Origin: Rugosimonospora africana
GTDB lineage: Bacteria; Actinomycetota; Actinomycetes; Mycobacteriales; Micromonosporaceae
Reading direction: 5' to 3'
Length of the DNA stretch: 64,000 nucleotides
NCBI RefSeq assembly: GCF_016862975.1
Contig: NZ_BONZ01000023.1
Span: 1 to 64,000, forward strand
This document shows positions 1 through 64,000 of this stretch, in pieces. The notes below the pieces were generated by a model. The model searched no databases. It worked only from the letters and a program-made list of their open reading frames with translations, and was not told the DNA's origin. The number at the start of each line of letters is the position of its first letter. Within the stretch, counting starts at the first letter, position 1. Both the position numbers and the translations under genes were made by a program.

Positions 1-60
1 CTCGGCGCGTCTGGCGCCGCGCCGCGTGAGTCTGGCGCCACGCCCCGACCCAGACCAGCC
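1..60. repeat. REP-like palindromic repeat, copy 1 (truncated at edge)
   Basis: The segment begins CTCGGCGCGTCTGG and ends with CGACCCAGACCAG, matching the core and right arm of the copies at 43741 and 43927. It lies within the linker-coding part of the GntR-type gene. The left arm would lie beyond the window. Confidence 0.55.
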
Positions 61-521
61 GGTCGGCGGGCGGCGCCACGCGTCGCGCTGTACCCGCGCG
101 CCATCCGAGCGGCGTGCCGCGACGGCGCGGGCCTCGCGACCGGGCCGGCCGTGCTGTTCCCGGCCGTGCTGCTTCCCGCCGTGCTGTTCCCGGGTGAGGC
201 GCCCCCCGGTGGGACGCGTCCTGGCGGGGTCCTCACCGGCGCCGGTGCGGCCAGCCGCGCCGGTACGGTCACGTAGGTGCCCGATCCGGGGCGGCTTTCC
301 GCGTACCCGGACTCGAACAGAAGCTCGTACGCCTCCATCGGGACTCCGCGGGAGACGCCGAGCAGGGCGGCCAGTGTCCGGGTCGAGGGCATCCGGGTGC
401 CGGCCGCCAGCACGCCCCGGTCGACCGCCGAACAGATCTGGTCGGCGAGCTGCTGCCACAGCGGCCGGGCCTGCCGCCGGTCCAGGGACACCGGAAACAT
501 CAGAGGCTGTTGGTAGCGCAT
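1..521 (-). CDS. GntR/MocR-type transcriptional regulator, N-terminal part (cut by window edge)
   Basis: The reading frame starts at ATG 521 and stays open to the left edge, so the C-terminal part is missing. Residues about 18-85 form a typical GntR winged helix: LWQQLADQI, then PSTRTLAALLGVSRG as the recognition region, and the SGTYV end of the wing. In MocR/PdxR-like members a PLP-aminotransferase-like domain follows a linker; that is inferred here because the linker runs out of the window. The linker is low complexity, with a 15-bp repeat encoding STAG(N/S), and its distal end is encoded by a copy of the palindromic repeat also seen at 43.7-44.0 kb. The gene is divergent from the SARP regulator at 652, with a 130-bp shared promoter region. 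The domain call is firm; the MocR assignment is less so. Confidence 0.75.
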   Translation of the reverse strand, partial: MRYQQPLMFPVSLDRRQARPLWQQLADQICSAVDRGVLAAGTRMPSTRTLAALLGVSRGVPMEAYELLFESGYAESRPGSGTYVTVPARLAAPAPVRTPPGRVPPGGASPGNSTAGSSTAGNSTAGPVARPAPSRHAARMARGYSATRGAARRPAGLGRGVAPDSRGAAPDAP

Positions 522-651
522 GGCACCGGTGTACCGATCGCCGGCTGTGGCCGGGTTGCCGACTAGTTGCGGGCCTCCTGTTGATCGCGCCGATAGTCTG
601 ATCCCAGTCAATGTCTCCAGTCGAGGTCTCCAGTTGTCGAGGAGAGGTGAC

Positions 652-3600
652 GTGCCGAACAGCACGGCCAGATCCGCGCTCGGGGCCAGCCCGCCGGCCC
701 AGACCGTCGCGCCCGGCGATCCGCCGGCGGTCCGGCTGCTCGGCCCGATCGAGGTGGTCGGCCCGGCCGGCCCGGCGACGCTGTCCGGCACCCGACAGCG
801 GGCCCTGCTCGGCCTGCTGGCGCTGCACGCACCGATGCTGGTGCCGCGCACCCGGCTGATCGACGCGCTGTGGGGCGAGGACCTGCCGCGGACCGCGGTC
901 AAGACGCTGCACAGTCACATCGCCCGGATCCGCCAGGCGCTGGACGAGTGCGGGCTGCCCGGCATCCTGGTCACCCGCGATCCCGGGTACCTGCTCGCGA
1001 TCGCGCCGGAGGACGTCGACGCGCACCGCTTCGAGGCGGCGGTGCGCGACGCCCAGCGTGACCTCGCCGACGGGCCGGCGGATCGCGCGGCGGCGACGCT
1101 GCGGGCCAACCTGGCGTTGTGGCGGGGCGACGCGTTCGCCGACGCGGAGCCGTTGGGCTGGGCCGCGGCAGAGGTGGACCGGTTGCACGAGCAGCGGCTG
1201 ACCGCCTTCGCCGACCTGTGGGAGGCCGAGCTGGAGCTGGGCCGGCACGTGGCGGCGGTCGGCGAACTTGAGCGCCTGCTGGTCGCCTACCCGATGCGGG
1301 AACGGTTGGTGGGCCTGCTCATGCTCGCCCTGTACCGGTGCGGGCGGCACGCCGACGCGCTGGAGGCGTACCGGCGGCTGCGCGCGCATCTGGCCGAGGA
1401 GTTGGGCACCGATCCGGGGCCGGACCTCGCGCGCCTGCACGTGCGGCTGCTGCGCCGCGACCCGACCCTGGAACCGGTCGGGTCTCCAGCGGCGCGGGCG
1501 ATTCAGGAACGGCAGGCCCCGCCGGGGCAGACGCCGGCGATGAGCACTCCGATGCCGGTACCCGCGCAGCTGCCCGCGAAGGCCGGTCACTTCGTCGGTC
1601 GCGCCTGGCCGCTCGGCGAGCTGGACGGCGCGCTGGATGCCGGCGACCGGCCGGGCGTCGTGGTCGTCTGCGGGCCGGGTGGCATCGGCAAGACCGCGTT
1701 GGCGGTGCAGTGGGCACACGCCAACGCCGGCCGCTTCCCGGACGGCCAGATCTTCGTGGACCTGCGCGGCGACGGGCCGGCGGCGATGACCGCGAGCGAG
1801 GCGATCGGCCACGTGCTGACCAGCCTCGGGGTGCCGGCGTCCCGGATCCCGGCCGACCCGGCCGGGCAGGCCGGCCTCTACCGGTCGCTGCTGCACCGGC
1901 AGCGCGTGCTGATCGTGGCCGACAACGCCGGATCCGCCGGACAGGTGCTGCCTCTGGTACCCGCCAGCGCCGGGGCGCTGCTGCTGGTGACCGCTCGCAG
2001 CCGGCTCGACGCGCTGGCCACCCACCACTCGGTCGCGGTGGTCAGCCTGGACGCGTTGCACCACCACGAGGCGGTGACGCTGCTGCGCCGGCTGCTCGGC
2101 GACGCGCGGGTGGACGGCGAGGCGTCGCACGCCGGGGACCTCGTCGAGCTGTGCGGCCGGCTGCCACTCGCGCTGCGGATCGCGGCCGCGAAGCTGGTCG
2201 CCCGACCGTTGCGGCCGATCGGCGACCTGACCCGGGAACTGGGCGGCGACAACCTGCTCGACGGGCTCTCCGTCGAGGGCGACTCGCGAAGCGTGCGTGC
2301 GGTGTTCGCCAGTGCGTACCGGGTGTTGAGCCGCCCGGCCGCCCGGGTCTTCCGGCTGATCGGGCTGCATCCGGGGCCGACGTTCACCGGGTACCTCGCC
2401 GCGACCGCCGCCGCGCTCACCCCGCCGGAGGCCGGGCAGGCGCTGGACGAGCTGGCCGCGGCGCACCTGGTGGCCGAGGTGGCCGCCGGCCGGTACCGGT
2501 TCCACGACCTGATCGGGGTGTACGCCGCCGAGTGCGCCCGGCGGGACGAGGCGCCCGAGGACCGGGTCGAGACGGTACGGCGGCTGCTGGGCTGGTACCT
2601 GGGCGTGGCCGGCGCGGCCAACCGCCTGATCGATCCGGGCCGCGACCGGGTTGCCCCGCCGGATCCGCCCGACCCGCTCCCGTTCGAGGCCGACGCCCAG
2701 CACGCGCTCGCCTTCCTGGACGGCGAGCGGGACAATCTGCTGCCGATCGTCCGGTACGCGGCTCAGGACGGTCCCGCGCAGCACGCTCCCGCCCAGCACG
2801 CTCCCGCCCAGCACGGTCACCCGGCCGTCGCGTGGCAGCTGACCTATGTGCTGACCGGTTTCTACGACTCCCGCGGGCACTGGACGCAGCGGGTGGAGAT
2901 GTGCCGCTGGGCTGTGCGGGCCGCGACCGGCCGGGGCGGCGACGAGGGCCTGATGCGCAGCGGGCTCGGCGTGGCCTACATCATGACGCGCCGGTTCGAC
3001 GAGGCACTGGACGAGCTGCACCAGGCGTTGGAGCTGATGCGCCGGTACGGCGACCAGCGCGGTGAGGCGCACGCGTACAACAACATCGCGGTCGCCTACG
3101 CCGGCATGCGCCGGTTCGACGAAGCCATCGAGGCGTACCACGAGGCGCTGACCCGGCACGGCGCACAGCAGCGGCCACTCGGCGTCGCCCTGGCTCTGAA
3201 CAACATCGGCGACGCGTACGTGCGGATGGGCCGGCCGGAGCTGAGCCTGGAGTATCTCGACCGGGCCCTGGCGGCCAGCCGGGAGATCCGCAACGCGCGG
3301 CTGGAGGCGGCCTCGCTCAGCAGTCTCGGGCAGGCGCACCTGTCCAGCGGCGACATCGACGCGGCCCTGGCCCGGTTCGGTGAGGCGCTCGCGGTCCGGG
3401 AGCAGACCGGCGACCGCCGGTACGCCGCGGACACGCTCAATCATCTGGGCCGCTGCCACCTGGCACGTGGCGACCGGACGGCCGCGCTCGACCAGCTGCG
3501 CAAGGCGCTGCGACTCAGCCAGGAGATCGCGGACCAGCACCTGGAAGCGTTGAGCCTGCGCGACATCGGCCGGGTGTACCTGCGGGGCGAGGACTTCACC

Positions 3601-3825
3601 GCGGCCCGCGGGTACCTCAAGCTCGCCCTCGCGTTGCGGATCCGCACCCCCGACCCGTACGAGACCGCCACCATCCACCGGGACCTGAGCGACCTGGAGG
3701 AGCGGGCCGGCAACCCGGGTGAGGCGCGCGGTCACCGGGATCAGGCGATCGGGCTCTACCGCAAGGCCAACGCGTCCGCCGAAGCGGACGCGTTGGCCGC
3801 GGCGCAGGCTCCGGTCACCCCTTAG
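652..3825 (+). CDS. AfsR/SARP-family regulator with NB-ARC ATPase and TPR repeats
   Basis: Transcriptional activator of the AfsR class, 1057 residues from GTG 652. That start is chosen because GGAGAGG lies 4 bases upstream; an in-frame ATG at 520 has no such site and would overlap the divergent gene's start. Domains in order: OmpR-like winged helix (about 25-105, VRLLGPIEV to DPGYLL), bacterial transcriptional activator domain (about 110-265), NB-ARC ATPase (about 300-600) with P-loop GPGGIGKTALA near residue 340, and at least six TPR units (about 760-1040, repeated RFDEAL/AYNNIA patterns). A short in-frame 15-bp tandem repeat encodes PAQHA near residue 710. Such proteins usually control secondary metabolism or development; no biosynthetic cluster is visible here. 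The last 11 bp overlap the convergent gene. Confidence 0.92.
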   Translation: MPNSTARSALGASPPAQTVAPGDPPAVRLLGPIEVVGPAGPATLSGTRQRALLGLLALHAPMLVPRTRLIDALWGEDLPRTAVKTLHSHIARIRQALDECGLPGILVTRDPGYLLAIAPEDVDAHRFEAAVRDAQRDLADGPADRAAATLRANLALWRGDAFADAEPLGWAAAEVDRLHEQRLTAFADLWEAELELGRHVAAVGELERLLVAYPMRERLVGLLMLALYRCGRHADALEAYRRLRAHLAEELGTDPGPDLARLHVRLLRRDPTLEPVGSPAARAIQERQAPPGQTPAMSTPMPVPAQLPAKAGHFVGRAWPLGELDGALDAGDRPGVVVVCGPGGIGKTALAVQWAHANAGRFPDGQIFVDLRGDGPAAMTASEAIGHVLTSLGVPASRIPADPAGQAGLYRSLLHRQRVLIVADNAGSAGQVLPLVPASAGALLLVTARSRLDALATHHSVAVVSLDALHHHEAVTLLRRLLGDARVDGEASHAGDLVELCGRLPLALRIAAAKLVARPLRPIGDLTRELGGDNLLDGLSVEGDSRSVRAVFASAYRVLSRPAARVFRLIGLHPGPTFTGYLAATAAALTPPEAGQALDELAAAHLVAEVAAGRYRFHDLIGVYAAECARRDEAPEDRVETVRRLLGWYLGVAGAANRLIDPGRDRVAPPDPPDPLPFEADAQHALAFLDGERDNLLPIVRYAAQDGPAQHAPAQHAPAQHGHPAVAWQLTYVLTGFYDSRGHWTQRVEMCRWAVRAATGRGGDEGLMRSGLGVAYIMTRRFDEALDELHQALELMRRYGDQRGEAHAYNNIAVAYAGMRRFDEAIEAYHEALTRHGAQQRPLGVALALNNIGDAYVRMGRPELSLEYLDRALAASREIRNARLEAASLSSLGQAHLSSGDIDAALARFGEALAVREQTGDRRYAADTLNHLGRCHLARGDRTAALDQLRKALRLSQEIADQHLEALSLRDIGRVYLRGEDFTAARGYLKLALALRIRTPDPYETATIHRDLSDLEERAGNPGEARGHRDQAIGLYRKANASAEADALAAAQAPVTP

Positions 3826-4393
3826 GATCGACCGGCTGCCCCGGCTCACCGGCCGAGATGGTGACCTGGCCCAGTTCCTGGGAGATCTCGCCCTCCGACG
3901 GCTGGTACAGCTGAATCAGGAAGCTGCGGTCCTGGTCGGTCGGCTTCCCGGGCACCAGCCGCACGACGCCGGTGCCGCGCTGGCTGCCCGCGGGTACCGT
4001 GATCACACCGTCCTTGACCGGCAGGTAGTCGATCCCGGCGCGGGCGGATTGGTCGACGGTGCCGAATCGCACGACCACGTCGTTCTTGGCCACCCAACCG
4101 ATGGTCACCGAGACGGCGCACTCGTACGGCGGCAACTCCCAACAGATCGCGTCGTCGGCCCCCAGGCAGTTGTGGCACAGGTCCTTGACGGTCTGCACCG
4201 GCTGCGGTTCCTCCTGCGGACCGACCGCCGCGCTCTGTCGGGTTGTGGCCTCGCCTGCGCCCCCGCTCGCCTGCGCGGCACCGGCCCCGATCCCGAACGC
4301 CACCGTCGCCGCCAATACCGCCGCCATCGTCACCAGCACCGCGACCACCGGCACGGTCCGGGAACCACCTCGCCGATTCGACACCGCTTTCAC
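3815..4393 (-). CDS. Secreted/membrane-anchored Calx-beta-like protein
   Basis: 192 residues from GTG 4393, chosen because GGAGAGGAG lies just upstream; the frame stays open further 5' but that part looks non-coding. One hydrophobic segment at about 15-38 acts as signal peptide or anchor. A stretch with four cysteines (CHNC...C...C, about 70-90) follows, then a beta-rich Calx-beta-like domain (about 90-185, with VRFGTVDQSA, GIDYLPVKDG and LYQPSEGEI). Calx-beta domains bind calcium or mediate adhesion in other proteins; the function here is unknown. The 3' end overlaps the SARP gene by 11 bp, tail to tail, so no terminator separates them. Confidence 0.75.
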   Translation of the reverse strand: MKAVSNRRGGSRTVPVVAVLVTMAAVLAATVAFGIGAGAAQASGGAGEATTRQSAAVGPQEEPQPVQTVKDLCHNCLGADDAICWELPPYECAVSVTIGWVAKNDVVVRFGTVDQSARAGIDYLPVKDGVITVPAGSQRGTGVVRLVPGKPTDQDRSFLIQLYQPSEGEISQELGQVTISAGEPGQPVDPKG

Positions 4394-4587
4394 CTCACCG
4401 TCTCCTCTCCAGCGACACAACCGGAAACGTAACCGGCGGCGGTTGTGGAACGGTTGTGGCGGACACCGGGCCACTGTGGCAGGCGAAGTGGGCCGGAACT
4501 GGTCCTGTCGGCGCCCGCGGCACGCCCCGCACTCTCGTCTGTGAAACCGGGTGGTAGGCGCCCGGTCGAAGCCGAGAGGGGGACGTG

Positions 4588-4695
4588 ATGCACGTACCCA
4601 AGACACCATCCCGGCGATGGCGGTGGGCGGCCCTGCTGGTGGCGGCCGGGCTGGCCGGAACCCACCACACCTGTTGCCGATCGGGCATCAGGTGA
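4588..4695 (+). CDS. Possible 35-residue secreted peptide
   Basis: ATG 4588 is preceded by GAGAGGGGG and opens a 35-codon frame. Its product has an Arg-rich start (SRRWRW), a short hydrophobic core (AALLVAAGLAG) and a Cys pair (TCC). It resembles a truncated signal peptide or a very small secreted peptide. It is divergent from the Calx-beta gene and sits in a 443-bp stretch (4394-4836) with no other convincing gene. It may equally be the dead 5' end of a lost gene. Confidence 0.3.
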   Translation: MHVPKTPSRRWRWAALLVAAGLAGTHHTCCRSGIR

Positions 4696-4836
4696 GGACG
4701 CCGCGTTAGTTGCTTCTGCTGCGCAGCCGGTACACCGCGGTCGCCGAGCGGTTGACGGCTCGGCTGGGACGGGGGACCGGTGCGTTGGGGGCGCCCGTGA
4801 CGGCACCTGTGACGGCGCCCACGCTGCCTTTCGCGG

Positions 4837-5328
4837 TCAGTCGCTGATCGGCTTGTAGCGGATCCGCAGGTCGACCTCGGCTCCGGCGAATGCCTGCGTC
4901 CATCGCTCGGGAAGGCTCGCCGGTCCGATCCGGGTGCGCTCGACCCGGTCACCGATGTGCAGCCGTATCCGCGACGAGGTCTGGTCGCCGTCCACCCTCT
5001 GGACCACCTCGACCTGCCGCAGCTCACCGAGCGGGTACCTGGTGATGTCGCGGTTCGCCCGGATCAGCGTCAGCTCGCCGTCCGTCAACCGCATCTCCAC
5101 CACCGCCCGCCGGTCGGCCAGGAACTCCCACACCGCGGCGACCACGGCCAGCGGTACGAGCGCTCCGGGCGCCAGCAGGACCCGGCCGGACCCGTGACCA
5201 CTCGCGAAGCAGGCCACCAGGATCACCGGGACCAGGGAGGCCGCCACCATCGGGCCGCCACTGTGGCGCAGTGTCCAGTAGGGATCGTCGCTGTCCGCGT
5301 ACCAGACGAGCGGTTCACCATCGCCCAT
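4837..5328 (-). CDS. Membrane protein with PH-like C-terminal domain
   Basis: 163 residues from ATG 5328; an upstream in-frame ATG at 5403 would add a low-complexity His/Arg-rich tail and is not preferred. Two membrane helices (about 25-47 and 52-72) are followed by a soluble beta-rich domain with alternating hydrophobics (VVEMRLTDGELTLIR, YPLGELRQVEVVQ, RIRLHIGD), the pattern of bacterial PH-like (YdbS/PH_6-like) domains. No catalytic motif is visible. It stands alone; the function is unknown. Confidence 0.65.
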   Translation of the reverse strand: MGDGEPLVWYADSDDPYWTLRHSGGPMVAASLVPVILVACFASGHGSGRVLLAPGALVPLAVVAAVWEFLADRRAVVEMRLTDGELTLIRANRDITRYPLGELRQVEVVQRVDGDQTSSRIRLHIGDRVERTRIGPASLPERWTQAFAGAEVDLRIRYKPISD

Positions 5329-5469
5329 ACCGACATGATGACCGCCGCCGGCAAGGGCCACGGCTCGGCCGTGCCGGCAGGCCTCATGCCGGTGGACAGC
5401 CAACGTCCCTAGAAATCGGGGATTCGGCCGGTGGCCGTCGCGATTGCCGGCTGGATTGCCGGCGGTTGC

Positions 5470-6348
5470 TCACCGCAGGAAGTCCAGCAGGTGGCTGGTG
5501 GTCTCGTCGGGAGCCTCCTCCGGGATGAAATGGCCGACCGGCACCGGCTCGCCGCGAACGTCATCGGCCCATTCCCGCCAGATCGCGAGCGGATCGTCGT
5601 ACAGCTTCGCGACCGAACCCCGCTCAGACCACAGGAACAGCACCGGGCAGGCGATCCTCCGGTTGTTGCCGCGATCCTCCTCGTCGTACCGGCAGTCCAG
5701 CGTCGCCGACGCCCGGAACTCCTCACAGATCGCGTGTGCCGTGGCGGGATCGCTGAACTGCCTGACGTACTCCGCCCGTACCTCGGGCGGGAAGGCGTCC
5801 TTCACTTCCGGCCAGACGCCGAGCATGTAGTCCACCAGCACGGCCGGGGCCGCGCCAATGAACTGTTCCGGCACCGGTTCCACGGCGGCGAGGAAGGACC
5901 AGACCCAGTAGGCGAGGCTGAACGCGCGGTCGGCCCGGCGGTACGCCTCCCCGACCGGGATGACGTCCATGACGGCGAGTCGGGTCACCGCGTCCGGGTG
6001 GTCGAGCGCGAGCCGGTAGCCACAACGGGAACCGCGGTCGTGGGAGACGACGGCGAACCGGTCGTAGCCCAGGTTCCGCATGAGCTCGACCTGGTCCCGG
6101 GCGATCGCGCGCATGCTGTAGGGCTCGTGGTCCGCGGTGCTGGGCGGCTTGCCGCTGTCGCCCCAGCCGCGCAGGTCGGTGGCGACGACCGTGTACCGCT
6201 CGGCGAGGCGGGGCGCCACCCGGTGCCACATGAGGTGGGTCTCCGGAATGCCGTGCAGGAGGAGGACGGGCGGTCCGGATCCGCCGCGGCGCCCGTGGAT
6301 CGTCGTCACCGACGTCGAGATGTCGAAGACCTCGAACCCGTCGAACAC
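5470..6348 (-). CDS. Alpha/beta hydrolase of the fluoroacetate-dehalogenase / epoxide-hydrolase group
   Basis: 292 residues from GTG 6348 with no leader, so cytoplasmic. Features of the group: oxyanion loop HGIPETHLMW (about 32-41), DLRGWGDSGKP, nucleophile Asp104 in SHDRG, Asp128 in VMDVIP, and a C-terminal His at about 273 (VGHFIPEEAP). Arg105 and Arg108 stand where fluoroacetate dehalogenases hold the carboxylate. In those enzymes a His-Trp pair 45-46 residues after the nucleophile binds fluoride; here the pair is Val149-Trp150, so the halide pocket is altered. It could be a haloacetate dehalogenase with changed specificity or an epoxide hydrolase. It is a single gene. Confidence 0.82.
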   Translation of the reverse strand: MFDGFEVFDISTSVTTIHGRRGGSGPPVLLLHGIPETHLMWHRVAPRLAERYTVVATDLRGWGDSGKPPSTADHEPYSMRAIARDQVELMRNLGYDRFAVVSHDRGSRCGYRLALDHPDAVTRLAVMDVIPVGEAYRRADRAFSLAYWVWSFLAAVEPVPEQFIGAAPAVLVDYMLGVWPEVKDAFPPEVRAEYVRQFSDPATAHAICEEFRASATLDCRYDEEDRGNNRRIACPVLFLWSERGSVAKLYDDPLAIWREWADDVRGEPVPVGHFIPEEAPDETTSHLLDFLR

Positions 6349-6529
6349 CGGTCACCAACCCCCACCCACGGGCGTCCGGAAAGCCTGAAATGACGGTATC
6401 AGGAGCGGCGTGATCGGGCGGGCGTTTCCGTGCGGTGTGCGCCGGGCCGTGTTGGGCCGTGCCTGGCTGCGGCGGCCGCGAACTAGCCACCTGCCGGTAC
6501 GGCTGCGTGGGTGACTGTCCTTGAAGGGA

Positions 6530-6565
6530 GGGCCGGGGGCCTGGCGGAACCAGGCTCCCCGGCCC
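6530..6565 (-). terminator. GC-rich hairpin downstream of the CE15 gene
   Basis: Arms at 6530-6544 and 6550-6565 pair over 15 bp with one bulged base around a 5-base loop, 10-45 bp beyond the CE15 stop codon. No U-tract follows, as usual for high-GC actinomycete terminators. Confidence 0.6.
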
Positions 6566-6574
6566 GTGCGGCGA

Positions 6575-8254
6575 TTAGGGGCTGGTGCAGGTCGGTGTCG
6601 GCGTCGACGCACTGCCGGTACCGGTGAATCCGAACGTCGTCGAAGCGCCGGCGCCCAGCGCCCCGTTGTAGGAGACATTCTTGACGGTGACCGCCGAGCC
6701 GCTGGTGCTCAGCGTGCCGTTCCAGAGTTGGCTGATTCCCTGGCCGCTGGCGAGCGTCCACGTCACGGTCCAGCCGTTGATAGCCGAGGATCCGGCCTTC
6801 ACTGTCACCTCACCCTGGAAGCCGCCCTGCCAAGAGTTGACCGTGCGGTACGTCGCGGTGCAGGCACCGGCCGGCGGCGGTGAGGTCGGCGGGTTCGAGG
6901 TCGGTGGGTTCGAGGTGGGCGGGGCCGACGTGGGCGGGGCGGACGTCGGTGGGGCGGACGTGGGCGGGTTCGAGGTGGGTGGGGCCGAGGTCGGGGTGCC
7001 GTCGGTAAGGGTCGGCGTCGTCCAGTCCCGCCAGTCGGCCAGGTTGCCGGCCTTGCTGCTGGAGATCCTGATGACGCCGGCGGCGTTGCCGGTCTTCAGG
7101 AGGAACTTCTGGAGGTTCTGCTGGAGCGGAGTCTTCCACTCCGGTCGTACGGCGCAGTGGGTCCCGTCCTGGATGTCGGACCAGTAGCTGATGTTCTCGC
7201 CCGCGCCGAGTGCTTTGTAGACTTCGGCTCCGCCGAGGGCCGCGACGCTGCCGGACTTGGCGGCCAGCCAGTCGATGTGGGGGTTTTCCATCATGAACAG
7301 TCCCCGGGGTGCGACCATGGCGACCATTTCGTGGGTGTCCACGGGCAGGGTGTTCGGGTTGCCGGTGAAGGAGTTGAACGCGTCTCCGAGCCAGGGTTGT
7401 TCGGAGTAGGCGCTGCTGAGCGGTTGGGAGCCTGATTCGCCGGGGATGCCGCGGAAGATGGGGGCTCCGCCGCTGCCGGACTCGATGGGCATGGTCAGGG
7501 CGATGCGTTCGTCGAACGCGCCGGTGACGAAGGCGCCCTTGCCGTACCGGGAGCATCCGGTCACGCCCATCGCGTCGGCTTTGAGGATGCTGCCACCCGA
7601 TTGCTGGATGACGTCGATGATTCGGCTGACACCCCAGGCCCAGGCCATCAGCAGTCCAGTGCTGCTGTTGGAGCCGTAGAGGCTGTAGAACGCGCCTTGT
7701 TTGTTGGTGCGGGGTGTGCCTTCGGCGCCGACGGTCAGGGGGTTGTAGTTGATGACGGCCACGCCGGCGCCCTGGATGGTGGAGGTGTCCGCGCCGAGGC
7801 CGGCGAAGACCACCACGGCAGGGAACGGGCCGTTGCCGCTGGGCAGGCTCACACTCGCCGAGAAGCTGGTGCTCTTACCGTTGTCGGACACGTTGACGGT
7901 GATGCTGGTCCGCGACACCGTCCCGGACACGGTGGCGGGCTTGGCGGGCTTCGTACCGTAGACGTATCTCTCCGCCAGTTGTTTGATTTCTTCCCGCCGG
8001 CAGATCCAGTCGGACTTCGTGGTGATACGCGTACCGTTGAGCTTCTTGAACGGATCGGGAAGCTTCGCGTTGCTGGTCAACGAACCGGGCAACGACACCG
8101 CACAGTTCGCACCCTCATCTTCGACACCGATCGCCGCGGGCGCGGCGGTCCCGCTGGCTACTACCGCTACCGCTCCGGCGACCGTGAGCGTCACCGCTGT
8201 TGCCAGCACGACGACCGTCGAACGGAGCCGAGAGCGGCCTGAGCTTATGGTCAC
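6575..8254 (-). CDS. CE15 glucuronoyl methylesterase with C-terminal CBM2, secreted
   Basis: Secreted esterase predicted to cut the ester between 4-O-methyl-glucuronic acid of xylan and lignin alcohols. 559 residues from GTG 8254, which has GGAAGGAGA seven bases upstream; this beats an in-frame upstream ATG. Signal peptide about 1-40. CE15 alpha/beta-hydrolase domain about 55-410, with serine motif GCSRYGKGA near 233 and candidate His in DGTHCAVRPEW near 365. Then a linker of eight PPTS(A/N)-type pentapeptides, encoded by a 15-bp tandem repeat, and a CBM2 (about 465-559, NSWQGGFQGEV, WTVTWTLASGQ) for cellulose or xylan binding. Single gene, ending at a hairpin. Confidence 0.9.
   Translation of the reverse strand: MTISSGRSRLRSTVVVLATAVTLTVAGAVAVVASGTAAPAAIGVEDEGANCAVSLPGSLTSNAKLPDPFKKLNGTRITTKSDWICRREEIKQLAERYVYGTKPAKPATVSGTVSRTSITVNVSDNGKSTSFSASVSLPSGNGPFPAVVVFAGLGADTSTIQGAGVAVINYNPLTVGAEGTPRTNKQGAFYSLYGSNSSTGLLMAWAWGVSRIIDVIQQSGGSILKADAMGVTGCSRYGKGAFVTGAFDERIALTMPIESGSGGAPIFRGIPGESGSQPLSSAYSEQPWLGDAFNSFTGNPNTLPVDTHEMVAMVAPRGLFMMENPHIDWLAAKSGSVAALGGAEVYKALGAGENISYWSDIQDGTHCAVRPEWKTPLQQNLQKFLLKTGNAAGVIRISSSKAGNLADWRDWTTPTLTDGTPTSAPPTSNPPTSAPPTSAPPTSAPPTSNPPTSNPPTSPPPAGACTATYRTVNSWQGGFQGEVTVKAGSSAINGWTVTWTLASGQGISQLWNGTLSTSGSAVTVKNVSYNGALGAGASTTFGFTGTGSASTPTPTCTSP
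6886..6990. repeat. 15-bp in-frame tandem repeat (CE15-CBM2 linker)
   Basis: About eight copies of a 15-bp unit (GAGGTCGGCGGGTTC-like on the plus strand) encode the PPTS(A/N) linker. The unit length is a multiple of three, so copy changes keep the frame. Confidence 0.85.
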
Positions 8255-8724
8255 TGGGGCTCTCCTTCCGGGAGGGATGGAAGCGACTACCGCGATCGAT
8301 TGATCGATGGTCACGGATGTCAAGTACGTTCAAGGGTTGAGCAGTAAACTGTCGGACGTCAATATGTTTCCGGAAGTTTTCCGGTCATTTTCGCCGTTCG
8401 TCGCGGGGTGATGAGCGAGCGCGGACGCGACCCGTGGCGACCCCGTCGCGACGGCCCTGCGGGTACGCGGCCGGATCGGCTCGGCGGTGCCCACCGCTTC
8501 GCCGTGACCGGAAGGGCCGCCGCAGCCGGAAGGGTTGCGGTGCGTCAGATCCGGCGCCGGATCGGGCATCAGATCCGACCTCAGATCCGGAACTCTTCCG
8601 GAGCGGGCGCCGGCACGCCGGGCCAGCGAGACCGCGGCACGTCGGACTACTCTGCGACTCGGTGCCGGGGTTCGATGGTGGGGGCGCACCAGGCGCAGCG
8701 GACCCACGACGATCGGGGGAGCAC
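8255..8724. other. 470-bp divergent intergenic region
   Basis: It separates the CE15 gene from the methyltransferase gene. The CE15-proximal 120 bp are unusually AT-rich for this DNA and contain paired ATCGAT half-sites (around 8296-8309) and a TTCCGGAA-type palindrome near 8370. The rest is GC-rich, with repeated AGATCCG words and a perfect 16-base palindrome around 8549 (GATCCGGC and its complement). No gene was recognised. Confidence 0.4.
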
Positions 8725-9585
8725 ATGAGCGAGGGCGAAGCCGCGTCGCGGGTGGGCTCCGGAGGAGCGGAGCCGCGTGTCGACACCCCGCGTATCGACA
8801 TCTCGGTCGCTCACCCGGCCCGTCGCTACGACTATTGGCTCGGTGGCAAGGACAACTTCGCCGCCGACCGGGAGTCCGGCGACGCGGTCGCCGCCGCGTT
8901 CCCCACCATCCGTACGGCAATCGTGGAAAATCGCAGGTTTCTCCGCCGAGCCGTCACCCACCTGGCGCGCGACTTCGGCGTCCGCCAGTTCTTGGACATC
9001 GGCACCGGCATACCCACCAGCCCCAACACCCATCAGGTCGCCCAGAGTTTCGCACCGGACGCCCGCATCGTCTACGTCGACAACGACCCGATCGTGCTCG
9101 CCCATGCCCGCGCGTTGCTCACCGGCACCCAGGAAGGCGCCACAGCCTACATCGATGCGGATCTCCGCGATCCGGACGGCATCATCGCCCACCCCGAGCT
9201 GCGACGCACCATCGACCTGTCCCGACCCGTCGGGCTGATGCTCGTCGCCATCCTGCACTTCATCGCGGACTCGGACGATCCGCGCGGCATCGTCGCCCAC
9301 CTGGTCGGCGCGCTGCCATCCGGCAGCTACGTCGCCCTCACCCACGGGACCGCCGACCACATGTCCGCCGAAGAGTCCGGCGTGGTGACCAACGCGAGCA
9401 ACGGCAACGTCGCCGTCGACCTGCATCTGCGCACGCGCCGGCAGTTCACCGACTTTCTCACCGGCCTCGACATCGTGGAACCCGGTGTCGTGCCGCTCGC
9501 CGAATGGCGCGCGGACGGGGAGGAACAGCCCCGGCCGTCGAAGGAGGATGTCTCGATGTGGGGCGCGGTCGCGCGGGTCCCGTAG
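8725..9585 (+). CDS. SAM-dependent methyltransferase, DUF574 / Methyltransf_19 family
   Basis: 286 residues from ATG 8725 with GGGGGAG eight bases upstream. It shows the hallmarks of this actinomycete-specific family: N-terminal HPARRYDYWLGGKDNF, then ENRRFLRRAVTHLARDFGVRQFLDIGTGIPT (shown here only as landmarks at about 55-95), the acidic strand VYVDNDPIVL, and a C-terminal WRAD. The glycine-rich loop DIGTGIPT is the SAM site. Family members are abundant in Streptomyces and Micromonosporaceae and their substrates are mostly unknown. It appears monocistronic; a minisatellite separates it from the next gene. Confidence 0.88.
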   Translation: MSEGEAASRVGSGGAEPRVDTPRIDISVAHPARRYDYWLGGKDNFAADRESGDAVAAAFPTIRTAIVENRRFLRRAVTHLARDFGVRQFLDIGTGIPTSPNTHQVAQSFAPDARIVYVDNDPIVLAHARALLTGTQEGATAYIDADLRDPDGIIAHPELRRTIDLSRPVGLMLVAILHFIADSDDPRGIVAHLVGALPSGSYVALTHGTADHMSAEESGVVTNASNGNVAVDLHLRTRRQFTDFLTGLDIVEPGVVPLAEWRADGEEQPRPSKEDVSMWGAVARVP

Positions 9586-9589
9586 CCGG

Positions 9590-9716
9590 TCGCTTGTTTC
9601 CGGTCGTTTCTTCGCTGGTCGTTTGTTCGGCGGTCGTTCGTTCGCCAGTCGTTGGCTGCTAGTCGTTTGGCTGCTAGTCGTCTGGTTCCCGGTCGTCGGG
9701 TTGATGGTCGTCTGAT
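9590..9716. repeat. Degenerate minisatellite, ~15-16 bp unit
   Basis: About eight imperfect copies each contain GGTCGT or AGTCGT followed by a T/G-rich tail. They fill the gap between the methyltransferase stop and the start of the GH67-like gene. Confidence 0.75.
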
Positions 9717-9743
9717 TGGCCGGCGGGCGTTTAGGGTGGTCGC

Positions 9744-12700
9744 ATGCGGCTGTCACGCCGGAGCCTGACCGTAGCCGCCACGGCGGTCGTCCTGTTGGCC
9801 ATCGGCGCACTGGTGGCCGATGGTGTCGATGGCGCCCTCGGCATCTCCACCGCCCCGGCCAGCGCACCCGTCGAGCATCCGGCCGTCGCCCCGGCCCACT
9901 CGATGGTCGCGCCGCCGCGGTGGGTCGCCGTCTCGGTGCCCGCGGACAAGCGGGTCACGCTGGCCGCCGACGCGGTCGCCGCCGCGCTCGCCGGCCGCGG
10001 CCTGCTCCGGCCCACTGTCCAACCGGCTGGCTCGGGGTCGGCGGGCTCGGGATCGGCGGGCACCGGGCCGGCGGGCTCGGGGTCGGTGGGCTCGGGATCG
10101 ACCGGCACTGCGCCGGCGGGTGCGACGCTGCGGGTGGTGCTCGTCGCGTCGCTGCCGGGATCGCCGCCGCCGGGACCACCACCGACGGGATCGCCGCTGC
10201 CTGGATCGCCACCGACGGGATCGCCGTCGCCGGGGGCGGCGCTGCCGGCGAGCGACGAGGCGTTCCGGATCCGCAGCGACGGACGCGGTGGGGGACTGGT
10301 CCTCGAAGCCAGCTCCGTCGCCGGTGCCGCCAGCGGTCTCTACACCGTCGCCGACCGGATCCGCTCTGGGGAAAGCGTGCTGCCGGCCGGCGACGACGGC
10401 AGAGTGGTGGTGCCGCGGCTCGGGTTGCGGATGACCGACCTCGGCTCGGTCGGCCTCGACCCCGATCCGGCGCGGTTCGCCGCCGGTACCGACTACAACC
10501 TCAACACCGACGTGGTGTCCAGCGCGATCCTGCCCCGCGCCCCGTGGGTCGACCAGCACGCGGTCGCGGCCATCTCGGCGCAGTACCGGCAGTTCGTCGA
10601 CCACGCGCTCGTCGAGGGGTACAACGCTCTGACCCTGCCGGGCTTCCTGGAGTACGTCACGTTCGCCGGCACCGGGGTCTACCCGGCCGGCGACCCGCAC
10701 GTCGCCCGCGCCCGGGCGATGGTCGCCGCGTTCGGCCCAGTCTGGCGCTACGCCCACGACATGGGAATGAAGGTCTACGTCAAGACCGACATGCTGGCGC
10801 TGTCACCGCCGTTGAAGGCATACCTGACGGCGACCGCCGGGATGGACCTCACCAGTCCGAAGCTGTGGTCGGTGTACCAGGACGGCATCAGGGAGCTGTA
10901 CGCCGCCATGCCGTTCCTGGACGGCATCATGCTGCGGGTCGGCGAGGGCGGCTCCGACTACAGGCTGGCCGGCTGGGACTACTACTCCGAGATCGACGTA
11001 ACGACGGTACCGGCGGTGCAGGCGATGCTGCGCGCGTTCCTCCGGGTCGCCGACCAGACGGGTATCGATGTCATCTTCCGTACCTGGAGCGTGAGCCTAG
11101 GCGACGTCGGCGACATGCACACCGATCCCGACACCTTCGCCAAGGTGCTCGACGGCATCGATGATGAGCACCTGATCGTGTCCACCAAGTACGTGGCCGG
11201 CGACTACTACAGCTACCTCCCGCTCAATCCGACGCTGACGGTCGGCCGGCAGCGACGCATCATCGAGTTCCAGGCCCGCCGCGAGTTCGAGGGCTTCGGC
11301 TCGCTTCCCAACGACCTCGGCGACCTCGAACAGCAAGCGTTGCGCACACTGCTGGCCGCCAACCCGAACATCATCGGCGTGTGGGTCTGGACCCAGGACG
11401 GCGGCCCGCTGCTGGCCGGTCCGCGGACCCTGTACCTGCGCGCCGGCTTCTGGCAGCTGTGGGATCTCGACGTCTACCTCACCTCGCGCCTGGCCCGGGA
11501 TCCGGACACCGACACCGGACAGGCCACCGGCGACTGGATCCGGCAGACGCTGTCCACCGATCCAGGCACCGTCGACGCGCTCTCGCGCGCCTTCGCGTTG
11601 TCCCGGCAGGCGGTGACCGACGGCCTCTACATCGGCCCGTTCGCGAGCCGGTCCGTCAAGGCGCTCGGCCTGCGGCCGCCACCGATGATGTGGATTTTCG
11701 AGTGGGACATCGTCACCGGCGACACCGCCACCCTGGACAGCATCTACGCGGTCAGCCGGGACCAGGTCGACCAGGCCATCGCCCAGGGCGACCGCGCCGT
11801 CGCCACGGCACGCCAGATGCAGGCACTCATCGACGGTACCGGCGCGGCCACCTGGGCCACACCCGCGCTGCGTCAGTCCATGATGGACACCGCCGCGTAC
11901 CAGGTGAATCTGTTTCAGACCCTCGGTGCCTACCGGACCATGGTGCTGCGCCACGCGCGGTGGCTCGACAGCGGGTCGGCGGCCGACCAGCGCGCGTGGC
12001 TCGCGGCGCGGGCGGCGTACCAGAAGGCGCGCGAGGAGCACCTGCGGCGCTACGCCGGCGATGTCGACCTGCCGGCGTACAACTTCGCCGCTGCCGATCT
12101 CGGCCTGGCCCGCGACGATCGCGACCAGACCATGGCCTGGCTCGCCCGCGTCCTACTCGCCCTGCTGCTCGCCGCGCTGGCCGCCGGAGGGCTGGCCAGC
12201 CGCGCCGCCGGACGCGCCGGGACGGGCGCCACCCGCGGACGGTGGAGCACCTGGCCCGGGATGGCCGCCCTGCGCGCGTTGTGGATCGGCGCGACACAAC
12301 CGTGGCGGGTCGCCGGCATCGAGTCTCCGTCGGTTTCCCCGGCGCGGTCGTGGTCGCGGCTCGATCGGGTGCTGGTCTGGCTGATCCCGGCGGCCGTGCT
12401 CGCCGGGAGCCGGGCCATCTACGCCTGGTTCGCCGCGCCGGCCCATCTGATCCTGGTGCTCGGCGGGTGGCTGCTGTTCGCGCTCGCGCTGCGGCTCCTG
12501 ATCGGGCGCGCCGACCCGTTCCGGCTGTGGGCCGCGGTCGGCGGCGCCGCGATGCTGCGTACCGTCATCCTGCTCGTCGCGTTGGTCAGCCGCGGGCCGG
12601 GCCGGTACTGGTACCTGTTCTGGACGGCACCCACCTCGCGATCGGTCTACATCACGGTCGCGTTCGCCGCGTTCGGTTGGGTGTTCGTGGTGGCATTCCT

Positions 12701-13184
12701 GGCGTTGCACGACGGGTACGGGCTGGTGCGCCGCCGCGCAATGGGCCGGGTGGTCGCAGCCACCGGGGTCGTGCTGGCCGTACTCGGTGGGCTGGTCGCC
12801 GCGATCGGCCTGGAACGCGCACTGACGATCTGGAACGACCAGTTGGCGCTGCTGCCCTGGGGACTGGCGCGCATCCTCGGCATCACGGTGTATCTGGGAA
12901 TACCGGCATCGATCCCGGATTATGTGTCGGTCGCTGGCGCGGTGCTCGTCGCCGCCGGGCTCGCCCTGGGCTGGCAGGGGCGTCGCCGAGCCGCCGGCAG
13001 GGACCGCCGGCAGGGACCGCCGGCCAACCGTTCCGCCCTCGGTTGCCGGCCCGGCCGCGCTAGGTGCCGAGCACTCCGGTGTAACTCAGTCTTGAGGCGT
13101 CCGCGCCGGTCGGCCGTCCATTGGGACGGCCGACCGGGCGTTAGCCCCCGCACGACTACCAGTGCAGCGGAAGCGTGGCGATGA
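9744..13184 (+). CDS. GH67-like (alpha-glucuronidase-type) extracellular domain fused to a multi-spanning membrane domain
   Basis: 1146 codons from ATG 9744. Residues 1-27 form a signal anchor. A GH67/GH20-type N-terminal accessory domain (about 45-215) carries two Gly/Ser/Pro-rich insertions (about 93-125 and 138-165). A TIM-barrel-like region follows (about 215-600) with LRVGEGGSDY near 395, QARREFEGFG near 513 and NIIGVWVWTQDGG near 548. A helical segment (about 600-790) leads into about eight hydrophobic helices between 796 and 1085. This architecture suggests a membrane-tethered glycosidase acting outside the cell; uronic acid release is inferred from the fold only. The last ~70 codons are Arg-rich, run through a perfect hairpin at 13106-13137 and overlap the convergent esterase gene, so the true stop is doubtful. 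Confidence 0.72.
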   Translation: MRLSRRSLTVAATAVVLLAIGALVADGVDGALGISTAPASAPVEHPAVAPAHSMVAPPRWVAVSVPADKRVTLAADAVAAALAGRGLLRPTVQPAGSGSAGSGSAGTGPAGSGSVGSGSTGTAPAGATLRVVLVASLPGSPPPGPPPTGSPLPGSPPTGSPSPGAALPASDEAFRIRSDGRGGGLVLEASSVAGAASGLYTVADRIRSGESVLPAGDDGRVVVPRLGLRMTDLGSVGLDPDPARFAAGTDYNLNTDVVSSAILPRAPWVDQHAVAAISAQYRQFVDHALVEGYNALTLPGFLEYVTFAGTGVYPAGDPHVARARAMVAAFGPVWRYAHDMGMKVYVKTDMLALSPPLKAYLTATAGMDLTSPKLWSVYQDGIRELYAAMPFLDGIMLRVGEGGSDYRLAGWDYYSEIDVTTVPAVQAMLRAFLRVADQTGIDVIFRTWSVSLGDVGDMHTDPDTFAKVLDGIDDEHLIVSTKYVAGDYYSYLPLNPTLTVGRQRRIIEFQARREFEGFGSLPNDLGDLEQQALRTLLAANPNIIGVWVWTQDGGPLLAGPRTLYLRAGFWQLWDLDVYLTSRLARDPDTDTGQATGDWIRQTLSTDPGTVDALSRAFALSRQAVTDGLYIGPFASRSVKALGLRPPPMMWIFEWDIVTGDTATLDSIYAVSRDQVDQAIAQGDRAVATARQMQALIDGTGAATWATPALRQSMMDTAAYQVNLFQTLGAYRTMVLRHARWLDSGSAADQRAWLAARAAYQKAREEHLRRYAGDVDLPAYNFAAADLGLARDDRDQTMAWLARVLLALLLAALAAGGLASRAAGRAGTGATRGRWSTWPGMAALRALWIGATQPWRVAGIESPSVSPARSWSRLDRVLVWLIPAAVLAGSRAIYAWFAAPAHLILVLGGWLLFALALRLLIGRADPFRLWAAVGGAAMLRTVILLVALVSRGPGRYWYLFWTAPTSRSVYITVAFAAFGWVFVVAFLALHDGYGLVRRRAMGRVVAATGVVLAVLGGLVAAIGLERALTIWNDQLALLPWGLARILGITVYLGIPASIPDYVSVAGAVLVAAGLALGWQGRRRAAGRDRRQGPPANRSALGCRPGRARCRALRCNSVLRRPRRSAVHWDGRPGVSPRTTTSAAEAWR
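10018..10245. repeat. In-frame Gly/Ser/Pro-rich tandem repeats within the GH67-like gene
   Basis: Two blocks of degenerate 15-18 bp units (CGGGCTCGGG-type, then GATCGCC/ACCGACGG-type) encode low-complexity AGSGS and PGSPPTG stretches inside the accessory domain. Confidence 0.7.
13106..13137. terminator. Perfect 14-bp hairpin between convergent genes
   Basis: CCGGTCGGCCGTCC at 13106-13119 pairs perfectly with 13124-13137 around an ATTG loop. It is 19 bp beyond the CE2 esterase stop (minus strand) but lies inside the last codons of the plus-strand GH67-like frame. Confidence 0.7.
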
Positions 13185-14646
13185 AGGTGTTGAGCAGGCC
13201 GGAGATGATCTGGTCGTCGTGCGCCGAAGGGTGCCAGTCGCAGCCCATGCGGTCAAGGTTCGGGTCGTCGTAGTACCAGTAGTAGACCCGGCTGTCGCCC
13301 GCGGCGTTGCGGTCCTTGACGATCTGCTGTGCCGTGCTGGCGAACACCGTGGTGTTGGACAGCAGCGTGGCGCTGACCACGATGATGGCGTTCGTCCCGT
13401 ACCGGGAGCGGAGTTTGTCAATGAAGCCCTGGTAAGCGGTCTTGTACGCGGCGACCAGTTGGTCCACGGTGGACCACGGCTCGTTGGCGTTCAGCGCGGT
13501 GGAGAAGTCGTTGATGCCCAAGCCGACCACGACCAGTTGCGGGCGCCAGGTGCCGGGGACGGGCCACGGATCGGTGTTCACCGCCTGCAGGGTCCGGTCG
13601 TAGTACGTGCGGAAGTCGGTGCCCGGGCTGCTACCGCCGTAGTTGCGAACCATGCCCATGCCCGACCAGGCATTGATCTGGTAGTCGGCGTTGAGGCTGT
13701 GCGCGGTCAGTGCCCCGAAGCTCTTGTCGGCGTCGCTGTTGGCGGTGACGCCACCGTTGGTGGAGCAGTCGCGGGTGGTGGACAGGTTGCCGTACCCGGC
13801 GGTGTATGAGTCGCCGATGAATTCGATCTGCCGGCTGCGGGCGACCGGCTTGTTGAGGATGCTTCCGCCGGGTGCGGCGACGAACCCGCCGAACTGGCCC
13901 GCGGCCCACTGGCTCTCGGTACGCTTGACCAGCCGTACCGTGTGGTCGGTGTTGCTGAGGTTGTTGACCCAGTAGGTGGTCTGGCCCGGAGTGATCACGG
14001 TGGCGACCGTGGCGCCGTCGACCTGGACGTCGTAGTCATTGTTCGCGTCGTTGAGCACAATGCCGACACCGGTGCCGTGGACCCGGCCCTCGAAGTAGAC
14101 GCCGGGCCAGGTGTACTGAACGGTGGAACCGTTGTCCTGGACCCGTCCCGCGGTGTTCACCTGGTTCAGCACCTTGACTGTGGGCGGCGGGGACGTGGTA
14201 CCGGTGCTCGGGGACGGGCTGGGGGAGTTCACCGCCCCGGTGCACACGGTGCCGTTGAGCGAGAACGTCGTCGGTACCGGGTTGGCACCGGTGTCGGAGC
14301 CGGTGAATCCGATCGACGTGGAGGCGTTGGTAGCCAGGGAACCGTTCCAGCTCGCGTTGGCGGCCGTGACGTGCGTGCCGGACTGTGACCAGTTGGCGCT
14401 CCAGCCCTGGGCGACCTTCTGCCCGCTGTCGGGGAAGTCGAACGTGAGGGTCCAGCTCGATATCGGACCCCCGAGGTTGGTGATGGCCACGGCTCCGTTG
14501 AAACCGCCGGGCCACTGGTTGGTCACGCTGTAGGTGACGGAACATCCGAGGGCCGCGGCCGTGGCGGGTAACGCGACGGCCACGGTACCGGCCGCGAGCA
14601 CAAGCCCGACGGCGCAGCCCGTTGATAGTGCGTGTCGACGATTCAT
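13156..14646 (-). CDS. CBM2-CE2 acetyl (xylan) esterase, secreted
   Basis: 496 residues from ATG 14646 with GAGGAG seven bases upstream. Signal peptide about 1-32. CBM2 about 33-136 (NQWPGGFNGAV, SSWTLTFDFP). Ser/Pro/Thr linker. CE2-type N-terminal jelly roll (about 156-255, TWPGVYFEGRVHGTG). SGNH esterase domain to the end, with IEFIGDSYTAGYGN (Ser near 277), GLGINDFS and a C-terminal DWHPS. CE2 enzymes remove O-acetyl groups from xylan, glucomannan or sugar 6-OH positions. The gene converges on the GH67-like gene with a 29-bp overlap. It resembles the SGNH-CBM2 gene at 41.7 kb, which has the module order reversed. Confidence 0.88.
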   Translation of the reverse strand: MNRRHALSTGCAVGLVLAAGTVAVALPATAAALGCSVTYSVTNQWPGGFNGAVAITNLGGPISSWTLTFDFPDSGQKVAQGWSANWSQSGTHVTAANASWNGSLATNASTSIGFTGSDTGANPVPTTFSLNGTVCTGAVNSPSPSPSTGTTSPPPTVKVLNQVNTAGRVQDNGSTVQYTWPGVYFEGRVHGTGVGIVLNDANNDYDVQVDGATVATVITPGQTTYWVNNLSNTDHTVRLVKRTESQWAAGQFGGFVAAPGGSILNKPVARSRQIEFIGDSYTAGYGNLSTTRDCSTNGGVTANSDADKSFGALTAHSLNADYQINAWSGMGMVRNYGGSSPGTDFRTYYDRTLQAVNTDPWPVPGTWRPQLVVVGLGINDFSTALNANEPWSTVDQLVAAYKTAYQGFIDKLRSRYGTNAIIVVSATLLSNTTVFASTAQQIVKDRNAAGDSRVYYWYYDDPNLDRMGCDWHPSAHDDQIISGLLNTFIATLPLHW

Positions 14647-14992
14647 CAGATCTCCTCGGTCCTGACGAGATCATCGATGGAAGCGCATGTCCCAGGCTGG
14701 CGGACAATGCCCGCCGTGTCAAACGGCACAGGGGCGTATCGGCGAGTGAAGCTGGGTAACTGCCTGTGCTTGAGTGGGGTGCCACACCGGAACCGTTGTG
14801 GTGCAACGGAGAAGAAGCAGAACGCCGGCATGAGGGTGATCCTCCTATAGATCAACCGGTGATCGGACCACGATAGGTGGCAGCGATGGGGTGCCGGCTG
14901 GAGCTGTCGATCGAGATGAGCGAGTGTGTGCGGCGCCAGGGTGGTCCTCGTCTTGGAATAAGCCGTTGGCAGGCGAGATCTCGCGCGAGAGT

Positions 14993-15853
14993 ATGGCCAC
15001 CATGCCGGACACGGGAACTGTCGTTGCGGTCGCGCAGCTCGCGCTGGCTGTGGGGGAACTGGACGCTAACCGGCAGGCGGTCAGGGCGGCGGTGGCGGAG
15101 GCGGCGGCCGCAGGTGCGCGGCTGGTGGTGCTGCCGGAGTTGTCCGACTCGGGATACGTCTTGTCGGATGCTGACGAGGCACGATCGTGCGCGTCGCCGG
15201 CGGCAACTGGGGTGACGCTGCGCGAGTGGCGCTCGCTGGCCGGTCGGCACAACCTGACCATCGCCGGCGGGTTCTGCGAGCTGGGGCCGGACGGGAAGGT
15301 GTACAACAGCGCGGCGATCGTTGACGCATCTGGCACGAGGGCCGTGTATCGCAAGGCGCACCTGTGGGATGCCGAGAAGAAGATCTTCACACCCGGCGAC
15401 GACCCGCCTCCGGTGGTGGAGTTGCCGTTCGGCAGCGTCGGGCTCATGATCTGCTATGACCTGGAGTTTCCGGAGTGGGTGCGGCTGGCCGCGCTGCGTG
15501 GTGCTGATCTCATCGCGGTCCCGGTGAACTGGGCGGCGTCGGGTTCGCCCGCGCCGCCTGGTGAGCGATCCGGTGAGGTGATTGCGGCGCAGGCGGCAGC
15601 CTCGTCCAACGGCGTGTTCATTGCCGTCGCGGACCGATGCAAGACCGAGCGTGGCGTGGACTGGCTAGGCGGCTCGGTCATCATTCGGCGTGGTGGCTAC
15701 CCAGCGGCCGGGCCGTTGTGCCAAGACCGCACGGCCGTCCTGACGGCCACGGTCGACCTCCGACTGGCACGGGACAAGCGGATCGGTGAGCTGAATGACC
15801 TGTTCACCGACCGGCGGCCGGATCTGTACGCCCGGCTATGGGACGTTGCTTAG
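14993..15853 (+). CDS. Carbon-nitrogen hydrolase (nitrilase/amidase superfamily)
   Basis: 286 residues from ATG 14993; ATG 15002 is an equally possible start because neither has a strong ribosome site. The Glu-Lys-Cys triad is visible: PELSDSG (about 48), YRKAHLW (about 120) and LMICYDLEFPEW (about 153). There is no signal peptide. The superfamily hydrolyses amides, nitriles or carbamoyl compounds; the substrate cannot be read from the sequence. It stands alone between the CE2 gene and a convergent methyltransferase gene. Confidence 0.85.
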   Translation: MATMPDTGTVVAVAQLALAVGELDANRQAVRAAVAEAAAAGARLVVLPELSDSGYVLSDADEARSCASPAATGVTLREWRSLAGRHNLTIAGGFCELGPDGKVYNSAAIVDASGTRAVYRKAHLWDAEKKIFTPGDDPPPVVELPFGSVGLMICYDLEFPEWVRLAALRGADLIAVPVNWAASGSPAPPGERSGEVIAAQAAASSNGVFIAVADRCKTERGVDWLGGSVIIRRGGYPAAGPLCQDRTAVLTATVDLRLARDKRIGELNDLFTDRRPDLYARLWDVA

Positions 15854-16111
15854 CCGGCCGCGATGACCGCAGGCTAATGAGGCCATTCCGCACGACGGGT
15901 TGATGACTGATCGTGGTCATGTGGTTCGGGTGTGGTCGAAGTGAACAGGACCAGGGCCGCGGGCGCCCGGGCCGCGAGCACGACACCACCGCGGTACGTA
16001 CCCACAGCCCGGAAGAGCCGGAGCCGCCGCGAAGAGTCGTGGTCGCCGGGGAGTCGTGGAAACCGGACGGTCATGGTCGGCGCCACCGCGAAGCCGTGGC
16101 CACAGGGAGGC

Positions 16112-17017
16112 TCAGCGGCGGACCGCCGTCGCGAGATCAGTGGTCATAGCCAACTCGACCTCGTCGCCGTAGCCGGACAGCGTCGCGATCAGTTCGGCCG
16201 TCAGGTCGTCGCGCACCTCGGGCGGCAGGATCAGGTGTGCCGACGTGGTGTTGATGCGCGCCACGTAATCGGGCACCGACATCCGGCGCGTCCAGTGGTA
16301 CCGGCGCGTACGCAGGTCCGTGAAGTAGGTGCGCGCCTCCGCGTACACCTCGGGCCATCCCTCGGGGACGCTGACGATCCTGTCCGGGTCGGACTCGGCA
16401 GTCGGCTCGTCGTGTACCGAGCGCGTCTCGATGCCACGGCGGTCGTAGGCGGCCGTGTACGCGGTCGCGACGCGCGGGTCGGCGTAGTGGTCCTCGTTCC
16501 AGAACAGCGCGATCACGCCGCCGCCGCGGATCGCGGCACCGGCGTTGGCCCAGCGTGTCTCCGGATCGGTCCAGTGCCACGCCTGCCCGCTGATCAGACC
16601 ATCGAAGCCGGGCGCACCGGCCGGCCGCGCCGCCGACCACTCCTCGAACGTTGCCACGTCGACAGCCACGTCCACGGCCACGTCGACGTCCACAGGCACG
16701 GCCACATCGACGTCCACGTCCACAGGCACCGCCACGTCGGCGGCCACGGCCACGTGCGGGTCCGCGTCGCCGGACAGCTTCGCCGACAGCACGGCCGCCA
16801 TCTCCGGGTCCGGCTCGACGCAGGTCATGGCCATGCCGCGGGCCGCGAACGCGACGGTGGCGATGCCGGTGCCGGCGCCCACCTCGAGGATCCGCCGGCC
16901 GGGCACCATCGCGACCACGTCGTCGACGAGTTGGTCCGGGTACCGGGGCCGGTACTTGTCGTAGTCCGCGGCGGCCGGGCCGAAGCTTCGCGCGCGGACG
17001 CTGTAGATGTCGGTCAC
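16112..17017 (-). CDS. Class I SAM-dependent methyltransferase with an expanded Val-Asp repeat
   Basis: 301 residues from ATG 17017. SAM-binding motif ILEVGAGTGIAT lies at about 43-54 and the acidic end of strand 2 (CVEPDPEM) at about 68. Between residues about 88 and 120 is an unusual run of alternating Val/Ala and Asp (VDVDVDVAVPVDVD-type) encoded by a hexanucleotide-like repeat, placed in the loop where relatives have only a few residues before FEEW. A C-terminal WHWTDPE motif is typical of the Methyltransf_11/25 type. It starts 36 bp after the aldo-keto reductase stop, so the two probably form an operon. The substrate is unknown. Confidence 0.82.
   Translation of the reverse strand: MTDIYSVRARSFGPAAADYDKYRPRYPDQLVDDVVAMVPGRRILEVGAGTGIATVAFAARGMAMTCVEPDPEMAAVLSAKLSGDADPHVAVAADVAVPVDVDVDVAVPVDVDVAVDVAVDVATFEEWSAARPAGAPGFDGLISGQAWHWTDPETRWANAGAAIRGGGVIALFWNEDHYADPRVATAYTAAYDRRGIETRSVHDEPTAESDPDRIVSVPEGWPEVYAEARTYFTDLRTRRYHWTRRMSVPDYVARINTTSAHLILPPEVRDDLTAELIATLSGYGDEVELAMTTDLATAVRR
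16653..16756. repeat. In-frame 6-bp-based repeat inside the methyltransferase gene
   Basis: Alternating GTCGAC, GTCCAC and GGCCAC words form about 16 hexamers that encode the Asp-Val run. Copy-number change would keep the frame. Confidence 0.8.
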
Positions 17018-17053
17018 GGTTCGCCTTCCGATGGCTCGCGGGTCCGGACGCGC

Positions 17054-18028
17054 TCAGGGATTTGCGTGGTAGAAGTTGCGCTCCCATCGGTGCCGGGCCA
17101 GGATCGCGCGCCGCTGCTCCGGCAAGCCCCGCCCGTCGCCCACCGCGGCGTTGCGCTCGACGTTGCGTACCGTGCGCATGCCCGGGATCACCGTGGACAC
17201 CGCCGGGGAGGACAGCGTGAACCGCAGCGCCGTCTCGGCCAGCTCCTCGGGCTGGATGCCGAGGTCGGCGACCAGCGCGTCGACCCGCCGCTGGACCTGT
17301 GCGCGCCGGTCGCCGGCGAAGTACCGGTTGCGGAAGTCGCCCTCGGGGAACGTGCTGTCCTCGGTGATCCGGCCGGTCAACCCGCCCTCGTCCAGCGCCA
17401 CCCGGACGATCACGCCGACGCCGTGCTCCGCGCAGGCGGGCAGCAGCTTCTCCTCCGGCGCCTGGTCGAACACGTTGTAGATGACCTGTACGGTGTCGAC
17501 CAGCCCGGAGCGCACCAACTCCACCGCGTTGTCCGGCTCGTGGTCATTGTTCGAGATGCCGAAGAAGCGAATCTTGCCCTCTTGCTTGAGCGCCTGGATG
17601 GTTTCCAGCCAGTCGCCCCGGCCCACCCAGTCGTCGCTCCACACGTGGAACTGCAGCACGTCGAACGCGTCCAGCCCGGACGCCCGCAGGCTCGTCTCCA
17701 GACTGGCCCGGATGTGCTCACCGGGGAACGCCGCCATCGGATCGATGCCGCCCGGTGCCGGCCACAGCCCATTCTTCGGCGGCACCTTCGTGGCGACATA
17801 GACCGGTTCGCCCCGGTGCTCACGGAGCACCCGGCCGACGATCCGCTCGCTCTCGCCGTACCCGCGGGCGGTGTCGATGAAGTTCACGCCCAGCTCGATC
17901 GCTCGGCGTAGGGCGCGCACGGACTCGTCCTCGTCGGCGCCGATCCAGCCCGAGGAGCCGATGCCCCAGGCGCCGAAGCCGATCTCCGATACCGACAGGC
18001 CGGTCCGGCCGAGCGGACGGTGATGCAT
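17054..18028 (-). CDS. Aldo/keto reductase
   Basis: 324 residues from ATG 18028 with GGGAGG seven bases upstream. The catalytic tetrad is complete: Asp52 and Tyr57 in IDTARGYG, Lys81 in VATKV, His128 in LQFHVW. A C-terminal NADPH-binding stretch ([16 protein letters not shown]) is present. The enzyme is cytoplasmic and should reduce aldehydes or ketones with NADPH. It is the first gene of a likely two-gene operon with the methyltransferase 36 bp downstream. Confidence 0.9.
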
Positions 18029-18108
18029 GGTGAGCCTCCCAGGTTGATCCACGACGGGCAGCGCATCGCATGGTAAGCCGCGCCGCGGTCACGGCGCTCC
18101 GGCGGGGC

Positions 18109-18246
18109 ACCGGGGGACGCCCGAGGGGAGGCGGCCGAGAAGAGGCGAGGTATGCCGGGAGGATGCCGAGGGACGCCGAGGGACCCCTGGGGGACGCCGG
18201 GGGAGGCCGAGGGACGCTGGGGAAAACCGAGGGATGCCGGGCGGTG
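18109..18246. repeat. Degenerate minisatellite, ~12-bp unit
   Basis: Multiple imperfect copies of GCCGAGGGACGC and variants occupy most of the 291-bp divergent gap between the aldo-keto reductase and AIM24 genes. No gene is seen in the gap. Confidence 0.75.
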
Positions 18247-18319
18247 CCGCGCCGACGCAGGGGTGCGTTCCGGGTGATTCCCGGAGGTGCCGCTTGCGGC
18301 AGGCTGAGACAGTCGGGAT

Positions 18320-19057
18320 ATGCGCAGCGACCTTTTTGGCTCGGACAAGCTGGAACGCGAGTCACTCCAGCCGGGCCTCGCCCTGCAGAACAGCAAGATG
18401 CTCAAGGTGGAGCTCGAGGGCGAGTGCCTGGCGCGTACCGGTTCGATGGTGGCCTACCAGGGCGACGTGCGGTTCCAGGCGCTCGGTTCCGGCGGGGTCG
18501 GCCGCTGGATCAAGCAGAAGATGACCGGCGAGGGAGTACCGCTGATGCGGATCTCCGGCCGGGGCGATGTCTTCCTCGCCGACCGGGCGGCCGACGTCCA
18601 CCTCATCGATCTGGACCCGGGCGACTCGCTGACCATCAACGGCCGCAACGTACTGGCCTTCGACGCGGCGCTCGACTACGACGTGCGGATGGTCCAGGGT
18701 GTCGGCATGATGTCCGCCTCCGGCCTGTTCAACTGCGTGTTCAGCGGGCAGGGCCGGATCGCCATCACCACCCGTGGTACCCCGGTCGTGCTGCAGGTGG
18801 ACCAGCCGACCTACGCCGACCCGCAGGCCGCGATCTGCTGGTCGGCGAGCCTGCGCACCGGATACCACCGGGCCGAGCAGCTCGGCCTCGGCACGCTGCT
18901 CGGCCGGCGTACCGGCGAGGCGTTCACGATGAGCTTCGCAGGTCAGGGGTTCGTCGTCGTGCAGCCGTCCGAGGAGGTCCACCACGGCCTGGGCGGTGAG
19001 GGGCAGCAGGGCGGTTCGGGTAACCAGGGGCTGCTCGGGGGGCTGCTGGGCGGCTAG
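18320..19057 (+). CDS. AIM24 family protein
   Basis: 245 residues from ATG 18320; the upstream site is weak. The protein is beta-rich and matches the AIM24/TIGR00266-like pattern: repeated LxVxLxGEcLARTGSMVAYQG-type opening (about 28-50), FLADRAADVHLIDLDPGDSLTINGRNVLAFD-type centre (about 88-118), ending in a Gly/Gln-rich tail (about 225-245). There is no signal peptide. Bacterial members are widespread in actinomycetes with no firm function. It appears monocistronic and ends at a nested hairpin. Confidence 0.85.
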   Translation: MRSDLFGSDKLERESLQPGLALQNSKMLKVELEGECLARTGSMVAYQGDVRFQALGSGGVGRWIKQKMTGEGVPLMRISGRGDVFLADRAADVHLIDLDPGDSLTINGRNVLAFDAALDYDVRMVQGVGMMSASGLFNCVFSGQGRIAITTRGTPVVLQVDQPTYADPQAAICWSASLRTGYHRAEQLGLGTLLGRRTGEAFTMSFAGQGFVVVQPSEEVHHGLGGEGQQGGSGNQGLLGGLLGG

Positions 19058-19087
19058 GCCCACCGGGTGGGCCAACCGAGCAGCCCC
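19027..19087. terminator. Nested hairpin between convergent AIM24 and lyase genes
   Basis: Outer arms GGGGCTGCTCGG (19027-19038) and 19076-19087 pair perfectly; an inner stem pairs 19057-19062 with 19068-19073 and includes the AIM24 stop region. It is placed to stop transcription from both sides. Confidence 0.6.
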
Positions 19088-19117
19088 GCCGGGCGCGTTG
19101 TGGTCGGGGCGGATCGG

Positions 19118-20041
19118 CTACGAGGTCGGCAGCGTCCCGGTTCCGCGGTACCCGCGGTAGTTGCGGATCAGCAGGTGCGTGTCGATGATGTCCGACGACG
19201 CGCTCTCGATCGAGCGGTAGATGCCCCACTTCGGGCGTACCCGGTCGTCCTGGTCGGGGATGTTCAGGTTGGACTTGGTGCCGTCGACCACGACCGGCGC
19301 ACTGCTGCCGGTGCCGTTGCGGGCCACGAACCTGGCGGTACCCTTCGCCCCGATCGTGAAGGTCCACTGCACGGTGATCCACTTGTCCCGCAGTGGCGCC
19401 AGGTTGGTGGTCGCGATGGCCGGGTTGCCCGAGGTGCTGTCGGCCTGTGCCCGCAGGATCTCGGTGCTGCCGCTGCGGCTGGGGGACAGGGTGATCCACG
19501 GGCCACCGTTGGTGGCGACCGTCTTGAGCTGGAAGATGTGGGTGAAGTGGCTCGTGCCGTGCAGCGTCGAGGGGATATACATCTCGTACGTGATGCTCCA
19601 CGTCTCCCCGTCGTGCATGGACAGGTAGTCGCCGTCGGTCACCATCCCCTTGGACTCGGTGCGTTGGCGGTCTCCGTCACCCGTGGAGTCCAGGTCGTCC
19701 TTGTAGATGTCGAACCGGTAGTGGTCGCCCTCCACGTAGACGTACTTCCGGCCGGGATGCAGGTTGGCGCGGTCGGCCTCGATGCCCTCGAACGCGTCGA
19801 GCCCGTCACTGCTCGGGCTTGGTGACCAGAGCAGCTGCGGAGCGGCGGGAGCAAAAGCCGGCACGCCGTCCGTCGATGCCGACGCCAATGTCGACGTCGT
19901 CGCCGTCGTCGACGCCGATGCCGATGCCCAGCGGCTGAACGCCAACGGCGCGCCGGCGGCAGCAGCGGCGAGCGAGCCGAGTACCGCCCGGCGGCCGGGC
20001 CCACGGCGGGTGAGGCCGCGGCGGGTGGGGTTGTCCGTCAT
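19118..20041 (-). CDS. Tat-exported polysaccharide lyase-like protein (heparin-lyase-I/PL20-type jelly roll)
   Basis: 307 residues from ATG 20041 with AGAGAGGAG just upstream. Tat-like leader with RRGPGRRAVLGSLAAAAAG (about 12-30), followed by a Ser/Thr/Ala-rich spacer. The mature part is a beta jelly roll with YVEGDHYRFDIYKDDLDS, RQRTESKGM, WSITYEMYIPSTLHG and HIFQLK, the set seen in alginate/glucuronan/heparin-lyase-like secreted proteins. Likely an endolyase on uronic-acid polysaccharides; the exact family is uncertain. Divergent from the GH29-like gene across 458 bp. Confidence 0.7.
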   Translation of the reverse strand: MTDNPTRRGLTRRGPGRRAVLGSLAAAAAGAPLAFSRWASASASTTATTSTLASASTDGVPAFAPAAPQLLWSPSPSSDGLDAFEGIEADRANLHPGRKYVYVEGDHYRFDIYKDDLDSTGDGDRQRTESKGMVTDGDYLSMHDGETWSITYEMYIPSTLHGTSHFTHIFQLKTVATNGGPWITLSPSRSGSTEILRAQADSTSGNPAIATTNLAPLRDKWITVQWTFTIGAKGTARFVARNGTGSSAPVVVDGTKSNLNIPDQDDRVRPKWGIYRSIESASSDIIDTHLLIRNYRGYRGTGTLPTS

Positions 20042-20311
20042 GGTTCTCCTCTCTGAGCGCCAACCGCGCGGACACAAACCGGTGCCGCGCGAGGACGTAC
20101 CGCGATTCGGTGGGGGACACCTCGGGGCGGGACGGTCGGGGCCCCAGCGGCGCGAGCCGATGCAATCACCAGACGTAGGCAACCGTCAATAAATACTCTT
20201 AAGAATTCGCAGAGTTTCCGCTGGACAGACAGCGGGTCGAGGTCGCGTGAGGGTCCGTGGCCGCCGGGCTGAGCAGCCGGCGAGGCGACGGCCGCCGGGC
20301 GGAAATCGCTA

Positions 20312-20340
20312 TTGACGACGCATCCAAGAGATCCTATGTT
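20312..20340 (+). promoter_or_regulatory. Sigma70-type promoter for the GH29-like gene
   Basis: TTGACG (20312-20317), 17-bp spacer, TATGTT (20335-20340). It is 160 bp before the proposed TTG start, with the tandem repeat array in the leader. Confidence 0.55.
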
Positions 20341-20413
20341 CCGGGTGTTTCGCGGCCCTCTTCGGGGTTGTCACCGGTCCAGGGCGGGCGACTCATCCGA
20401 TCTCCTCGCCCTG

Positions 20414-20498
20414 CGAGAAAGCCTGACCCACGAGAAGAACTGACCCACGAGAAAGCCAGCTCTACGAGAAAGCCAGCTCTACGAGAAAGGCGGACGGC
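20414..20498. repeat. Five 17-bp tandem repeats abutting the start codon
   Basis: Units begin at 20414, 20431, 20448, 20465 and 20482, each opening with CGAGAAAG or CGAGAAGA. Units 3 and 4 are identical. Each unit supplies a purine-rich, Shine-Dalgarno-like GAGAAAG; the last lies about 10 bases before TTG 20500. Seventeen is not a multiple of three, so the array is probably untranslated. Confidence 0.85.
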
Positions 20499-20499
20499 C

Positions 20500-22668
20500 T
20501 TGGTACGTCATGGTTTCCTGGCCAGGTCGCGAGGACGCTCGCGCCCCGTGCCGGCAGCTCTGGTCGCGCTCGTCGCGATCGTGGTCGCGATGCTCGGGCT
20601 GGGTGCCCACCCCGCCCGAGCCGATCTGACCAACCCCCGGCAGGATTTCCTGCGCGCCTCGACCTCGGGCCTGTTCCTGCACTGGGGAATGCTCACCTCG
20701 CCGGGCTACACCAGTTGTACGGCGTGGGAGAGCGCCATCACCAGCGGCGGGTGGAGCGCGGACTACTGGGTCAGTGAGGCGCAGAAGCTGCGCGCCAGTT
20801 ATCTCGTGCTCGCCACGTTCCACAGCAAGCTCGGCTACGGCCGCGCCTGGCCGTCGAGCATCCCGGGCACGTGCAGCACCAAGCGCGACTTCCTGGGTGA
20901 ACTCATCACCGCGGCGCACGCGAAGGGGCTGCGGGTCATCCTCTACATGACCAACGACGCGCAGTGGCACGACCTCAACGGCCACGAGTGGATGGACTCG
21001 GCCGCGTTCTCCGCGTACGCCGGGCACACCGTCGACCTCGACACCCAGGACGGCTTCGGCGAGTACAGCTACGACAACTTCCTCGACGTCATGAAGAGCC
21101 ACCCGGCGCTGGACGGGTTCTGGATCGACAACGACAACCAGTACTGGCTGGACCACGACCTCTACGAACAGATCTACCAGCTGCACCCGAACATGACGCT
21201 GTCCAACAACAACGAAGACACGCCGATCATGGACATGATCAGCAATGAGCAGAAGACCGGGATGACCCCGGCGTACGACATGCCGCAGGCGTACTACACC
21301 GCACAGCCCCGGCTCACCGAGGCCGACTACAAACTGCCCTCCACGGGCAACTGGTGGTACGACGGCTCGAACTCCACAGTGGACTACGCGCTGAACCTCG
21401 GGCGCTACATCGCCAACGCTGGCAACTCCGTGAAGTCCCTGATGGCCGAGACCGCGATGGTCAACGGCAAGTTCCCGTCGAACCAGGCCAACTTCAACAA
21501 CTTCATGGACACGTACCTGCCGCCGATCTGGTCGTCGATCAGCGGGGACGAGGGCGGCGGGTACATGTACGGCGGCATGCCGGGCGGCAACTTCGGCAAC
21601 GGCGCGTACGGGTACACCACCGTCAACAAGTCCGACGCCAACCTCCAGTACGTGCACGTGGTCACCAAACCCACCTCGGGCAACTCGGTGAAGCTGCGGG
21701 ACAGCGGGTACGTGGTGTCGAGCGTGACGAACCTCCGTACCGGTGCCGCGGTGTCCTTCAGCCAGGGCAGCGGGTACCTGACGATCAGCGGGGTGTCGGG
21801 CTGGGACCAGTACGACACCGTGTTCAAGGTGATGATGTCCGGCCGGACCGGCATCGAGACCGGCGTCACCGCCACGGCGACCGCCTCGGCCAGCGGCCAC
21901 GCGGCCGCCAACCTGGTCGACGGCTCATACCTCAACTACTGGGACAGCAACGACACGACGCCGGTGTCCATCACGCTGGACCAGAAGTCCGCCAAGAAGG
22001 CCGCCTACCTGGCGATCAACCAGCGCGAGGACACCATCACCCAGACCGCCACGTCGTCGGCGCGCATCAACGCGTACAAGATCCTGACGAGCAACGACAA
22101 CAGCACCTGGACCACCGTCAAGTCCGGAAACCTGCCCAACGTGCGAGGCGTGCAGTTCATCGACATCGGCGCCACCGCGCGCTACGTCCGGCTGGAGGTG
22201 GACAGCACGTACGCGTCGTCGAAGCAACTGCGCGTCGACGAGCTGTGGCTGGGCACCGGGTACGCGGGCGGCGGTACCACGCCTCCTCCGGAGACCACGT
22301 ACCAGGCTGAGGCGTCGGGCAACACGCTGTCCGGCGCGGCCGTCGTGGCCACCTGCTCGGCCTGTTCTGGCGGCGCGAAGGTGCGCTTCATCGGCAACAA
22401 CTCCAGCAACTACGACATCGTCAACAACGTCAACGTGAGCGCCGCCGGAAGCCACCAGCTCACCATCGCGTACGAGGTCGACGGCACCCGCACGTTCGAC
22501 CTGAGCGTGAACGGCGGCGCGACGGTCGCCGTGCCGTGCACCGGTACCGACTTCAACTCACCCGCCACCACGACCGTCACGGTGACCCTCAACGCCGGCA
22601 ACAACACCATCAAGTTCTTCAACAACAGCGCCTACGCGCCCGATCTGGACGCCATCTCGGTCAGCTGA
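20500..22668 (+). CDS. GH29-like (alpha-L-fucosidase-type) secreted glycosidase with F5/8C and CBM35-like modules
   Basis: 722 residues from TTG 20500. No ATG or GTG gives a sensible leader, and TTG is followed by a clean signal peptide (VRHGFLARSRG..., cleavage after HPARA). Catalytic barrel about 40-430: SGLFLHWGMLTSPGY, ATFHSKLGYG, and DGFWIDNDNQYW, where the Asp of WID matches the GH29 nucleophile position. The acid/base residue cannot be placed. Then an F5/8-type discoidin domain (about 450-580) and a C-terminal CBM35/CBM6-type domain (about 595-722, YQAEASGNTLSGAA). Fucose or related side-chain removal from plant polymers is inferred. It ends at a strong hairpin. Confidence 0.75.
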   Translation: MVRHGFLARSRGRSRPVPAALVALVAIVVAMLGLGAHPARADLTNPRQDFLRASTSGLFLHWGMLTSPGYTSCTAWESAITSGGWSADYWVSEAQKLRASYLVLATFHSKLGYGRAWPSSIPGTCSTKRDFLGELITAAHAKGLRVILYMTNDAQWHDLNGHEWMDSAAFSAYAGHTVDLDTQDGFGEYSYDNFLDVMKSHPALDGFWIDNDNQYWLDHDLYEQIYQLHPNMTLSNNNEDTPIMDMISNEQKTGMTPAYDMPQAYYTAQPRLTEADYKLPSTGNWWYDGSNSTVDYALNLGRYIANAGNSVKSLMAETAMVNGKFPSNQANFNNFMDTYLPPIWSSISGDEGGGYMYGGMPGGNFGNGAYGYTTVNKSDANLQYVHVVTKPTSGNSVKLRDSGYVVSSVTNLRTGAAVSFSQGSGYLTISGVSGWDQYDTVFKVMMSGRTGIETGVTATATASASGHAAANLVDGSYLNYWDSNDTTPVSITLDQKSAKKAAYLAINQREDTITQTATSSARINAYKILTSNDNSTWTTVKSGNLPNVRGVQFIDIGATARYVRLEVDSTYASSKQLRVDELWLGTGYAGGGTTPPPETTYQAEASGNTLSGAAVVATCSACSGGAKVRFIGNNSSNYDIVNNVNVSAAGSHQLTIAYEVDGTRTFDLSVNGGATVAVPCTGTDFNSPATTTVTVTLNAGNNTIKFFNNSAYAPDLDAISVS

Positions 22669-22676
22669 CCCCCGTC

Positions 22677-22706
22677 GTGGGCCCGGTGCACCGGCGCCGG
22701 GCCCAC
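22677..22706 (+). terminator. Perfect 10-bp hairpin after the GH29-like gene
   Basis: GTGGGCCCGG at 22677-22686 pairs with 22697-22706, only 9 bp beyond the stop codon. Confidence 0.65.
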
Positions 22707-22708
22707 AC

Positions 22709-22760
22709 GTTGGGCCCACCATTCGGGTCCGCCGTTTGGGCCCACCATTTGGGTCCACAC
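22709..22760. repeat. Four 13-bp tandem repeats before the dehydrogenase gene
   Basis: Units TTGGGCCCACCAT, TCGGGTCCGCCGT, TTGGGCCCACCAT and TTGGGTCCACACG run head to tail between the terminator and the ribosome site of the next gene. Confidence 0.8.
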
Positions 22761-22783
22761 GTTGGCTCACAGAGGAGAACGCC

Positions 22784-24892
22784 ATGTTGGTAAGGATTCG
22801 CGGCCTGACCGTGCTCGTCACGGCGGTCCTGCTCATCACCGGAGCCCCGGCAGCCACCGCGACAGCAGCCCCCGCGACGGTCGGCGCCGCCACGGCCGTG
22901 CCGGCGGCCGATTCCCTGCTGTCCCAGGGAAAGCCGGTCACCGCCTCGTCATCCGGCGGCTGCTGCCCGCCGAGCTATGCCGTGGACGGCACGACTTCCA
23001 CCCGGTGGGCCAGCGGTGCCGGCGTCGATCCTCAATGGATCTACGTCGACCTGGGTACCGCGGCGAACCTCAGCCGGGTGGTGCTGACCTGGGATCTGTC
23101 CTGTGCGACGGCGTACCAGGTGCAGACGTCGACCGACCACTCGACCTGGACGACCGTCTACAGCACCACGGCGGGCGACGGCGGGGTCGATGACCTGGCC
23201 GTGACCGGCCGTGGCCGCTACGTCCGGATGTACGGCACCCACCGCTGCCGGACCGACTCCAGCAAGGGCTACTCCCTGCAGGAGTTCCAGGTGTACGGCA
23301 ACACCGGCGCCGCCGACACCCAGCCGCCCACCGTTCCGACGGACGTGACGGTCACGGTGAACGGTTGCGACTCCGCCACCGTGGCGTGGACGGCGTCCAC
23401 CGACAACGTGGGCGTCGCGTTCTATGACATCTTCCACGACGGGCAGCTCATCACATCCGTGGCGGGCACCGTGACATCCGGCGGCATCACCGTCGTCGGC
23501 GGCGTCACCTGGGGCGTGTACGTCCAGTCGCGCGACGCGGCCGGAAACGTCTCCCAGGCCAGCGCGACGGTCACCGTCACGCCGCCGCCGTGCCAGGTGG
23601 ACACGACCGCGCCGAGCGCGCCGACCGGGCTGACCGGCTCGGCCTCCGGTACCAGTGTCAGCCTGCGCTGGACCGCCGCCACGGACAACGTCGCGGTCAC
23701 CGCGTACGACATCTACCGGGACGGTGCCAAGGCCGGTACCGTGCCGGGAACCAGCACTGCCCCTCCGGCAACCACGTTCCTGGACAGCGGGCTGGCCGCC
23801 AACCACACGTACGCGTACTACGTGGTGGCTCGCGACGCGGCCGGCAACACCTCGGCGCACAGCAACCAGGTCTCGGTGACCACCGGGTCGAGCTGCGCCA
23901 CGGTCTGCGCGGTCACCCAGCTCGCGACCGACACTGACATCCCGTGGGGCCTGGTCACCCTGCCCGACGGCACCATCCTCTACAGCCGCCGGGATGCTCA
24001 CGACATCGTTCATCTCAACCCCGCCACCGGGGCGAAGACCACGGTGGGAACCGTACCCAACGTGGAGAGCACCGACGGCGAGGGCGGCCTGCTGGGCCTT
24101 GCCATCGGGCCGACATTCAACACCGACCACTGGCTGTACGTGTTCCACACCAGCCCGACCGACAACCGGATCGTGCGGTTCACGTTCGCCAACAACACGA
24201 TCGGCGGTGAACAGGTCCTGCTGACCGGGATCCTGCGCAACAAGTACCACAACGGTGGCCGGCTGCGCTTCGGGCCGGACGGGAAGCTCTACGCTGCCAC
24301 CGGCGACGCGCAGAACGGTGCCAACGCACAGAACCTCAACAGCCTGAACGGGAAGGTCCTGCGGCTCAACCCGGACGGGTCGATGCCCTCGGACAACCCG
24401 TTCGGCAACTACGTGTGGAGCTACGGGCACCGCAACCCGCAGGGGCTGGCCTTCGACTCTGAGGGCAGGCTCTGGGAGCAGGAGTTCGGCAACAGCGTCA
24501 TGGACGAGACGAACCTCATCACCAAGGGCGGCAACTACGGCTGGCCGAACTGCGAGGGAACCTCGTCGCAGGCCGGTACCGGCTGCGGCACGTCCGGCTA
24601 CCTCGCGCCCAAGCACACCTACCCGGTGGCCGACGGATCGTGCAGCGGCATCGCCATCATCCGGGACGTCCTGTACGTCGCCTGTGAGCGCGGCACCCGG
24701 CTGTACCGCGAGGTGATCAGCGGCAGCAGCCTCACCAACGTCCAGCAGTTCTTCGTGGGCACCTACGGCCGGCTGCGGACGGTCGAGCCGGCGCCGGACG
24801 GGGGCATGTGGATGACCACGACCAATACCGGTGACAAGGACAGTACGCCGAACAACAGCAACGAGAAGATCCTGCACGTCGACCTGGGCTGA
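22784..24892 (+). CDS. Secreted PQQ-type sugar (sorbosone/glucose) dehydrogenase with F5/8C and FnIII modules
   Basis: 702 residues from ATG 22784 with AGAGGAGAA six bases upstream. Signal peptide about 1-30. An F5/8C module (about 45-170) has a double Cys (GGCCPPSYAVDG). Two FnIII domains follow (about 180-275 and 283-375). The catalytic beta-propeller (about 385-702) carries family landmarks DIPWGLVTLPDG, GGLLGLAIGP, HNGGRLRFGPDGKLYAATGD, SYGHRNPQGLAFD and GGNYGWPNCEG. The HNGG/GRLRFGPDG and HRNPQG segments are where soluble glucose dehydrogenases bind PQQ and Ca. It would oxidise an aldose outside the cell; the electron acceptor is unknown. Confidence 0.87.
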   Translation: MLVRIRGLTVLVTAVLLITGAPAATATAAPATVGAATAVPAADSLLSQGKPVTASSSGGCCPPSYAVDGTTSTRWASGAGVDPQWIYVDLGTAANLSRVVLTWDLSCATAYQVQTSTDHSTWTTVYSTTAGDGGVDDLAVTGRGRYVRMYGTHRCRTDSSKGYSLQEFQVYGNTGAADTQPPTVPTDVTVTVNGCDSATVAWTASTDNVGVAFYDIFHDGQLITSVAGTVTSGGITVVGGVTWGVYVQSRDAAGNVSQASATVTVTPPPCQVDTTAPSAPTGLTGSASGTSVSLRWTAATDNVAVTAYDIYRDGAKAGTVPGTSTAPPATTFLDSGLAANHTYAYYVVARDAAGNTSAHSNQVSVTTGSSCATVCAVTQLATDTDIPWGLVTLPDGTILYSRRDAHDIVHLNPATGAKTTVGTVPNVESTDGEGGLLGLAIGPTFNTDHWLYVFHTSPTDNRIVRFTFANNTIGGEQVLLTGILRNKYHNGGRLRFGPDGKLYAATGDAQNGANAQNLNSLNGKVLRLNPDGSMPSDNPFGNYVWSYGHRNPQGLAFDSEGRLWEQEFGNSVMDETNLITKGGNYGWPNCEGTSSQAGTGCGTSGYLAPKHTYPVADGSCSGIAIIRDVLYVACERGTRLYREVISGSSLTNVQQFFVGTYGRLRTVEPAPDGGMWMTTTNTGDKDSTPNNSNEKILHVDLG

Positions 24893-25298
24893 CGGTCTGG
24901 CCCGGGCTGTCGGTCTGGCCCGGGCTGACGGTCGACCTCAAGAGGCGACCTGGATTGACGGTCGACCGCAGGCGGCGGCCGGCGCTCCACTCGGGAGTGC
25001 CGGCCGCCGCTCCGTGGATCCGGTAAGCGACGGACAGCCCGCCCGTCAGCGCCACCCGCGACAGCGCCGCCTCCGACAGCGCTACCTGCGACAGTGCCGC
25101 CTCCGACAGCGCTACCTGCGACAGCGCCACCTCCGTCAATGCCACATCCGAGAGCGTCACCCGTGTCAGCACCGCCCGCGACAGCGCCGCCTCCGACAAC
25201 GCGGCCCGCGGCAGCACCGGCCCTGGCACCACCGCCCGCGACGGCGCCGATGGCGACACTCGCGAGCGTCCCGCGATGTCGCGACCGGTTACCGGCAT
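24732..25298 (-). CDS. Doubtful reading frame with pentapeptide-like repeats
   Basis: ATG 25298 has AGGAG four bases upstream and opens a 188-codon frame. Residues about 31-85 are eleven consecutive five-residue units of type (A/V)AL(S/T)x, resembling pentapeptide-repeat periodicity but lacking the usual Asp/Asn. Against it: the frame passes through the hairpin at 24972-25010, ends inside the dehydrogenase gene in antisense and has a low-complexity tail. It may be only the accidental reading of a 15-bp minisatellite. Confidence 0.2.
   Translation of the reverse strand: MPVTGRDIAGRSRVSPSAPSRAVVPGPVLPRAALSEAALSRAVLTRVTLSDVALTEVALSQVALSEAALSQVALSEAALSRVALTGGLSVAYRIHGAAAGTPEWSAGRRLRSTVNPGRLLRSTVSPGQTDSPGQTVSPGRRAGSSRCCCSAYCPCHRYWSWSSTCPRPAPARPSAAGRRCPRRTAGRW
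24972..25010 (+). terminator. 17-bp hairpin after the dehydrogenase gene
   Basis: 24972-24988 pairs with 24994-25010 (one G-T pair) around a 5-base loop, 80 bp beyond the stop codon. Confidence 0.65.
25046..25240. repeat. 15-bp minisatellite, ~12-13 units
   Basis: Head-to-tail imperfect copies of CGACAGCGCCGCCTC and variants with very regular 15-bp spacing. The unit is codon-compatible in all frames; see the doubtful minus-strand frame. Confidence 0.85.
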
Positions 25299-25862
25299 GG
25301 CACTCCTGTCGGCGCAACAGAGATGATCCGATGGATGCGCGGGACGGTTGACACCCGACCGCGCCGAACGCCGGCCTCTCACCGGTGAGGGGCGCTCGGG
25401 GTGACCGTGGTGCAAACGTTTGTAACAAAGTCAAGCGTCGATTCGCTCCGGCGTCAAGACCGAGCGGGGTAGATCTTTCGGTTTCCGCAGGCAGCGCGCG
25501 GAAAATCCCCGCGGACCTCGCTCGGGCAGGCCCGTGTGCTGGGACTTTCCATCTCACGGAGTGCACGCTTGACGGCACTCCGCTCCGGCGGCTACACCCT
25601 CTGCAATGGTTTGCGCAGCTTTCCAGTGCTCCCGGCCGTGGAAAGGCGCGCGTATGGGAGCGCTCCAACCGGCGGCATCGCCGAAGGGGGCTGGCGCTCC
25701 GGATCGACTGGCCCCATAGTGAGAATCCATCCGATGAATGACCGTCTCTTTCTGCCGAACGGAAGGCAGGAACTCATCGTCGGAGGTGTGACGACTGTGA
25801 ATGACCGTCCCGCGGTGTGCTCGTAGCGTCCGACACGGGCACGCTCCGGCTGTGAAGAGGGG
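25241..25862. other. Region upstream of the IclR gene
   Basis: About 620 bp without a recognisable gene and with less biased codon positions than neighbours. It includes a LacI-type half-site palindrome at 25411, a TTGACG about 17-18 bp before CTACACC near 25571 as a weak promoter, and two GAATGACCGTC words (25736 and 25798) that could be repeated operator half-sites near the IclR start. Confidence 0.35.
25411..25424. promoter_or_regulatory. LacI-type operator-like palindrome
   Basis: TGCAAACGTTTGTA contains the perfect palindrome CAAACGTTTG with the central CG typical of LacI/GalR-family sites. No LacI gene is in the window. Confidence 0.4.
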
Positions 25863-25874
25863 GTGGCTGGCTCG

Positions 25875-26639
25875 ATGAGCAGCCCGACAACGACACAGTC
25901 GCCTTCGGCCATCGCGAAGCTCGTCGCGGTGGCGGAGGCGCTGATAGAGCAACGCCGGCTCTCGCGGATCGCGAACACCGCCGGCCTGCCGATCTCCACC
26001 GTGCACCGGATCCTGCAGGAGTTGGTGGCGCACGGGTGGGTTCGTGAAGGCGACGAACACGACTACGTGTTGGGACCGGGCCTGATCCGGCTGGCGGCTC
26101 GCGCGGCCGACGACTCGGACCTGGCGCGCGCGGCGCGGCCGGCGTTGCGGGCGCTGTGCGAGCGCACCGGCTACACCGTGCATTTCGCGGTACGGCAGGG
26201 CGACGAGGCGGTCTACTTCGAGAAGCTGGAGGGCAGGGGGGCATACGGCATCCAGTCGCGGGTGGGCGCCTCGGTCAGCCTGCACTGCACGGCCATGGGC
26301 AAGGCGATCCTGGCCGCGTTGCCGGACGACGAGGTGCGCCGCATCGCCGCGCGCAGCGGGCTGCCCCGCCGGATGCCCAACACGCTGACTACGCCCGACG
26401 CGCTGCTGGCCAACCTGGCCAGCGTACGGGCTCGTGGCTGGGCGTTGGACGACGAGGAGAACGTCTCCCGGGTCCGGTGCGTCGGCGCGGCCGTCGTCAA
26501 CCACGGCGCCGAGCCGATCGGCGCGGTCAGCGTCTCCGGGCTGAGCTTCGACATCGCCAGAGCCCAGGTCGCCCGGCTCGCGCCGATGGTGGTTCGGGCG
26601 GCGCGCGAGGTGTCCGCCGCGCTGAACACCCGGGCCTGA
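25875..26639 (+). CDS. IclR-family transcriptional regulator
   Basis: 254 residues from ATG 25875; GTG 25863 is also in frame but too close to its purine tract. N-terminal winged helix about 12-75 (LSRIANTAGLPISTVHRIL as helix-turn-helix), then the IclR effector domain about 80-250 (LCERTGYTVHFAVRQGDEAVY, SLHCTAMGKAILAALP). IclR proteins such as KdgR repress pectin catabolism in other bacteria. Given its place beside GH105, two beta-helix pectinases and GH27, control of this block by a uronate-type ligand is a reasonable inference, not shown. Convergent with the GH105 gene across a hairpin. Confidence 0.9.
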   Translation: MSSPTTTQSPSAIAKLVAVAEALIEQRRLSRIANTAGLPISTVHRILQELVAHGWVREGDEHDYVLGPGLIRLAARAADDSDLARAARPALRALCERTGYTVHFAVRQGDEAVYFEKLEGRGAYGIQSRVGASVSLHCTAMGKAILAALPDDEVRRIAARSGLPRRMPNTLTTPDALLANLASVRARGWALDDEENVSRVRCVGAAVVNHGAEPIGAVSVSGLSFDIARAQVARLAPMVVRAAREVSAALNTRA

Positions 26640-26679
26640 CGGGAGCGACGCTTCCGGTACTGCCCGCGGCCGAGGCTCG

Positions 26680-26784
26680 CCCGGGAGGCGGGCCGGCGTG
26701 TGAGCCCGGGAGGCGAGCCCGGCGTGCGAGCGCGGGAGGCGTGTGAGGCCGGACGGCGTGTGAAGGCGGGAGGCGTGAGAGTGG
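26680..26784. repeat. Degenerate minisatellite, ~25-bp unit
   Basis: Four imperfect units containing CGGGAGGCG and GGCGTGTGAG lie between the IclR stop and the convergent terminator. Confidence 0.7.
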
Positions 26785-26818
26785 CGGCGCCGGACCGCCG
26801 TTGAACGGTCCGGCGCCG
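26785..26818. terminator. Perfect 13-bp hairpin between IclR and GH105 genes
   Basis: CGGCGCCGGACCG (26785-26797) pairs perfectly with 26806-26818 around an 8-base loop, 20 bp beyond the GH105 stop; bidirectional. Confidence 0.7.
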
Positions 26819-26837
26819 GATACCGCTCGGTGCGGGG

Positions 26838-28463
26838 TCAGCCCGTGCGCATCAGCTGTTCGTTCATGATGAGGAAGGAACCCAGCCCGTGCTGGTCGTT
26901 GACGGCCCGGGTCCGGCCGGCGTAGTACGCGTAGTCGCCCACGTTGGTGCCGATGGAGATGTCGGTCAGGTTGGTCAGGCCGTCGCCGCCGAGCGAGATG
27001 CGCGCCAGCACCCCCTGGTAGCCCCGGTTCGCCACGGCCGCGTAGCTCGGGTCGACGTAGCCCTTCTCGACACTGCGCGAGATCGTGTACGTGAACATCG
27101 CCGAGCAGGAGGTCTCGGTCCAGTCGTCCGACCGGGAGCCCTTGTCGACCACCTGGAACCAGCGGCCGGTCGCCGGGTCCTGGTAGGTCTTCATCGCGGC
27201 GACCAGGTTTCGCAGGATGGTCAGCACCCGGCCGCGGTCGGGCTGGTCGGCCGGAACGGCGTCCAGCACGGTCACCGCCGCCATCCCGTACCAGCCGATC
27301 GCCCGGCACCAGAACTCGGGCGAGTGGTTTGTCCCGGGTACCACCCAGCTCTGCGCGGCCGACTCGTCGTAGGCGTGGTACAGCAGGCCGTTCGGCGCCA
27401 CCAGGTGCCCGCCGTAGACCAGCAACTGCTTGACCGCCTCGGCGTCGGCGACGGCCGCGTTGCCCACGATGGCTCCGTAGTTCACCAGGAACGGCAGCGC
27501 CATGTAGGTGCCGTCCAACCACAGCTGGTGCTGCCTGGTCGTACCGTGCCAGAACCCGCCGTCGGACGTGCGGGGATAGCTGCCGTTACCGCCGTTGGTG
27601 CCTTCCAGCCTGGTCCAGATCTTCGTGGCCGCCGTGCGGTACTTCGCCTGACCGGTTTCCCGATAGAGGATCAGCAGGATGTTGCCGGGCTCCATGCTGT
27701 CCAGGTTGTTGAAGCTGTTGTCGATGCTGCCGTCGCTGCCGACGAACCGGTCCGCCCAACTCTTGATGTAGGCCAGGTAGGCCGGATCGTGGGTGCGCTG
27801 GTAGACCAGGTACTGGCCGTAGAGGTAGAGGCCCTCGGTGTATCCCCAGCCGCCCAGCGTCGACGGGGTGAACCGGGTCGTCGTCGAGTCGACCAGCCGG
27901 GTGGACCAGTCGGCGCCGGGGCTCGGGGACGCCGATGACGGCGGTGCCGAGGACGGCGGCGAGGTGACGGTGTCCTGGACGGTGAGCGAATCGAGGTTCG
28001 GGCCGCCGTTGGCGGTGGTCGCGGTGACCCGGATGGTGTTGGTACCCGGGTTGATCCCGGCCGGTGCGCTGACCGTCTTCCAAGTCGTCCACGAGCCGGT
28101 ACCCGGGAAGGACAGCGTCGCGGCCGGCGTACCGTTGACCGACAGGCTCATCGGCCGGTCGGTGCCGGTACCGTTGGCGAACCGGAAGGTGAGCGTGACC
28201 GATCCGGCGGCGGCCCCGCTCACGGTGAACTGGACGTAGCTTCCGGCCACGTTGGTGAAGTCGACGAAGCCGGTACCCGTATAGCCGCTGTGGTTGTTCG
28301 CCACGGTGCCCTGCGAGATCGTGGCCGACTCCGCCTCGTACCGGGTGCTGGCGGCCGAGGCGGCCAGCGGAAGCGTGACCGCCACACCCGCGACCACCGC
28401 GGCCGCGGTCGCGAGTGCGACCACGCCGGCGAGTCGGCCTCGGGTGCATCTGTGCCTGACCAT
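26838..28463 (-). CDS. GH105 unsaturated rhamnogalacturonyl/glucuronyl hydrolase with N-terminal CBM35-like module, secreted
   Basis: 541 residues from ATG 28463 with GGAGG seven bases upstream. Signal peptide about 1-38. CBM35/CBM6-like module about 40-165 (YEAESATISQGT, GYTGTGFVDF). Short Ser/Pro linker. GH105 (alpha/alpha)6 barrel about 190-541 with HQLWLDGTYMALPFL, where Asp is the catalytic residue of YteR-type enzymes, EFWCRAIGWYGMA and SCSAMFTYTI. It releases the unsaturated uronic acid left by pectate/rhamnogalacturonan lyases. Most GH105 enzymes are cytoplasmic; secretion here is noteworthy. It is followed on the same strand, upstream, by the two beta-helix genes. Confidence 0.88.
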   Translation of the reverse strand: MVRHRCTRGRLAGVVALATAAAVVAGVAVTLPLAASAASTRYEAESATISQGTVANNHSGYTGTGFVDFTNVAGSYVQFTVSGAAAGSVTLTFRFANGTGTDRPMSLSVNGTPAATLSFPGTGSWTTWKTVSAPAGINPGTNTIRVTATTANGGPNLDSLTVQDTVTSPPSSAPPSSASPSPGADWSTRLVDSTTTRFTPSTLGGWGYTEGLYLYGQYLVYQRTHDPAYLAYIKSWADRFVGSDGSIDNSFNNLDSMEPGNILLILYRETGQAKYRTAATKIWTRLEGTNGGNGSYPRTSDGGFWHGTTRQHQLWLDGTYMALPFLVNYGAIVGNAAVADAEAVKQLLVYGGHLVAPNGLLYHAYDESAAQSWVVPGTNHSPEFWCRAIGWYGMAAVTVLDAVPADQPDRGRVLTILRNLVAAMKTYQDPATGRWFQVVDKGSRSDDWTETSCSAMFTYTISRSVEKGYVDPSYAAVANRGYQGVLARISLGGDGLTNLTDISIGTNVGDYAYYAGRTRAVNDQHGLGSFLIMNEQLMRTG

Positions 28464-28502
28464 GTGTGCCTCCGTCTGTGTCTGGGACTCCGGCGGTCGG
28501 CC

Positions 28503-28547
28503 CGAATACCCGATCGGCCACCGGAATCAATCGACGAACCTCGATTA
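28503..28547 (-). promoter_or_regulatory. Candidate promoter and operator of the GH105 gene
   Basis: Reading leftwards: TTGATT (28530-28525), 16-bp spacer, TATTCG (28508-28503). An imperfect inverted repeat (CAATCGA at 28528, TCGATTA at 28541) overlaps the -35 box and is a plausible operator. Confidence 0.3.
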
Positions 28548-28616
28548 ACAGTGTTCGGGCCGCGTGGCCGGCGTCAATCGCGGCTACCGTCAGGCGGAGG
28601 CGGGCTGGAAACAAGG

Positions 28617-28649
28617 AAGCGGCACGGCGTCGGTGACGCCATGCCGCTT
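28617..28649 (-). terminator. 15-bp hairpin after the first beta-helix gene
   Basis: 28617-28631 pairs with 28635-28649 (one wobble) around a 3-base loop, 15 bp past the stop codon of the gene ending at 28664. Confidence 0.7.
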
Positions 28650-28663
28650 CTGGGTTTCTCGGG

Positions 28664-30943
28664 TCAGGCGACCGCGATCAGGTACATGCTTCCGCTGTTG
28701 GCCGTGTCGGCGTCTGGGCCGAGCGTGACCGGGCCGGCCGGGAACGTCTTCTGGTACAGGTCGAAGTGCCGGGTGCTGCTGCCCTCGGTATCGGTGATCT
28801 GGGCGCCGGTGGCGGCCCAGGTCGAGTCCAGGAACGGCCGCCTGCCGACCCGGGTGTCGACTCCGATGTAGACGGTGGATGCCTGGCCTACGGTGAACGA
28901 CGCGAGCGGGTCCACAGTGGACGTCTTGGAGTCGTTCGCGGTCCGGATCCACTGCGCGCCGATCAGGCCCGGCGGCAGGCTGGCCACGGTGAACGTCCGA
29001 TCGCCGTACAGCACGTCGCCCACCCGCAGGTTGCTCTGGATCGACCAGTCGGCCGCGTTCGTGGTGTCCGCGACGCTCAGGTCGCTGACGGTCCCGCCCC
29101 CGGTGCTCACCGGCGCGATGGTCAGGTCGGCGTTCGCGCTGTGCGTCGTGGTGCCGCTGGTGCCGGTGACGGTCATCGTGGCGACCGCTCCCAGGCCGCC
29201 GGGTGGGCTGCTCACCGTCAGGGTCGACGTGCCGCCGGGGGCGACCGTGGCGGGGGCGAACGAGGCGGTAGCGCCGGCCGGCAGGTTGCTCGCGGCGAGC
29301 GTGACGGCACCCGGGTGTCCGGACACCACCGTGGTGTCCACTGTGTACGTGGCTGCCGTGCCGGCCGGTACGTTCTGGCTGTCCGGGGTGACCGTCACCG
29401 CGAAATCGTTGGCCGGCCGGTGACACGTCGCCGTGGAGGCGGCGTCCGAGTCGATTCGGGCGGCGACGCCGATCGAGGTGTGCGCGTTGTTCACGCAGTA
29501 CGTGGAGCCCAGGAAACCGAGGTCGAAGAGCGATCCGTCGCCCGGCTCGACGGTGGCGTTGTTCAGCCTCACGTTCGTGGTCGCGTCGGCGAGGAATGCC
29601 GGTCGCCCGTCGGGAGAGTCGGTGCGCACGGCCGCGTTGTTGAACGTGATCCCGTCGGTGTTGTGCAGGTACCAGCCGTAGGCCGGGCGGGTACCGATGC
29701 TGTTCGGGTTGTAGTCGCCGTTGTCGCTGGGTACACCGATCGACATCGGGTCGTGGCCGCCGGGGACGGTGAGGTCGACGTTGTTGAACGTGATGCCGCT
29801 GACCGGGTGACCGGGCTGGCCCCAGATGGTCGGGCTGTAGCCGCCCGCGCGGGTGCCGGTCACGTTGTTGTACGTGATGTCGTGGACGCTGCCGATGCCG
29901 GGGCTGTCGCCGCAGCGTTTCCGGGTACCGATCTTGACCATGATGGGGGAGGCGGTACCGGACATGGTGACGTCGTTGTAGTGCACGTCGGAGATGTTGG
30001 CGCCGTCCATGGAGACCAGTCCGAGGCCCGACTTGCCGGCTCCGGTGATGGTGATGTGGTTGAAGGTGTAGTGCGAGAAGTCGCTGCACGTCTCCGATCC
30101 GAACATCAGGGCGTTGCAGCACTTCGCGGACAGGTGTGCGGTGTTGACGCTGACGTTGCCCTGGGTGAATCGCTGGCCGAGCGCCCAGTCACTCTTGAAG
30201 ACCAGGGCGTCGTCGTTGGCGGCGATGGTGATGTCGTTGAAGGTGGCGTTGCGGGTGTTGATGACGTTCCACCCGTCGCGGTCGTCGGCGGTCTGAATGT
30301 TCAGATGGTCCGACCTCACGCCGTCGCAGCCGTTGATGAGGATGGCGAAGTGGCCGCCGCGCTTGAGGGTGATGCCGTTCATCGTCAGGTTGTCGCACCG
30401 GGTCAGCGAGATGAGTTTGTCGGCCTGACCCGACTTGGGGTTGCCGGTGATGAAGTTGCCGCCGCCATCGATCGTGCCGGAGCCCGTGAAGCCGATGTTG
30501 GACAGCCCGTCGCCGTAGAACATCGCGTCGTGGAAGTGGCTGTGCCCGAAGTCCTGGTACGAATCGTTGGGGTTCGGCTCGGGAGCGTCGTACCCGCTGG
30601 GCGCGCCGGTCAGCGTCGAGCCGGAGTCCAGCTGGATGGTCACGTCGCTCTTCAGGTGGACCGTGGAGCCGACCAGGTAGGTACCCTCGGGAACCTCCAC
30701 GACCCCGCCACCCGCGGAGGCCGCGGCATCGACGGCGGCCGTGATGGTGGCGGCGTCGTTGGTCTTGCCGTCGCCCTTGGCCCCGTAGGCCGTCACGTTG
30801 AACACGACTTTCGCGTCGAACACGGCTCTCGCGTCGGGTCCGGCTCCCGCCGGACCGGCGGCCGACGCGGGGGACGCGGCCAGCGCGCCCATCCCGATCA
30901 CGGCCGCTGACACGGCGACGACCATCCTTGTTCTGTCTCTCAC
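28664..30943 (-). CDS. Secreted parallel beta-helix pectinase (GH28/pectate-lyase-3 type), long paralogue
   Basis: 759 residues from GTG 30943 with GGGAGG six bases upstream. Signal peptide about 1-28. Beta-helix domain about 45-500, opening with VFNVTAYGAKGDGKTNDAA as in Pectate_lyase_3/GH28 proteins. GH28-like landmarks are partial: a DD pair in AANDDALVF and basic IGTRKRC, but no GHG-type histidine loop. An Ig-like domain (about 505-600, VTVTPDSQNVPAG) is absent from the paralogue. A C-terminal domain of about 140 residues (SDLSVADTTNAADW to SMYLIAVA) is shared with the paralogue and looks like a carbohydrate-binding module. Acts outside the cell on pectin backbone; whether hydrolase or lyase is open. 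Confidence 0.82.
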   Translation of the reverse strand: MRDRTRMVVAVSAAVIGMGALAASPASAAGPAGAGPDARAVFDAKVVFNVTAYGAKGDGKTNDAATITAAVDAAASAGGGVVEVPEGTYLVGSTVHLKSDVTIQLDSGSTLTGAPSGYDAPEPNPNDSYQDFGHSHFHDAMFYGDGLSNIGFTGSGTIDGGGNFITGNPKSGQADKLISLTRCDNLTMNGITLKRGGHFAILINGCDGVRSDHLNIQTADDRDGWNVINTRNATFNDITIAANDDALVFKSDWALGQRFTQGNVSVNTAHLSAKCCNALMFGSETCSDFSHYTFNHITITGAGKSGLGLVSMDGANISDVHYNDVTMSGTASPIMVKIGTRKRCGDSPGIGSVHDITYNNVTGTRAGGYSPTIWGQPGHPVSGITFNNVDLTVPGGHDPMSIGVPSDNGDYNPNSIGTRPAYGWYLHNTDGITFNNAAVRTDSPDGRPAFLADATTNVRLNNATVEPGDGSLFDLGFLGSTYCVNNAHTSIGVAARIDSDAASTATCHRPANDFAVTVTPDSQNVPAGTAATYTVDTTVVSGHPGAVTLAASNLPAGATASFAPATVAPGGTSTLTVSSPPGGLGAVATMTVTGTSGTTTHSANADLTIAPVSTGGGTVSDLSVADTTNAADWSIQSNLRVGDVLYGDRTFTVASLPPGLIGAQWIRTANDSKTSTVDPLASFTVGQASTVYIGVDTRVGRRPFLDSTWAATGAQITDTEGSSTRHFDLYQKTFPAGPVTLGPDADTANSGSMYLIAVA

Positions 30944-31200
30944 CCACTGCCTCCCGTTGTCCGGGCTCCCGTCGACGGCGTGACGCCAGGGAGCCTGGTC
31001 GCTTCCTTCGCTGTCTCCTCTTTCGGTGCCTACTCCCTGGGTGTCTACGCCAATGGATCACTCCGCCCCAACGGCTTGTTCTGTCCGGTGGAAGGCACCT
31101 CGCCGGGACCGCCTCGCCGGAAAGACCTGGCCGGGCCGCCCCGGGCGAAAGGCGCACCGCCGGCGTCGCGTGCCGCCCATTGAGAAGCCCGCACAGGGAA

Positions 31201-31230
31201 GTGGCCGCCGTCCCGGTCGACGGCGGCCAC
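31201..31230 (-). terminator. Perfect 12-bp hairpin after the second beta-helix gene
   Basis: GTGGCCGCCGTC at 31201-31212 pairs with 31219-31230, 15 bp beyond the stop at 31246. Confidence 0.7.
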
Positions 31231-31245
31231 GAATCGCGAGCGACG

Positions 31246-33207
31246 CTACTTCACGATGACGGTATACATGCTGCCGTTGTTGGCGGTGTCGGCCTCCGGC
31301 CCGAGCGACACCGATCCGGCCGGGAACGACTTCTGGTACAGCTCGAACCGGCGGGTGCTGCTTCCCTCGGTGTCGGTCAGCTGGGTACCGGTGTCGGTCC
31401 AGCTCGAGTCCATCCAGGATCGCTTGCCCACCCGGGTGTCGACGCCCAAGTAGACGGTCGCGGCCTGGCTGATGGTGAACGTGGCCAGCGGATTGGCCGT
31501 CGACGACTTGGAGTCGTTGGCGGTGCGGATCCACTGTGCCCCCGCCACCGCTGACGGTACCGAGGCGACGGCGAACGTCCGGTCGCCGAACAACGTGGCG
31601 CCGGCCTGCAGGTCGGACTGCACGGACCAGTCGCCGGCGTTGGCGGTGTCCGCGACCGAGAGCCCGCTGACGGTCAGCCCGCCCCCGCCTCCGCAGGACG
31701 AGGACTGGCTCGATCCGGTGGCGCTGATCCGCGGCGCGCCGCCGCTGGTGTTAGTGACGCTGGTCTGGCAGTAGCCGCTGACCGACTGGAACCCGAGGTC
31801 GTACGGGCTGCCGCTACCCCGTTGGACGACGAAGTGGTCGAATGAGATTCCGCTGCCGGTGTCGGCGATGACTGCCGGCCGGTTGTCGTTGGAGGAGAAC
31901 TTCACGGAGCTGTCGGTGAAGGAGATCCCGTTCGCCTGGTGGATGTACCACCCGTAGGCCGGCCGGGTGCCGATGCTGTTCGGGTTGTAGTCGCCGTTGT
32001 CACTGGGTACCCCGTCGGACATCGCCGCGTGGCCGCCCGGCAGGGTCAGGTTGACGTTGGTGAACGTGATGCCGCTGACCTGGTGGCCGGACTGACCCCA
32101 GATGGTCGGGCTGTAGGCACCCGCGCTGGTGCCGGTGACTCCGTCATAGGTCACGTTGCTGATGCTGCCGATGCCGGGACTGTCGCCGCAGCGTTTCCGG
32201 GTACCGATCTTTATCATGATGGGAGAGGCGGTACCGGACATCGTGACGTCGCTGTAGTGCACGTCGGAGATGTTGGCGCCGTCCATGGACACCAGCCCGA
32301 GCCCCGACTTGCCGGCACCGGTGATGGTGATGTGCGAGAAGGTGTAGTGCGAGAAGTCGCTGCACGTCTCCGATCCGAACATCAGGGCGTTGCAGCAGGC
32401 CGCGGACAGGTGCGCGTTGGTCACGGTCACGTTGCCCTGGGTGAATCGCTGGCCGAGCGCCCAGTCACTCTTGAAGACCAGGGCGTCGTCGTTGGCGGCG
32501 ATGGTGATGTTCGTGAACGTGGCGTGCTGGGTGTTGATGACGTTCCAGCCGTCCCGGTCGCTGGCGGTCTGGATGTTCAGGTGATCCGAGCTGACCCCGT
32601 CGCAGCCGTTGATGAGAATGGCGAAGTGACCGCCGCGCTTGAGGGTGATGCCGTTCATCGTCAGGTTGCTGCACCGGGTCAGCGAGATGAGTTTGTCGGC
32701 CTGGCCGGACGACGGGTTGCCGGTGATGAGGTTGCCGCCGCCGTCGATGGTGCCGGAGCCGGTGAAACCGATGTTCGACAGTCGGTCGCCGTAGAACATC
32801 GCGTCGTGGAAGTGGCTGTGCCCGAAGTCCTGGTACGAGTCGTTGGAGTTGGATTCCGGTGCGTCGTACCCGCTGGACGTACCGGTCAGAGTCGAGCCGG
32901 AGTCGAGTTGGATGGTGACGTTGCTTTTCAGGTGGACCGTGGAACCCACCTTGTACGTGCCGGACGGGAACTCCACCGTGCCGCCTCCGGCGCTGTTCGC
33001 CGCGCTGACCGCGCTGTTGATCGCGGCGGCGTCATTGGTGCTCCCGTTGCCGGTCGCGCCGTAGTCCCTGACATTGAAGGTTCCGGCGGCGTTGGCCGGT
33101 GTGGCGGTCGCCAGTGTGACGGTGACGAGCGGCAGCGCCGCGGCCAACGCGACGGCGACGGACCACGCACTCCGACGTGCCCCAGATCTGGATGGCGGAC
33201 GTGCCAA
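31246..33207 (-). CDS. Secreted parallel beta-helix pectinase (GH28/pectate-lyase-3 type), short paralogue
   Basis: 653 residues from TTG 33207, chosen because it gives a clean signal peptide (RRSAWSVAVALAAALP, cleavage near TPANA) and has AGGGAG upstream. Same architecture as the gene at 28664 without the Ig-like domain: beta-helix about 42-480, Gly/Ser linker, C-terminal domain about 510-653. The catalytic-domain sequence is very close to the neighbour, with identical nucleotide blocks of 50-75 bp (for example 32430-32510 and 30160-30235). DD and IGTRKRC landmarks are kept. The tandem arrangement suggests recent duplication, perhaps with gene conversion. It has its own terminator, so the two are probably separate transcripts. 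Confidence 0.82.
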   Translation of the reverse strand: MARPPSRSGARRSAWSVAVALAAALPLVTVTLATATPANAAGTFNVRDYGATGNGSTNDAAAINSAVSAANSAGGGTVEFPSGTYKVGSTVHLKSNVTIQLDSGSTLTGTSSGYDAPESNSNDSYQDFGHSHFHDAMFYGDRLSNIGFTGSGTIDGGGNLITGNPSSGQADKLISLTRCSNLTMNGITLKRGGHFAILINGCDGVSSDHLNIQTASDRDGWNVINTQHATFTNITIAANDDALVFKSDWALGQRFTQGNVTVTNAHLSAACCNALMFGSETCSDFSHYTFSHITITGAGKSGLGLVSMDGANISDVHYSDVTMSGTASPIMIKIGTRKRCGDSPGIGSISNVTYDGVTGTSAGAYSPTIWGQSGHQVSGITFTNVNLTLPGGHAAMSDGVPSDNGDYNPNSIGTRPAYGWYIHQANGISFTDSSVKFSSNDNRPAVIADTGSGISFDHFVVQRGSGSPYDLGFQSVSGYCQTSVTNTSGGAPRISATGSSQSSSCGGGGGLTVSGLSVADTANAGDWSVQSDLQAGATLFGDRTFAVASVPSAVAGAQWIRTANDSKSSTANPLATFTISQAATVYLGVDTRVGKRSWMDSSWTDTGTQLTDTEGSSTRRFELYQKSFPAGSVSLGPEADTANNGSMYTVIVK

Positions 33208-33282
33208 TGCCCTGCTCCCTTCGAGGTGTGACCGGGTGCGCCGGAGGGCGACCCCGATGACGCGGCTCCGTCCACCGTCGTC

Positions 33283-33420
33283 CGCCCGGCCGGCGCGCCG
33301 GCGTCGGGCCTAGGCCGGCGGGCCGGTCTCGGGTCTAAGCCGGCGGGGCCGGTCTCGGGCCTCAACCGGCGCGCCGGTCTCGGGTTCCAGCCGGCGGGCC
33401 GGCGTCGGGTTCCGGTCGGC
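33283..33420. repeat. Minisatellite, ~26-bp unit, five copies
   Basis: Units of 25-26 bp each containing CCGGCGGGCCGG and ending (T/G)CTCGGG or GCGTCGGG lie just upstream of the short beta-helix gene. Confidence 0.8.
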
Positions 33421-33837
33421 ATGGGGCCGCACGGGACCCACCGAGGGCGCCGATCCGCCAGGCGCGGGCGAGTGCCACTCGCCCGCTCTCCGGAGGATCG
33501 TTTGCCATCGACGGATGACTATGTGGGATCGGAGTTGTCGCCCAGGCTCGCATCGGGCGAACCGTGAAGTCAACGGGTCTTTCCATCGACGCATCCGGCC
33601 CGCGGGTCGGCCACCCGGACCCGCCTGCCCTCGCGGCGCCCCTCCGCGTGCCCGCCGACCGCCGAGACCACAGTGGACACACGTGCGGACCTGCGGATCC
33701 GTGCGCGCGTGCCCGGTGCCGTCCCGGCCGATCGGCGACCTCGCCGCCGGCCGGTTGCGCTGTCTGGATCGGGCGGCGGGTCCGCCGGTGATGCGGATTT
33801 CTACCGTGAGGCAGAAAGCCGCGCGGCGGACTCGGAA

Positions 33838-33921
33838 TCAGAGGGTTCCGGGGTTCAGAGGGCGCGGGGTTCAGAGGTTCCCGGGTTCAGGGGGTTCCGG
33901 GTTCAGGTTCAGGGTTCGGGT
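33838..33921. repeat. GGTTCAG-rich minisatellite next to the GH27 stop
   Basis: Repeated GGGTTCAG and GGTTCCGGG words run directly into the GH27 stop codon (TCA at 33922-33924 on the plus strand). Confidence 0.75.
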
Positions 33922-35730
33922 TCAGCAGCCGAGCAGACCCTCGATCCGCCGGGCGTTGGCGATCAGTTGAGCGGCGAGTTCGGTACGCAGCTTCTTGCCG
34001 CTCTGCGCCCGTACGTGGTGGACGTAGCCGTCGAGAGCACCGCATGCCTCCCGGGTCCGGCCCTTGTCCAACGCGCGGATGGCTGCCCGTAGCTGTGCCG
34101 CGAAGCTGCCGCCGTCGACGTGCCCGACGAGGGCCAGTTGGTCGGCGAGCTGATCGGCCGCCGAGGACACACGTACCATCACCGACCCGTGGGCCGGTAC
34201 GGAGGCGACCTCAAGCGCCCCGGTGACCGTACCGTCGGTGTGTGCCCACACGTCGCGTGCGGTGTACCGCTGCGAGGCGTCGAGACCGAGCGAGTCGAGC
34301 GGCAGGCTGGCGCCCGACCACGGTGTCGAGCCGGCGTTGAACAGCACGACCGACTTGTCCCCGTTGGCGAGCGGCCGCACCAGCACCCAGTGCGAGTCGG
34401 CGTTGCTCAGGACGGTGGCCTGCACGCCGAGCGGATCCTGATCGATCGCGACCGCTTCCGGGTTCAGGTACATCGCCAGATCCTGCGGCGCCAGGTTCAC
34501 GACGTCGGTACCGGCGATCAGTGGCGCGGCCTCCTGCGCCCAGAGGGTGAACTCGGTCTGCTCCTCGGCCAGCGTCATGCCGTCCTTGTTGACCTGCTCG
34601 CCCGCGGGGTGGTCGTGGGTCAGCGGGGTCGCGACGGTGATGCCGGTGCCCGCGGCACCCGCCGTCCCGACCGAGGTCACGACCGCGCTCTCCAGATCGC
34701 CGGCCGCCGCGGTGCCGATCCGGATCACGCCGCCGACGATGGCTCGCGAGGTGCTGGCGACCAGCACGGTGGTGGTGCCGGCCGGCGCCGCGGCGGCCAG
34801 CGTGCTGAACCCGCCGGTGCCGATCTCCAGCATGTCGGGATCGTTCCAGTGCCCAGGACCGGCGTACTGGGCGAGCGCCGAGTTCACCGTGAAGTTGTTC
34901 AGCATGCTGGAGAAGCTTGGGCTGATGTCCGTCGTGGTGCGCCACAGGTTGGAGATCGAGGGCGCCCAGGTGTAGGTGGACAGCCCGGGATCGCCGAGGG
35001 TGGCCGCCTCGAAGACGATGTGCCGGCCCGTCGCCTGCAACGCCTGGCTCATCTGCGTGTAGAGGTAGTTGGCCTTGTCGTCACGGGTGGCACCGGGTAC
35101 GTCGGACAGGGGGACGTTGCACCAGTCGTCCTTGACGTAGTCGACGCCCCAGCTCGCGAAGTCACCCGCGTCGATCGCGTCGTAGGTCGCCCCGCTCGGG
35201 CCCTGGTACGTGCCGGCCAGGCCCTGGCAGGTGGTCCGGCCGGTGTCCTGGTAGATGCCGAGCTTCAGGCCGAGGGCGTGAACGTAGTCGGCCACGACTT
35301 TGATGCCGTCGTTGCGGCCCGGGGCGCTGGGCGGGAAGTAGACCGGGTCGGCGACGAGGTGGCCGTCGGCGTCCCGACCGGCCGTGGCACGGGTGGGATC
35401 GGTACGGGGAATGTCCCGTCCGGCCATCCAGCAGTCGTCGATGTTGACGTAGTCGTACCCGGCCGCCTGCATGCCGTTCGTGTGCATGGCCAGCGCGGTC
35501 TGTTCCACCAGCGACGCGCTGACGTTGCACCCGAAGGCATTCCAGTCGTTGAAGCCCATCGGAGGGGTGCGAGCCAGACCGTGCCCGGCCGGCGCTCCGG
35601 CCGCGAGTGCGGCACCGGACGCCGCCGGTACGGCGAGCGAGCCGGCCGCCAGCAGGCCGGCGGTGAGCAGGCGTGCGGTGATCGGGCGTGCGGCAAACAG
35701 GCGTGTGATCGGGCGGGGCAACGTGCGCAT
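33922..35730 (-). CDS. GH27 alpha-galactosidase with inserted beta domain and C-terminal helical module, secreted
   Basis: 602 residues from ATG 35730 with AGGAG six bases upstream. Signal peptide about 1-44. GH27 barrel: TPPMGFNDWNAFGCN, YVNIDDCW, GVDYVKDDWCN (nucleophile Asp) and WRTTTDIS (acid/base region), then GHWNDPDMLEIG. The barrel is interrupted after EIGTGGF by a beta-rich insert of about 85 residues (TTTVLVAST to THDHPAGEQV) before GMTLAEEQTEF, which normally follows directly. The beta-sandwich (about 425-525) and a C-terminal helical module of about 75 residues ending in a conserved-looking GC complete it. Removes alpha-galactosyl side groups from galactomannan or pectin arabinogalactan. 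No partner gene in an operon. Confidence 0.9.
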   Translation of the reverse strand: MRTLPRPITRLFAARPITARLLTAGLLAAGSLAVPAASGAALAAGAPAGHGLARTPPMGFNDWNAFGCNVSASLVEQTALAMHTNGMQAAGYDYVNIDDCWMAGRDIPRTDPTRATAGRDADGHLVADPVYFPPSAPGRNDGIKVVADYVHALGLKLGIYQDTGRTTCQGLAGTYQGPSGATYDAIDAGDFASWGVDYVKDDWCNVPLSDVPGATRDDKANYLYTQMSQALQATGRHIVFEAATLGDPGLSTYTWAPSISNLWRTTTDISPSFSSMLNNFTVNSALAQYAGPGHWNDPDMLEIGTGGFSTLAAAAPAGTTTVLVASTSRAIVGGVIRIGTAAAGDLESAVVTSVGTAGAAGTGITVATPLTHDHPAGEQVNKDGMTLAEEQTEFTLWAQEAAPLIAGTDVVNLAPQDLAMYLNPEAVAIDQDPLGVQATVLSNADSHWVLVRPLANGDKSVVLFNAGSTPWSGASLPLDSLGLDASQRYTARDVWAHTDGTVTGALEVASVPAHGSVMVRVSSAADQLADQLALVGHVDGGSFAAQLRAAIRALDKGRTREACGALDGYVHHVRAQSGKKLRTELAAQLIANARRIEGLLGC

Positions 35731-36110
35731 CCGTACTCCTGAGGTCGCACCGGTCGGATCGGTCTACCGCGGCTACCCTCGGTCGCGTGTCTTGTCACGC
35801 TAACCGTGGTGAGCCGTGAGGTCATCCGTCAGACGTCGGACACGTCAGGGTCGATGGTCAGACAGGGTCGATTGGTTGGACACCGCCGGTGGTCAGACAC
35901 GGCCGTTGGCCAAACACAGCCGTCGGTCAGACGCGGTACCGGCGCGAGAGAAGCGGGCCGGTCGGTGACCGTCAGCAGGTCGCGCCCGGGTCGGCCGGCC
36001 CGTCCCGAGCAGGTCCGGCCGACCCGAGCGCGCGTCATGGGGTGGCGGCGCGCTGGCCCGTCACCGTGGGCGTCACGGCGGCGGCGTCACGGTGGAGTGT
36101 CACAGCGGCG
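35731..36110. other. 380-bp gap between GH27 and DivIVA-domain genes
   Basis: Mostly occupied by a minisatellite at 35838-35945; the rest is GC-rich with no recognised gene or clear promoter for GH27. Confidence 0.4.
35838..35945. repeat. GGTCAGAC-containing minisatellite, ~17-20 bp unit
   Basis: About five imperfect units with GGTCAGACACGG or variants (GGTTGGACACCG, GGCCAAACACAG). Confidence 0.7.
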
Positions 36111-37004
36111 TCACCGAGGCGGCGTGGCGCCGGACGCTCCATTCGAGGGGAAGCGGCCGTCCGGCGGCCAGCTCATCGTCGGCTGTGCCTGTTCGGTCTG
36201 CGACGACCAGCTCGCCTGCTGGGGTTGTTCGGTCTGCGGTGGCCAGCTCGTCGCAGGCTGCGACTGTTCGCCCTGCGACGTCCAGCCCATCGCCGGGGGC
36301 TGTTCGGTCTGCGACGTCCAGCCCATCGACGGCTGCGACCGCTCGGCCTGAGACGGCCGGGGAGTGAGCCAGTCGGTCTGCGGTGCGGCCGGCGGCTGCT
36401 GTGCCGGGCTGGAGAGGATCGACCCGAGACGGTCCAGGATCGAGGTCAGTTCGAGCCGTGCCGCGTCGTCCGTCGCGTCCACCTGGGCGCGCAGCCCGGC
36501 GAGCTGACGCATCGCCCACTGGGCGAGCGTGGCGAGCCGGGTCAGTTCTTCGCGGTCGGCCGTGTAGCTGCCGCCGGCGTTCGCCCGGTACTCGCGGACC
36601 GCCCGCTCGGCAGCGTCGTGCGCGGCACGGAGGATTTCGTTGGCCTGCTGCCGCGACTGCGAGACCAGCTGTGCCGCGCTGGTCTGCGCGGCCGCCAGCA
36701 TGTCGTCCGCGTACTGCTGTGCCTGGATCCGCTGCGCGATGAGGTCCTCGTCCAACTCCGGCGCGGTGTTGGCCGGCAACTGGCCGTGCCGGCGCGCGTA
36801 CACCTCGACCTGAAGACGCTCATTCTCGGTGAGCAGCGCGGTGATCCGCCCGTCGCGGGCGGCGACCTCCTCGGCCAGTCGCTGCAGCAGCGCCTCGACC
36901 TCCGCCGGGTCGTATCCCTTGCGGAAACCGATCTGACGGATGCGCAGGTTGCGGATCTCGTGTGGAGACAGTGGCCTGCGCCGGTAGCCGGATGACGTGC
37001 TCAT
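36111..37004 (-). CDS. DivIVA-domain coiled-coil protein
   Basis: 297 residues from ATG 37004 with AGGAGG ten bases upstream. N-terminal DivIVA motif (LSPHEIRNLRIRQIGFRKGYDPAEVEALL in about 10-40), then coiled coil about 40-165 with frequent Ala/Glu/Arg heptads, and a C-terminal Gln/Ser/Trp-rich tail (about 220-290) made of repeats like MGWTSQTEQ encoded in frame. DivIVA proteins mark poles and curved membrane in actinomycetes; this one lacks the length and context of the main Wag31. Its ATG overlaps the flavohaemoglobin TGA (ATGA), so the two are translationally coupled and it belongs to the haemoglobin operon. Confidence 0.85.
   Translation of the reverse strand: MSTSSGYRRRPLSPHEIRNLRIRQIGFRKGYDPAEVEALLQRLAEEVAARDGRITALLTENERLQVEVYARRHGQLPANTAPELDEDLIAQRIQAQQYADDMLAAAQTSAAQLVSQSRQQANEILRAAHDAAERAVREYRANAGGSYTADREELTRLATLAQWAMRQLAGLRAQVDATDDAARLELTSILDRLGSILSSPAQQPPAAPQTDWLTPRPSQAERSQPSMGWTSQTEQPPAMGWTSQGEQSQPATSWPPQTEQPQQASWSSQTEQAQPTMSWPPDGRFPSNGASGATPPR
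36133..36360. repeat. In-frame repeats encoding the DivIVA tail
   Basis: Units of about 42-57 bp built on CTGTTCGGTCTGCGACGTCCAG-like sequence (given here only by its repeated words TTCGGTCTGCG) encode the WTSQTEQ-type repeats. Confidence 0.7.
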
Positions 37005-38170
37005 CGCCGAGTGGCCTCCTGGGGCATCCGTTGCGGGGGCAGCGACGCGCTCAGCGGCGCGTAGGTCTTGTCGTCGAACTGCTCGACTCGCACGGCATCG
37101 GGCTGGTAGCCGTGCTCCATCAGGGTCTGTCGCGTGCCGGAGACCATCGCGGGCGAACCGCATATGTAGATCTGCCGGTCATGCCAGGACCCGGCGCGCA
37201 GGGCGGCCTCCACGACCGTCGCCCGCGGTTGGATCGGGTCGTCGGACATCGCGGGTATCAGGTGCAGCCAGCGCAGTTCGTTGGCGAGCTGAATGAGTGC
37301 CTGCATGTCGTACAGGTCCCACTGAGTGGCCGCCCCGACCACCAGAGTGACCCTGCGGCTGTCGAGGTTGCTCGCCAGCTCCTCGATGATGGCCTTCATC
37401 GGCGCGAGACCGGTGCCACCGGCGAGCAGCAACAGATCCTGGCGCGAGTCCTGCGACACGGTCATCCGGGTGCCGATGGGCGCACCCAGGCGCAGCAGGT
37501 CACCCTGGCGGGCCTGATAGACCATCGCGGGGGAGAACTGGCCACCGGCCACGGCACGCACGTGGAACTCGATGGTGCCGTCCGGCCGCCGGGCGTTGGC
37601 CGGCGACAGGTACCGCCAGACCCTTGGGCGCAGGTGGGATTCCACCGCGATCGACTGCCCGGACCGGTACCGCAGCTCGTGGTCCGGCCGGACGGTGAGC
37701 ACGGCGACGTCGGGCGAACGCCGCTCGTGCGACACGATTTCCGCGTTCCACCACGGCGGCTCGACCTGCTTGGCCGCCTCGGCGGCCTCGATCATCACCT
37801 TGGAGACGAGCCCGTACGCCTCGGCCCAGTCGGAAGCCAGCTGCTCGTTCCAAGCCGGGCCGAGGCCGTGAGCCAGGGTGTGCAGCAGGGCCCGGCCAAC
37901 CGTCGGGAAATGCTCGGCGGTCACCTCGAAGCGGCGGTGGTCCCGGCCGAGTTGTTGAACGAACGGGACCAGCGCCTCGGTGTCGTCGACGTTGGACACG
38001 ATGTGCCCGAGGGCGGACAGCAGCCGGTCGCGCTGCCCGCCCATGGACGCCGAGAACAGCTTGCGCAGCTCGGGGTCCAGGCTGAACAAGGTGGCGTAGA
38101 AGTACGCGGCCGCCTGGTCGCCCAGCTCGACGACCTGCGCCCAACTCGCCTTCAGTGCTGCAACGTCCAC
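37001..38170 (-). CDS. Flavohaemoglobin (globin-FAD-NAD reductase)
   Basis: 389 residues from GTG 38170, which overlaps the preceding gene's TAG by one base. Globin domain about 1-135 with Tyr in AAYFYATLF (B10 position) and His in GRDHRRFEV (F8). FAD-binding barrel about 150-255, with the flavin motif altered to WRYLSPANA instead of RQYSLS. NAD domain about 255-380 with LLLAGGTGLAPMKAI and YICGSPAMV. Detoxifies nitric oxide to nitrate, or acts as a globin-linked reductase; the altered flavin motif suggests the divergent actinomycete type rather than classic Hmp. Central gene of a three-gene coupled operon. Confidence 0.9.
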   Translation of the reverse strand: MDVAALKASWAQVVELGDQAAAYFYATLFSLDPELRKLFSASMGGQRDRLLSALGHIVSNVDDTEALVPFVQQLGRDHRRFEVTAEHFPTVGRALLHTLAHGLGPAWNEQLASDWAEAYGLVSKVMIEAAEAAKQVEPPWWNAEIVSHERRSPDVAVLTVRPDHELRYRSGQSIAVESHLRPRVWRYLSPANARRPDGTIEFHVRAVAGGQFSPAMVYQARQGDLLRLGAPIGTRMTVSQDSRQDLLLLAGGTGLAPMKAIIEELASNLDSRRVTLVVGAATQWDLYDMQALIQLANELRWLHLIPAMSDDPIQPRATVVEAALRAGSWHDRQIYICGSPAMVSGTRQTLMEHGYQPDAVRVEQFDDKTYAPLSASLPPQRMPQEATRR

Positions 38171-38619
38171 TACCGGTCGGCTCCGTAGGCGCCCGCGCCA
38201 GCGCTGACGATGAGGGGCGCGACACTGCGCAGGATGCCGTCCACGGCCATCAGGACGTCCATCGGAACCTTGAAGTCGTGCATCACGGTCAGTAGATGCA
38301 GGGACACCCGGCGGTAGGCGTCCTCTGTGACGCCCAGGTGGGCGTGCGCGGCCTGCAGGTCGCGCCCGGCATACCGGTCGGGACCGCCCAGCACCTTGGT
38401 GAGCAGCAGGATCTGGTGACGCTTGAGCGAGGAGAGCCCGTCGGCGGCGAGCATCGGCTCGAAGAATCCGGCGGTCGCCGGGTCGGCCAGCAGGCGGATG
38501 TAGAACTCCTCGACAACGGCGGAGACCGCCGCGGTCCCGCCGATCGCCAGGAACGTCGAACCGGGTGAGTCCCGTCGCGCGTCGGCATCGAGTTCGAGCA
38601 GCGCCGTGTCCTGCGTCAT
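38170..38619 (-). CDS. Group I truncated haemoglobin
   Basis: 149 residues from ATG 38619 with GAGAGG nearby. Two-on-two globin features: Tyr in VEEFYIRLL (B10), FFEPML, LKRHQILLLTKVLGG (E-helix region) and proximal His in LQAAHAHLGV (F8). A 20-residue N-terminal extension precedes the fold. Such globins oxidise nitric oxide or supply oxygen; as the first gene of an operon with flavohaemoglobin the pair may share a reductase. Promoter at 38715-38743. Confidence 0.9.
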   Translation of the reverse strand: MTQDTALLELDADARRDSPGSTFLAIGGTAAVSAVVEEFYIRLLADPATAGFFEPMLAADGLSSLKRHQILLLTKVLGGPDRYAGRDLQAAHAHLGVTEDAYRRVSLHLLTVMHDFKVPMDVLMAVDGILRSVAPLIVSAGAGAYGADR

Positions 38620-38657
38620 CGCTACCTCTCGTCGTGGGGTGTATTCCGTTGGGGTTC

Positions 38658-38691
38658 AACGAACGGCTGACCCCTAGATCAGCCGATCGTT
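38658..38691. promoter_or_regulatory. Inverted repeat in the haemoglobin operon leader
   Basis: AACGAACGGCTGA (38658-38670) and TCAGCCGATCGTT (38679-38691) form a 13-bp inverted repeat with one mismatch and an 8-base spacer, between the start site and the first gene. Candidate operator or leader hairpin. Confidence 0.55.
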
Positions 38692-38714
38692 GCCATGGGC
38701 CATACGCTTCGATG

Positions 38715-38743
38715 ACCATAGGGGACCGTTCGCCATGTAACAA
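38715..38743 (-). promoter_or_regulatory. Sigma70-type promoter of the haemoglobin operon
   Basis: Reading leftwards: TTGTTA (38743-38738), 17-bp spacer, TATGGT (38720-38715). The start site would be near 38708, about 90 bp before the first start codon. Confidence 0.55.
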
Positions 38744-38774
38744 GCGCTGGGGTCACCTCCACCTGTTACCCCGC

Positions 38775-38790
38775 CGGCAAGCGCTTGCCG
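38775..38790. promoter_or_regulatory. Perfect 16-bp palindrome CGGCAAGCGCTTGCCG
   Basis: LacI-family-like centre (AAGCGCTT). It is 32 bp upstream of the haemoglobin -35 box; a related AAGCGCT word lies at 38742. Nearest regulatory partner is unknown. Confidence 0.45.
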
Positions 38791-38941
38791 CAGTTAGGCG
38801 GAGAGTGGGCGGGTGATAGCGCGGCGCATTCGTCGCGCGTTCACTGGCGGATGGCGATGGTCACCGAACCGATTCCCGGAACCACTGTCCCCGAACGGCG
38901 GGTGACGCAAACCCATCGCCCGGGTCCGACGGCGGAGACGG

Positions 38942-39595
38942 TCAGGCCACCGCGGCGGCGACCGAGGCGCGCAGCTCCGGCAACCGGTCGTGGATGAGAC
39001 CCGGGCACTGGGTGGAGTTGAAGTCGTTGTGTCCGTAGATCTGCGCGGCCGGAATGGCGTACTGCTGGCAGATGAACGCGCACAGAGTGACCAGGCTGTT
39101 CCACAGGGCCTGCGGCGGCTGCTCGGTCAGGTACGTTCCTTCGTTCTCGATGCCGATCGCCTGGTCGTTCTGGCCGACGCAGTGCGCGCCCTCGACCATC
39201 GTCTGCCCGTGCAGCAGCGCGTAGAGACTCCCGTTGCGACCCTCGGTGACCCAGCCGCCGCGGCTGTTGGTGAAGTGCTGTCCACTGTCGATCCAGCCGT
39301 TGACGTCCATGTGCAGGTTCTGGATGTCGCGCGAGTTCTGGAAGGCGTGCGCCTGTGAGTAGTCCGTGGAGTTGGCCATCGCCGTGTGATGAACGATGAT
39401 CTTGTTGGGGCGGTTCTGCACGATGGTCAGCGGTCCGGACGGTGGCCGCGCTCCCCATTGCCCGCCGCCGGCGATGACCGGCTGGTCGACGTGGGCCGAA
39501 GCGCTGTGGGCGCCGACGGTGAGCAGGGACGCGGCCGCGGCTCCGGCGCCGAGGGCAGTGCCGCGCAGCAGGGTACGGCGGTTGAGGGGGGACAT
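38942..39595 (-). CDS. Tat-exported PGRP/N-acetylmuramoyl-L-alanine amidase
   Basis: 217 residues from ATG 39595 with GAGGAG five bases upstream. Tat leader NRRTLLRGTALGAG. Amidase_2/PGRP fold about 55-215: zinc ligands expected from IIVHHTA (first His), and GHNDFNSTQCPG (second His and Cys), plus AIGIENEG. Cleaves the amide between muramic acid and L-Ala in peptidoglycan, outside the membrane. Single gene; a GtrA gene lies further upstream on the same strand. Confidence 0.88.
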   Translation of the reverse strand: MSPLNRRTLLRGTALGAGAAAASLLTVGAHSASAHVDQPVIAGGGQWGARPPSGPLTIVQNRPNKIIVHHTAMANSTDYSQAHAFQNSRDIQNLHMDVNGWIDSGQHFTNSRGGWVTEGRNGSLYALLHGQTMVEGAHCVGQNDQAIGIENEGTYLTEQPPQALWNSLVTLCAFICQQYAIPAAQIYGHNDFNSTQCPGLIHDRLPELRASVAAAVA

Positions 39596-39699
39596 GGCAG
39601 CTCCTCATCACCCTATGTGAATTTATCGATGTGATCATAAAGGGAGCCGGTTCGGCCCGTCGAGAGGCCGGGCGCGCCCGGGACGGGTGGCTCGCCGGG

Positions 39700-40179
39700 T
39701 CAGCGGCGGCTGAACACCCACCGCCGCGCCGCGGTGTACGTGAAGACGGCCACGCAACCGGCGGCGGTCAGTCGGGCCAGCCGGAAATCCAGGCCGAGAC
39801 CGGTCAGGCCGGTGGTCACCCCCAGGGTCAGGCCGTAGTCGCAGCAGATCACCAGGAAGTACCGCAGTGCCTGGCCGGCGACGGGGGCGTGCGAGCGGAA
39901 GTTCAGGGTGCGGTTCAGCACGAAGTTGAGCGCGAACGCGCACAGGTAAGCGATGCTGACCTCGGCCGCCTCCGGCAGGCCGGTCCACGCGTGCAGGGCG
40001 CTGAGCAGTGCGAGGTCGACGAGAAACGTGAACCCGCCGAGGATCGCGAAGCCGACCAGTTCCCGGGGCAGGACCCGGCGCAGCCGGGGTGGCAGGCGGT
40101 CCAGCGCCCGTACCAGTGCGCCGTCGACCCGCTCGACCAGCCGGACCCGCGTCGCCGGCCGCTCCCGTACCCCCGTCAC
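39700..40179 (-). CDS. GtrA-family membrane protein
   Basis: 159 residues from GTG 40179; in-frame GTG 40194 and ATG 40242 are alternatives as no start has a strong ribosome site. Four membrane helices between about 40 and 150 with GtrA landmarks: LVGFAILGGFTFLVDLALL, AFALNFVLNRTLNF and YTAARRWVF at the end. GtrA proteins are thought to flip or assist transfer of polyprenyl-linked sugars to cell-surface polymers. No partner glycosyltransferase is in the window. Confidence 0.8.
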   Translation of the reverse strand: MTGVRERPATRVRLVERVDGALVRALDRLPPRLRRVLPRELVGFAILGGFTFLVDLALLSALHAWTGLPEAAEVSIAYLCAFALNFVLNRTLNFRSHAPVAGQALRYFLVICCDYGLTLGVTTGLTGLGLDFRLARLTAAGCVAVFTYTAARRWVFSRR

Positions 40180-40355
40180 CTGACCATGATGCACGCCGGA
40201 GCTTCCGCGCTCCGGCGTTTCGCCCAGCCGGACACGCGGCATTCACCAGAACGTCGATCACTGTTATGCCGGCGGGTCGGGAGCCGCCAGGTGGTCGATA
40301 GTATCGAGTAGCATCAATTCATCGCCGCCCGTACCCACAACGGCAGGAGGACGAG

Positions 40356-41657
40356 ATGAGAGCACCGCACCGCCGCACGGCCGCGGCCACCGCCGTTCTG
40401 GTCACCGCCGCCCTGGCGGTCGTGACCGGCGGCTTCGTGGTGACCGGCGACCTCGTGGGGACATCGGTGGCGGCCCAGGCCGCGACCACCGGGTGCCGGG
40501 TCGACTACCGGGTCACCAGCCAGTGGTCCGGCGGATTCGGCGGCGACGTCACTATCACCAACCTCGGCGACGCCGTCACCGCCTGGACCCTGACCTGGAC
40601 CTTCGCCGCCGGTCAGAGCGTCACCCAGGCATGGAACGCCACCGTGACCCAGAGCGGGACCGCGGTCACCGCGAAGAACGTCGGCTACAACGGCACGATC
40701 GCCAGCGGCGGCACCGCCAGCTTCGGCTTCAACGGGACCTGGACCGGGAGCAACCCGGTACCCGCGGCGTTCACGCTGAACGGCACCCCGTGCACCGGCC
40801 TCCCGACCGCGACACCGTGCGCCACCCCGTCGGGCGGCACCCAGCCGACGCCGAGCCTCACCCCGAGCCGTACCCCCACCGGCGCGCCGACCACCCCGTC
40901 GAGTAGGCCGTCCACGAGCGGCCCACCCGGCTCGCAGCCCCGGGTCACCATCTGGATGGCGGGCGACTCGACGATGATGAACCCGGTGGGAGGCGTCTGC
41001 CCGGTCGGTTGGGGCAGCCAGTTCGCGCCCTACTTCAACAGCAACGTGACCGTCGTCGACAGCGCGGTCGGCGGGCGCAGCATCCAGACCTGGCTGTACG
41101 ACCCGAACGTCACCACCACGATGAACTCCGCCGGTGAGTGCGTCGTCAGCCCGGCGACCTACTCGGCCCGGTGGCAGGCCATGCTGAACTCGTCGACGGG
41201 TATGAAGGCCGGCGACTATCTGTTCATCCAGTTCGGCATCAACGACGGGGACAGCACCTGCAACCGGCATGTGGGATCGGCGCGGTACAAGGAACTGCTC
41301 GGGGTGATGGCGGCCGCGGCGGCGCAGCGCGGCGTGCGTGCCGTGTTCCTGACCCCGGTCGCCGCGATCACGTGTAGCGGGAGCGTGGCGACCGGGAACC
41401 GGGGATTCCTCGCCGAGACGTTCGACGCCGGTGCCGCCGCCGGCGTACCCGTCATCGATCTGCACAAGCTGAGCTACACGCTGTACAACACCCTCAAGTT
41501 CTGTCCGAACAACGGCGACTACACCTCGGGCGCCGTGGGCGCGTTCTTCTGCGACGACCACACCCATTTCGAGACGCAGGGTGCCCGGCAGATCGCCGGT
41601 GTCGTGGCCACCGCGGTACGGAATCAGCAACTCGGCCTCGCCGCGTACCTCCGGTGA
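40356..41657 (+). CDS. CBM2-CE12 rhamnogalacturonan acetylesterase, secreted
   Basis: 433 residues from ATG 40356 with AGGAGGACGAG directly upstream. Signal peptide about 1-43. CBM2 about 44-150 (SQWSGGFGGDV, TLTWTFAAGQ). Thr/Pro/Ser linker about 150-195. SGNH domain of CE12 type: WMAGDSTMM (Ser), GGRSIQTW, QFGINDGD and DDHTHFE (Asp-His). Removes acetyl groups from rhamnogalacturonan I, opening it to the lyases and GH105. Monocistronic; shares a terminator with the convergent esterase gene. Confidence 0.88.
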   Translation: MRAPHRRTAAATAVLVTAALAVVTGGFVVTGDLVGTSVAAQAATTGCRVDYRVTSQWSGGFGGDVTITNLGDAVTAWTLTWTFAAGQSVTQAWNATVTQSGTAVTAKNVGYNGTIASGGTASFGFNGTWTGSNPVPAAFTLNGTPCTGLPTATPCATPSGGTQPTPSLTPSRTPTGAPTTPSSRPSTSGPPGSQPRVTIWMAGDSTMMNPVGGVCPVGWGSQFAPYFNSNVTVVDSAVGGRSIQTWLYDPNVTTTMNSAGECVVSPATYSARWQAMLNSSTGMKAGDYLFIQFGINDGDSTCNRHVGSARYKELLGVMAAAAAQRGVRAVFLTPVAAITCSGSVATGNRGFLAETFDAGAAAGVPVIDLHKLSYTLYNTLKFCPNNGDYTSGAVGAFFCDDHTHFETQGARQIAGVVATAVRNQQLGLAAYLR

Positions 41658-41660
41658 CGC

Positions 41661-41695
41661 GTCCGGGCTCCGGTGCCTCGTGCCGGAGCCCGGAC
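41661..41695. terminator. Perfect 13-bp hairpin between convergent esterase genes
   Basis: GTCCGGGCTCCGG (41661-41673) pairs perfectly with 41683-41695 around a 9-base loop, a few bases after one stop codon and 12 bp after the other. Confidence 0.75.
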
Positions 41696-41706
41696 CCGCG
41701 CGGGGA

Positions 41707-43155
41707 TCAGGCCACCGCGCACGCCGCCGCGTTGAGGGTGAAGCCGGCCGGCTCGCGGTTGGTACCGGTCTGGCTGGCCAGGAATCCGAAACTGGTGGAG
41801 CCGCCGGGTGCGATGGTCGCGTTCCAGCCCCCGTCGGTCGCGGTCACGGCCGCCCCGTTCTGCGTGACGCTCGCGTTCCATGCCTGGCTGACGGTCTGGC
41901 CGTCGGGGAACGACCAGCCCAGCGACCAGCCGTTGACGGCGACGGTACCGGTGTTGGCGATGACCACGTCGCCCTGGAACCCGCCCTGCCACTGGCTGGT
42001 GACGGTGTAGGAGACCGAGCAGCCGGCCGGGCCGCCACCGGTGCGCGTCGGGGTGGGGGAGGCCGTGTGAGAGGACGTGGGGGAGGCCGTGGGGGAGGCT
42101 GTGGGGGAGGCGCCCAGCCGGGCGGCGATGATCGGAGCCAGGCGGTCCGCGACGGCCCGGTGCCCGGCGTCGTTCGGGTGTACCGAGTCGGACAGCTGGG
42201 CGGAGGTCAGCCAACCCTCGGTGTTGACGTAGACGACATCGCTGTCTCCGGCGGCGTTGCGGGCCTGCACCGCGGCCTGGGTCTGGGCGGCGAACCGCTG
42301 GCTGAAGGTTTCCAGGGCGAAGACGACCGCGCCCGGATACTTCGCGCGGACCTCCTCCAGCAGGTGGGTGTACGACGACTGGAACTGCGGCGTGTGTACG
42401 CCGTGGCCACTGTCGTTGGTACCGAGATTGATGACGACGGCGTTGGCCTGGTACCGGCCGAAGTCCCAGTCGGGTGTGGCCGCGTTGGGATCCAACTTGA
42501 GGAACTGGTTCTCCAGTCCCACACAGCCGTCCGCGGTGGCGACCAGGCACGCGCCGCCCTGGGCGATCTGGGTGTGCCGGGTGCCGAGCCGTTCGCCGAT
42601 CAGCCAACCGTAGGCGGTCAGCGCGTTCTCGGTGGTGGTCGTGCCCACCGTGATGGAGTCGCCGACGAACTCGATCAGCCTCGCCGGCACGGTCGCCGGG
42701 TAGGTGTGCGCTCCCGGGTCGAGGGTCAGACCCTGGAAGACCGCGTCGCCGTGGTACGAGCCGGCCACCACGCGGTACGACACGCGCAGGGTGTGGTTGC
42801 CGGCGGCCAGCCGGGTCGGGGTGAGGTTCACTGTGCCGGCGACGTTGGTGAGGTAGACGTCGGGTCCGCCGTCGATGCTCGCGTACAGGTCGATCGTGTT
42901 GCGCTGGTTGAGCTTGACGGTAGTGCCGGTGAAGCCGGTCGTGAAGTACGCGCCTGCCCAGTAGGGGACGTAGGCGGCCGGGTTGCGGGTGTCCCACCGG
43001 CCGACGAAGGCGATGTTCGGGTCCACAGGCGAACCGTCACCGGCGGCGGCGTGCGCGCCCGGCGTCACGGCCACGAATCCGGCGAGCAGCGCGGTGGCCG
43101 CTACCGCGAGCGTCACGGCGAGCGTCGTCACCGCTCGTCTGGGTCGTAGATACAT
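41707..43155 (-). CDS. SGNH/CE2-like esterase with C-terminal CBM2, secreted
   Basis: 482 residues from ATG 43155 with TGGAG six bases upstream; the open frame further 5' crosses a minisatellite and is not used. Signal peptide about 1-37. CE2-like N-terminal jelly roll about 45-160 (IAFVGRWDTRN). SGNH domain with IEFVGDSITVGTT, NLGTNDSGHGVHT and DSVHPNDAGHRAV (about 165-370). Ser/Pro/Thr linker with TASP repeats, then CBM2 about 395-482 (SQWQGGFQGDV). Likely deacetylates xylan or other plant polymers. Module order is the reverse of the CE2 gene at 13.2 kb. Confidence 0.85.
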   Translation of the reverse strand: MYLRPRRAVTTLAVTLAVAATALLAGFVAVTPGAHAAAGDGSPVDPNIAFVGRWDTRNPAAYVPYWAGAYFTTGFTGTTVKLNQRNTIDLYASIDGGPDVYLTNVAGTVNLTPTRLAAGNHTLRVSYRVVAGSYHGDAVFQGLTLDPGAHTYPATVPARLIEFVGDSITVGTTTTENALTAYGWLIGERLGTRHTQIAQGGACLVATADGCVGLENQFLKLDPNAATPDWDFGRYQANAVVINLGTNDSGHGVHTPQFQSSYTHLLEEVRAKYPGAVVFALETFSQRFAAQTQAAVQARNAAGDSDVVYVNTEGWLTSAQLSDSVHPNDAGHRAVADRLAPIIAARLGASPTASPTASPTSSHTASPTPTRTGGGPAGCSVSYTVTSQWQGGFQGDVVIANTGTVAVNGWSLGWSFPDGQTVSQAWNASVTQNGAAVTATDGGWNATIAPGGSTSFGFLASQTGTNREPAGFTLNAAACAVA

Positions 43156-43229
43156 GAGTGCTCCAGGGTCATTCGTAGGGCGGCCGGCCGGCGTCCGTCG
43201 CGCGTCCGGTGACCCGGATCCAGCGGCTC

Positions 43230-43430
43230 CCGGACGCGAGCTGTCCATGGCGGACAGTCCGCCGTGGACGGTCCGTCGCGCGGACAGTCCACCATGGACG
43301 GTCCGTCGCGAGCGATCCATCGCGGACGGTGCATCGCGAACAGTCCACCGTGCGACGTCCGACGTGGACGGCCCGTCGCGAACAGTCCGGCGTGGACGAT
43401 CCGGGCGTGGACGGTTCGGCGCGGATCGGC
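43230..43430. repeat. Degenerate minisatellite, ~28-30 bp unit
   Basis: About six imperfect units built from (A/G)TGGACGGTCCGTCGCG and (C/A)GGACAGTCC. The GGACxGTCC words are themselves palindromic. Confidence 0.75.
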
Positions 43431-43630
43431 GTCCGGATACCGCCGGCGACCGGCGGGTGGGTCGGCACACCAGCTCGACCGATGGTCTCGCCCGGCCCCG
43501 GACTCCCGGGCTGGCTCGGCTACCAACCCGGTTGAGCTGGCAATTGTTACCGTTCACATCGACACTTGTCAAGCCCTGAGTGATACGTCGGCGGGTCGTG
43601 CCGAACTGTCGTGAAGCGTCACCGCGGACA

Positions 43631-43659
43631 TTGACGACATAGAAGTGCATCGATACGAT
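43631..43659 (+). promoter_or_regulatory. Sigma70-type promoter of the pectate lyase gene
   Basis: TTGACG (43631-43636), 17-bp spacer, TACGAT (43654-43659). Start site expected near 43666, inside the operator, giving a leader of about 185 bases. Confidence 0.65.
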
Positions 43660-43661
43660 TC

Positions 43662-43679
43662 GGGAAAGCGTTTTCACCC
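43662..43679. promoter_or_regulatory. LacI-type operator at the pectate lyase start site
   Basis: GGGAAAGCGTTTTCACCC matches the GAAAGCG(C/T)TTTC pattern of LacI/GalR-family operators and sits directly after the -10 box, where binding would block transcription. Confidence 0.6.
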
Positions 43680-43740
43680 GCGTCCCCTCCCGACCAGCGC
43701 GATGCTCGGATCGTGGTGGGGCCCACGGCCATCCCGTTTC

Positions 43741-43792
43741 CGACCAGTCTGGCTCGGCGCGTCTGACGCCGCGCCGCGACCCAGACCAGTCG
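43741..43792. repeat. REP-like palindromic repeat, copy 2
   Basis: Outer arms CGACCAGTCTGG and CCAGACCAGTCG pair at 10 of 12 positions, the inner CTCGGCGCG/CGCGCCGCG parts continue the stem. It lies in the untranslated leader of the pectate lyase transcript. Confidence 0.65.
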
Positions 43793-43849
43793 TGCGCCGC
43801 GGACCGTACCGCGTTGCGGGGACGCCCACGTCCCAATCGGAGGTTGCTC

Positions 43850-44962
43850 ATGCTGTTCCGCAAGGCGGTACCGCCTGCCTCTCAGCGACAAGAATCCACC
43901 GCGACACCACCGTCCGGGCGGCGCTTGCGACCGGCCCGGCTCGGCGCGTCTGGTGCCGCGCGACGACCCGGACCAGTCGGTTCCTGGCGTACCCCGACCG
44001 TCGCCGTCGGGATCCTCGCCATGGCGCTGGCCGGCGTGACGATCCACGCGCCTCGGGCGATGGCCGCCACCTTCAACCAGGAGGGTTGGTCGACCATGGC
44101 CGGGGGCACCAACGGCGGCGGTACCGGTCCGGTCGTCACCGTCACCAGCCTCTCCGCCCTCACCAGCGCCGCCGCGTCCAGCACCCAGGAGACCATCAAC
44201 GTCAACGGTCGCTTCACCTGTTCCAGCGACGTGCGGGTGGCCTCGAACAAGACAATCTACGGCGTCGGCTCCAGCTCCGGCCTGACCGGGTGCGGGCTGA
44301 ACCTGAGCAACGTCAACAACGTGATCGTCCGCAACCTGGTGATTTCCAAGGTACTGGCCGGCAACGGCAACGGGGACGCCATCCACATCCAGAAGTCGAC
44401 CCACCTGTGGATCGACCACAACGACCTGTCCAGCGACACCTCGCACGGGACCGACTACTACGACGGCCTCATAGACATCACCCACGCGGCCGACTACATC
44501 ACCGTGTCCTGGAACAAGGAGCACGACCACATCAAGTGCGACCTGGTGGGGCACGACGACGGCAACGCCGCCGAGGACACCGGACACCTGCGCGTCACGT
44601 TCCACCACAACTGGTTCAACAACTGTGACCAGCGTGGCCCGCGGGTGCGGTTCGGCAACCCGGTCCACGTGTACAACAACTACTACTACAACAGCGGCAC
44701 CTACGGCGTGGCCACCACCTGCAACGCGGGCGTGTACGTGGAGCGCAACTACTTCGAGAACACCCCGAACACCGTGGTCACCTCCACCGGCGACTCGCCG
44801 GCCGGCAACGTCAAGCTGCTCAACAACTACCTCGTCAACTCCGGCACGCCGGCGACCCGCAACGGCGCCAGTGTCGCGGCGATCCCCTACGCGTACACGG
44901 TCGACGCCAACAACAGCGTCAAGTCGATCGTGACCAGCGGCGCCGGTACCGGAAAGGTCTGA
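43850..44962 (+). CDS. PL1 pectate lyase with a repeat-derived N-terminal extension, secreted
   Basis: 370 residues from ATG 43850 with GGAGG seven bases upstream. The first ~45 residues are an unusually long, basic n-region before the hydrophobic core (TVAVGILAMALAGV, about 49-62) and cleavage near APRAMA. Residues about 27-43 (LGASGAARRPGPV) are encoded by a palindromic repeat. Beta-helix PL1 landmarks: WIDHNDLS, YYDGLIDITHAADYITVSWN (Ca-binding Asp), HIKC, FHHNWFNNCDQRGPRVRFG with the catalytic Arg in PRVRFG. Cleaves polygalacturonate by beta-elimination outside the cell, feeding the GH105 step. Own promoter and operator. Confidence 0.9.
   Translation: MLFRKAVPPASQRQESTATPPSGRRLRPARLGASGAARRPGPVGSWRTPTVAVGILAMALAGVTIHAPRAMAATFNQEGWSTMAGGTNGGGTGPVVTVTSLSALTSAAASSTQETINVNGRFTCSSDVRVASNKTIYGVGSSSGLTGCGLNLSNVNNVIVRNLVISKVLAGNGNGDAIHIQKSTHLWIDHNDLSSDTSHGTDYYDGLIDITHAADYITVSWNKEHDHIKCDLVGHDDGNAAEDTGHLRVTFHHNWFNNCDQRGPRVRFGNPVHVYNNYYYNSGTYGVATTCNAGVYVERNYFENTPNTVVTSTGDSPAGNVKLLNNYLVNSGTPATRNGASVAAIPYAYTVDANNSVKSIVTSGAGTGKV
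43927..43980. repeat. REP-like palindromic repeat, copy 3 (inside coding sequence)
   Basis: Outer arms CGACCGGCCCGG and CCGGACCAGTCG. Relative to copy 2, TCTGG/CCAGA has become CCCGG/CCGGA, a compensatory change that keeps pairing. It encodes part of the pectate lyase N-terminal extension. Confidence 0.65.
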
Positions 44963-44975
44963 CCGGTACCGCGAC

Positions 44976-45020
44976 CCGGGCCGTACCACGCGGATTTCAA
45001 CTTCGCGGGGTACGGCCCGG
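44976..45020. terminator. Perfect 12-bp hairpin between pectate lyase and GH12 genes
   Basis: CCGGGCCGTACC (44976-44987) pairs perfectly with 45009-45020 around a 21-base loop that itself has CGCG/CGCG pairing. Placed between convergent stop codons; bidirectional. Confidence 0.75.
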
Positions 45021-45042
45021 TGCGTTCGGACACGGTCCGGGT

Positions 45043-46182
45043 TCAGCTCGAGGTGATGGAGAAGCTGTTGCAGACGAAGCTGGACTGGCCGGCGGTGCCG
45101 GAGATCTCGAAGCCGAACTGGATGTCGCCGACGGTCACGTCACCCCACCAGCCCTGGGTGCGCAGCCAGTTGAGCACCGCGAGGACGTCGTTGGAGCCGG
45201 AGTTGGTGGCGCTGGTCCGCAGGAACGAGTAGACCTGGTTGCTGCCGTTCGAGCCGCGGTACACGTTCCAGGTGCTGCCGCCGGCGCTGACGTTGCGCGC
45301 GTCTGGGACGGCGCCGTTCGAGTCGTAGGACGACGCGATCGGGCCCACCGCACCCTTCTGGTTCTCCCAGATCATCACCTCGTACGCGTTGTTGTTGGCC
45401 CAGATGTCGTACGCGGTCTCGTAGTCACCGTCGCTCGGCACGGTGACGTTGAACGAGCTGCTCACCGAGCGGAGCGAGCTGAGCGCGCGGTTCAGCGTCT
45501 TGCCGGTGTGCGGGTACGACTTGACGCCGCTGGTACGCGGTTGGGTCGAGACGACACCCCAGTTGGTACCGGTACGTGCCCAGATCGTCTGGGAGCCGGC
45601 GCCACCGCCCCAGACGTCGTTGTTGAGCGTGTAGCCGTTGTTCGTCCAGGAGTCGAACGATCCGGTGGCCACCCAGGCGGCATCCGACGGGATGCCGTTG
45701 CCGGGCGGCGGTGTCGTCGGGCCGCCGGTGGTCCGCGACGGGCTCGGCGTTGGCCCGGTGGAGTTGGACACGCCACCGGTGCAGGCGGTGCCGTTGAGCG
45801 AGAAGCTGGTCGGCGCCGGGTTGCTGCTGGTGAAGCTGCCGTTGAAGCCGAACGAAGCGGTCGCGTTGGTGGCCACCGAACCGTTGTAGCTGACGTTCTT
45901 CGCGGTGACCGCCGAACCGCTCTGCGTGACGGTGGCGTTCCATGCCTGCGTCACCTGCTGGCCCGCCGGGTAGGACCAGGTCAGCGTCCACGAGCTGATC
46001 GGGTCGCCCAGGTTCTTGATGGTGAGGTTCGCCCCGAACCCGCCCGGCCACTGGCCGCTGAGCGTGTAGGTGACGCTGCAACCGGTGGCCGCCGACGCCG
46101 AGGGTCCGGTGAAGACCAGTCCCCCGATCGCGGCCAGCGCGGCCGCCATGCCCATTGACAGGGCGAGAGTTCGCCGTCTCAT
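45043..46182 (-). CDS. CBM2-GH12 endoglucanase/xyloglucanase, secreted
   Basis: 379 residues from ATG 46182. Signal peptide about 1-31. CBM2 about 32-135 (SGQWPGGFGANL, TLTWSYPAGQ). Pro/Thr linker. GH12 beta-jelly roll about 155-379: TAYDIWANNNAYEVMIWENQKG (nucleophile Glu in EVMIWE; landmark at about 275-296) and DIQFGFEISG near 360 (acid/base Glu). Cuts beta-1,4-glucan or xyloglucan. Expression is predicted from the promoter and 21-bp palindrome at 46268-46313. It ends at the bidirectional hairpin. Confidence 0.87.
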   Translation of the reverse strand: MRRRTLALSMGMAAALAAIGGLVFTGPSASAATGCSVTYTLSGQWPGGFGANLTIKNLGDPISSWTLTWSYPAGQQVTQAWNATVTQSGSAVTAKNVSYNGSVATNATASFGFNGSFTSSNPAPTSFSLNGTACTGGVSNSTGPTPSPSRTTGGPTTPPPGNGIPSDAAWVATGSFDSWTNNGYTLNNDVWGGGAGSQTIWARTGTNWGVVSTQPRTSGVKSYPHTGKTLNRALSSLRSVSSSFNVTVPSDGDYETAYDIWANNNAYEVMIWENQKGAVGPIASSYDSNGAVPDARNVSAGGSTWNVYRGSNGSNQVYSFLRTSATNSGSNDVLAVLNWLRTQGWWGDVTVGDIQFGFEISGTAGQSSFVCNSFSITSS

Positions 46183-46267
46183 GGCCGTCCCATCTTTCAG
46201 GCGGATCGCCACGGGGACGTCGCCGACGGCCGCGAGATCGGCGATCGCCACGGGCGACCCGACGGAT

Positions 46268-46288
46268 TGTTTGTCGTATCGACAAACA
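46268..46288. promoter_or_regulatory. Perfect inverted-repeat operator at the GH12 promoter
   Basis: Nine-base arms TGTTTGTCG and CGACAAACA flank TAT. It overlaps the -10 box and start site of the GH12 promoter on the minus strand. Confidence 0.65.
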
Positions 46289-46313
46289 TAAATCAGAGGA
46301 TAGGCCGGGTCAA
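46285..46313 (-). promoter_or_regulatory. Sigma70-type promoter of the GH12 gene
   Basis: Reading leftwards: TTGACC (46313-46308), 17-bp spacer, TATGTT (46290-46285). About 100 bp before the start codon. Confidence 0.65.
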
Positions 46314-46477
46314 CCGCTCGGCGTCCCGCGGGCTGCGCGGCGGCGTCAGGCGGCCATCGGCGGGTCTTCGGGATGGCCGCTTGTCCGGGAGCGGCCCCTC
46401 CTGCCGCAACGCGGCAATCAGCCCGGCAGCCGCCGACATCGAGGTGAGCGCGGCTGGCGGTCAGCTCTCGGACCCGG

Positions 46478-47677
46478 TCAGCTCTTCGGGCGCAGCGTGT
46501 TGACCCGGCTGACGGACTGGTCGATCTGTGCCTCGGTGAGGTGCCCCTGGCGGACCAGGTTCACCACGTTGTCGAGCGTCTCGTCGACGATGTTCGGGTC
46601 GTACACCTGCTGGTTGCCGAACACGAGCAGATTGACGCCGGCCTCGAGCGCGAGCGCGACGGCCTGGTCCCGGCCGAACGTGCTGGAGATCGCGACGGCC
46701 TGCATGTCGTCGCTGACCACCGGTCCCTTGTAGCCCAGCTTGCCGCGCAGCAGGTCGGTCACGACCGCGTGGGACAGCGACGCCGGTCGGGTCGGATCGA
46801 GCTGCTTGTTGAGGATGTGGGCGGCCATGACCGAGTCGGCGAAGCCGGCACTGATCAGCCTCCGGAACGGTTCGAGCTCCTTGGCGTTCCAGGTCGTGCT
46901 GACATCGACCACGGCGAAGTCCGTGTTGCCGGTCGCGCTGCCCAGGCCGGGGAAGTGCTTGAGTACGGTCTTGACGTGGCCGGCCCGGTGCACCCGGATC
47001 TCCTCGGTGGCGTTCTTCACCACCACGTTCGGGTCGGCGGAGAAGCTGCGGTCCAGTTCGCCGATCGCCGGGCTGTCCGGATTGACGTTCAGGTCGACGA
47101 CCGGTGCGTAGTTGAGGTTGACACCGATCTGGGTGAGGCTGTGCACCATGCCCTGAGCCCAGCTGTGAGTGGTGGCCGTGGAGTTCGCGGCACCGATCTC
47201 GGCCTCCGATTGTGTCGCCGGGAAGCCGTCGCTCGGGTTGAGCCGGGCTATCTGGCCGCCCTCCTGATCGATCGAGACGATGAGCCGCCCCCCGGGTGAG
47301 GCTCCCTTGAGCGTCTTGATCAGCGAGGTGACCTGTGCCGGTGAGGTGATGTTGCGCGGGGCGTTGGTGTGAAGTTCGCGGTCGAAGAGGACGACGCCGC
47401 CCAGGCCGTTCCGGATCGCCTGCATGATCCAGTCGTTGCGGCTCACCGTGTCGCCGCGGAAGCCGACCACGAGCAGGCCGGCTACTTTGCGGCGCAGCGC
47501 GGCTTCGTCGATTTTGGGCGTGGGCTTGGACCTCGGAGGCCGAGGCCGGTCGGCCGGCGCCGGTGTGGGCGCTTTGGTCTCCGAATCGCAGCCGGCGACG
47601 CCGGCCGCCACCGCGGCCGACCCGATGCCCGCGAGCAGCAGCCGGCGACTCAGCTGGGAATCGCTCACCTCACCCAC
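46478..47677 (-). CDS. GH3 beta-N-acetylhexosaminidase-like lipoprotein
   Basis: 399 residues from GTG 47677; GTG 47668 is equally possible. Leader has RR plus a hydrophobic core and lipobox VAGC (Cys near 30), so it is probably a Tat- or Sec-exported lipoprotein. GH3 N-terminal barrel only: VVGFRGDT, IVSIDQEGGQIARL, NLNYAPVVDLN, KHFPGLGSATGNTD (the KHFPG-type motif of NagZ) and nucleophile Asp in VVSDDMQAVAIS. Length fits NagZ-type single-domain enzymes, which remove N-acetylglucosamine from muropeptides or chitin fragments. It is divergent from the alpha/beta-hydrolase gene. Confidence 0.88.
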   Translation of the reverse strand: MGEVSDSQLSRRLLLAGIGSAAVAAGVAGCDSETKAPTPAPADRPRPPRSKPTPKIDEAALRRKVAGLLVVGFRGDTVSRNDWIMQAIRNGLGGVVLFDRELHTNAPRNITSPAQVTSLIKTLKGASPGGRLIVSIDQEGGQIARLNPSDGFPATQSEAEIGAANSTATTHSWAQGMVHSLTQIGVNLNYAPVVDLNVNPDSPAIGELDRSFSADPNVVVKNATEEIRVHRAGHVKTVLKHFPGLGSATGNTDFAVVDVSTTWNAKELEPFRRLISAGFADSVMAAHILNKQLDPTRPASLSHAVVTDLLRGKLGYKGPVVSDDMQAVAISSTFGRDQAVALALEAGVNLLVFGNQQVYDPNIVDETLDNVVNLVRQGHLTEAQIDQSVSRVNTLRPKS

Positions 47678-47893
47678 GCTACGGTCGCGCCGGCAGCGCC
47701 GGAGGCATACCGTGGCCTACGATGCCGGTTCCACCGTTCGCGGGACGGGGCCGCCGGGCGGTGCCGGTGCCGGGTCGGTGCCAACACCGATCGGTGTCAA
47801 CGCCGGGTCGGTGCCGGCGACGTCGTGGCCCTCCGGATAGCGAGCGCTGGCGGGCGGCGACCATCGAGTGGCGGGCCGAGAGGGGCGCGGAAG

Positions 47894-48814
47894 ATGGACA
47901 GCTTCACCAACGCCGGATTCAGCTTCGAGGTCAGCGACACGCCGGCGGCCGGCGACGGGGGAGCGGGTGACGGGGGAGCGGGTCAGGTGGCCGTGCTCCT
48001 GCATGGCTTCCCGGAAGACCGCCACAGCTGGGACGGGGTGGTTCCGGCGCTGGCCGCCGCCGGCTACCGGGTACTCGCGCCCGACCAGCGCGGGTACTCG
48101 CCGGGAGCCCGGCCGGCCGCCCGGTCGGCGTACACGCTCCCGCGACTGGCCGAGGACGTGCTGGCGCTGGCCGACGCGGCCGGGGCGGAGCGGTTCCACC
48201 TGGTCGGCCACGACTGGGGTGCGGGCCTGGCCTGGTACGTGGCGGCCACGCACCCGGACCGGCTGATCTCGCTGACCTCCCTGTCGGTACCGCATCCGGC
48301 AGCCTTCTCGAAGGCCGTCACGTCCAGCGACCAGGCGGCCCGCTCCTGGTACATGGCCGCGTTCCAGGTTCCCTGGGTGCCCGAGTTGGTGCTGTCCCGC
48401 GGCCGGGGCGAGGCGATGCGGAACCTCCTGATCCGCGCCCGCCTGGATCCGGACAGTGCGGCCCGGTATGCGGCCCGGGCCGCCGTGCCGGGCGCGATGC
48501 GCGGCCCGCTCAACTGGTACCGGGCGCTGCCCCTCGGGCTGCGGGAGCACATCGGCCGGGTCAAGGTACCCACGCTGTTCGTGTGGAGCGACGGCGACCG
48601 CTTCGTGACCCGGACCGCGGCCGACCTCTGCCGTCGCTACGTGACCGGGCCCTACCGCTTCGAGGTGTTCGAGGGCGCGTCCCACTGGCTGCCCGAGGAA
48701 GTGCCCGAGCGGGTGGCCGCCGCGCTGCTGGAGCACTTCGCGAGTGCCCCGGGCGCCGGGCCCGCGGACGGCGCCGGAACTACCCACGGCGCCGGGACTA
48801 CCGACGGCGCCTGA
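47894..48814 (+). CDS. Alpha/beta hydrolase, epoxide-hydrolase-like
   Basis: 306 residues from ATG 47894. Motifs: oxyanion HGFPEDRHSW, DQRGYSPGARP, nucleophile Asp in VGHDWGAGLAWY, acid in WSDGDRFV and His in ASHWLPEEVPE. An Asp nucleophile with HGFPE points to the epoxide hydrolase/dehalogenase group. A Gly/Ala-rich insert (about 18-30) and a C-terminal GAGTT(H/D)GA repeat are low complexity. No signal peptide. It ends 68 bp before the NlpC/P60 gene and may be cotranscribed with it. Confidence 0.85.
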   Translation: MDSFTNAGFSFEVSDTPAAGDGGAGDGGAGQVAVLLHGFPEDRHSWDGVVPALAAAGYRVLAPDQRGYSPGARPAARSAYTLPRLAEDVLALADAAGAERFHLVGHDWGAGLAWYVAATHPDRLISLTSLSVPHPAAFSKAVTSSDQAARSWYMAAFQVPWVPELVLSRGRGEAMRNLLIRARLDPDSAARYAARAAVPGAMRGPLNWYRALPLGLREHIGRVKVPTLFVWSDGDRFVTRTAADLCRRYVTGPYRFEVFEGASHWLPEEVPERVAAALLEHFASAPGAGPADGAGTTHGAGTTDGA

Positions 48815-48882
48815 TCTGCCTATGGCGGCCTGATCTGCCGGCGGGTCTTGCCCCGCGTGATCAAAAATAGCAGGATCGAGAA

Positions 48883-49938
48883 ATGACGATCTCCCGCAGA
48901 GGCGTCCTGCTGGGCGCGATGGGACTGCCCACCTCCCTGGCGCTCGCCGCGACCGCACGGCCGGCGTCCGCCGCTCAACCCGCAGCCGGCACCGACGACC
49001 ACACCACCGACGACCCCGCCACCGCGTACGTCGATGTCTCCGTGGCCACACTGTGGGTCTCGCCCGGCACGGACCGGCCGGTCGACCTGCCCTCGACCAC
49101 GAACCCGGCCGACCCCGCCGGGTGGATGGCGGCCATGAGCCTCGCCGACCGGGTGTGGCTGGTCGGGGAGCTCGAGACCCAGGCCAGTTACGGCCAGGCC
49201 GTCCGGATCCTGGCTCGGTCCGGCGACTGGGTGAACGTGGCGGTGGTGGGGCAACCCACGCCCCGCAACCCGCTGGGGTACCCGGGCTGGATGCCCGCGG
49301 CGCAGCTGACCACCGGCCGCGGCTTCGCCCCTCTCACCGGCCGGCCGTTCGCCACTGTCATCGGCGACACGGCGAAGCTGTATCACACTCCGCACCGGAT
49401 CGAGCCGTTCCTGGAGCTGAGCTTCAACACCCGGCTGCCGGTGCTGTCCCGGACGCCGGACGGCGTGCACGTGGCCACCCCGGCCGACGGTCCGAAGTGG
49501 CTGCGCCGCGAGGATGTCGCGGTCTACGACACGGTCGCCGACATCCCGCGCCCGACCGGCGGTGACCTGGTCGCCACCGCGAACAGGTTCGTCGGGGTGC
49601 GGTACCTGTGGGCCGGCGTGTCCACGTACGGGTTCGACTGCTCGGGCTTCACCAGCACCGTCTACAGTGCGCACGGCATCACGATCCCCCGGGACGCGGG
49701 TCCCCAGCACGATGCCGGCGTCCCGGTCGCCAGGGAGGACCTGCGGGCCGGAGACCTCATCTTCTTCGCCCACAACAACGGCATGGGCTCCATCCACCAC
49801 GTCGGCATGTGCGCCGGCGACGGCGACATCATCGACGCGCCCACCAACACCGCGACAGTGGAAGGCGGTGTGGAGCGGGTGAAGCTCGCCGAACACCGCT
49901 ACATCAAGGAGTACGCGGGCGCCGTCCGCTATCTGTGA
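48883..49938 (+). CDS. Tat-exported NlpC/P60 peptidoglycan endopeptidase with SH3-like domains
   Basis: 351 residues from ATG 48883. Leader SRRGVLLGAMGLP is Tat-like. Two SH3-like segments (about 45-145 and 150-215) precede the NlpC/P60 domain (about 225-351) with catalytic Cys in YGFDCSGFT, His in SIHHVGMCAG and a third polar residue after it (IIDAPTN). It hydrolyses gamma-D-Glu-diamino acid bonds in cell-wall stem peptides. A perfect hairpin follows 29 bp beyond the stop codon. Confidence 0.9.
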   Translation: MTISRRGVLLGAMGLPTSLALAATARPASAAQPAAGTDDHTTDDPATAYVDVSVATLWVSPGTDRPVDLPSTTNPADPAGWMAAMSLADRVWLVGELETQASYGQAVRILARSGDWVNVAVVGQPTPRNPLGYPGWMPAAQLTTGRGFAPLTGRPFATVIGDTAKLYHTPHRIEPFLELSFNTRLPVLSRTPDGVHVATPADGPKWLRREDVAVYDTVADIPRPTGGDLVATANRFVGVRYLWAGVSTYGFDCSGFTSTVYSAHGITIPRDAGPQHDAGVPVAREDLRAGDLIFFAHNNGMGSIHHVGMCAGDGDIIDAPTNTATVEGGVERVKLAEHRYIKEYAGAVRYL

Positions 49939-49966
49939 GCTTCCGTTCTCTCAGCTTCCCGCCGAT

Positions 49967-49991
49967 GCTCCCACTCACCGCCTGTGGGAGC
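49967..49991 (+). terminator. Hairpin after the NlpC/P60 gene
   Basis: GCTCCCAC (49967-49974) pairs perfectly with 49984-49991 around a 9-base loop. Confidence 0.55.
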
Positions 49992-50120
49992 CGGCCGCCC
50001 GCTTTCCCGACATCTGCTCGGTGACGGTCGGCCGCCGCCGCTTCTAGTCTGCTCGGTGCGCCGAACGGTCGCGGTCGCCGGCCGGGGCTCGTGTCGCGGC
50101 GCGAGGAAGGGTGAGTTCGC

Positions 50121-52676
50121 ATGGGCTCTGCGCGCCGGGTCTCTGGGTTCCGGGTCTCTGGGCACCGTCGCTGGTTGGCCGCCGCGAGTGTCCTCGGTGC
50201 GCTCGCCGCACCCGTGGTGTTCGCCGGGGTTCCCGCCGCCGCGCGGGCGGCGTCGCCGGCGATCGTGGTGCGGGATGAACAGACGCAGGTGGCGTTCGGC
50301 TACACCGACGCAGTCCGCCAGCGGGTCTGGGTCGAGTCCGACTTCGACAGCGACGGTGACGGCAGCGACGATCGGATCGCGGTCGACATCATCAGGCCGG
50401 CCGCCACCGAGCAGGGCCTGAAGGTGCCGGTCATCATGGACGCCAGCCCGTATTACACGACGCTGGGTCGGGGGAACGAGTCGCAGCTGAAAGTGGACGA
50501 CGCGAACGGCGACGGGCTGCTGGCGCAGTGGCCGCTGTTTCTCGACAACTACTTCGTGCCGCGCGGGTACGCGGTGGCGCTGGTCGACATGACCGGCACC
50601 GGCCACTCGACCGGATGCCCGACCGTGCAGGGCGAGACGGACAACATGGCGGCCGTCGAGGTGATCGACTGGCTGAGTGGCCGGCGCACCGCCCACGACA
50701 AGGACGGGGTGGCGGTCACCGCGGCCGGCTGGTTCTCCGGGAAGACCGGCATGATCGGCAAGTCGTACGACGCGTCGCTGTCCGCGGCCGCGGCGGTGAC
50801 CGGCGTACCGGGCCTGACCACCATCGTCGACGAATCCGGCCCGTACGACTACTACGACTACACCCGCAGCAACGGCGTCATCCAGCGCGGCAACCACTAC
50901 CTCGCCAGCCTGGCGAACACCGTCACCAACCCCGGCAACCTAGCCCCGGCTCCCGGCACCTCGCAGGCGCACTGCCTGGCGACCCGCAACGACCTGTCGG
51001 CCAACGACGGAGACGCGACCGGTAACTCCTCGGCGTTCTGGGACGAGCGGAACTACGTCAAGGACGCGGGCAAGGTCCGCGCCAGCGTCCTCGCGACGCA
51101 GGGCATGGAGGACGAAAATGTGCGGCCGGACCACTTCAGCAAGTGGTGGTACGCGCTGTCGGCGCTGGGCGTGCCGCGCAAGGCGTGGCTGATGCAGGTC
51201 GGTCACGTCGACCCGTTCGACGTCAACCGCTCGGCCTGGGTCGACGAACTGCACCGGTGGTTCGACTACTGGCTGTGGGGCGTACCCAACGGCGTGATGG
51301 ACGAACCCCAGGCGACCGTCGAAACCCACCCCGGCCAGTGGCAGAGTGAGGCGAGCTGGCCGGCGCCGGGCTCGGAGCCCACCCAGGTGTTCCTCCAAAC
51401 CGGACCCGATGCCGGACAACTCGGCCTGGCACCGGCGACCGGTACGGAACAGACGACCACCTTCACCGACAGCGCCACGCAGCGCGAGACCACGATGCTC
51501 GCCAACCCCACGACGGTGACCGCCAACCGGCGGGTCTTCCTCTCACCGGTACTGAACGCGCCGTTACGCCTGTCCGGCACCGCGCTCGTCCAACTCGCGG
51601 CCTCCGTCGACGCGCCCGAGACGCACCTGGGTGCGATCCTGGTCGACTACGGCCCGGCGTTCCCGCGCGTCGTCGACAACATCAACAACAACGGTGTCAC
51701 CACGCTGTCCACGTCCGACTGCTGGGGCGAGAGCAGCCCCACCGACAGCCCGTGCTACAAGGACGTCGGTGAGCTGATCGACACGACCAGTACCGCCTGG
51801 CGGGTTTCCAAGGGAATCCTCGACGGCGAGCACCGCACCTCGCTGTCCACGCAGACGCCGCTGGTACCCGGGCAGGTCTACCCGTTCAGCTTCCCGTTGC
51901 TGCCGCAGGACTACACGTTCCCGGCCGGGCACCGGATCGGTGTCGTGGTCGTCGGCAGCTACCGGGACTACGGCAGCACCGCGTCCACGACCGCGGCGGA
52001 CATCACGCTTTCCCTGAAAGCGAGCCGCATCGTGCTGCCGGTCGTGGGAGGTCGGCAGGCGGCGACCGCGGCCGGCCTGTCGGGCAGCGCGGACACCACC
52101 ACCTCGGTCAGCCAGGACGCCGCGGCCACCGGGTACGGCGACTCGGCGACCTTCACCGCGACGGTCGCGCCCCGGGACGCCGCGATGGCGCCGGCCGGGC
52201 TGCCCGGCTACGTGGCCGGCGCCCTGCCGGCCGACGAGGCCGCGGGCTTCACCGGACTGGGTACGCCGACCGGTACGGTGCAGTTCGAGGACAACGGCAC
52301 CCCGATCGGCGCGCCGGTGCCGCTGCACGACGGGACGGCCCGGTACACGGCCTCGGACCTGCTCCCGGGTGCGCACAGCATCACGGCGGTCTACTCCGCC
52401 GGCGGGCCGTTCGGCGGGAGCGGCAGCGCGGCGCTGAACCACGACGTCACGATCGGCTTCGAGAAGGTCGAGGCGATCGTCGCCGCGGACAGCTCGGATC
52501 CCGCGGTCACGAGGGCTCTCAACGGTCTGCTCTCCGCCGCGGCCGGCGCACCGAACCGGCACATCCGCGACAACCTGCTGAACGCGTTCGAGCGCCAGGT
52601 CAGCGCGGAGTCGGGCGGGGCGTTGACCGCAGCGGAGGCGGCGCTGCTGACCACTCTCGCCGAGGCCCTGAAGTAG
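50121..52676 (+). CDS. Secreted CocE/NonD (Xaa-Pro dipeptidyl-peptidase-type) hydrolase with Ig-like domain
   Basis: 851 residues from ATG 50121 with GAGGAAGG upstream. Signal peptide about 1-45. Catalytic alpha/beta domain with serine in GMIGKSYDASLS (near 215), Asp in EDENVRPDHF and His in VGHVDPFD. C-terminal jelly roll typical of the S15/CocE group (about 420-635). Then an Ig-like domain (about 650-780, TVQFEDNGTPIGAPV) and a helical tail of about 70 residues like that at the end of the GH27 protein. A Xaa-Pro peptidase is the usual annotation; esterase activity cannot be excluded. Confidence 0.86.
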   Translation: MGSARRVSGFRVSGHRRWLAAASVLGALAAPVVFAGVPAAARAASPAIVVRDEQTQVAFGYTDAVRQRVWVESDFDSDGDGSDDRIAVDIIRPAATEQGLKVPVIMDASPYYTTLGRGNESQLKVDDANGDGLLAQWPLFLDNYFVPRGYAVALVDMTGTGHSTGCPTVQGETDNMAAVEVIDWLSGRRTAHDKDGVAVTAAGWFSGKTGMIGKSYDASLSAAAAVTGVPGLTTIVDESGPYDYYDYTRSNGVIQRGNHYLASLANTVTNPGNLAPAPGTSQAHCLATRNDLSANDGDATGNSSAFWDERNYVKDAGKVRASVLATQGMEDENVRPDHFSKWWYALSALGVPRKAWLMQVGHVDPFDVNRSAWVDELHRWFDYWLWGVPNGVMDEPQATVETHPGQWQSEASWPAPGSEPTQVFLQTGPDAGQLGLAPATGTEQTTTFTDSATQRETTMLANPTTVTANRRVFLSPVLNAPLRLSGTALVQLAASVDAPETHLGAILVDYGPAFPRVVDNINNNGVTTLSTSDCWGESSPTDSPCYKDVGELIDTTSTAWRVSKGILDGEHRTSLSTQTPLVPGQVYPFSFPLLPQDYTFPAGHRIGVVVVGSYRDYGSTASTTAADITLSLKASRIVLPVVGGRQAATAAGLSGSADTTTSVSQDAAATGYGDSATFTATVAPRDAAMAPAGLPGYVAGALPADEAAGFTGLGTPTGTVQFEDNGTPIGAPVPLHDGTARYTASDLLPGAHSITAVYSAGGPFGGSGSAALNHDVTIGFEKVEAIVAADSSDPAVTRALNGLLSAAAGAPNRHIRDNLLNAFERQVSAESGGALTAAEAALLTTLAEALK

Positions 52677-52696
52677 TTGCTCCGCCCGCCGAATCG

Positions 52697-53029
52697 TCAG
52701 CGACCGTCGCGAAGTATGGACACCGCGGTGATGATTGATACTCCGCCGAGAAACAGCCCGGCTGACCACGCGGTGAGGCGCCACGCGCCGGGCCTGCTCG
52801 GCTTCAGCATCACCCGCAACGCTATCGCGAATGCCGCGACCAACGGTCCGGTGGCAGCTATCCATGCCGTCCAGAGGAATGGATCGGGCGAAAGCTCGTC
52901 GGTGTGGCCGGTGACGAGCTTGTAGACCACGAATCCGAGAGCGATGAACATCAGCAGGTCGATGCCGATGACGGCTCGCGCGATGTTCCATCGCGTCGTG
53001 CGCCAATTGTCTGGCTGGTTGCTTGTCAC
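52697..53029 (-). CDS. Small three-helix membrane protein
   Basis: 110 residues from GTG 53029 with GGGAG six bases upstream. Three hydrophobic helices (about 18-40, 52-72, 85-105). No known motif. Convergent with the CocE gene (20 bp between stops) and divergent from the oxidase gene. Function unknown. Confidence 0.6.
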   Translation of the reverse strand: MTSNQPDNWRTTRWNIARAVIGIDLLMFIALGFVVYKLVTGHTDELSPDPFLWTAWIAATGPLVAAFAIALRVMLKPSRPGAWRLTAWSAGLFLGGVSIITAVSILRDGR

Positions 53030-53302
53030 CGCGGGCTCCCGGGCACGGTATCCAGACTGGCCGATGGATGATAGCGGGTCTCCCCGGCGCGAGTGCTGCG
53101 CGGGCGGCAACAGGTTCTTCGAACGGACGACTCAGCCGAATGGTGGATCGGGTCAGCCGTACGGCCCGTGCCGGAAATCAGCCGCCGATCTGGCCGGCCG
53201 GTCCATGCACCCGTGAGCCGGGGCTGGAACCGTAGCGGTACCAACCGAAGGGTGCCACGGCCGCATGGCCAGACCGGTCGGAAACGGAAACGGGGGACTG
53301 CG

Positions 53303-54964
53303 ATGAGTCAGGAACAGCGGAACCAGTTGAGTCGGCGCCGCTTGCTCGCGGGTGCCGGCGCGGTCGCGGCCGGCAGTGCCGGCCTGGCCGGCGCGGTGGA
53401 CGCCGATAAGGCTGAGGCCGCGCCGGCTGCGCCGCAAGCGACACAGGCGGCCGGGCCGGAGCCGGCGGCGTTCGGGCCGGTGACGGTGCGGCCGGGCGAC
53501 CTGCGGTACGACAATCTGGTGCGTGGCAACAACTTCCGGTACGTGGGCCGGCCCGATGAGATCCGCGTGGTGGGCTCGACCGATCAGGTGGTACGCGCGG
53601 TGTCGGACGCGGCGCACTCGGGCCGGCGGATCGCGGTGCGCAGCGGCGGCCATTGCTTCGAGAACTTCACCGCCGACCCGGCGGTGCGCATGCTGCTGGA
53701 CCTGTCGCCGATGGACGCGGTCGGCTATGACCCCGGCCGGCACGCCTTCTCGGTGCAGCCGGGTGCCACGCTCGGGCACGTGTACCGGATGTTGCACAAG
53801 GGCTGGGGCGTCACGATCCCGGCGGGTGGCTGCCCGGAGGTGGGCGCCGGAGGGCACATCGCCGGCGGCGGGTACGGTCCGCTGTCCCGCAGGTACGGGT
53901 CGGTGGTAGACCACCTGTACGGCGTGGAGGTCGTGGTCGTCGACCGGGACGGTACCGCCCGCGCCGTCGTGGCGACCCGCGAGCCGGACGACCCGAACCA
54001 CGACCTGTGGTGGGCGCACACCGGCGGTGGCGGCGGCAACTTCGGGGTGGTGACCCGGTACTGGCTGCGTTCCCCGGGGGCGACCGGCACCGATCCGTCC
54101 CGGCTGCTGCCGGCCTCGCCGCGGAAGATGCGGGAGTGCCTGGTCGTCTGGACGTGGAACGAACAGATGACCGAGCAGGCGTTCACCACCCTGCTGCGCA
54201 ACTACGGCACCTGGCACGAGCGCAACAGCGCGCCCGGATCGCCGTACGCCGGGATCTACGGGGTCTTTCTCCTGTCCCACAAGACCGCCGGGAGCTTCGA
54301 ACTGGCCATCCAGGTCGACGCGGACCTCCCGAACGCGGACGGCATGATCAGCGATTTCGTGTCGGCGGTGACGGCGGGCGCCGGAGTGGACCCGGTGCTG
54401 AACGAACGGCGGACCAGGCCGTGGCTGCACATGGTGACCTGGCCGGGCACCGGCGAGCCCGGCGACCAGATCAGCCGGCGGTACAAAATCAAGGCCGGGT
54501 ACCTGCGCCGGTCGTTGACCGACACGCAACTGGCCACCGTCTACCAGCACCTGACCAACGCCACCGGCGGCTCGGACAGCGGCATGCTGCTGATCGGGTA
54601 CGGCGGCCAGGTGGGCGCGGTACCGGCGGACAGCACCGCGACCGCGCAGCGGGACGTGGTCATGAAGGCGGTGTACCAGTCGATCTGGACCGACCCGTCG
54701 CAGGACGCGGCGAACCTGACCTGGGTCCGCGAGTTCTACCGTGACGTGTACGCGGCCACCGGCGGCGTGCCGGTACCCGATGAGGTCAGCGACGGTTCCT
54801 ACATCAACTATGCGGACGCGGACCTGGCCGATCCGGCCTGGAACACCTCCGGCGTACCGTGGTCCACGCTCTACTACAAGGACAACTACCCGCGCCTGCG
54901 GCAGGTGAAGGCCCGCTGGGATCCGCGCAACGTGTTCCGCCACGCGCTGGCGATCGAACCATAG
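53303..54964 (+). CDS. Secreted FAD-dependent oxidase of the berberine-bridge type
   Basis: 553 residues from ATG 53303. Tat leader SRRRLLAGAGAVAAG. FAD-binding domain (PCMH type) about 75-260 with RSGGHCFENF, whose His is the expected covalent flavin site, and the diphosphate loops GGHIAGGGYGPLSRRYG and GGGGGNFGVVT. Substrate domain about 270-490. C-terminal BBE segment YINYADADL to WDPRNVFRH. Likely oxidises a carbohydrate or aromatic alcohol outside the cell, producing hydrogen peroxide. The second covalent Cys seen in some homologues is not evident. Confidence 0.87.
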   Translation: MSQEQRNQLSRRRLLAGAGAVAAGSAGLAGAVDADKAEAAPAAPQATQAAGPEPAAFGPVTVRPGDLRYDNLVRGNNFRYVGRPDEIRVVGSTDQVVRAVSDAAHSGRRIAVRSGGHCFENFTADPAVRMLLDLSPMDAVGYDPGRHAFSVQPGATLGHVYRMLHKGWGVTIPAGGCPEVGAGGHIAGGGYGPLSRRYGSVVDHLYGVEVVVVDRDGTARAVVATREPDDPNHDLWWAHTGGGGGNFGVVTRYWLRSPGATGTDPSRLLPASPRKMRECLVVWTWNEQMTEQAFTTLLRNYGTWHERNSAPGSPYAGIYGVFLLSHKTAGSFELAIQVDADLPNADGMISDFVSAVTAGAGVDPVLNERRTRPWLHMVTWPGTGEPGDQISRRYKIKAGYLRRSLTDTQLATVYQHLTNATGGSDSGMLLIGYGGQVGAVPADSTATAQRDVVMKAVYQSIWTDPSQDAANLTWVREFYRDVYAATGGVPVPDEVSDGSYINYADADLADPAWNTSGVPWSTLYYKDNYPRLRQVKARWDPRNVFRHALAIEP

Positions 54965-55063
54965 GCGGCCGACCGTTCGTGCTCAGTACAATGCAACCCG
55001 CGTCGACCGGCCCCGACCATCCGGCGCGTGCGGTGGCGTTGAGCACGAGACGGGAGAAGCCCA

Positions 55064-55636
55064 GTGGCGGTAGTGGGTAAGTTGCTGAAGAACCGACGGG
55101 CCGGCCAGGAGGGTCTCGCGTGGCACTCACCGAACCTGGCCGGCCCGGGGACCCTGGAGCTGACCAGCCCGGATTTCGGGAGCGAGGCGACGATTCCCAC
55201 CGTCCACGCCGGCAAGCGGGTCGGGGGACAGGACCTGTCGCCCGCGCTGGCGTGGGCCGCGGCACCCGAGGCGACAGTCCAACTGCTGCTGGTCGTCGAG
55301 GATCCCGACGCCCCCACACCCGCGCCGTTCGTCCACTGTGTCGCCCTGCTCGACCCGTCCGTGACCGGCCTCGCCGAGGGGGCGCTCGACGCGACGGCCC
55401 CGGCCGCCGGTGTGCGCGTCCTGCGGTCCGGCATGGGCCGCGGATACCTCGGCCCGGCCCCGATCAAGGGTCACGGCCCGCACCGGTACGTGTTCCAGGT
55501 CTTCGCACTCGGCAAGCCGGTGACCGCGACGGCGACCGGCGGGGCCCTCGACTCCGCCAAACCGCGCGACGTGCTGGCCGCCGCAGGCGACGTTCTCGCC
55601 CGCGGCCGGTACGACGGGTTCTACGAACGAGCCTGA
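55064..55636 (+). CDS. PEBP / YbhB-YbcL family protein
   Basis: 190 residues from GTG 55064 with GGGAGAAG seven bases upstream. Family landmarks: LTSPDFGSEATIP, VGGQDLSPALAWAAAPE, LVVEDPDAPTP and GHGPHRYVFQVFAL, which form the anion-binding pocket. Cytoplasmic. Bacterial members have no settled role. A TACAAT at 54987 may be its -10 box. Confidence 0.88.
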   Translation: MAVVGKLLKNRRAGQEGLAWHSPNLAGPGTLELTSPDFGSEATIPTVHAGKRVGGQDLSPALAWAAAPEATVQLLLVVEDPDAPTPAPFVHCVALLDPSVTGLAEGALDATAPAAGVRVLRSGMGRGYLGPAPIKGHGPHRYVFQVFALGKPVTATATGGALDSAKPRDVLAAAGDVLARGRYDGFYERA

Positions 55637-55737
55637 GCCGCTGACGACCCGTTCGCGCACTCGCGGTCCCGTACCATCTGATCGACATACGTCACCATGC
55701 GCCGTCCCCGCGGTCGGCGCCGACAAGGAGGTCGACA

Positions 55738-57003
55738 GTGGGGCGACACAGGTGGTTGAGGGGAACGCTGGCCGTGCTCACGGTGCTCGCGGCCGGGGTG
55801 TACTCGGTAACCGTGCACCCTGGTCGGGCGGCAGCGGCCGCGGCGTTCGCGCACATCGACGCCTCGGGGTTCATGCTCGACCCGGCAGGCAGCTTCAAGC
55901 ACTACGGCGACATCATCAACCGGATCGAGGCGAGCAAGAAGGTCACGATGCCCGCGTCGCTGGCCGCCGCGGTCGACGGGCCGCAGGACTTCCACCCGAC
56001 CTGGGGTCTGTGCCACCCCACCGGCATCAGCTCCACCCTGAGCCCCACCGGATACTGCTGGGATCCGGCCGACGACGACTGGGACACCGCGAACTGGCGG
56101 CCGCAGGGGATCAGCGGCTCCTGGGACGCGCAACCCAACCTGGTGTGGGGCGGTCGGAAGTTCGCCTTGGCCAGCTGGCACGGCATCCAGGACAGCGACG
56201 CGTTCGCCCGGCTCACGTTCGTGGACTACACCGACACGGCGAACCTGAAGTTCCGTGATGTGCTGCTGGTGGTTCCGGTGGACACCGGAGGCGTGGACAA
56301 CTTCGCGCCGTTCGACTGGAACCACGCCGACGGTGTGACCTGGTACGGCAACACGCTGCTCGTCGCCAACGGCGGCCGGCTGCACGCGTTCAGCCTGAAG
56401 CACCTGTGGACGATGACCCGCTCGGAGGAGGAGATCGGGTTCGGCGCGGACGGCAGCCAGGCGCCCAGCGCCCGGTGGCACCGGTACGCGCTGCCGGAGG
56501 TCGGCGAGTACTACCCGGACTACACGCCGACCGACGGCACGTACATCGCGTGCAACGTGATCACCGGTACCCGCCCGTGCCTCAACTCGCTCAGCCTCGA
56601 CCGGCGGGGCAGCGCCCGTGACACGATGGTCTCGGCGGAGTACGTCGCGGCGAACTCCGCCGGTGGGCGTGCGATCCGCTGGCCGATGGATGTCAACACC
56701 GCGCTCCCGCTGTTGAGCGCGGACGGCAAGGTACACGCCGACGAGGCGTTCAGCTCGCCGATCTGGCACATGCAGGGTGTCGCGAGCGACGGCACCAACT
56801 GGTTCATCTCCGGTACCTGCGCCTCGGGCACGGGTACCTGCATCCACAAGGCGGTGCCCGATCAGGCGCCGCACCAGCAGGCGCAGGTCAACGGTGGGCT
56901 GGAAAACCTGTCGTACCAGCCCAGCTACAACGGGTCGGCACCCCGGCTGTGGGGAGTCAACGAGGGCAACAACCGGTTCGTGTTCAACATCAGCGTGCCG
57001 TGA
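55738..57003 (+). CDS. Secreted protein of unknown function, probably beta-propeller
   Basis: 421 residues from GTG 55738, preceded by AAGGAGG seven bases upstream. Signal peptide about 1-33. The mature protein is rich in Trp, Gly and Asp, with repeated strand-turn patterns (WHGIQDSDAFARL, DGVTWYGNTLLVANGGRLHAFSL as landmarks, HMQGVASDGTNWFIS) that suggest a propeller. Four Cys in two pairs could form disulphides. No catalytic motif was recognised. Similar secreted proteins occur in streptomycetes. The 3' end overlaps a gene remnant on the other strand. Confidence 0.7.
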   Translation: MGRHRWLRGTLAVLTVLAAGVYSVTVHPGRAAAAAAFAHIDASGFMLDPAGSFKHYGDIINRIEASKKVTMPASLAAAVDGPQDFHPTWGLCHPTGISSTLSPTGYCWDPADDDWDTANWRPQGISGSWDAQPNLVWGGRKFALASWHGIQDSDAFARLTFVDYTDTANLKFRDVLLVVPVDTGGVDNFAPFDWNHADGVTWYGNTLLVANGGRLHAFSLKHLWTMTRSEEEIGFGADGSQAPSARWHRYALPEVGEYYPDYTPTDGTYIACNVITGTRPCLNSLSLDRRGSARDTMVSAEYVAANSAGGRAIRWPMDVNTALPLLSADGKVHADEAFSSPIWHMQGVASDGTNWFISGTCASGTGTCIHKAVPDQAPHQQAQVNGGLENLSYQPSYNGSAPRLWGVNEGNNRFVFNISVP

Positions 57004-57135
57004 GCGGGCGCTCGACGCGTCCCAGCACGACCAGTTCGCTCGCGTAGTCGCCGGACAGCGACGGCCGCAGCCCGTGACGGGTGAGAAACGACCCGCTGTA
57101 CTCGACGCCGGTGTCAGCGTCCCGATAGCTGGCAC
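56990..57135 (-). pseudogene. Remnant of a GH36 alpha-galactosidase C-terminus
   Basis: In the minus-strand frame ending at 56990, codons strongly G/C-ending encode GASYRDADTGVEYSG followed by TRHGLRPSLSGDYASELVVL and a stop. This is the C-terminal beta-sandwich pattern of GH36 alpha-galactosidases (YRDxDTG...YSG...GL...SGDYAS...). Similarity begins abruptly near 57135 and no start codon or upstream GH36 sequence exists, so it is a 3' fragment of about 48 codons. It overlaps the last codons of the propeller gene. Confidence 0.45.
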
Positions 57136-57180
57136 CGGTGCCTACGACCGGGAGGCCGACAGTGTTGAATGTGATTTCAT

Positions 57181-57564
57181 GTGACCATGATTGAGCGTAT
57201 CCACCCTGAGGGCTTCCCGGTCCCGGCCGTACCGCTGTCGCACGCCACCCGCGCCGGGGACTTCGTCTTCGTCTCCGGACAGACCGCCACCGCCGAGGGC
57301 GGCGGCATCTACATCGGCGATTTCCGCCGCGAGGTCACCAGCGCCCTGGACAACGTCGAGGCGGTCCTCGCCGCGGCCGGTGCCCGGCTCGACCAGGTGG
57401 TCAAGATCGGCGCGTTCCTGTCCAACGCCACGCTGTTCGCCCCGTTCAACGAGGTCTACCGGGAGCGGTTCGGTGCCGCGCCGCCGGCCCGTACCACCGT
57501 GGTTCTGGACTTCGGCCACCCGGACGTCCGGGTCGAGATCGAGGCCATCGCGTACCTGGGGTGA
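57181..57564 (+). CDS. RidA/YjgF/YER057c-family protein
   Basis: 127 residues from GTG 57181, or 125 from ATG 57187; neither has a ribosome site, so leaderless translation is possible. Landmarks: ERIHPEG, VFVSGQTATAEGG, NVEAVLAAAGARLDQVVKIGAFL and the C-terminal ARTTVVLDFGHPDVRVEIEAIA, where the conserved Arg and Glu form the active site of imine deaminases. It probably hydrolyses reactive enamine/imine intermediates. It lies between two gene remnants, which suggests a recombination-prone site. Confidence 0.88.
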   Translation: MTMIERIHPEGFPVPAVPLSHATRAGDFVFVSGQTATAEGGGIYIGDFRREVTSALDNVEAVLAAAGARLDQVVKIGAFLSNATLFAPFNEVYRERFGAAPPARTTVVLDFGHPDVRVEIEAIAYLG

Positions 57565-57837
57565 CCCGCCGGCTCGTGCGTCCCAGGTCGCGTCGAGCTC
57601 CTGGTTGCCGTTCAGTACGCCGAGGGCGACGGTCTGCGCTGTGCGCATCGCCACCGGTTTCAGGTGCATCTCGGCCTCCGCAAGGTCCAATGTGGACACA
57701 TACGCGCTGGTCAGCCGCTGCACCTTGTGACCCAGCCGCTACGCCGGCCGGTCGTCCACGCGTACCACATACTCCATTCAGGACAGTAGCGCGAGCAGCC
57801 GGACCCGTAGTTGGCCGATGCGGTCTCGTGTCGGCAT
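57565..57837 (-). pseudogene. Pseudogene with two in-frame stop codons
   Basis: From ATG 57837 a single frame reads MPTRDRIGQLRVRLLALLS, TGA (57780-57778), MEYVVRVDDRPA, TAG (57741-57739), then RLGHKVQRLTSAYVS and LKPVAMRTAQTVALGVLNGN to about 57570. The three pieces join without frame change into one plausible helical protein of about 90 residues, so two nonsense mutations have broken it. The downstream end meets the RidA stop codon. Family not recognised. Confidence 0.5.
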
Positions 57838-57957
57838 GGCTAGGCGGTGACGTCGCCATCGGCGACCACCCGCGGCTGTGGCCCCGACACAATCGGCCGG
57901 CCGGAGGCGCGTCACGGGCCTGGCCGCGAGTCGAGGCCCGGCCGGACTCGCGAGGGG

Positions 57958-60105
57958 TCAGGGCGTGGCCGGCATGGTGACCGACGCGTGCAACGGCAGG
58001 TCCGCCGAGCTGTCGCCGACGCTGAGCGGGTACGTGCCGGCGACCGTGCGCCACGCCTGCGCGGACGAGTTCCAGACCGTGAACGCGTCGCGGTCCAGCG
58101 TCAGGCTGACCGTCCGGGTCTGGCCCGGGTCCAGGGACACCTTCCGGAAGGCCCTCAGCTGGTTCGGCGGTTCACCGGCGGCAGGCGGGTAGCTCAGGTA
58201 GACCTGGACGACGTCGGCGCCGGCCCGGTCGCCGGTGTTCGTCACGTCGACCGTGACCGTCACGTCGTGGTGGTCCGCGGCGGGGGAGACCGTCAGCTGG
58301 CCGTACCGGAACGAGGTGTACGACAGCCCGTACCCGAACGGGAACAGCGGCCGCACGTGCTGGGCGCCGTACCAGCGGTAACCCACCCGCAGCCCTTCGG
58401 TGTACGACACCGTGCCGTCGACGCCCGGAAACTGCGCCCGGCTGCCCAACGGCCCGGTCGCGTCCGAGGCGGGGAACGTGACCGGCAGCTTGCCCGACGG
58501 GTTCACGTCGCCGAACAGTACGGCCGCAAGAGCGTTGCCGGCCTCCTCGCCCGGGTACCACGCCTCCAGCACCGCCGGTACCGCGCCGAGCCACGGCATC
58601 AGCACCGGCCCGCCGCTGTCCACCACGACCACGGTATGCGGGTTGGCTGCCGCCACCGCCGCGACCAGTTGGTTCTGGTTGCCGGGCAGGGCCAGGCTCA
58701 TCCGGTCGCTGCCCTCGGACTCCTGGTCGCTGACCACCACGACGGCGACATCGGCCGCGGCGGCCCGTTGCACGGCGGTGCCGGTGTCGCTGCCGTCGTA
58801 GGAGGTCACGGTGACCGCCGAACCGGCGCGCCGCCGGATGCCCTGCGCCGGGGTGACCGTGTACAGCGGGTTCACGTGCGAGCTGCCGCCGCCGGCAGGC
58901 GGCGGCGACTGCGCGCAGCGGCCGATCACCGCGATCGAGTGCACGGTCGCCGGGTTCAGCGGCAGCTGCTTGCCGGAGTTCTTGAGCAGCACCGTGCCCT
59001 GCTCGCTGACCGCCCGGGCGACCCGACCGCCGGCCGCCGCGTCGATCGGACCGGGCCTGACCGGGTGGTCGAACAGGCCGAACCGGATTTCCGTGGCCAT
59101 CCGGCGCTCGATGAGGGTGCTCAGGCTCGACTCGCTGACCTTGCCGTCGAGCACCGCCTGCCTCAGATCGCGGTGGTACGGCCCGGCGGCGGCCAGCTCC
59201 AGATCCTGCCCGGCCTGTACCGAGCCGACGGCGGAGTGCGTGGCGCCCGCGTCGGACTGGACGAACCCGCCGAATCCCCACTGGCCGCGCAGCACGCGGT
59301 TCAGCAGGGGCGCGTTCTGGCACATGAACTCGTCGTTGACCGACGGGTACGCGCACATGACCGCCGCCACGTCGCCCTGCTTCACGGCTGCCTCGAACGG
59401 TGGCAGGTAGATCTCGTGGAGCGTGCGGTCGTCGACCTTCTCGTTGATGGTCAGGCGGTCGGTCTCCTGGTCGTTGGCGACGAAGTGCTTGACCTCGGCG
59501 AGCACACCCTGCGACTGGATCGCGTGGATGTTCGCGACGGCGAGTTGCCCGGCCAGGTACGGATCCTCGCCGTAGTTCTCGAAGGCCCGGCCGCTGCCCG
59601 GTACCCGGACGATGTTCACGCTCGGCGCTTCCAGCAGGCTGTACCCGGAATTCGCCGTCTCCCTGCCCTCGACCGTGCCGTACCGGCCGGCCAGGTCCGG
59701 GTCGAAGCTCGCGGCCAGGGCGACCGGCGCGGGCAGTGCCGTCGCGCTGGCCTGCTTCGGTGTCGTTCCGCTGCCGAGCCCGGCCGGCCCGTTGGCGATC
59801 CGGAAATCCGGGACGCCCAACCGGGGGATGCCGGGCACCAACCGGGCGATTCCCCCGCCGCCCCTGCCCGCCGCGCTGGTACTGACTTGCGAGAGCTTCT
59901 CGTCGAGCGTCATCCGGGCGACGAGCTGCCGGGCGCGCAGCTGCGGCGACTCCGTCGTGCGCAGCCACGGGCGGTCATTCGAGGAGGCGCCGTTCGACGA
60001 GGTGGCGTCGGACGAGGTGACTCGGTCGATGACGACGCCACCCGCGGCCAGGACGAGACACCCGGCCACGACCGGGACGAACCTGAGGTACGTGCTCTTT
60101 TTCAT
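57958..60105 (-). CDS. GH3 beta-glucosidase-type enzyme, secreted
   Basis: 715 residues from ATG 60105 with GAGGCGGCCAGG upstream. N-terminal hydrophobic segment about 5-28 acts as signal or anchor. GH3 barrel about 65-330 with GPAGLG, GRAFENYGEDPYLAG, VKHFVANDQETDR and nucleophile Asp in FVQSDAGATHS. C-terminal alpha/beta sandwich with the acid/base region DQESEGSDR (about 475-485) and GYGLSYTSFRYG, then an FnIII-like domain (about 600-715). Layout matches three-domain beta-glucosidases/xylosidases. Completes glucan or xylan breakdown from GH12-type products. Divergent from the primase-like gene. Confidence 0.9.
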   Translation of the reverse strand: MKKSTYLRFVPVVAGCLVLAAGGVVIDRVTSSDATSSNGASSNDRPWLRTTESPQLRARQLVARMTLDEKLSQVSTSAAGRGGGGIARLVPGIPRLGVPDFRIANGPAGLGSGTTPKQASATALPAPVALAASFDPDLAGRYGTVEGRETANSGYSLLEAPSVNIVRVPGSGRAFENYGEDPYLAGQLAVANIHAIQSQGVLAEVKHFVANDQETDRLTINEKVDDRTLHEIYLPPFEAAVKQGDVAAVMCAYPSVNDEFMCQNAPLLNRVLRGQWGFGGFVQSDAGATHSAVGSVQAGQDLELAAAGPYHRDLRQAVLDGKVSESSLSTLIERRMATEIRFGLFDHPVRPGPIDAAAGGRVARAVSEQGTVLLKNSGKQLPLNPATVHSIAVIGRCAQSPPPAGGGSSHVNPLYTVTPAQGIRRRAGSAVTVTSYDGSDTGTAVQRAAAADVAVVVVSDQESEGSDRMSLALPGNQNQLVAAVAAANPHTVVVVDSGGPVLMPWLGAVPAVLEAWYPGEEAGNALAAVLFGDVNPSGKLPVTFPASDATGPLGSRAQFPGVDGTVSYTEGLRVGYRWYGAQHVRPLFPFGYGLSYTSFRYGQLTVSPAADHHDVTVTVDVTNTGDRAGADVVQVYLSYPPAAGEPPNQLRAFRKVSLDPGQTRTVSLTLDRDAFTVWNSSAQAWRTVAGTYPLSVGDSSADLPLHASVTMPATP

Positions 60106-60290
60106 CCTGGCCGCCTCGCAGGTGTCCGGGGTGAACCCGATTCGCGGTTCCCGCCTGGCGGACGGACTCCGAACGCTGTCGAGGGACACACTAAGGGGCG
60201 TGTCTGGGAGCCGCCGGCCGCCGGGCTCCGGTAGCCACCGCGTCACCGCTGACGGTGGGCGCCCGCGCGGCCGGGTGGGAGCATGGGGGA

Positions 60291-61412
60291 ATGCCAGCCA
60301 TGGCCGGTGGCTACGACTCGAATGGACCGGGACCGGCCCGGCGGTTGCTTGCCGCGCACCGGGCGGCCACCGACTTCTATCGCGGGCACCTGCTGGACGA
60401 GCCCCGTGCGACGGCGTACCTGGACAGTCGCGGCATCGCCCCGGCCGTGGCCGTCGCGCGACCGTGGACGGTCGGGTACGCGCCGCGGGGCTGGACCGGC
60501 CTCCGGGACCACCTGCGCGGCATCGGCTTCACGGATGCCGAGTTGCTGGCCGCCGGGCTGATCACGACCGGCCCCCGGCGCGGCCCCATCGACGCGTTCC
60601 GCGACCGGGTGGTGTTTCCCATCCGCGACTCCGACGGGTACGTGGTGGCCTTCATCGGCCGGGACCTGTCCGGCCGGCCGGGTACCCCGAAGTACCGCAA
60701 CACCGCCACCACACCGATCTACCGCAAGAGCGAGCTGCTCTACGGGCTGGCCGAGCAGTTCGGCGGTGGCCGCCGGCCGGACGCCCTCCTCATCGTGGAG
60801 GGGCCGGCCGACGTGGTCGCGGTGGCCGGGCTGTCCGCGACTGGGTCGGTCGATGCCCACCGGGATCCCGCCGACCGGTATTGCGCCGTCGCCCCGTGCG
60901 GTACCGCGCTGACCGCGGCACAGGTCGCGCTGCTCGCGTCGGCGGTGGAGCCGGGTACCCCGGTGGTGTGCGCCTTCGACGCCGACGTGGCCGGTGCCGC
61001 CGCGACGGAGCAGGCGTACCGGCTCCTGCGCGACTGGCCGGGCCCGGTGGAGGCGGTCGTGTTGCCGGACGGCGCGGACCCCGCGTCGGTGGTGGCCGGC
61101 GGGCCGGCCGGTGCCCTGGCCACCCTGCGGCGGGCGCGGGTGCCGCTGGCCGACCTGATCCTGGACCGCCGCCTCGCACCGCACCTGGCCCGCCTGGAGG
61201 CCCGGCTGACCGAGCTGGCCCGCCTCGGCCGCGACCCGTCGTCCGAGTCCCGGCAGCTGGGCGTGGACGCGGTGCACGCGCTGGCCGCGCTGCTGGCCGA
61301 GGTCGCCGACGCCGAACCGCTGCACGCGGCACAGTTGCTCGCCCGGATGAGCGTCCGGCTGGACCTCAATCCCCTGACGGTGTTCGAGGCGGTCTACCCG
61401 CCGTCGCCGTGA
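60291..61412 (+). CDS. Stand-alone primase-like protein (DnaG catalytic core with Toprim, no zinc finger)
   Basis: 373 residues from ATG 60291 with GGGGGA just upstream. Residues about 15-150 match the DnaG N-terminal subdomain (TAYLDSRGI, WTVGYAPRGW, RDRVVFPIRDSDGYVVAFIGRDL, PKYRNTATTPIYRKSELLYGL as landmarks). A Toprim domain follows (about 165-260) with Glu in LLIVEGPADVVA and the DxD in CAFDADVAG. No zinc-binding N-terminus and no helicase-binding domain. Similar proteins occur in actinomycete mobile elements and near telomere or plasmid genes; no other such gene is seen here. Its 3' end overlaps the convergent TS-like gene by 47 bp. Confidence 0.8.
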   Translation: MPAMAGGYDSNGPGPARRLLAAHRAATDFYRGHLLDEPRATAYLDSRGIAPAVAVARPWTVGYAPRGWTGLRDHLRGIGFTDAELLAAGLITTGPRRGPIDAFRDRVVFPIRDSDGYVVAFIGRDLSGRPGTPKYRNTATTPIYRKSELLYGLAEQFGGGRRPDALLIVEGPADVVAVAGLSATGSVDAHRDPADRYCAVAPCGTALTAAQVALLASAVEPGTPVVCAFDADVAGAAATEQAYRLLRDWPGPVEAVVLPDGADPASVVAGGPAGALATLRRARVPLADLILDRRLAPHLARLEARLTELARLGRDPSSESRQLGVDAVHALAALLAEVADAEPLHAAQLLARMSVRLDLNPLTVFEAVYPPSP

Positions 61413-62043
61413 TCCGCCGCATCAGGTCCAGTTCGGTGTCGTAGATGTGCGCCGACTTCACGGTCATCGTGAGCGTGCCGATCCCGGCGCCCAGCTCGCC
61501 GGCCACGCGGCTGTGCAGCGCGGCCAACTCGACGAGGTTGGCGTAGCCCTTCGTGCCGAAGTCGATACCGTGCGCGTACACGGCCAGTTGCAGCCGGCCG
61601 TCGACGATCCAGAAGTCGAGCAGGCTCACGCACGGGACGTAACTGGTGTCGGTCAGCGGCTGGAACGTGGTGATCGTCGCGTCGCGCGCCCACGGGTTGG
61701 CGGCCAGCCGGTCGATGACCCACCGGACCTGGTCGCGGCCCGAGCGGGCGTAGTCGTACAGGCGGGTCGCGTAGCTGTCGGCGTCACCGAGTTCGGCCAC
61801 CCGGGAGTGGTCCGTGAAGTTGGTGTGCATCCAGGCCAGGCGCTCGGGGTCGGCGTGGGCCGCGATGATCGGATCGTCGGCGCTGGGGGAGCGGACGTCG
61901 AGGGTCGCCCGGAACACCTCGGTGAGAGGCGCGCCCTCCCAGTTCCCCGGGACGCCGTCGGCCAGGATCTCCGTCGCGATCCCGAGCCATGCCTCGCCCA
62001 AGGTTGTCACGTCGATCCGTACCGGTCCGTCGATCTTGCCCAT
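61366..62043 (-). CDS. Thymidylate-synthase-fold protein with altered phosphate site
   Basis: 225 residues from ATG 62043; GTG 62073 is an alternative. The C-terminal two thirds align with thymidylate synthase at the exact spacing of E. coli ThyA: Cys138 (146), Asp161 (169), Asn169 (177), His199 and Tyr201 (207, 209). In contrast, the phosphate-binding Gln-Arg-Ser (165-167) is Ala-His-Gly (157-159), and the His after the Cys is Val. The N-terminal folate/phosphate Arg loop is not evident. Related proteins include nucleotide hydroxymethylases, so a C5-modifying enzyme on an unusual nucleotide is possible. The 3' end overlaps the primase-like gene; cotranscription with the two-component genes upstream is possible (45-bp gap). 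Confidence 0.7.
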   Translation of the reverse strand: MGKIDGPVRIDVTTLGEAWLGIATEILADGVPGNWEGAPLTEVFRATLDVRSPSADDPIIAAHADPERLAWMHTNFTDHSRVAELGDADSYATRLYDYARSGRDQVRWVIDRLAANPWARDATITTFQPLTDTSYVPCVSLLDFWIVDGRLQLAVYAHGIDFGTKGYANLVELAALHSRVAGELGAGIGTLTMTVKSAHIYDTELDLMRRITATAGRPPRTPSGD

Positions 62044-62088
62044 GAAGGAAATGTACTGGCAAAGCGGCACCACGAGCGGTGCGGGGGC

Positions 62089-62739
62089 TCACGCCGTGGC
62101 CCGCAGGTACGCCAGTACCGCCAGCACCCGGCGGTTGGCGTCCTCGGTCGGCGGAAGTCCGAGCTTGGCGAGGATGTTCCCGACGTGCTTGACCACCGCC
62201 GCCTCGGTGACGAACAGCCGCCGCGCGATGGCCGCGTTCGAGTGTCCCTCGGCGACCAGGGCCAGCACCTCGCGTTCCCGGCCGGACAGCTCCGCCAGCG
62301 GATCGCGGGGCCGGCGCAGCAACTGCCGGACCACCTCCGGATCGATGACGGTTCCGCCGTCGCACACGGTACGCAGCGCCGTGACGAACTCCGCCACCTC
62401 GACCACCCGATCCTTGAGCAGGTACCCGACGCGCCGCCCGTCGCCCGCGTCCAGCAACGCCGAGGCGTACTCGTACTGGATGTACTGGCTGAGCACCACG
62501 ACGGCCAGCCCGGGGTGCCGCGCCCGCAGGCCGACGGCGGCGCGCAGTCCCTCGCTGGTGAAGCCCGGCGGCATCCGGATGTCGGTCAGCACCAGGTCCG
62601 GCCGGTGCTCCTCGACGGCCTCGACCAGCGCCTCGGCGTCACCGACCGCGGCCACCACCTGGAAGCCGAACCGCGCCAGTACGCCGGTGAGCCCCTCGCG
62701 CAGCAGGACTCCGTCCTCGGCGAGGACCACCCGGGTCAC
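62089..62739 (-). CDS. NarL/LuxR-type response regulator
   Basis: 216 residues from GTG 62739, whose GTGA overlaps the kinase stop; GTG 62748 is an alternative. Receiver domain about 1-120 with acidic pair in LAEDG, phosphorylated Asp in [11 protein letters not shown], Ser/Thr switch in VVVLSQY and Lys in YLLKDRV. LuxR helix-turn-helix about 150-210 ([32 protein letters not shown] as landmark). Partner of the adjacent sensor kinase. Target genes unknown. Confidence 0.92.
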
Positions 62740-64000
62740 CGGTTCCACGGCAGTTCCACCCGGACCACGGTGGGGCCACCGGCGGGGCTGGCCAGCAGCA
62801 GCCGGCCGCCCACCGCGGCGGCCCGGTCGGCGAGGCCGGCCAGCCCGCTGCCCGCGTCCGGATCCGCTCCGCCGCGACCGTCGTCGCGGACCTCGACGAC
62901 CAGGAGGCCGCCGGCGCGGGACAGGTTCACCGCCGCGCTGGTCGCCCGGGCGTGCCGCACCACGTTGGCGAGCGCCTCCGACACCACGAAGTACGCCACG
63001 CTCTCCACCCCCTCCGGCGGCCGTTCGGTGAGTACGCCCAGCACGGTCACCGTCACCGGTACGGCCGAGCCGCCGGCCAGCTCCCGGATCGCGGCCGGCA
63101 GCCCGAGATCGGTGAGCACCTGCGGGTGGATGCCGTGGATGAGGTCGCGCAGCACCACCATCAGGTCCTTGGCCTGCTCGTGCGCGGTGGCCAGCGGTGC
63201 GGCCGCGGGCGAGCCCTCAGGCAGGTCGAGACGGGCCATGCCCAACTGGAGCGTGAGGCTGGTCAGCCGGTGCTGGGCGCCATCGTGCAGGTCGCGTTCG
63301 ATGCGCCGCCGCTCGGCGTCGAACGCGTCCACCAACCTGGCCCGGGACCGGGCGACCTCGCGCAGTGCCTCGTGCCCCCCGTCGCCGAGCAGGGCCCGCG
63401 CCACCGTGCCGTGCACCCCGGCCAGCAGCCCGAACACGTACGGGACCAGCGGCAGCACGACGAGGCCGGCAATCGCGTACGGTGCGGCCTGGCTGGGCCT
63501 GGTGACCGTGGCCATCCAGATGGTGATCTGGTCCCCGGAATGGCCGACCAGCCACGGGCTCGCGACGAGGATGAGGTCGAGGAACACCGCGAACGCCACG
63601 ACGCCGTACCCGACCGGGACCACGAACGCGAGGAACGCCGCGTACCCCAGTTCCCGCCAGGTGGCCGGCTCGGCGTACCGGGTACGCAGCCACGCGGCCA
63701 ACCCGGGCGGGGCCGGCCGGTGCCCGGACGGGACCGGGTGGGCGTCGATGAGGACCAGCCGCCGGCGCTCCAGGGCGGCCAGCGGTACGGCCAGCGCCGG
63801 CCCGAGCGTGGCGACCAGCACCGCCCCGACGAGTACTGCCGCGACGAGCGTCGGTACGCCCACCGCTCCGGTGCTCCGGTGTTCGCTGGCCGCCCGGGCG
63901 AGCAGGGCCAGCCAGGGCAACGTGACGCAGGACATCGCGACCGACACCGGTGCCGCGACGGCGACGGTGCTCGCCAGGTAGGCCAGCGACCGCCAGGGCC
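62736..64000 (-). CDS. NarL-type sensor histidine kinase (5' end beyond window)
   Basis: The frame is open to the right edge and codes hydrophobic sequence there ([15 protein letters not shown]), so the protein continues 5'. N-terminal putative sensor with several membrane helices, linker, then HisKA_3 dimerisation segment [17 protein letters not shown] with the phosphorylated His in DLHDG, and an HATPase_c domain (N-box [11 protein letters not shown]1 [10 protein letters not shown]2 [11 protein letters not shown]). It phosphorylates the response regulator encoded by the overlapping downstream gene. Confidence 0.9.

Follow-up and report, generated by a model that had tools for sequence, protein, structure and literature searches.

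GH67 α-glucuronidases clip glucuronic acid off plant xylan. The Geobacillus enzyme AguA (1k9d/1mqp) and Cellvibrio GlcA67A (1gqi) are composed of an N-domain, a barrel and a C-terminal helical region, an architecture that they have in common with the protein described here. The K281, R318 and K359 positions of GH67 (1mqp numbering) bind the carboxylate of the sugar. BP0997, a GH138 enzyme, has as its target rhamnogalacturonan II, a pectin in which sugar acids occur. The catalytic acid of GH67 sits on a highly mobile loop, and GH115 α-glucuronidases and GH67 do not share active-site residues (PMC3879575).

We analyzed a stretch of 64,000 nucleotides of Rugosimonospora africana (contig NZ_BONZ01000023.1, positions 1 to 64,000; the window). 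A single open frame on the plus strand (9744..13184; ATG at 9744, stop at 13184) encodes a membrane-integrated GH67-like protein of 1146 residues, delimited from reading frame, relatives and structure model. The stretch AGGGTGG lies immediately 5′ of its ATG, and the 11.1-Mb assembly holds one copy of the ORF. The whole-protein model, built with 77 homologues, has a mean pLDDT of 84 and a pTM of 0.84.

A membrane helix at residues 6–32 (9759..9839), seen in hydropathy and model, opens the protein with its basic N-terminus inside, i.e., the signal anchor named in a preliminary description of this DNA. It is followed by a GH67N/GH20b-like accessory region (residues 56–224, 9909..10415), defined by the model and by the VIA alignment to GH67, which begins at residue 56; homologue L064 gave a weak GH20b match. 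As described before, this region holds two low-complexity inserts (about 94–125 and 136–170). They are Gly/Ser- and Pro-rich, have a pLDDT of about 48 and are not part of the family consensus. Model and VIA alignment place the catalytic-type barrel at residues 225–560 (10416..11423), where 139 of 336 columns are conserved to at least 90%, and the two motifs noticed earlier, LRVGEGGSDY (397–406) and QARREFEGFG (510–519), lie within it. The GH67C-like helical region (residues 561–792, 11424..12119) was assigned from a sub-threshold Pfam match, the profile, the model and VIA. It contains a near-invariant loop, GLxPPPMMWIFEWDIVTGD (residues 642–660, 11667..11723), with 14 of 19 columns invariant and a pLDDT of only about 46–57. 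Such low model confidence could be expected if a ligand or partner orders the loop.

Behind the membrane domain, an unconserved tail (residues 1085–1146, 12996..13184) was set apart by conservation, model and overlap with the convergent gene at 13156..14646 (minus strand). Its pLDDT is 31–41, and the alignment rows dwindle from 41 of 78 at residue 1085 to four of 78 at residue 1120. Because the tail is of low confidence, missing in most relatives and overlaps the convergent gene, the functional part of the protein probably stops at around residue 1085 and the tail is probably without function. A strong inverted repeat, cggtcggccgtcc / ggacggccgaccg, lies at 13105–13140 between the convergent genes, within the tail, and suggests that the real stop lies farther upstream.

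The best solved matches of the ectodomain model were GH67 α-glucuronidases. VIA aligned residues 56–758 of the model with residues 19–679 of 1k9d (Z 20.9, rmsd 3.5, 539 residues), and Foldseek gave E 4e-14; the overall GH67 fold, i.e., N-domain, barrel and C-terminal helical domain, is present, the structurally aligned residues being about 13% identical. The VIA runners-up were GH138 (Z 17.7), GH84 (about 15.8) and GH115 (14.2). GH138 and GH115 (4c91) were compared by fold alone: GH138 BP0997 thus ranks second, below GH67, and its solved chains are without a membrane domain, unlike the window protein, whereas GH115 has a related fold but the window family carries the GH67 active-site set.

Sequence profiles agree with the fold comparison. 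The family profile detected solved GH67 structures by sequence (E 1e-5), and hhalign linked it to the genome's own canonical GH67 (E 4e-6) and to a Novosphingobium GH67 (E 4e-15). The former, a canonical α-glucuronidase (L082 1042-3177; G000 contig C35), scores 438.9 bits for PF07488. In contrast, the window protein reached none of the GH67N, GH67M and GH67C cut-offs of Pfam; GH67C alone appeared, with 16.8 bits against a cut-off of 27, which homologue L080 clears with 30.7 bits. No Pfam model was matched above its cut-off and NCBIfam gave zero matches. Matches of phmmer to MHC class I chains (E 0.01–0.8) were rejected as chance. Judged from its sequence, the protein resembles GH67 but is not placed in that family, because its Pfam scores fall short, a membrane domain is added and the activity is a prediction. 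The earlier view of a GH67-like glycosidase fused to a membrane domain thus stands with respect to fold, fusion and acidic residues, but not with respect to GH67 membership by Pfam.

A soluble Persicobacter protein (L084 2668-4311; 548 residues) has the same RxGE, FRxW, KxxxxD and ExQxxREYEG signature. It lacks a membrane domain, is plasmid-borne and unannotated and also scores below the Pfam cut-offs. We therefore regard the membrane-fused family, on the grounds of this shared signature, as a branch within a broader GH67-like group. Beside the Persicobacter gene lies an ORF with a likeness to GH95 by eye, and another plasmid of this strain carries a second copy of the gene.

To compare the active sites, the family was aligned with three GH67 enzymes and one soluble relative in 1mqp numbering. 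Six of seven positions matched exactly, i.e., R398, R446, K482, D487, E508 and E514 align with K281, R318, K359, D364, E386 and E392. They are encoded within R398-V-G-E401 (10935..10946), at R446 (11079..11081), from K482 to D487 (11187..11204) and from E508 to E514 (11265..11285), all on the plus strand. The seventh, E401, lies one residue before the GH67 acid E285 with both hhalign and MAFFT. All seven residues are invariant in 78 sequences. PDB entries 1k9e and 1mqr show the Geobacillus enzyme mutated at E285 and E386. Since the acid loop of GH67 is highly mobile, the one-residue offset is compatible with an acid role, and E401 is a candidate for the catalytic acid, not a proven one.

Conservation, hydropathy and model define a seven-helix membrane domain at residues 793–1084 (12120..12995), with helices at 793–824, 872–893, 899–920, 926–948, 963–992, 996–1021 and 1057–1077; the last outward loop also carries two short helices. 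About eight C-terminal helices had been counted before, a number reached only when the N-terminal anchor is included. With these eight membrane helices in all, the protein departs from the GH67 enzymes, which are soluble and have no membrane domain. Structure prediction of both halves, which had been suggested for checking the fusion, thus gave a GH67-like ectodomain and a confident seven-helix domain; folded alone, the latter had a pLDDT of 90.8 and a pTM of 0.88. Searches for a solved relative of this domain returned nothing convincing (Foldseek best E 1.1; VIA best Z 6.6 over 61 residues), although the lack of a solved match for the modelled domain falls short of proving that its fold is new.

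With the ectodomain assumed to be outside, residues 894–898, 949–962 and 1022–1056 face outward and the remaining loops inward. The second outward loop (949–962, 12588..12629) carries GPGxYWxxFW and the third (1022–1056, 12807..12911) GLERALTxWNDQxALLPWGLxRILGITVYLGIP, with 21 of 35 columns conserved to at least 90%. By this measure, 32 of 54 columns are conserved in the outward loops, compared with five of 68 in the inward loops (p 4e-10) and 41 of 176 in the membrane helices (p 2e-6). As the outward loops are conserved and the inward loops variable, the outer face is most likely the functional surface of the membrane domain. This pattern favours an outer-face contact with substrate or ectodomain and speaks against signalling in the cytoplasm; loop 642–660 may be what meets the outward loops.

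Both halves occur together in other proteins. Scanning genome contigs brought up 161 stretches that encode relatives. The 80 that we retrieved all belong to Actinomycetota (Micromonosporaceae, Cellulomonadaceae, Microbacteriaceae, Thermomonosporaceae, Promicromonosporaceae, Pseudonocardiaceae and others); almost every one of them extends to query residue 1054 or past it. The 77 aligned relatives are 47–63% identical to the window protein and form with it the conservation alignment of 78 sequences. Separate ectodomain and membrane-domain profiles were run against 151 genomes drawn evenly from the window's own family. Each profile matched in 40 genomes, the same ones for both, where the two matches adjoin, and in none of the others; the membrane domain was never found without the ectodomain in these genomes, nor on the plasmids searched. 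The membrane half of genome G119 is broken across reading frames, and a contig end occurs in G005. Among 296 genomes sampled across the phylum there were three matches, none of them in other families of the same order; the gene is hence patchy, in scattered Actinomycetota. Its tree mostly tracks families, with the window protein as a long branch beside Actinomadura. The fusion is genuine and obligate, and it represents a kind of surface enzyme without earlier description; the literature that we searched, with most subscription journals outside it, held no account of a membrane-fused GH67.

We propose, with somewhat more confidence than doubt, that the protein is a cell-surface, membrane-integrated exo-uronidase of GH67 type in which the outer face of the membrane domain helps to place the substrate. 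One N-terminal and seven C-terminal helices would keep the GH67-like enzyme at the outer face of the cytoplasmic membrane, where it would remove a terminal α-linked uronic acid, most likely glucuronic or 4-O-methylglucuronic acid. The carboxylates D487, E508 and E514 would stand on one side and E401 would act as the acid on a mobile loop, while R398, R446 and K482 would handle the carboxylate of the sugar. The outward face of the membrane domain, together with loop 642–660, would complete or orient the substrate site, such that a membrane-near glycan is used, and the membrane domain would not be a signal relay. Against this proposal stand the one-residue offset of E401, Pfam scores below the GH67 cut-offs with an activity predicted from sequence, and the few genomic clues, with no conserved neighbourhood and no common operon. 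Moreover, the conserved outer loops could merely pack the ectodomain onto the membrane domain.

The genes next to the ORF raise the possibility of a membrane-anchored xylan debrancher with the seven-helix domain as anchor alone, stripping (4-O-methyl)glucuronic acid from xylo-oligosaccharides before uptake; we consider this doubtful, yet well worth weighing. Such an enzyme might, as an equally tentative part of the reading, act at the cell surface beside secreted esterases. In the window, the gene sits between a CE15-type glucuronoyl esterase with CBM2 (6575..8323, minus strand; PF22244 E 1e-80, PF00553) and the convergent neighbour, a family 2 carbohydrate esterase (CE2) with CBM2 (PF17996, PF00657, PF00553), both of them fitting glucuronoxylan. 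Pfam tallies of immediate neighbours elsewhere gave single xylan-type cases, including GH10, GH62, GH43 and arabinofuranosidase. Of the 40 genomes with the gene, 37 have GH10, compared with 86 of the 111 that lack the gene (Fisher p 0.055), in a test that ignores shared ancestry. But canonical GH67 was not associated (20 of 40 versus 42 of 111, p 0.19, shared ancestry likewise ignored), and three gene-bearing genomes of the 151, all of one genus, have neither GH10 nor GH67. The window's flanking genes are not conserved in the relatives, which showed no conserved operon or neighbourhood and synteny at the genus level alone. Finally, an obligate domain of seven helices whose outer loops are invariant is more than a plain anchor would require.

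An S-adenosyl methyltransferase gene lies directly 5′ of the ORF, separated from its start by a GTCGTT-rich repetitive stretch (9590–9735). A methyltransferase ORF at 16112–17017 (minus strand) carries a long Val-Asp repeat, VAVPVDVDVDVAVPVDVDVAVDVAVDVA. Agromyces (L064, L066, L072, L074, L076), unlike most genera, has kept several adjoining genes (clusters c7, c8, c18, c19). No CebR or similar operator was found in 77 upstream regions.

With the same reservation as for the xylan debrancher, the protein might instead be an envelope or lipid enzyme on a membrane-attached substrate, i.e., glucuronosyl diacylglycerol or a lipid-carried wall polymer that contains uronic acid. The membrane domain could then, as a possible though hardly firm extension, bind the lipid moiety within the outer leaflet and offer the sugar to the barrel. 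Several observations are in line with this: the conserved residues R890, R939, W956, E1024, N1031, D1032 and R1043 cluster in the outward loops and the outer membrane half, the fusion is obligate, and the gene mostly stands alone, with a close same-strand gene upstream in 12 of 74 relatives and downstream in 15 of 76. Glucuronyl- and methylglucuronyl-diacylglycerols also occur in Actinomycetota, namely in Mycobacterium tuberculosis (PMC12722247). A lipid-gene neighbourhood was not found, however, and the patchy distribution within the family and the unmatched other families of the order speak against such a role.

For the exo-uronidase that we propose, glucuronoxylan fragments are thus a plausible but uncertain substrate, and a uronosyl glycan or lipid attached to the membrane is a serious contender of about the same likelihood; something else altogether would be a lesser option. 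That the GH67-like barrel and the outer-leaflet membrane domain jointly build a single active site, with a lipid-attached glycan of uronic acid as its substrate, is a speculative variant, which we consider rather improbable. We know of no uronidase for which such a joint site is described.

Alternatively, the family could have retained the GH67 fold as a uronosyl transferase or binding protein that does not hydrolyse. The shifted E401 and the PPPMMWIFEWD loop, which has no clear GH67 counterpart, would fit, but the acidic and basic active-site positions are all invariant, unusual for a dead enzyme, and we regard this as improbable. Least supported is the coupling to transport or sensing put forward in the preliminary description, in which the membrane domain imports the freed uronic acid or signals its presence. 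Seven confidently modelled helices and invariant arginines in the membrane domain might suggest it, yet the cytoplasmic loops and the C-terminus are variable, a cytoplasmic domain is lacking, and the Foldseek and VIA searches revealed no likeness to a known transporter or receptor, making this quite unlikely. The preliminary description had named a join by sequencing or frameshift error, with no homologue sharing the fusion, as what would refute it. That an assembly error or frameshift joined two genes is virtually inconceivable, as every relative retrieved has the identical join; nothing looks odd except the unconserved tail beyond residue 1085.

If the proposal of a membrane-integrated exo-uronidase is true, scattered Actinomycetota possess a GH67-type uronidase that is built into the membrane. 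Its seven-helix domain, confidently modelled and without a convincing solved relative, is a ready target for structure determination and assays. The finding would point to surface processing of glucuronoxylan or to a new enzyme that turns over uronic-acid lipids or wall polymers.
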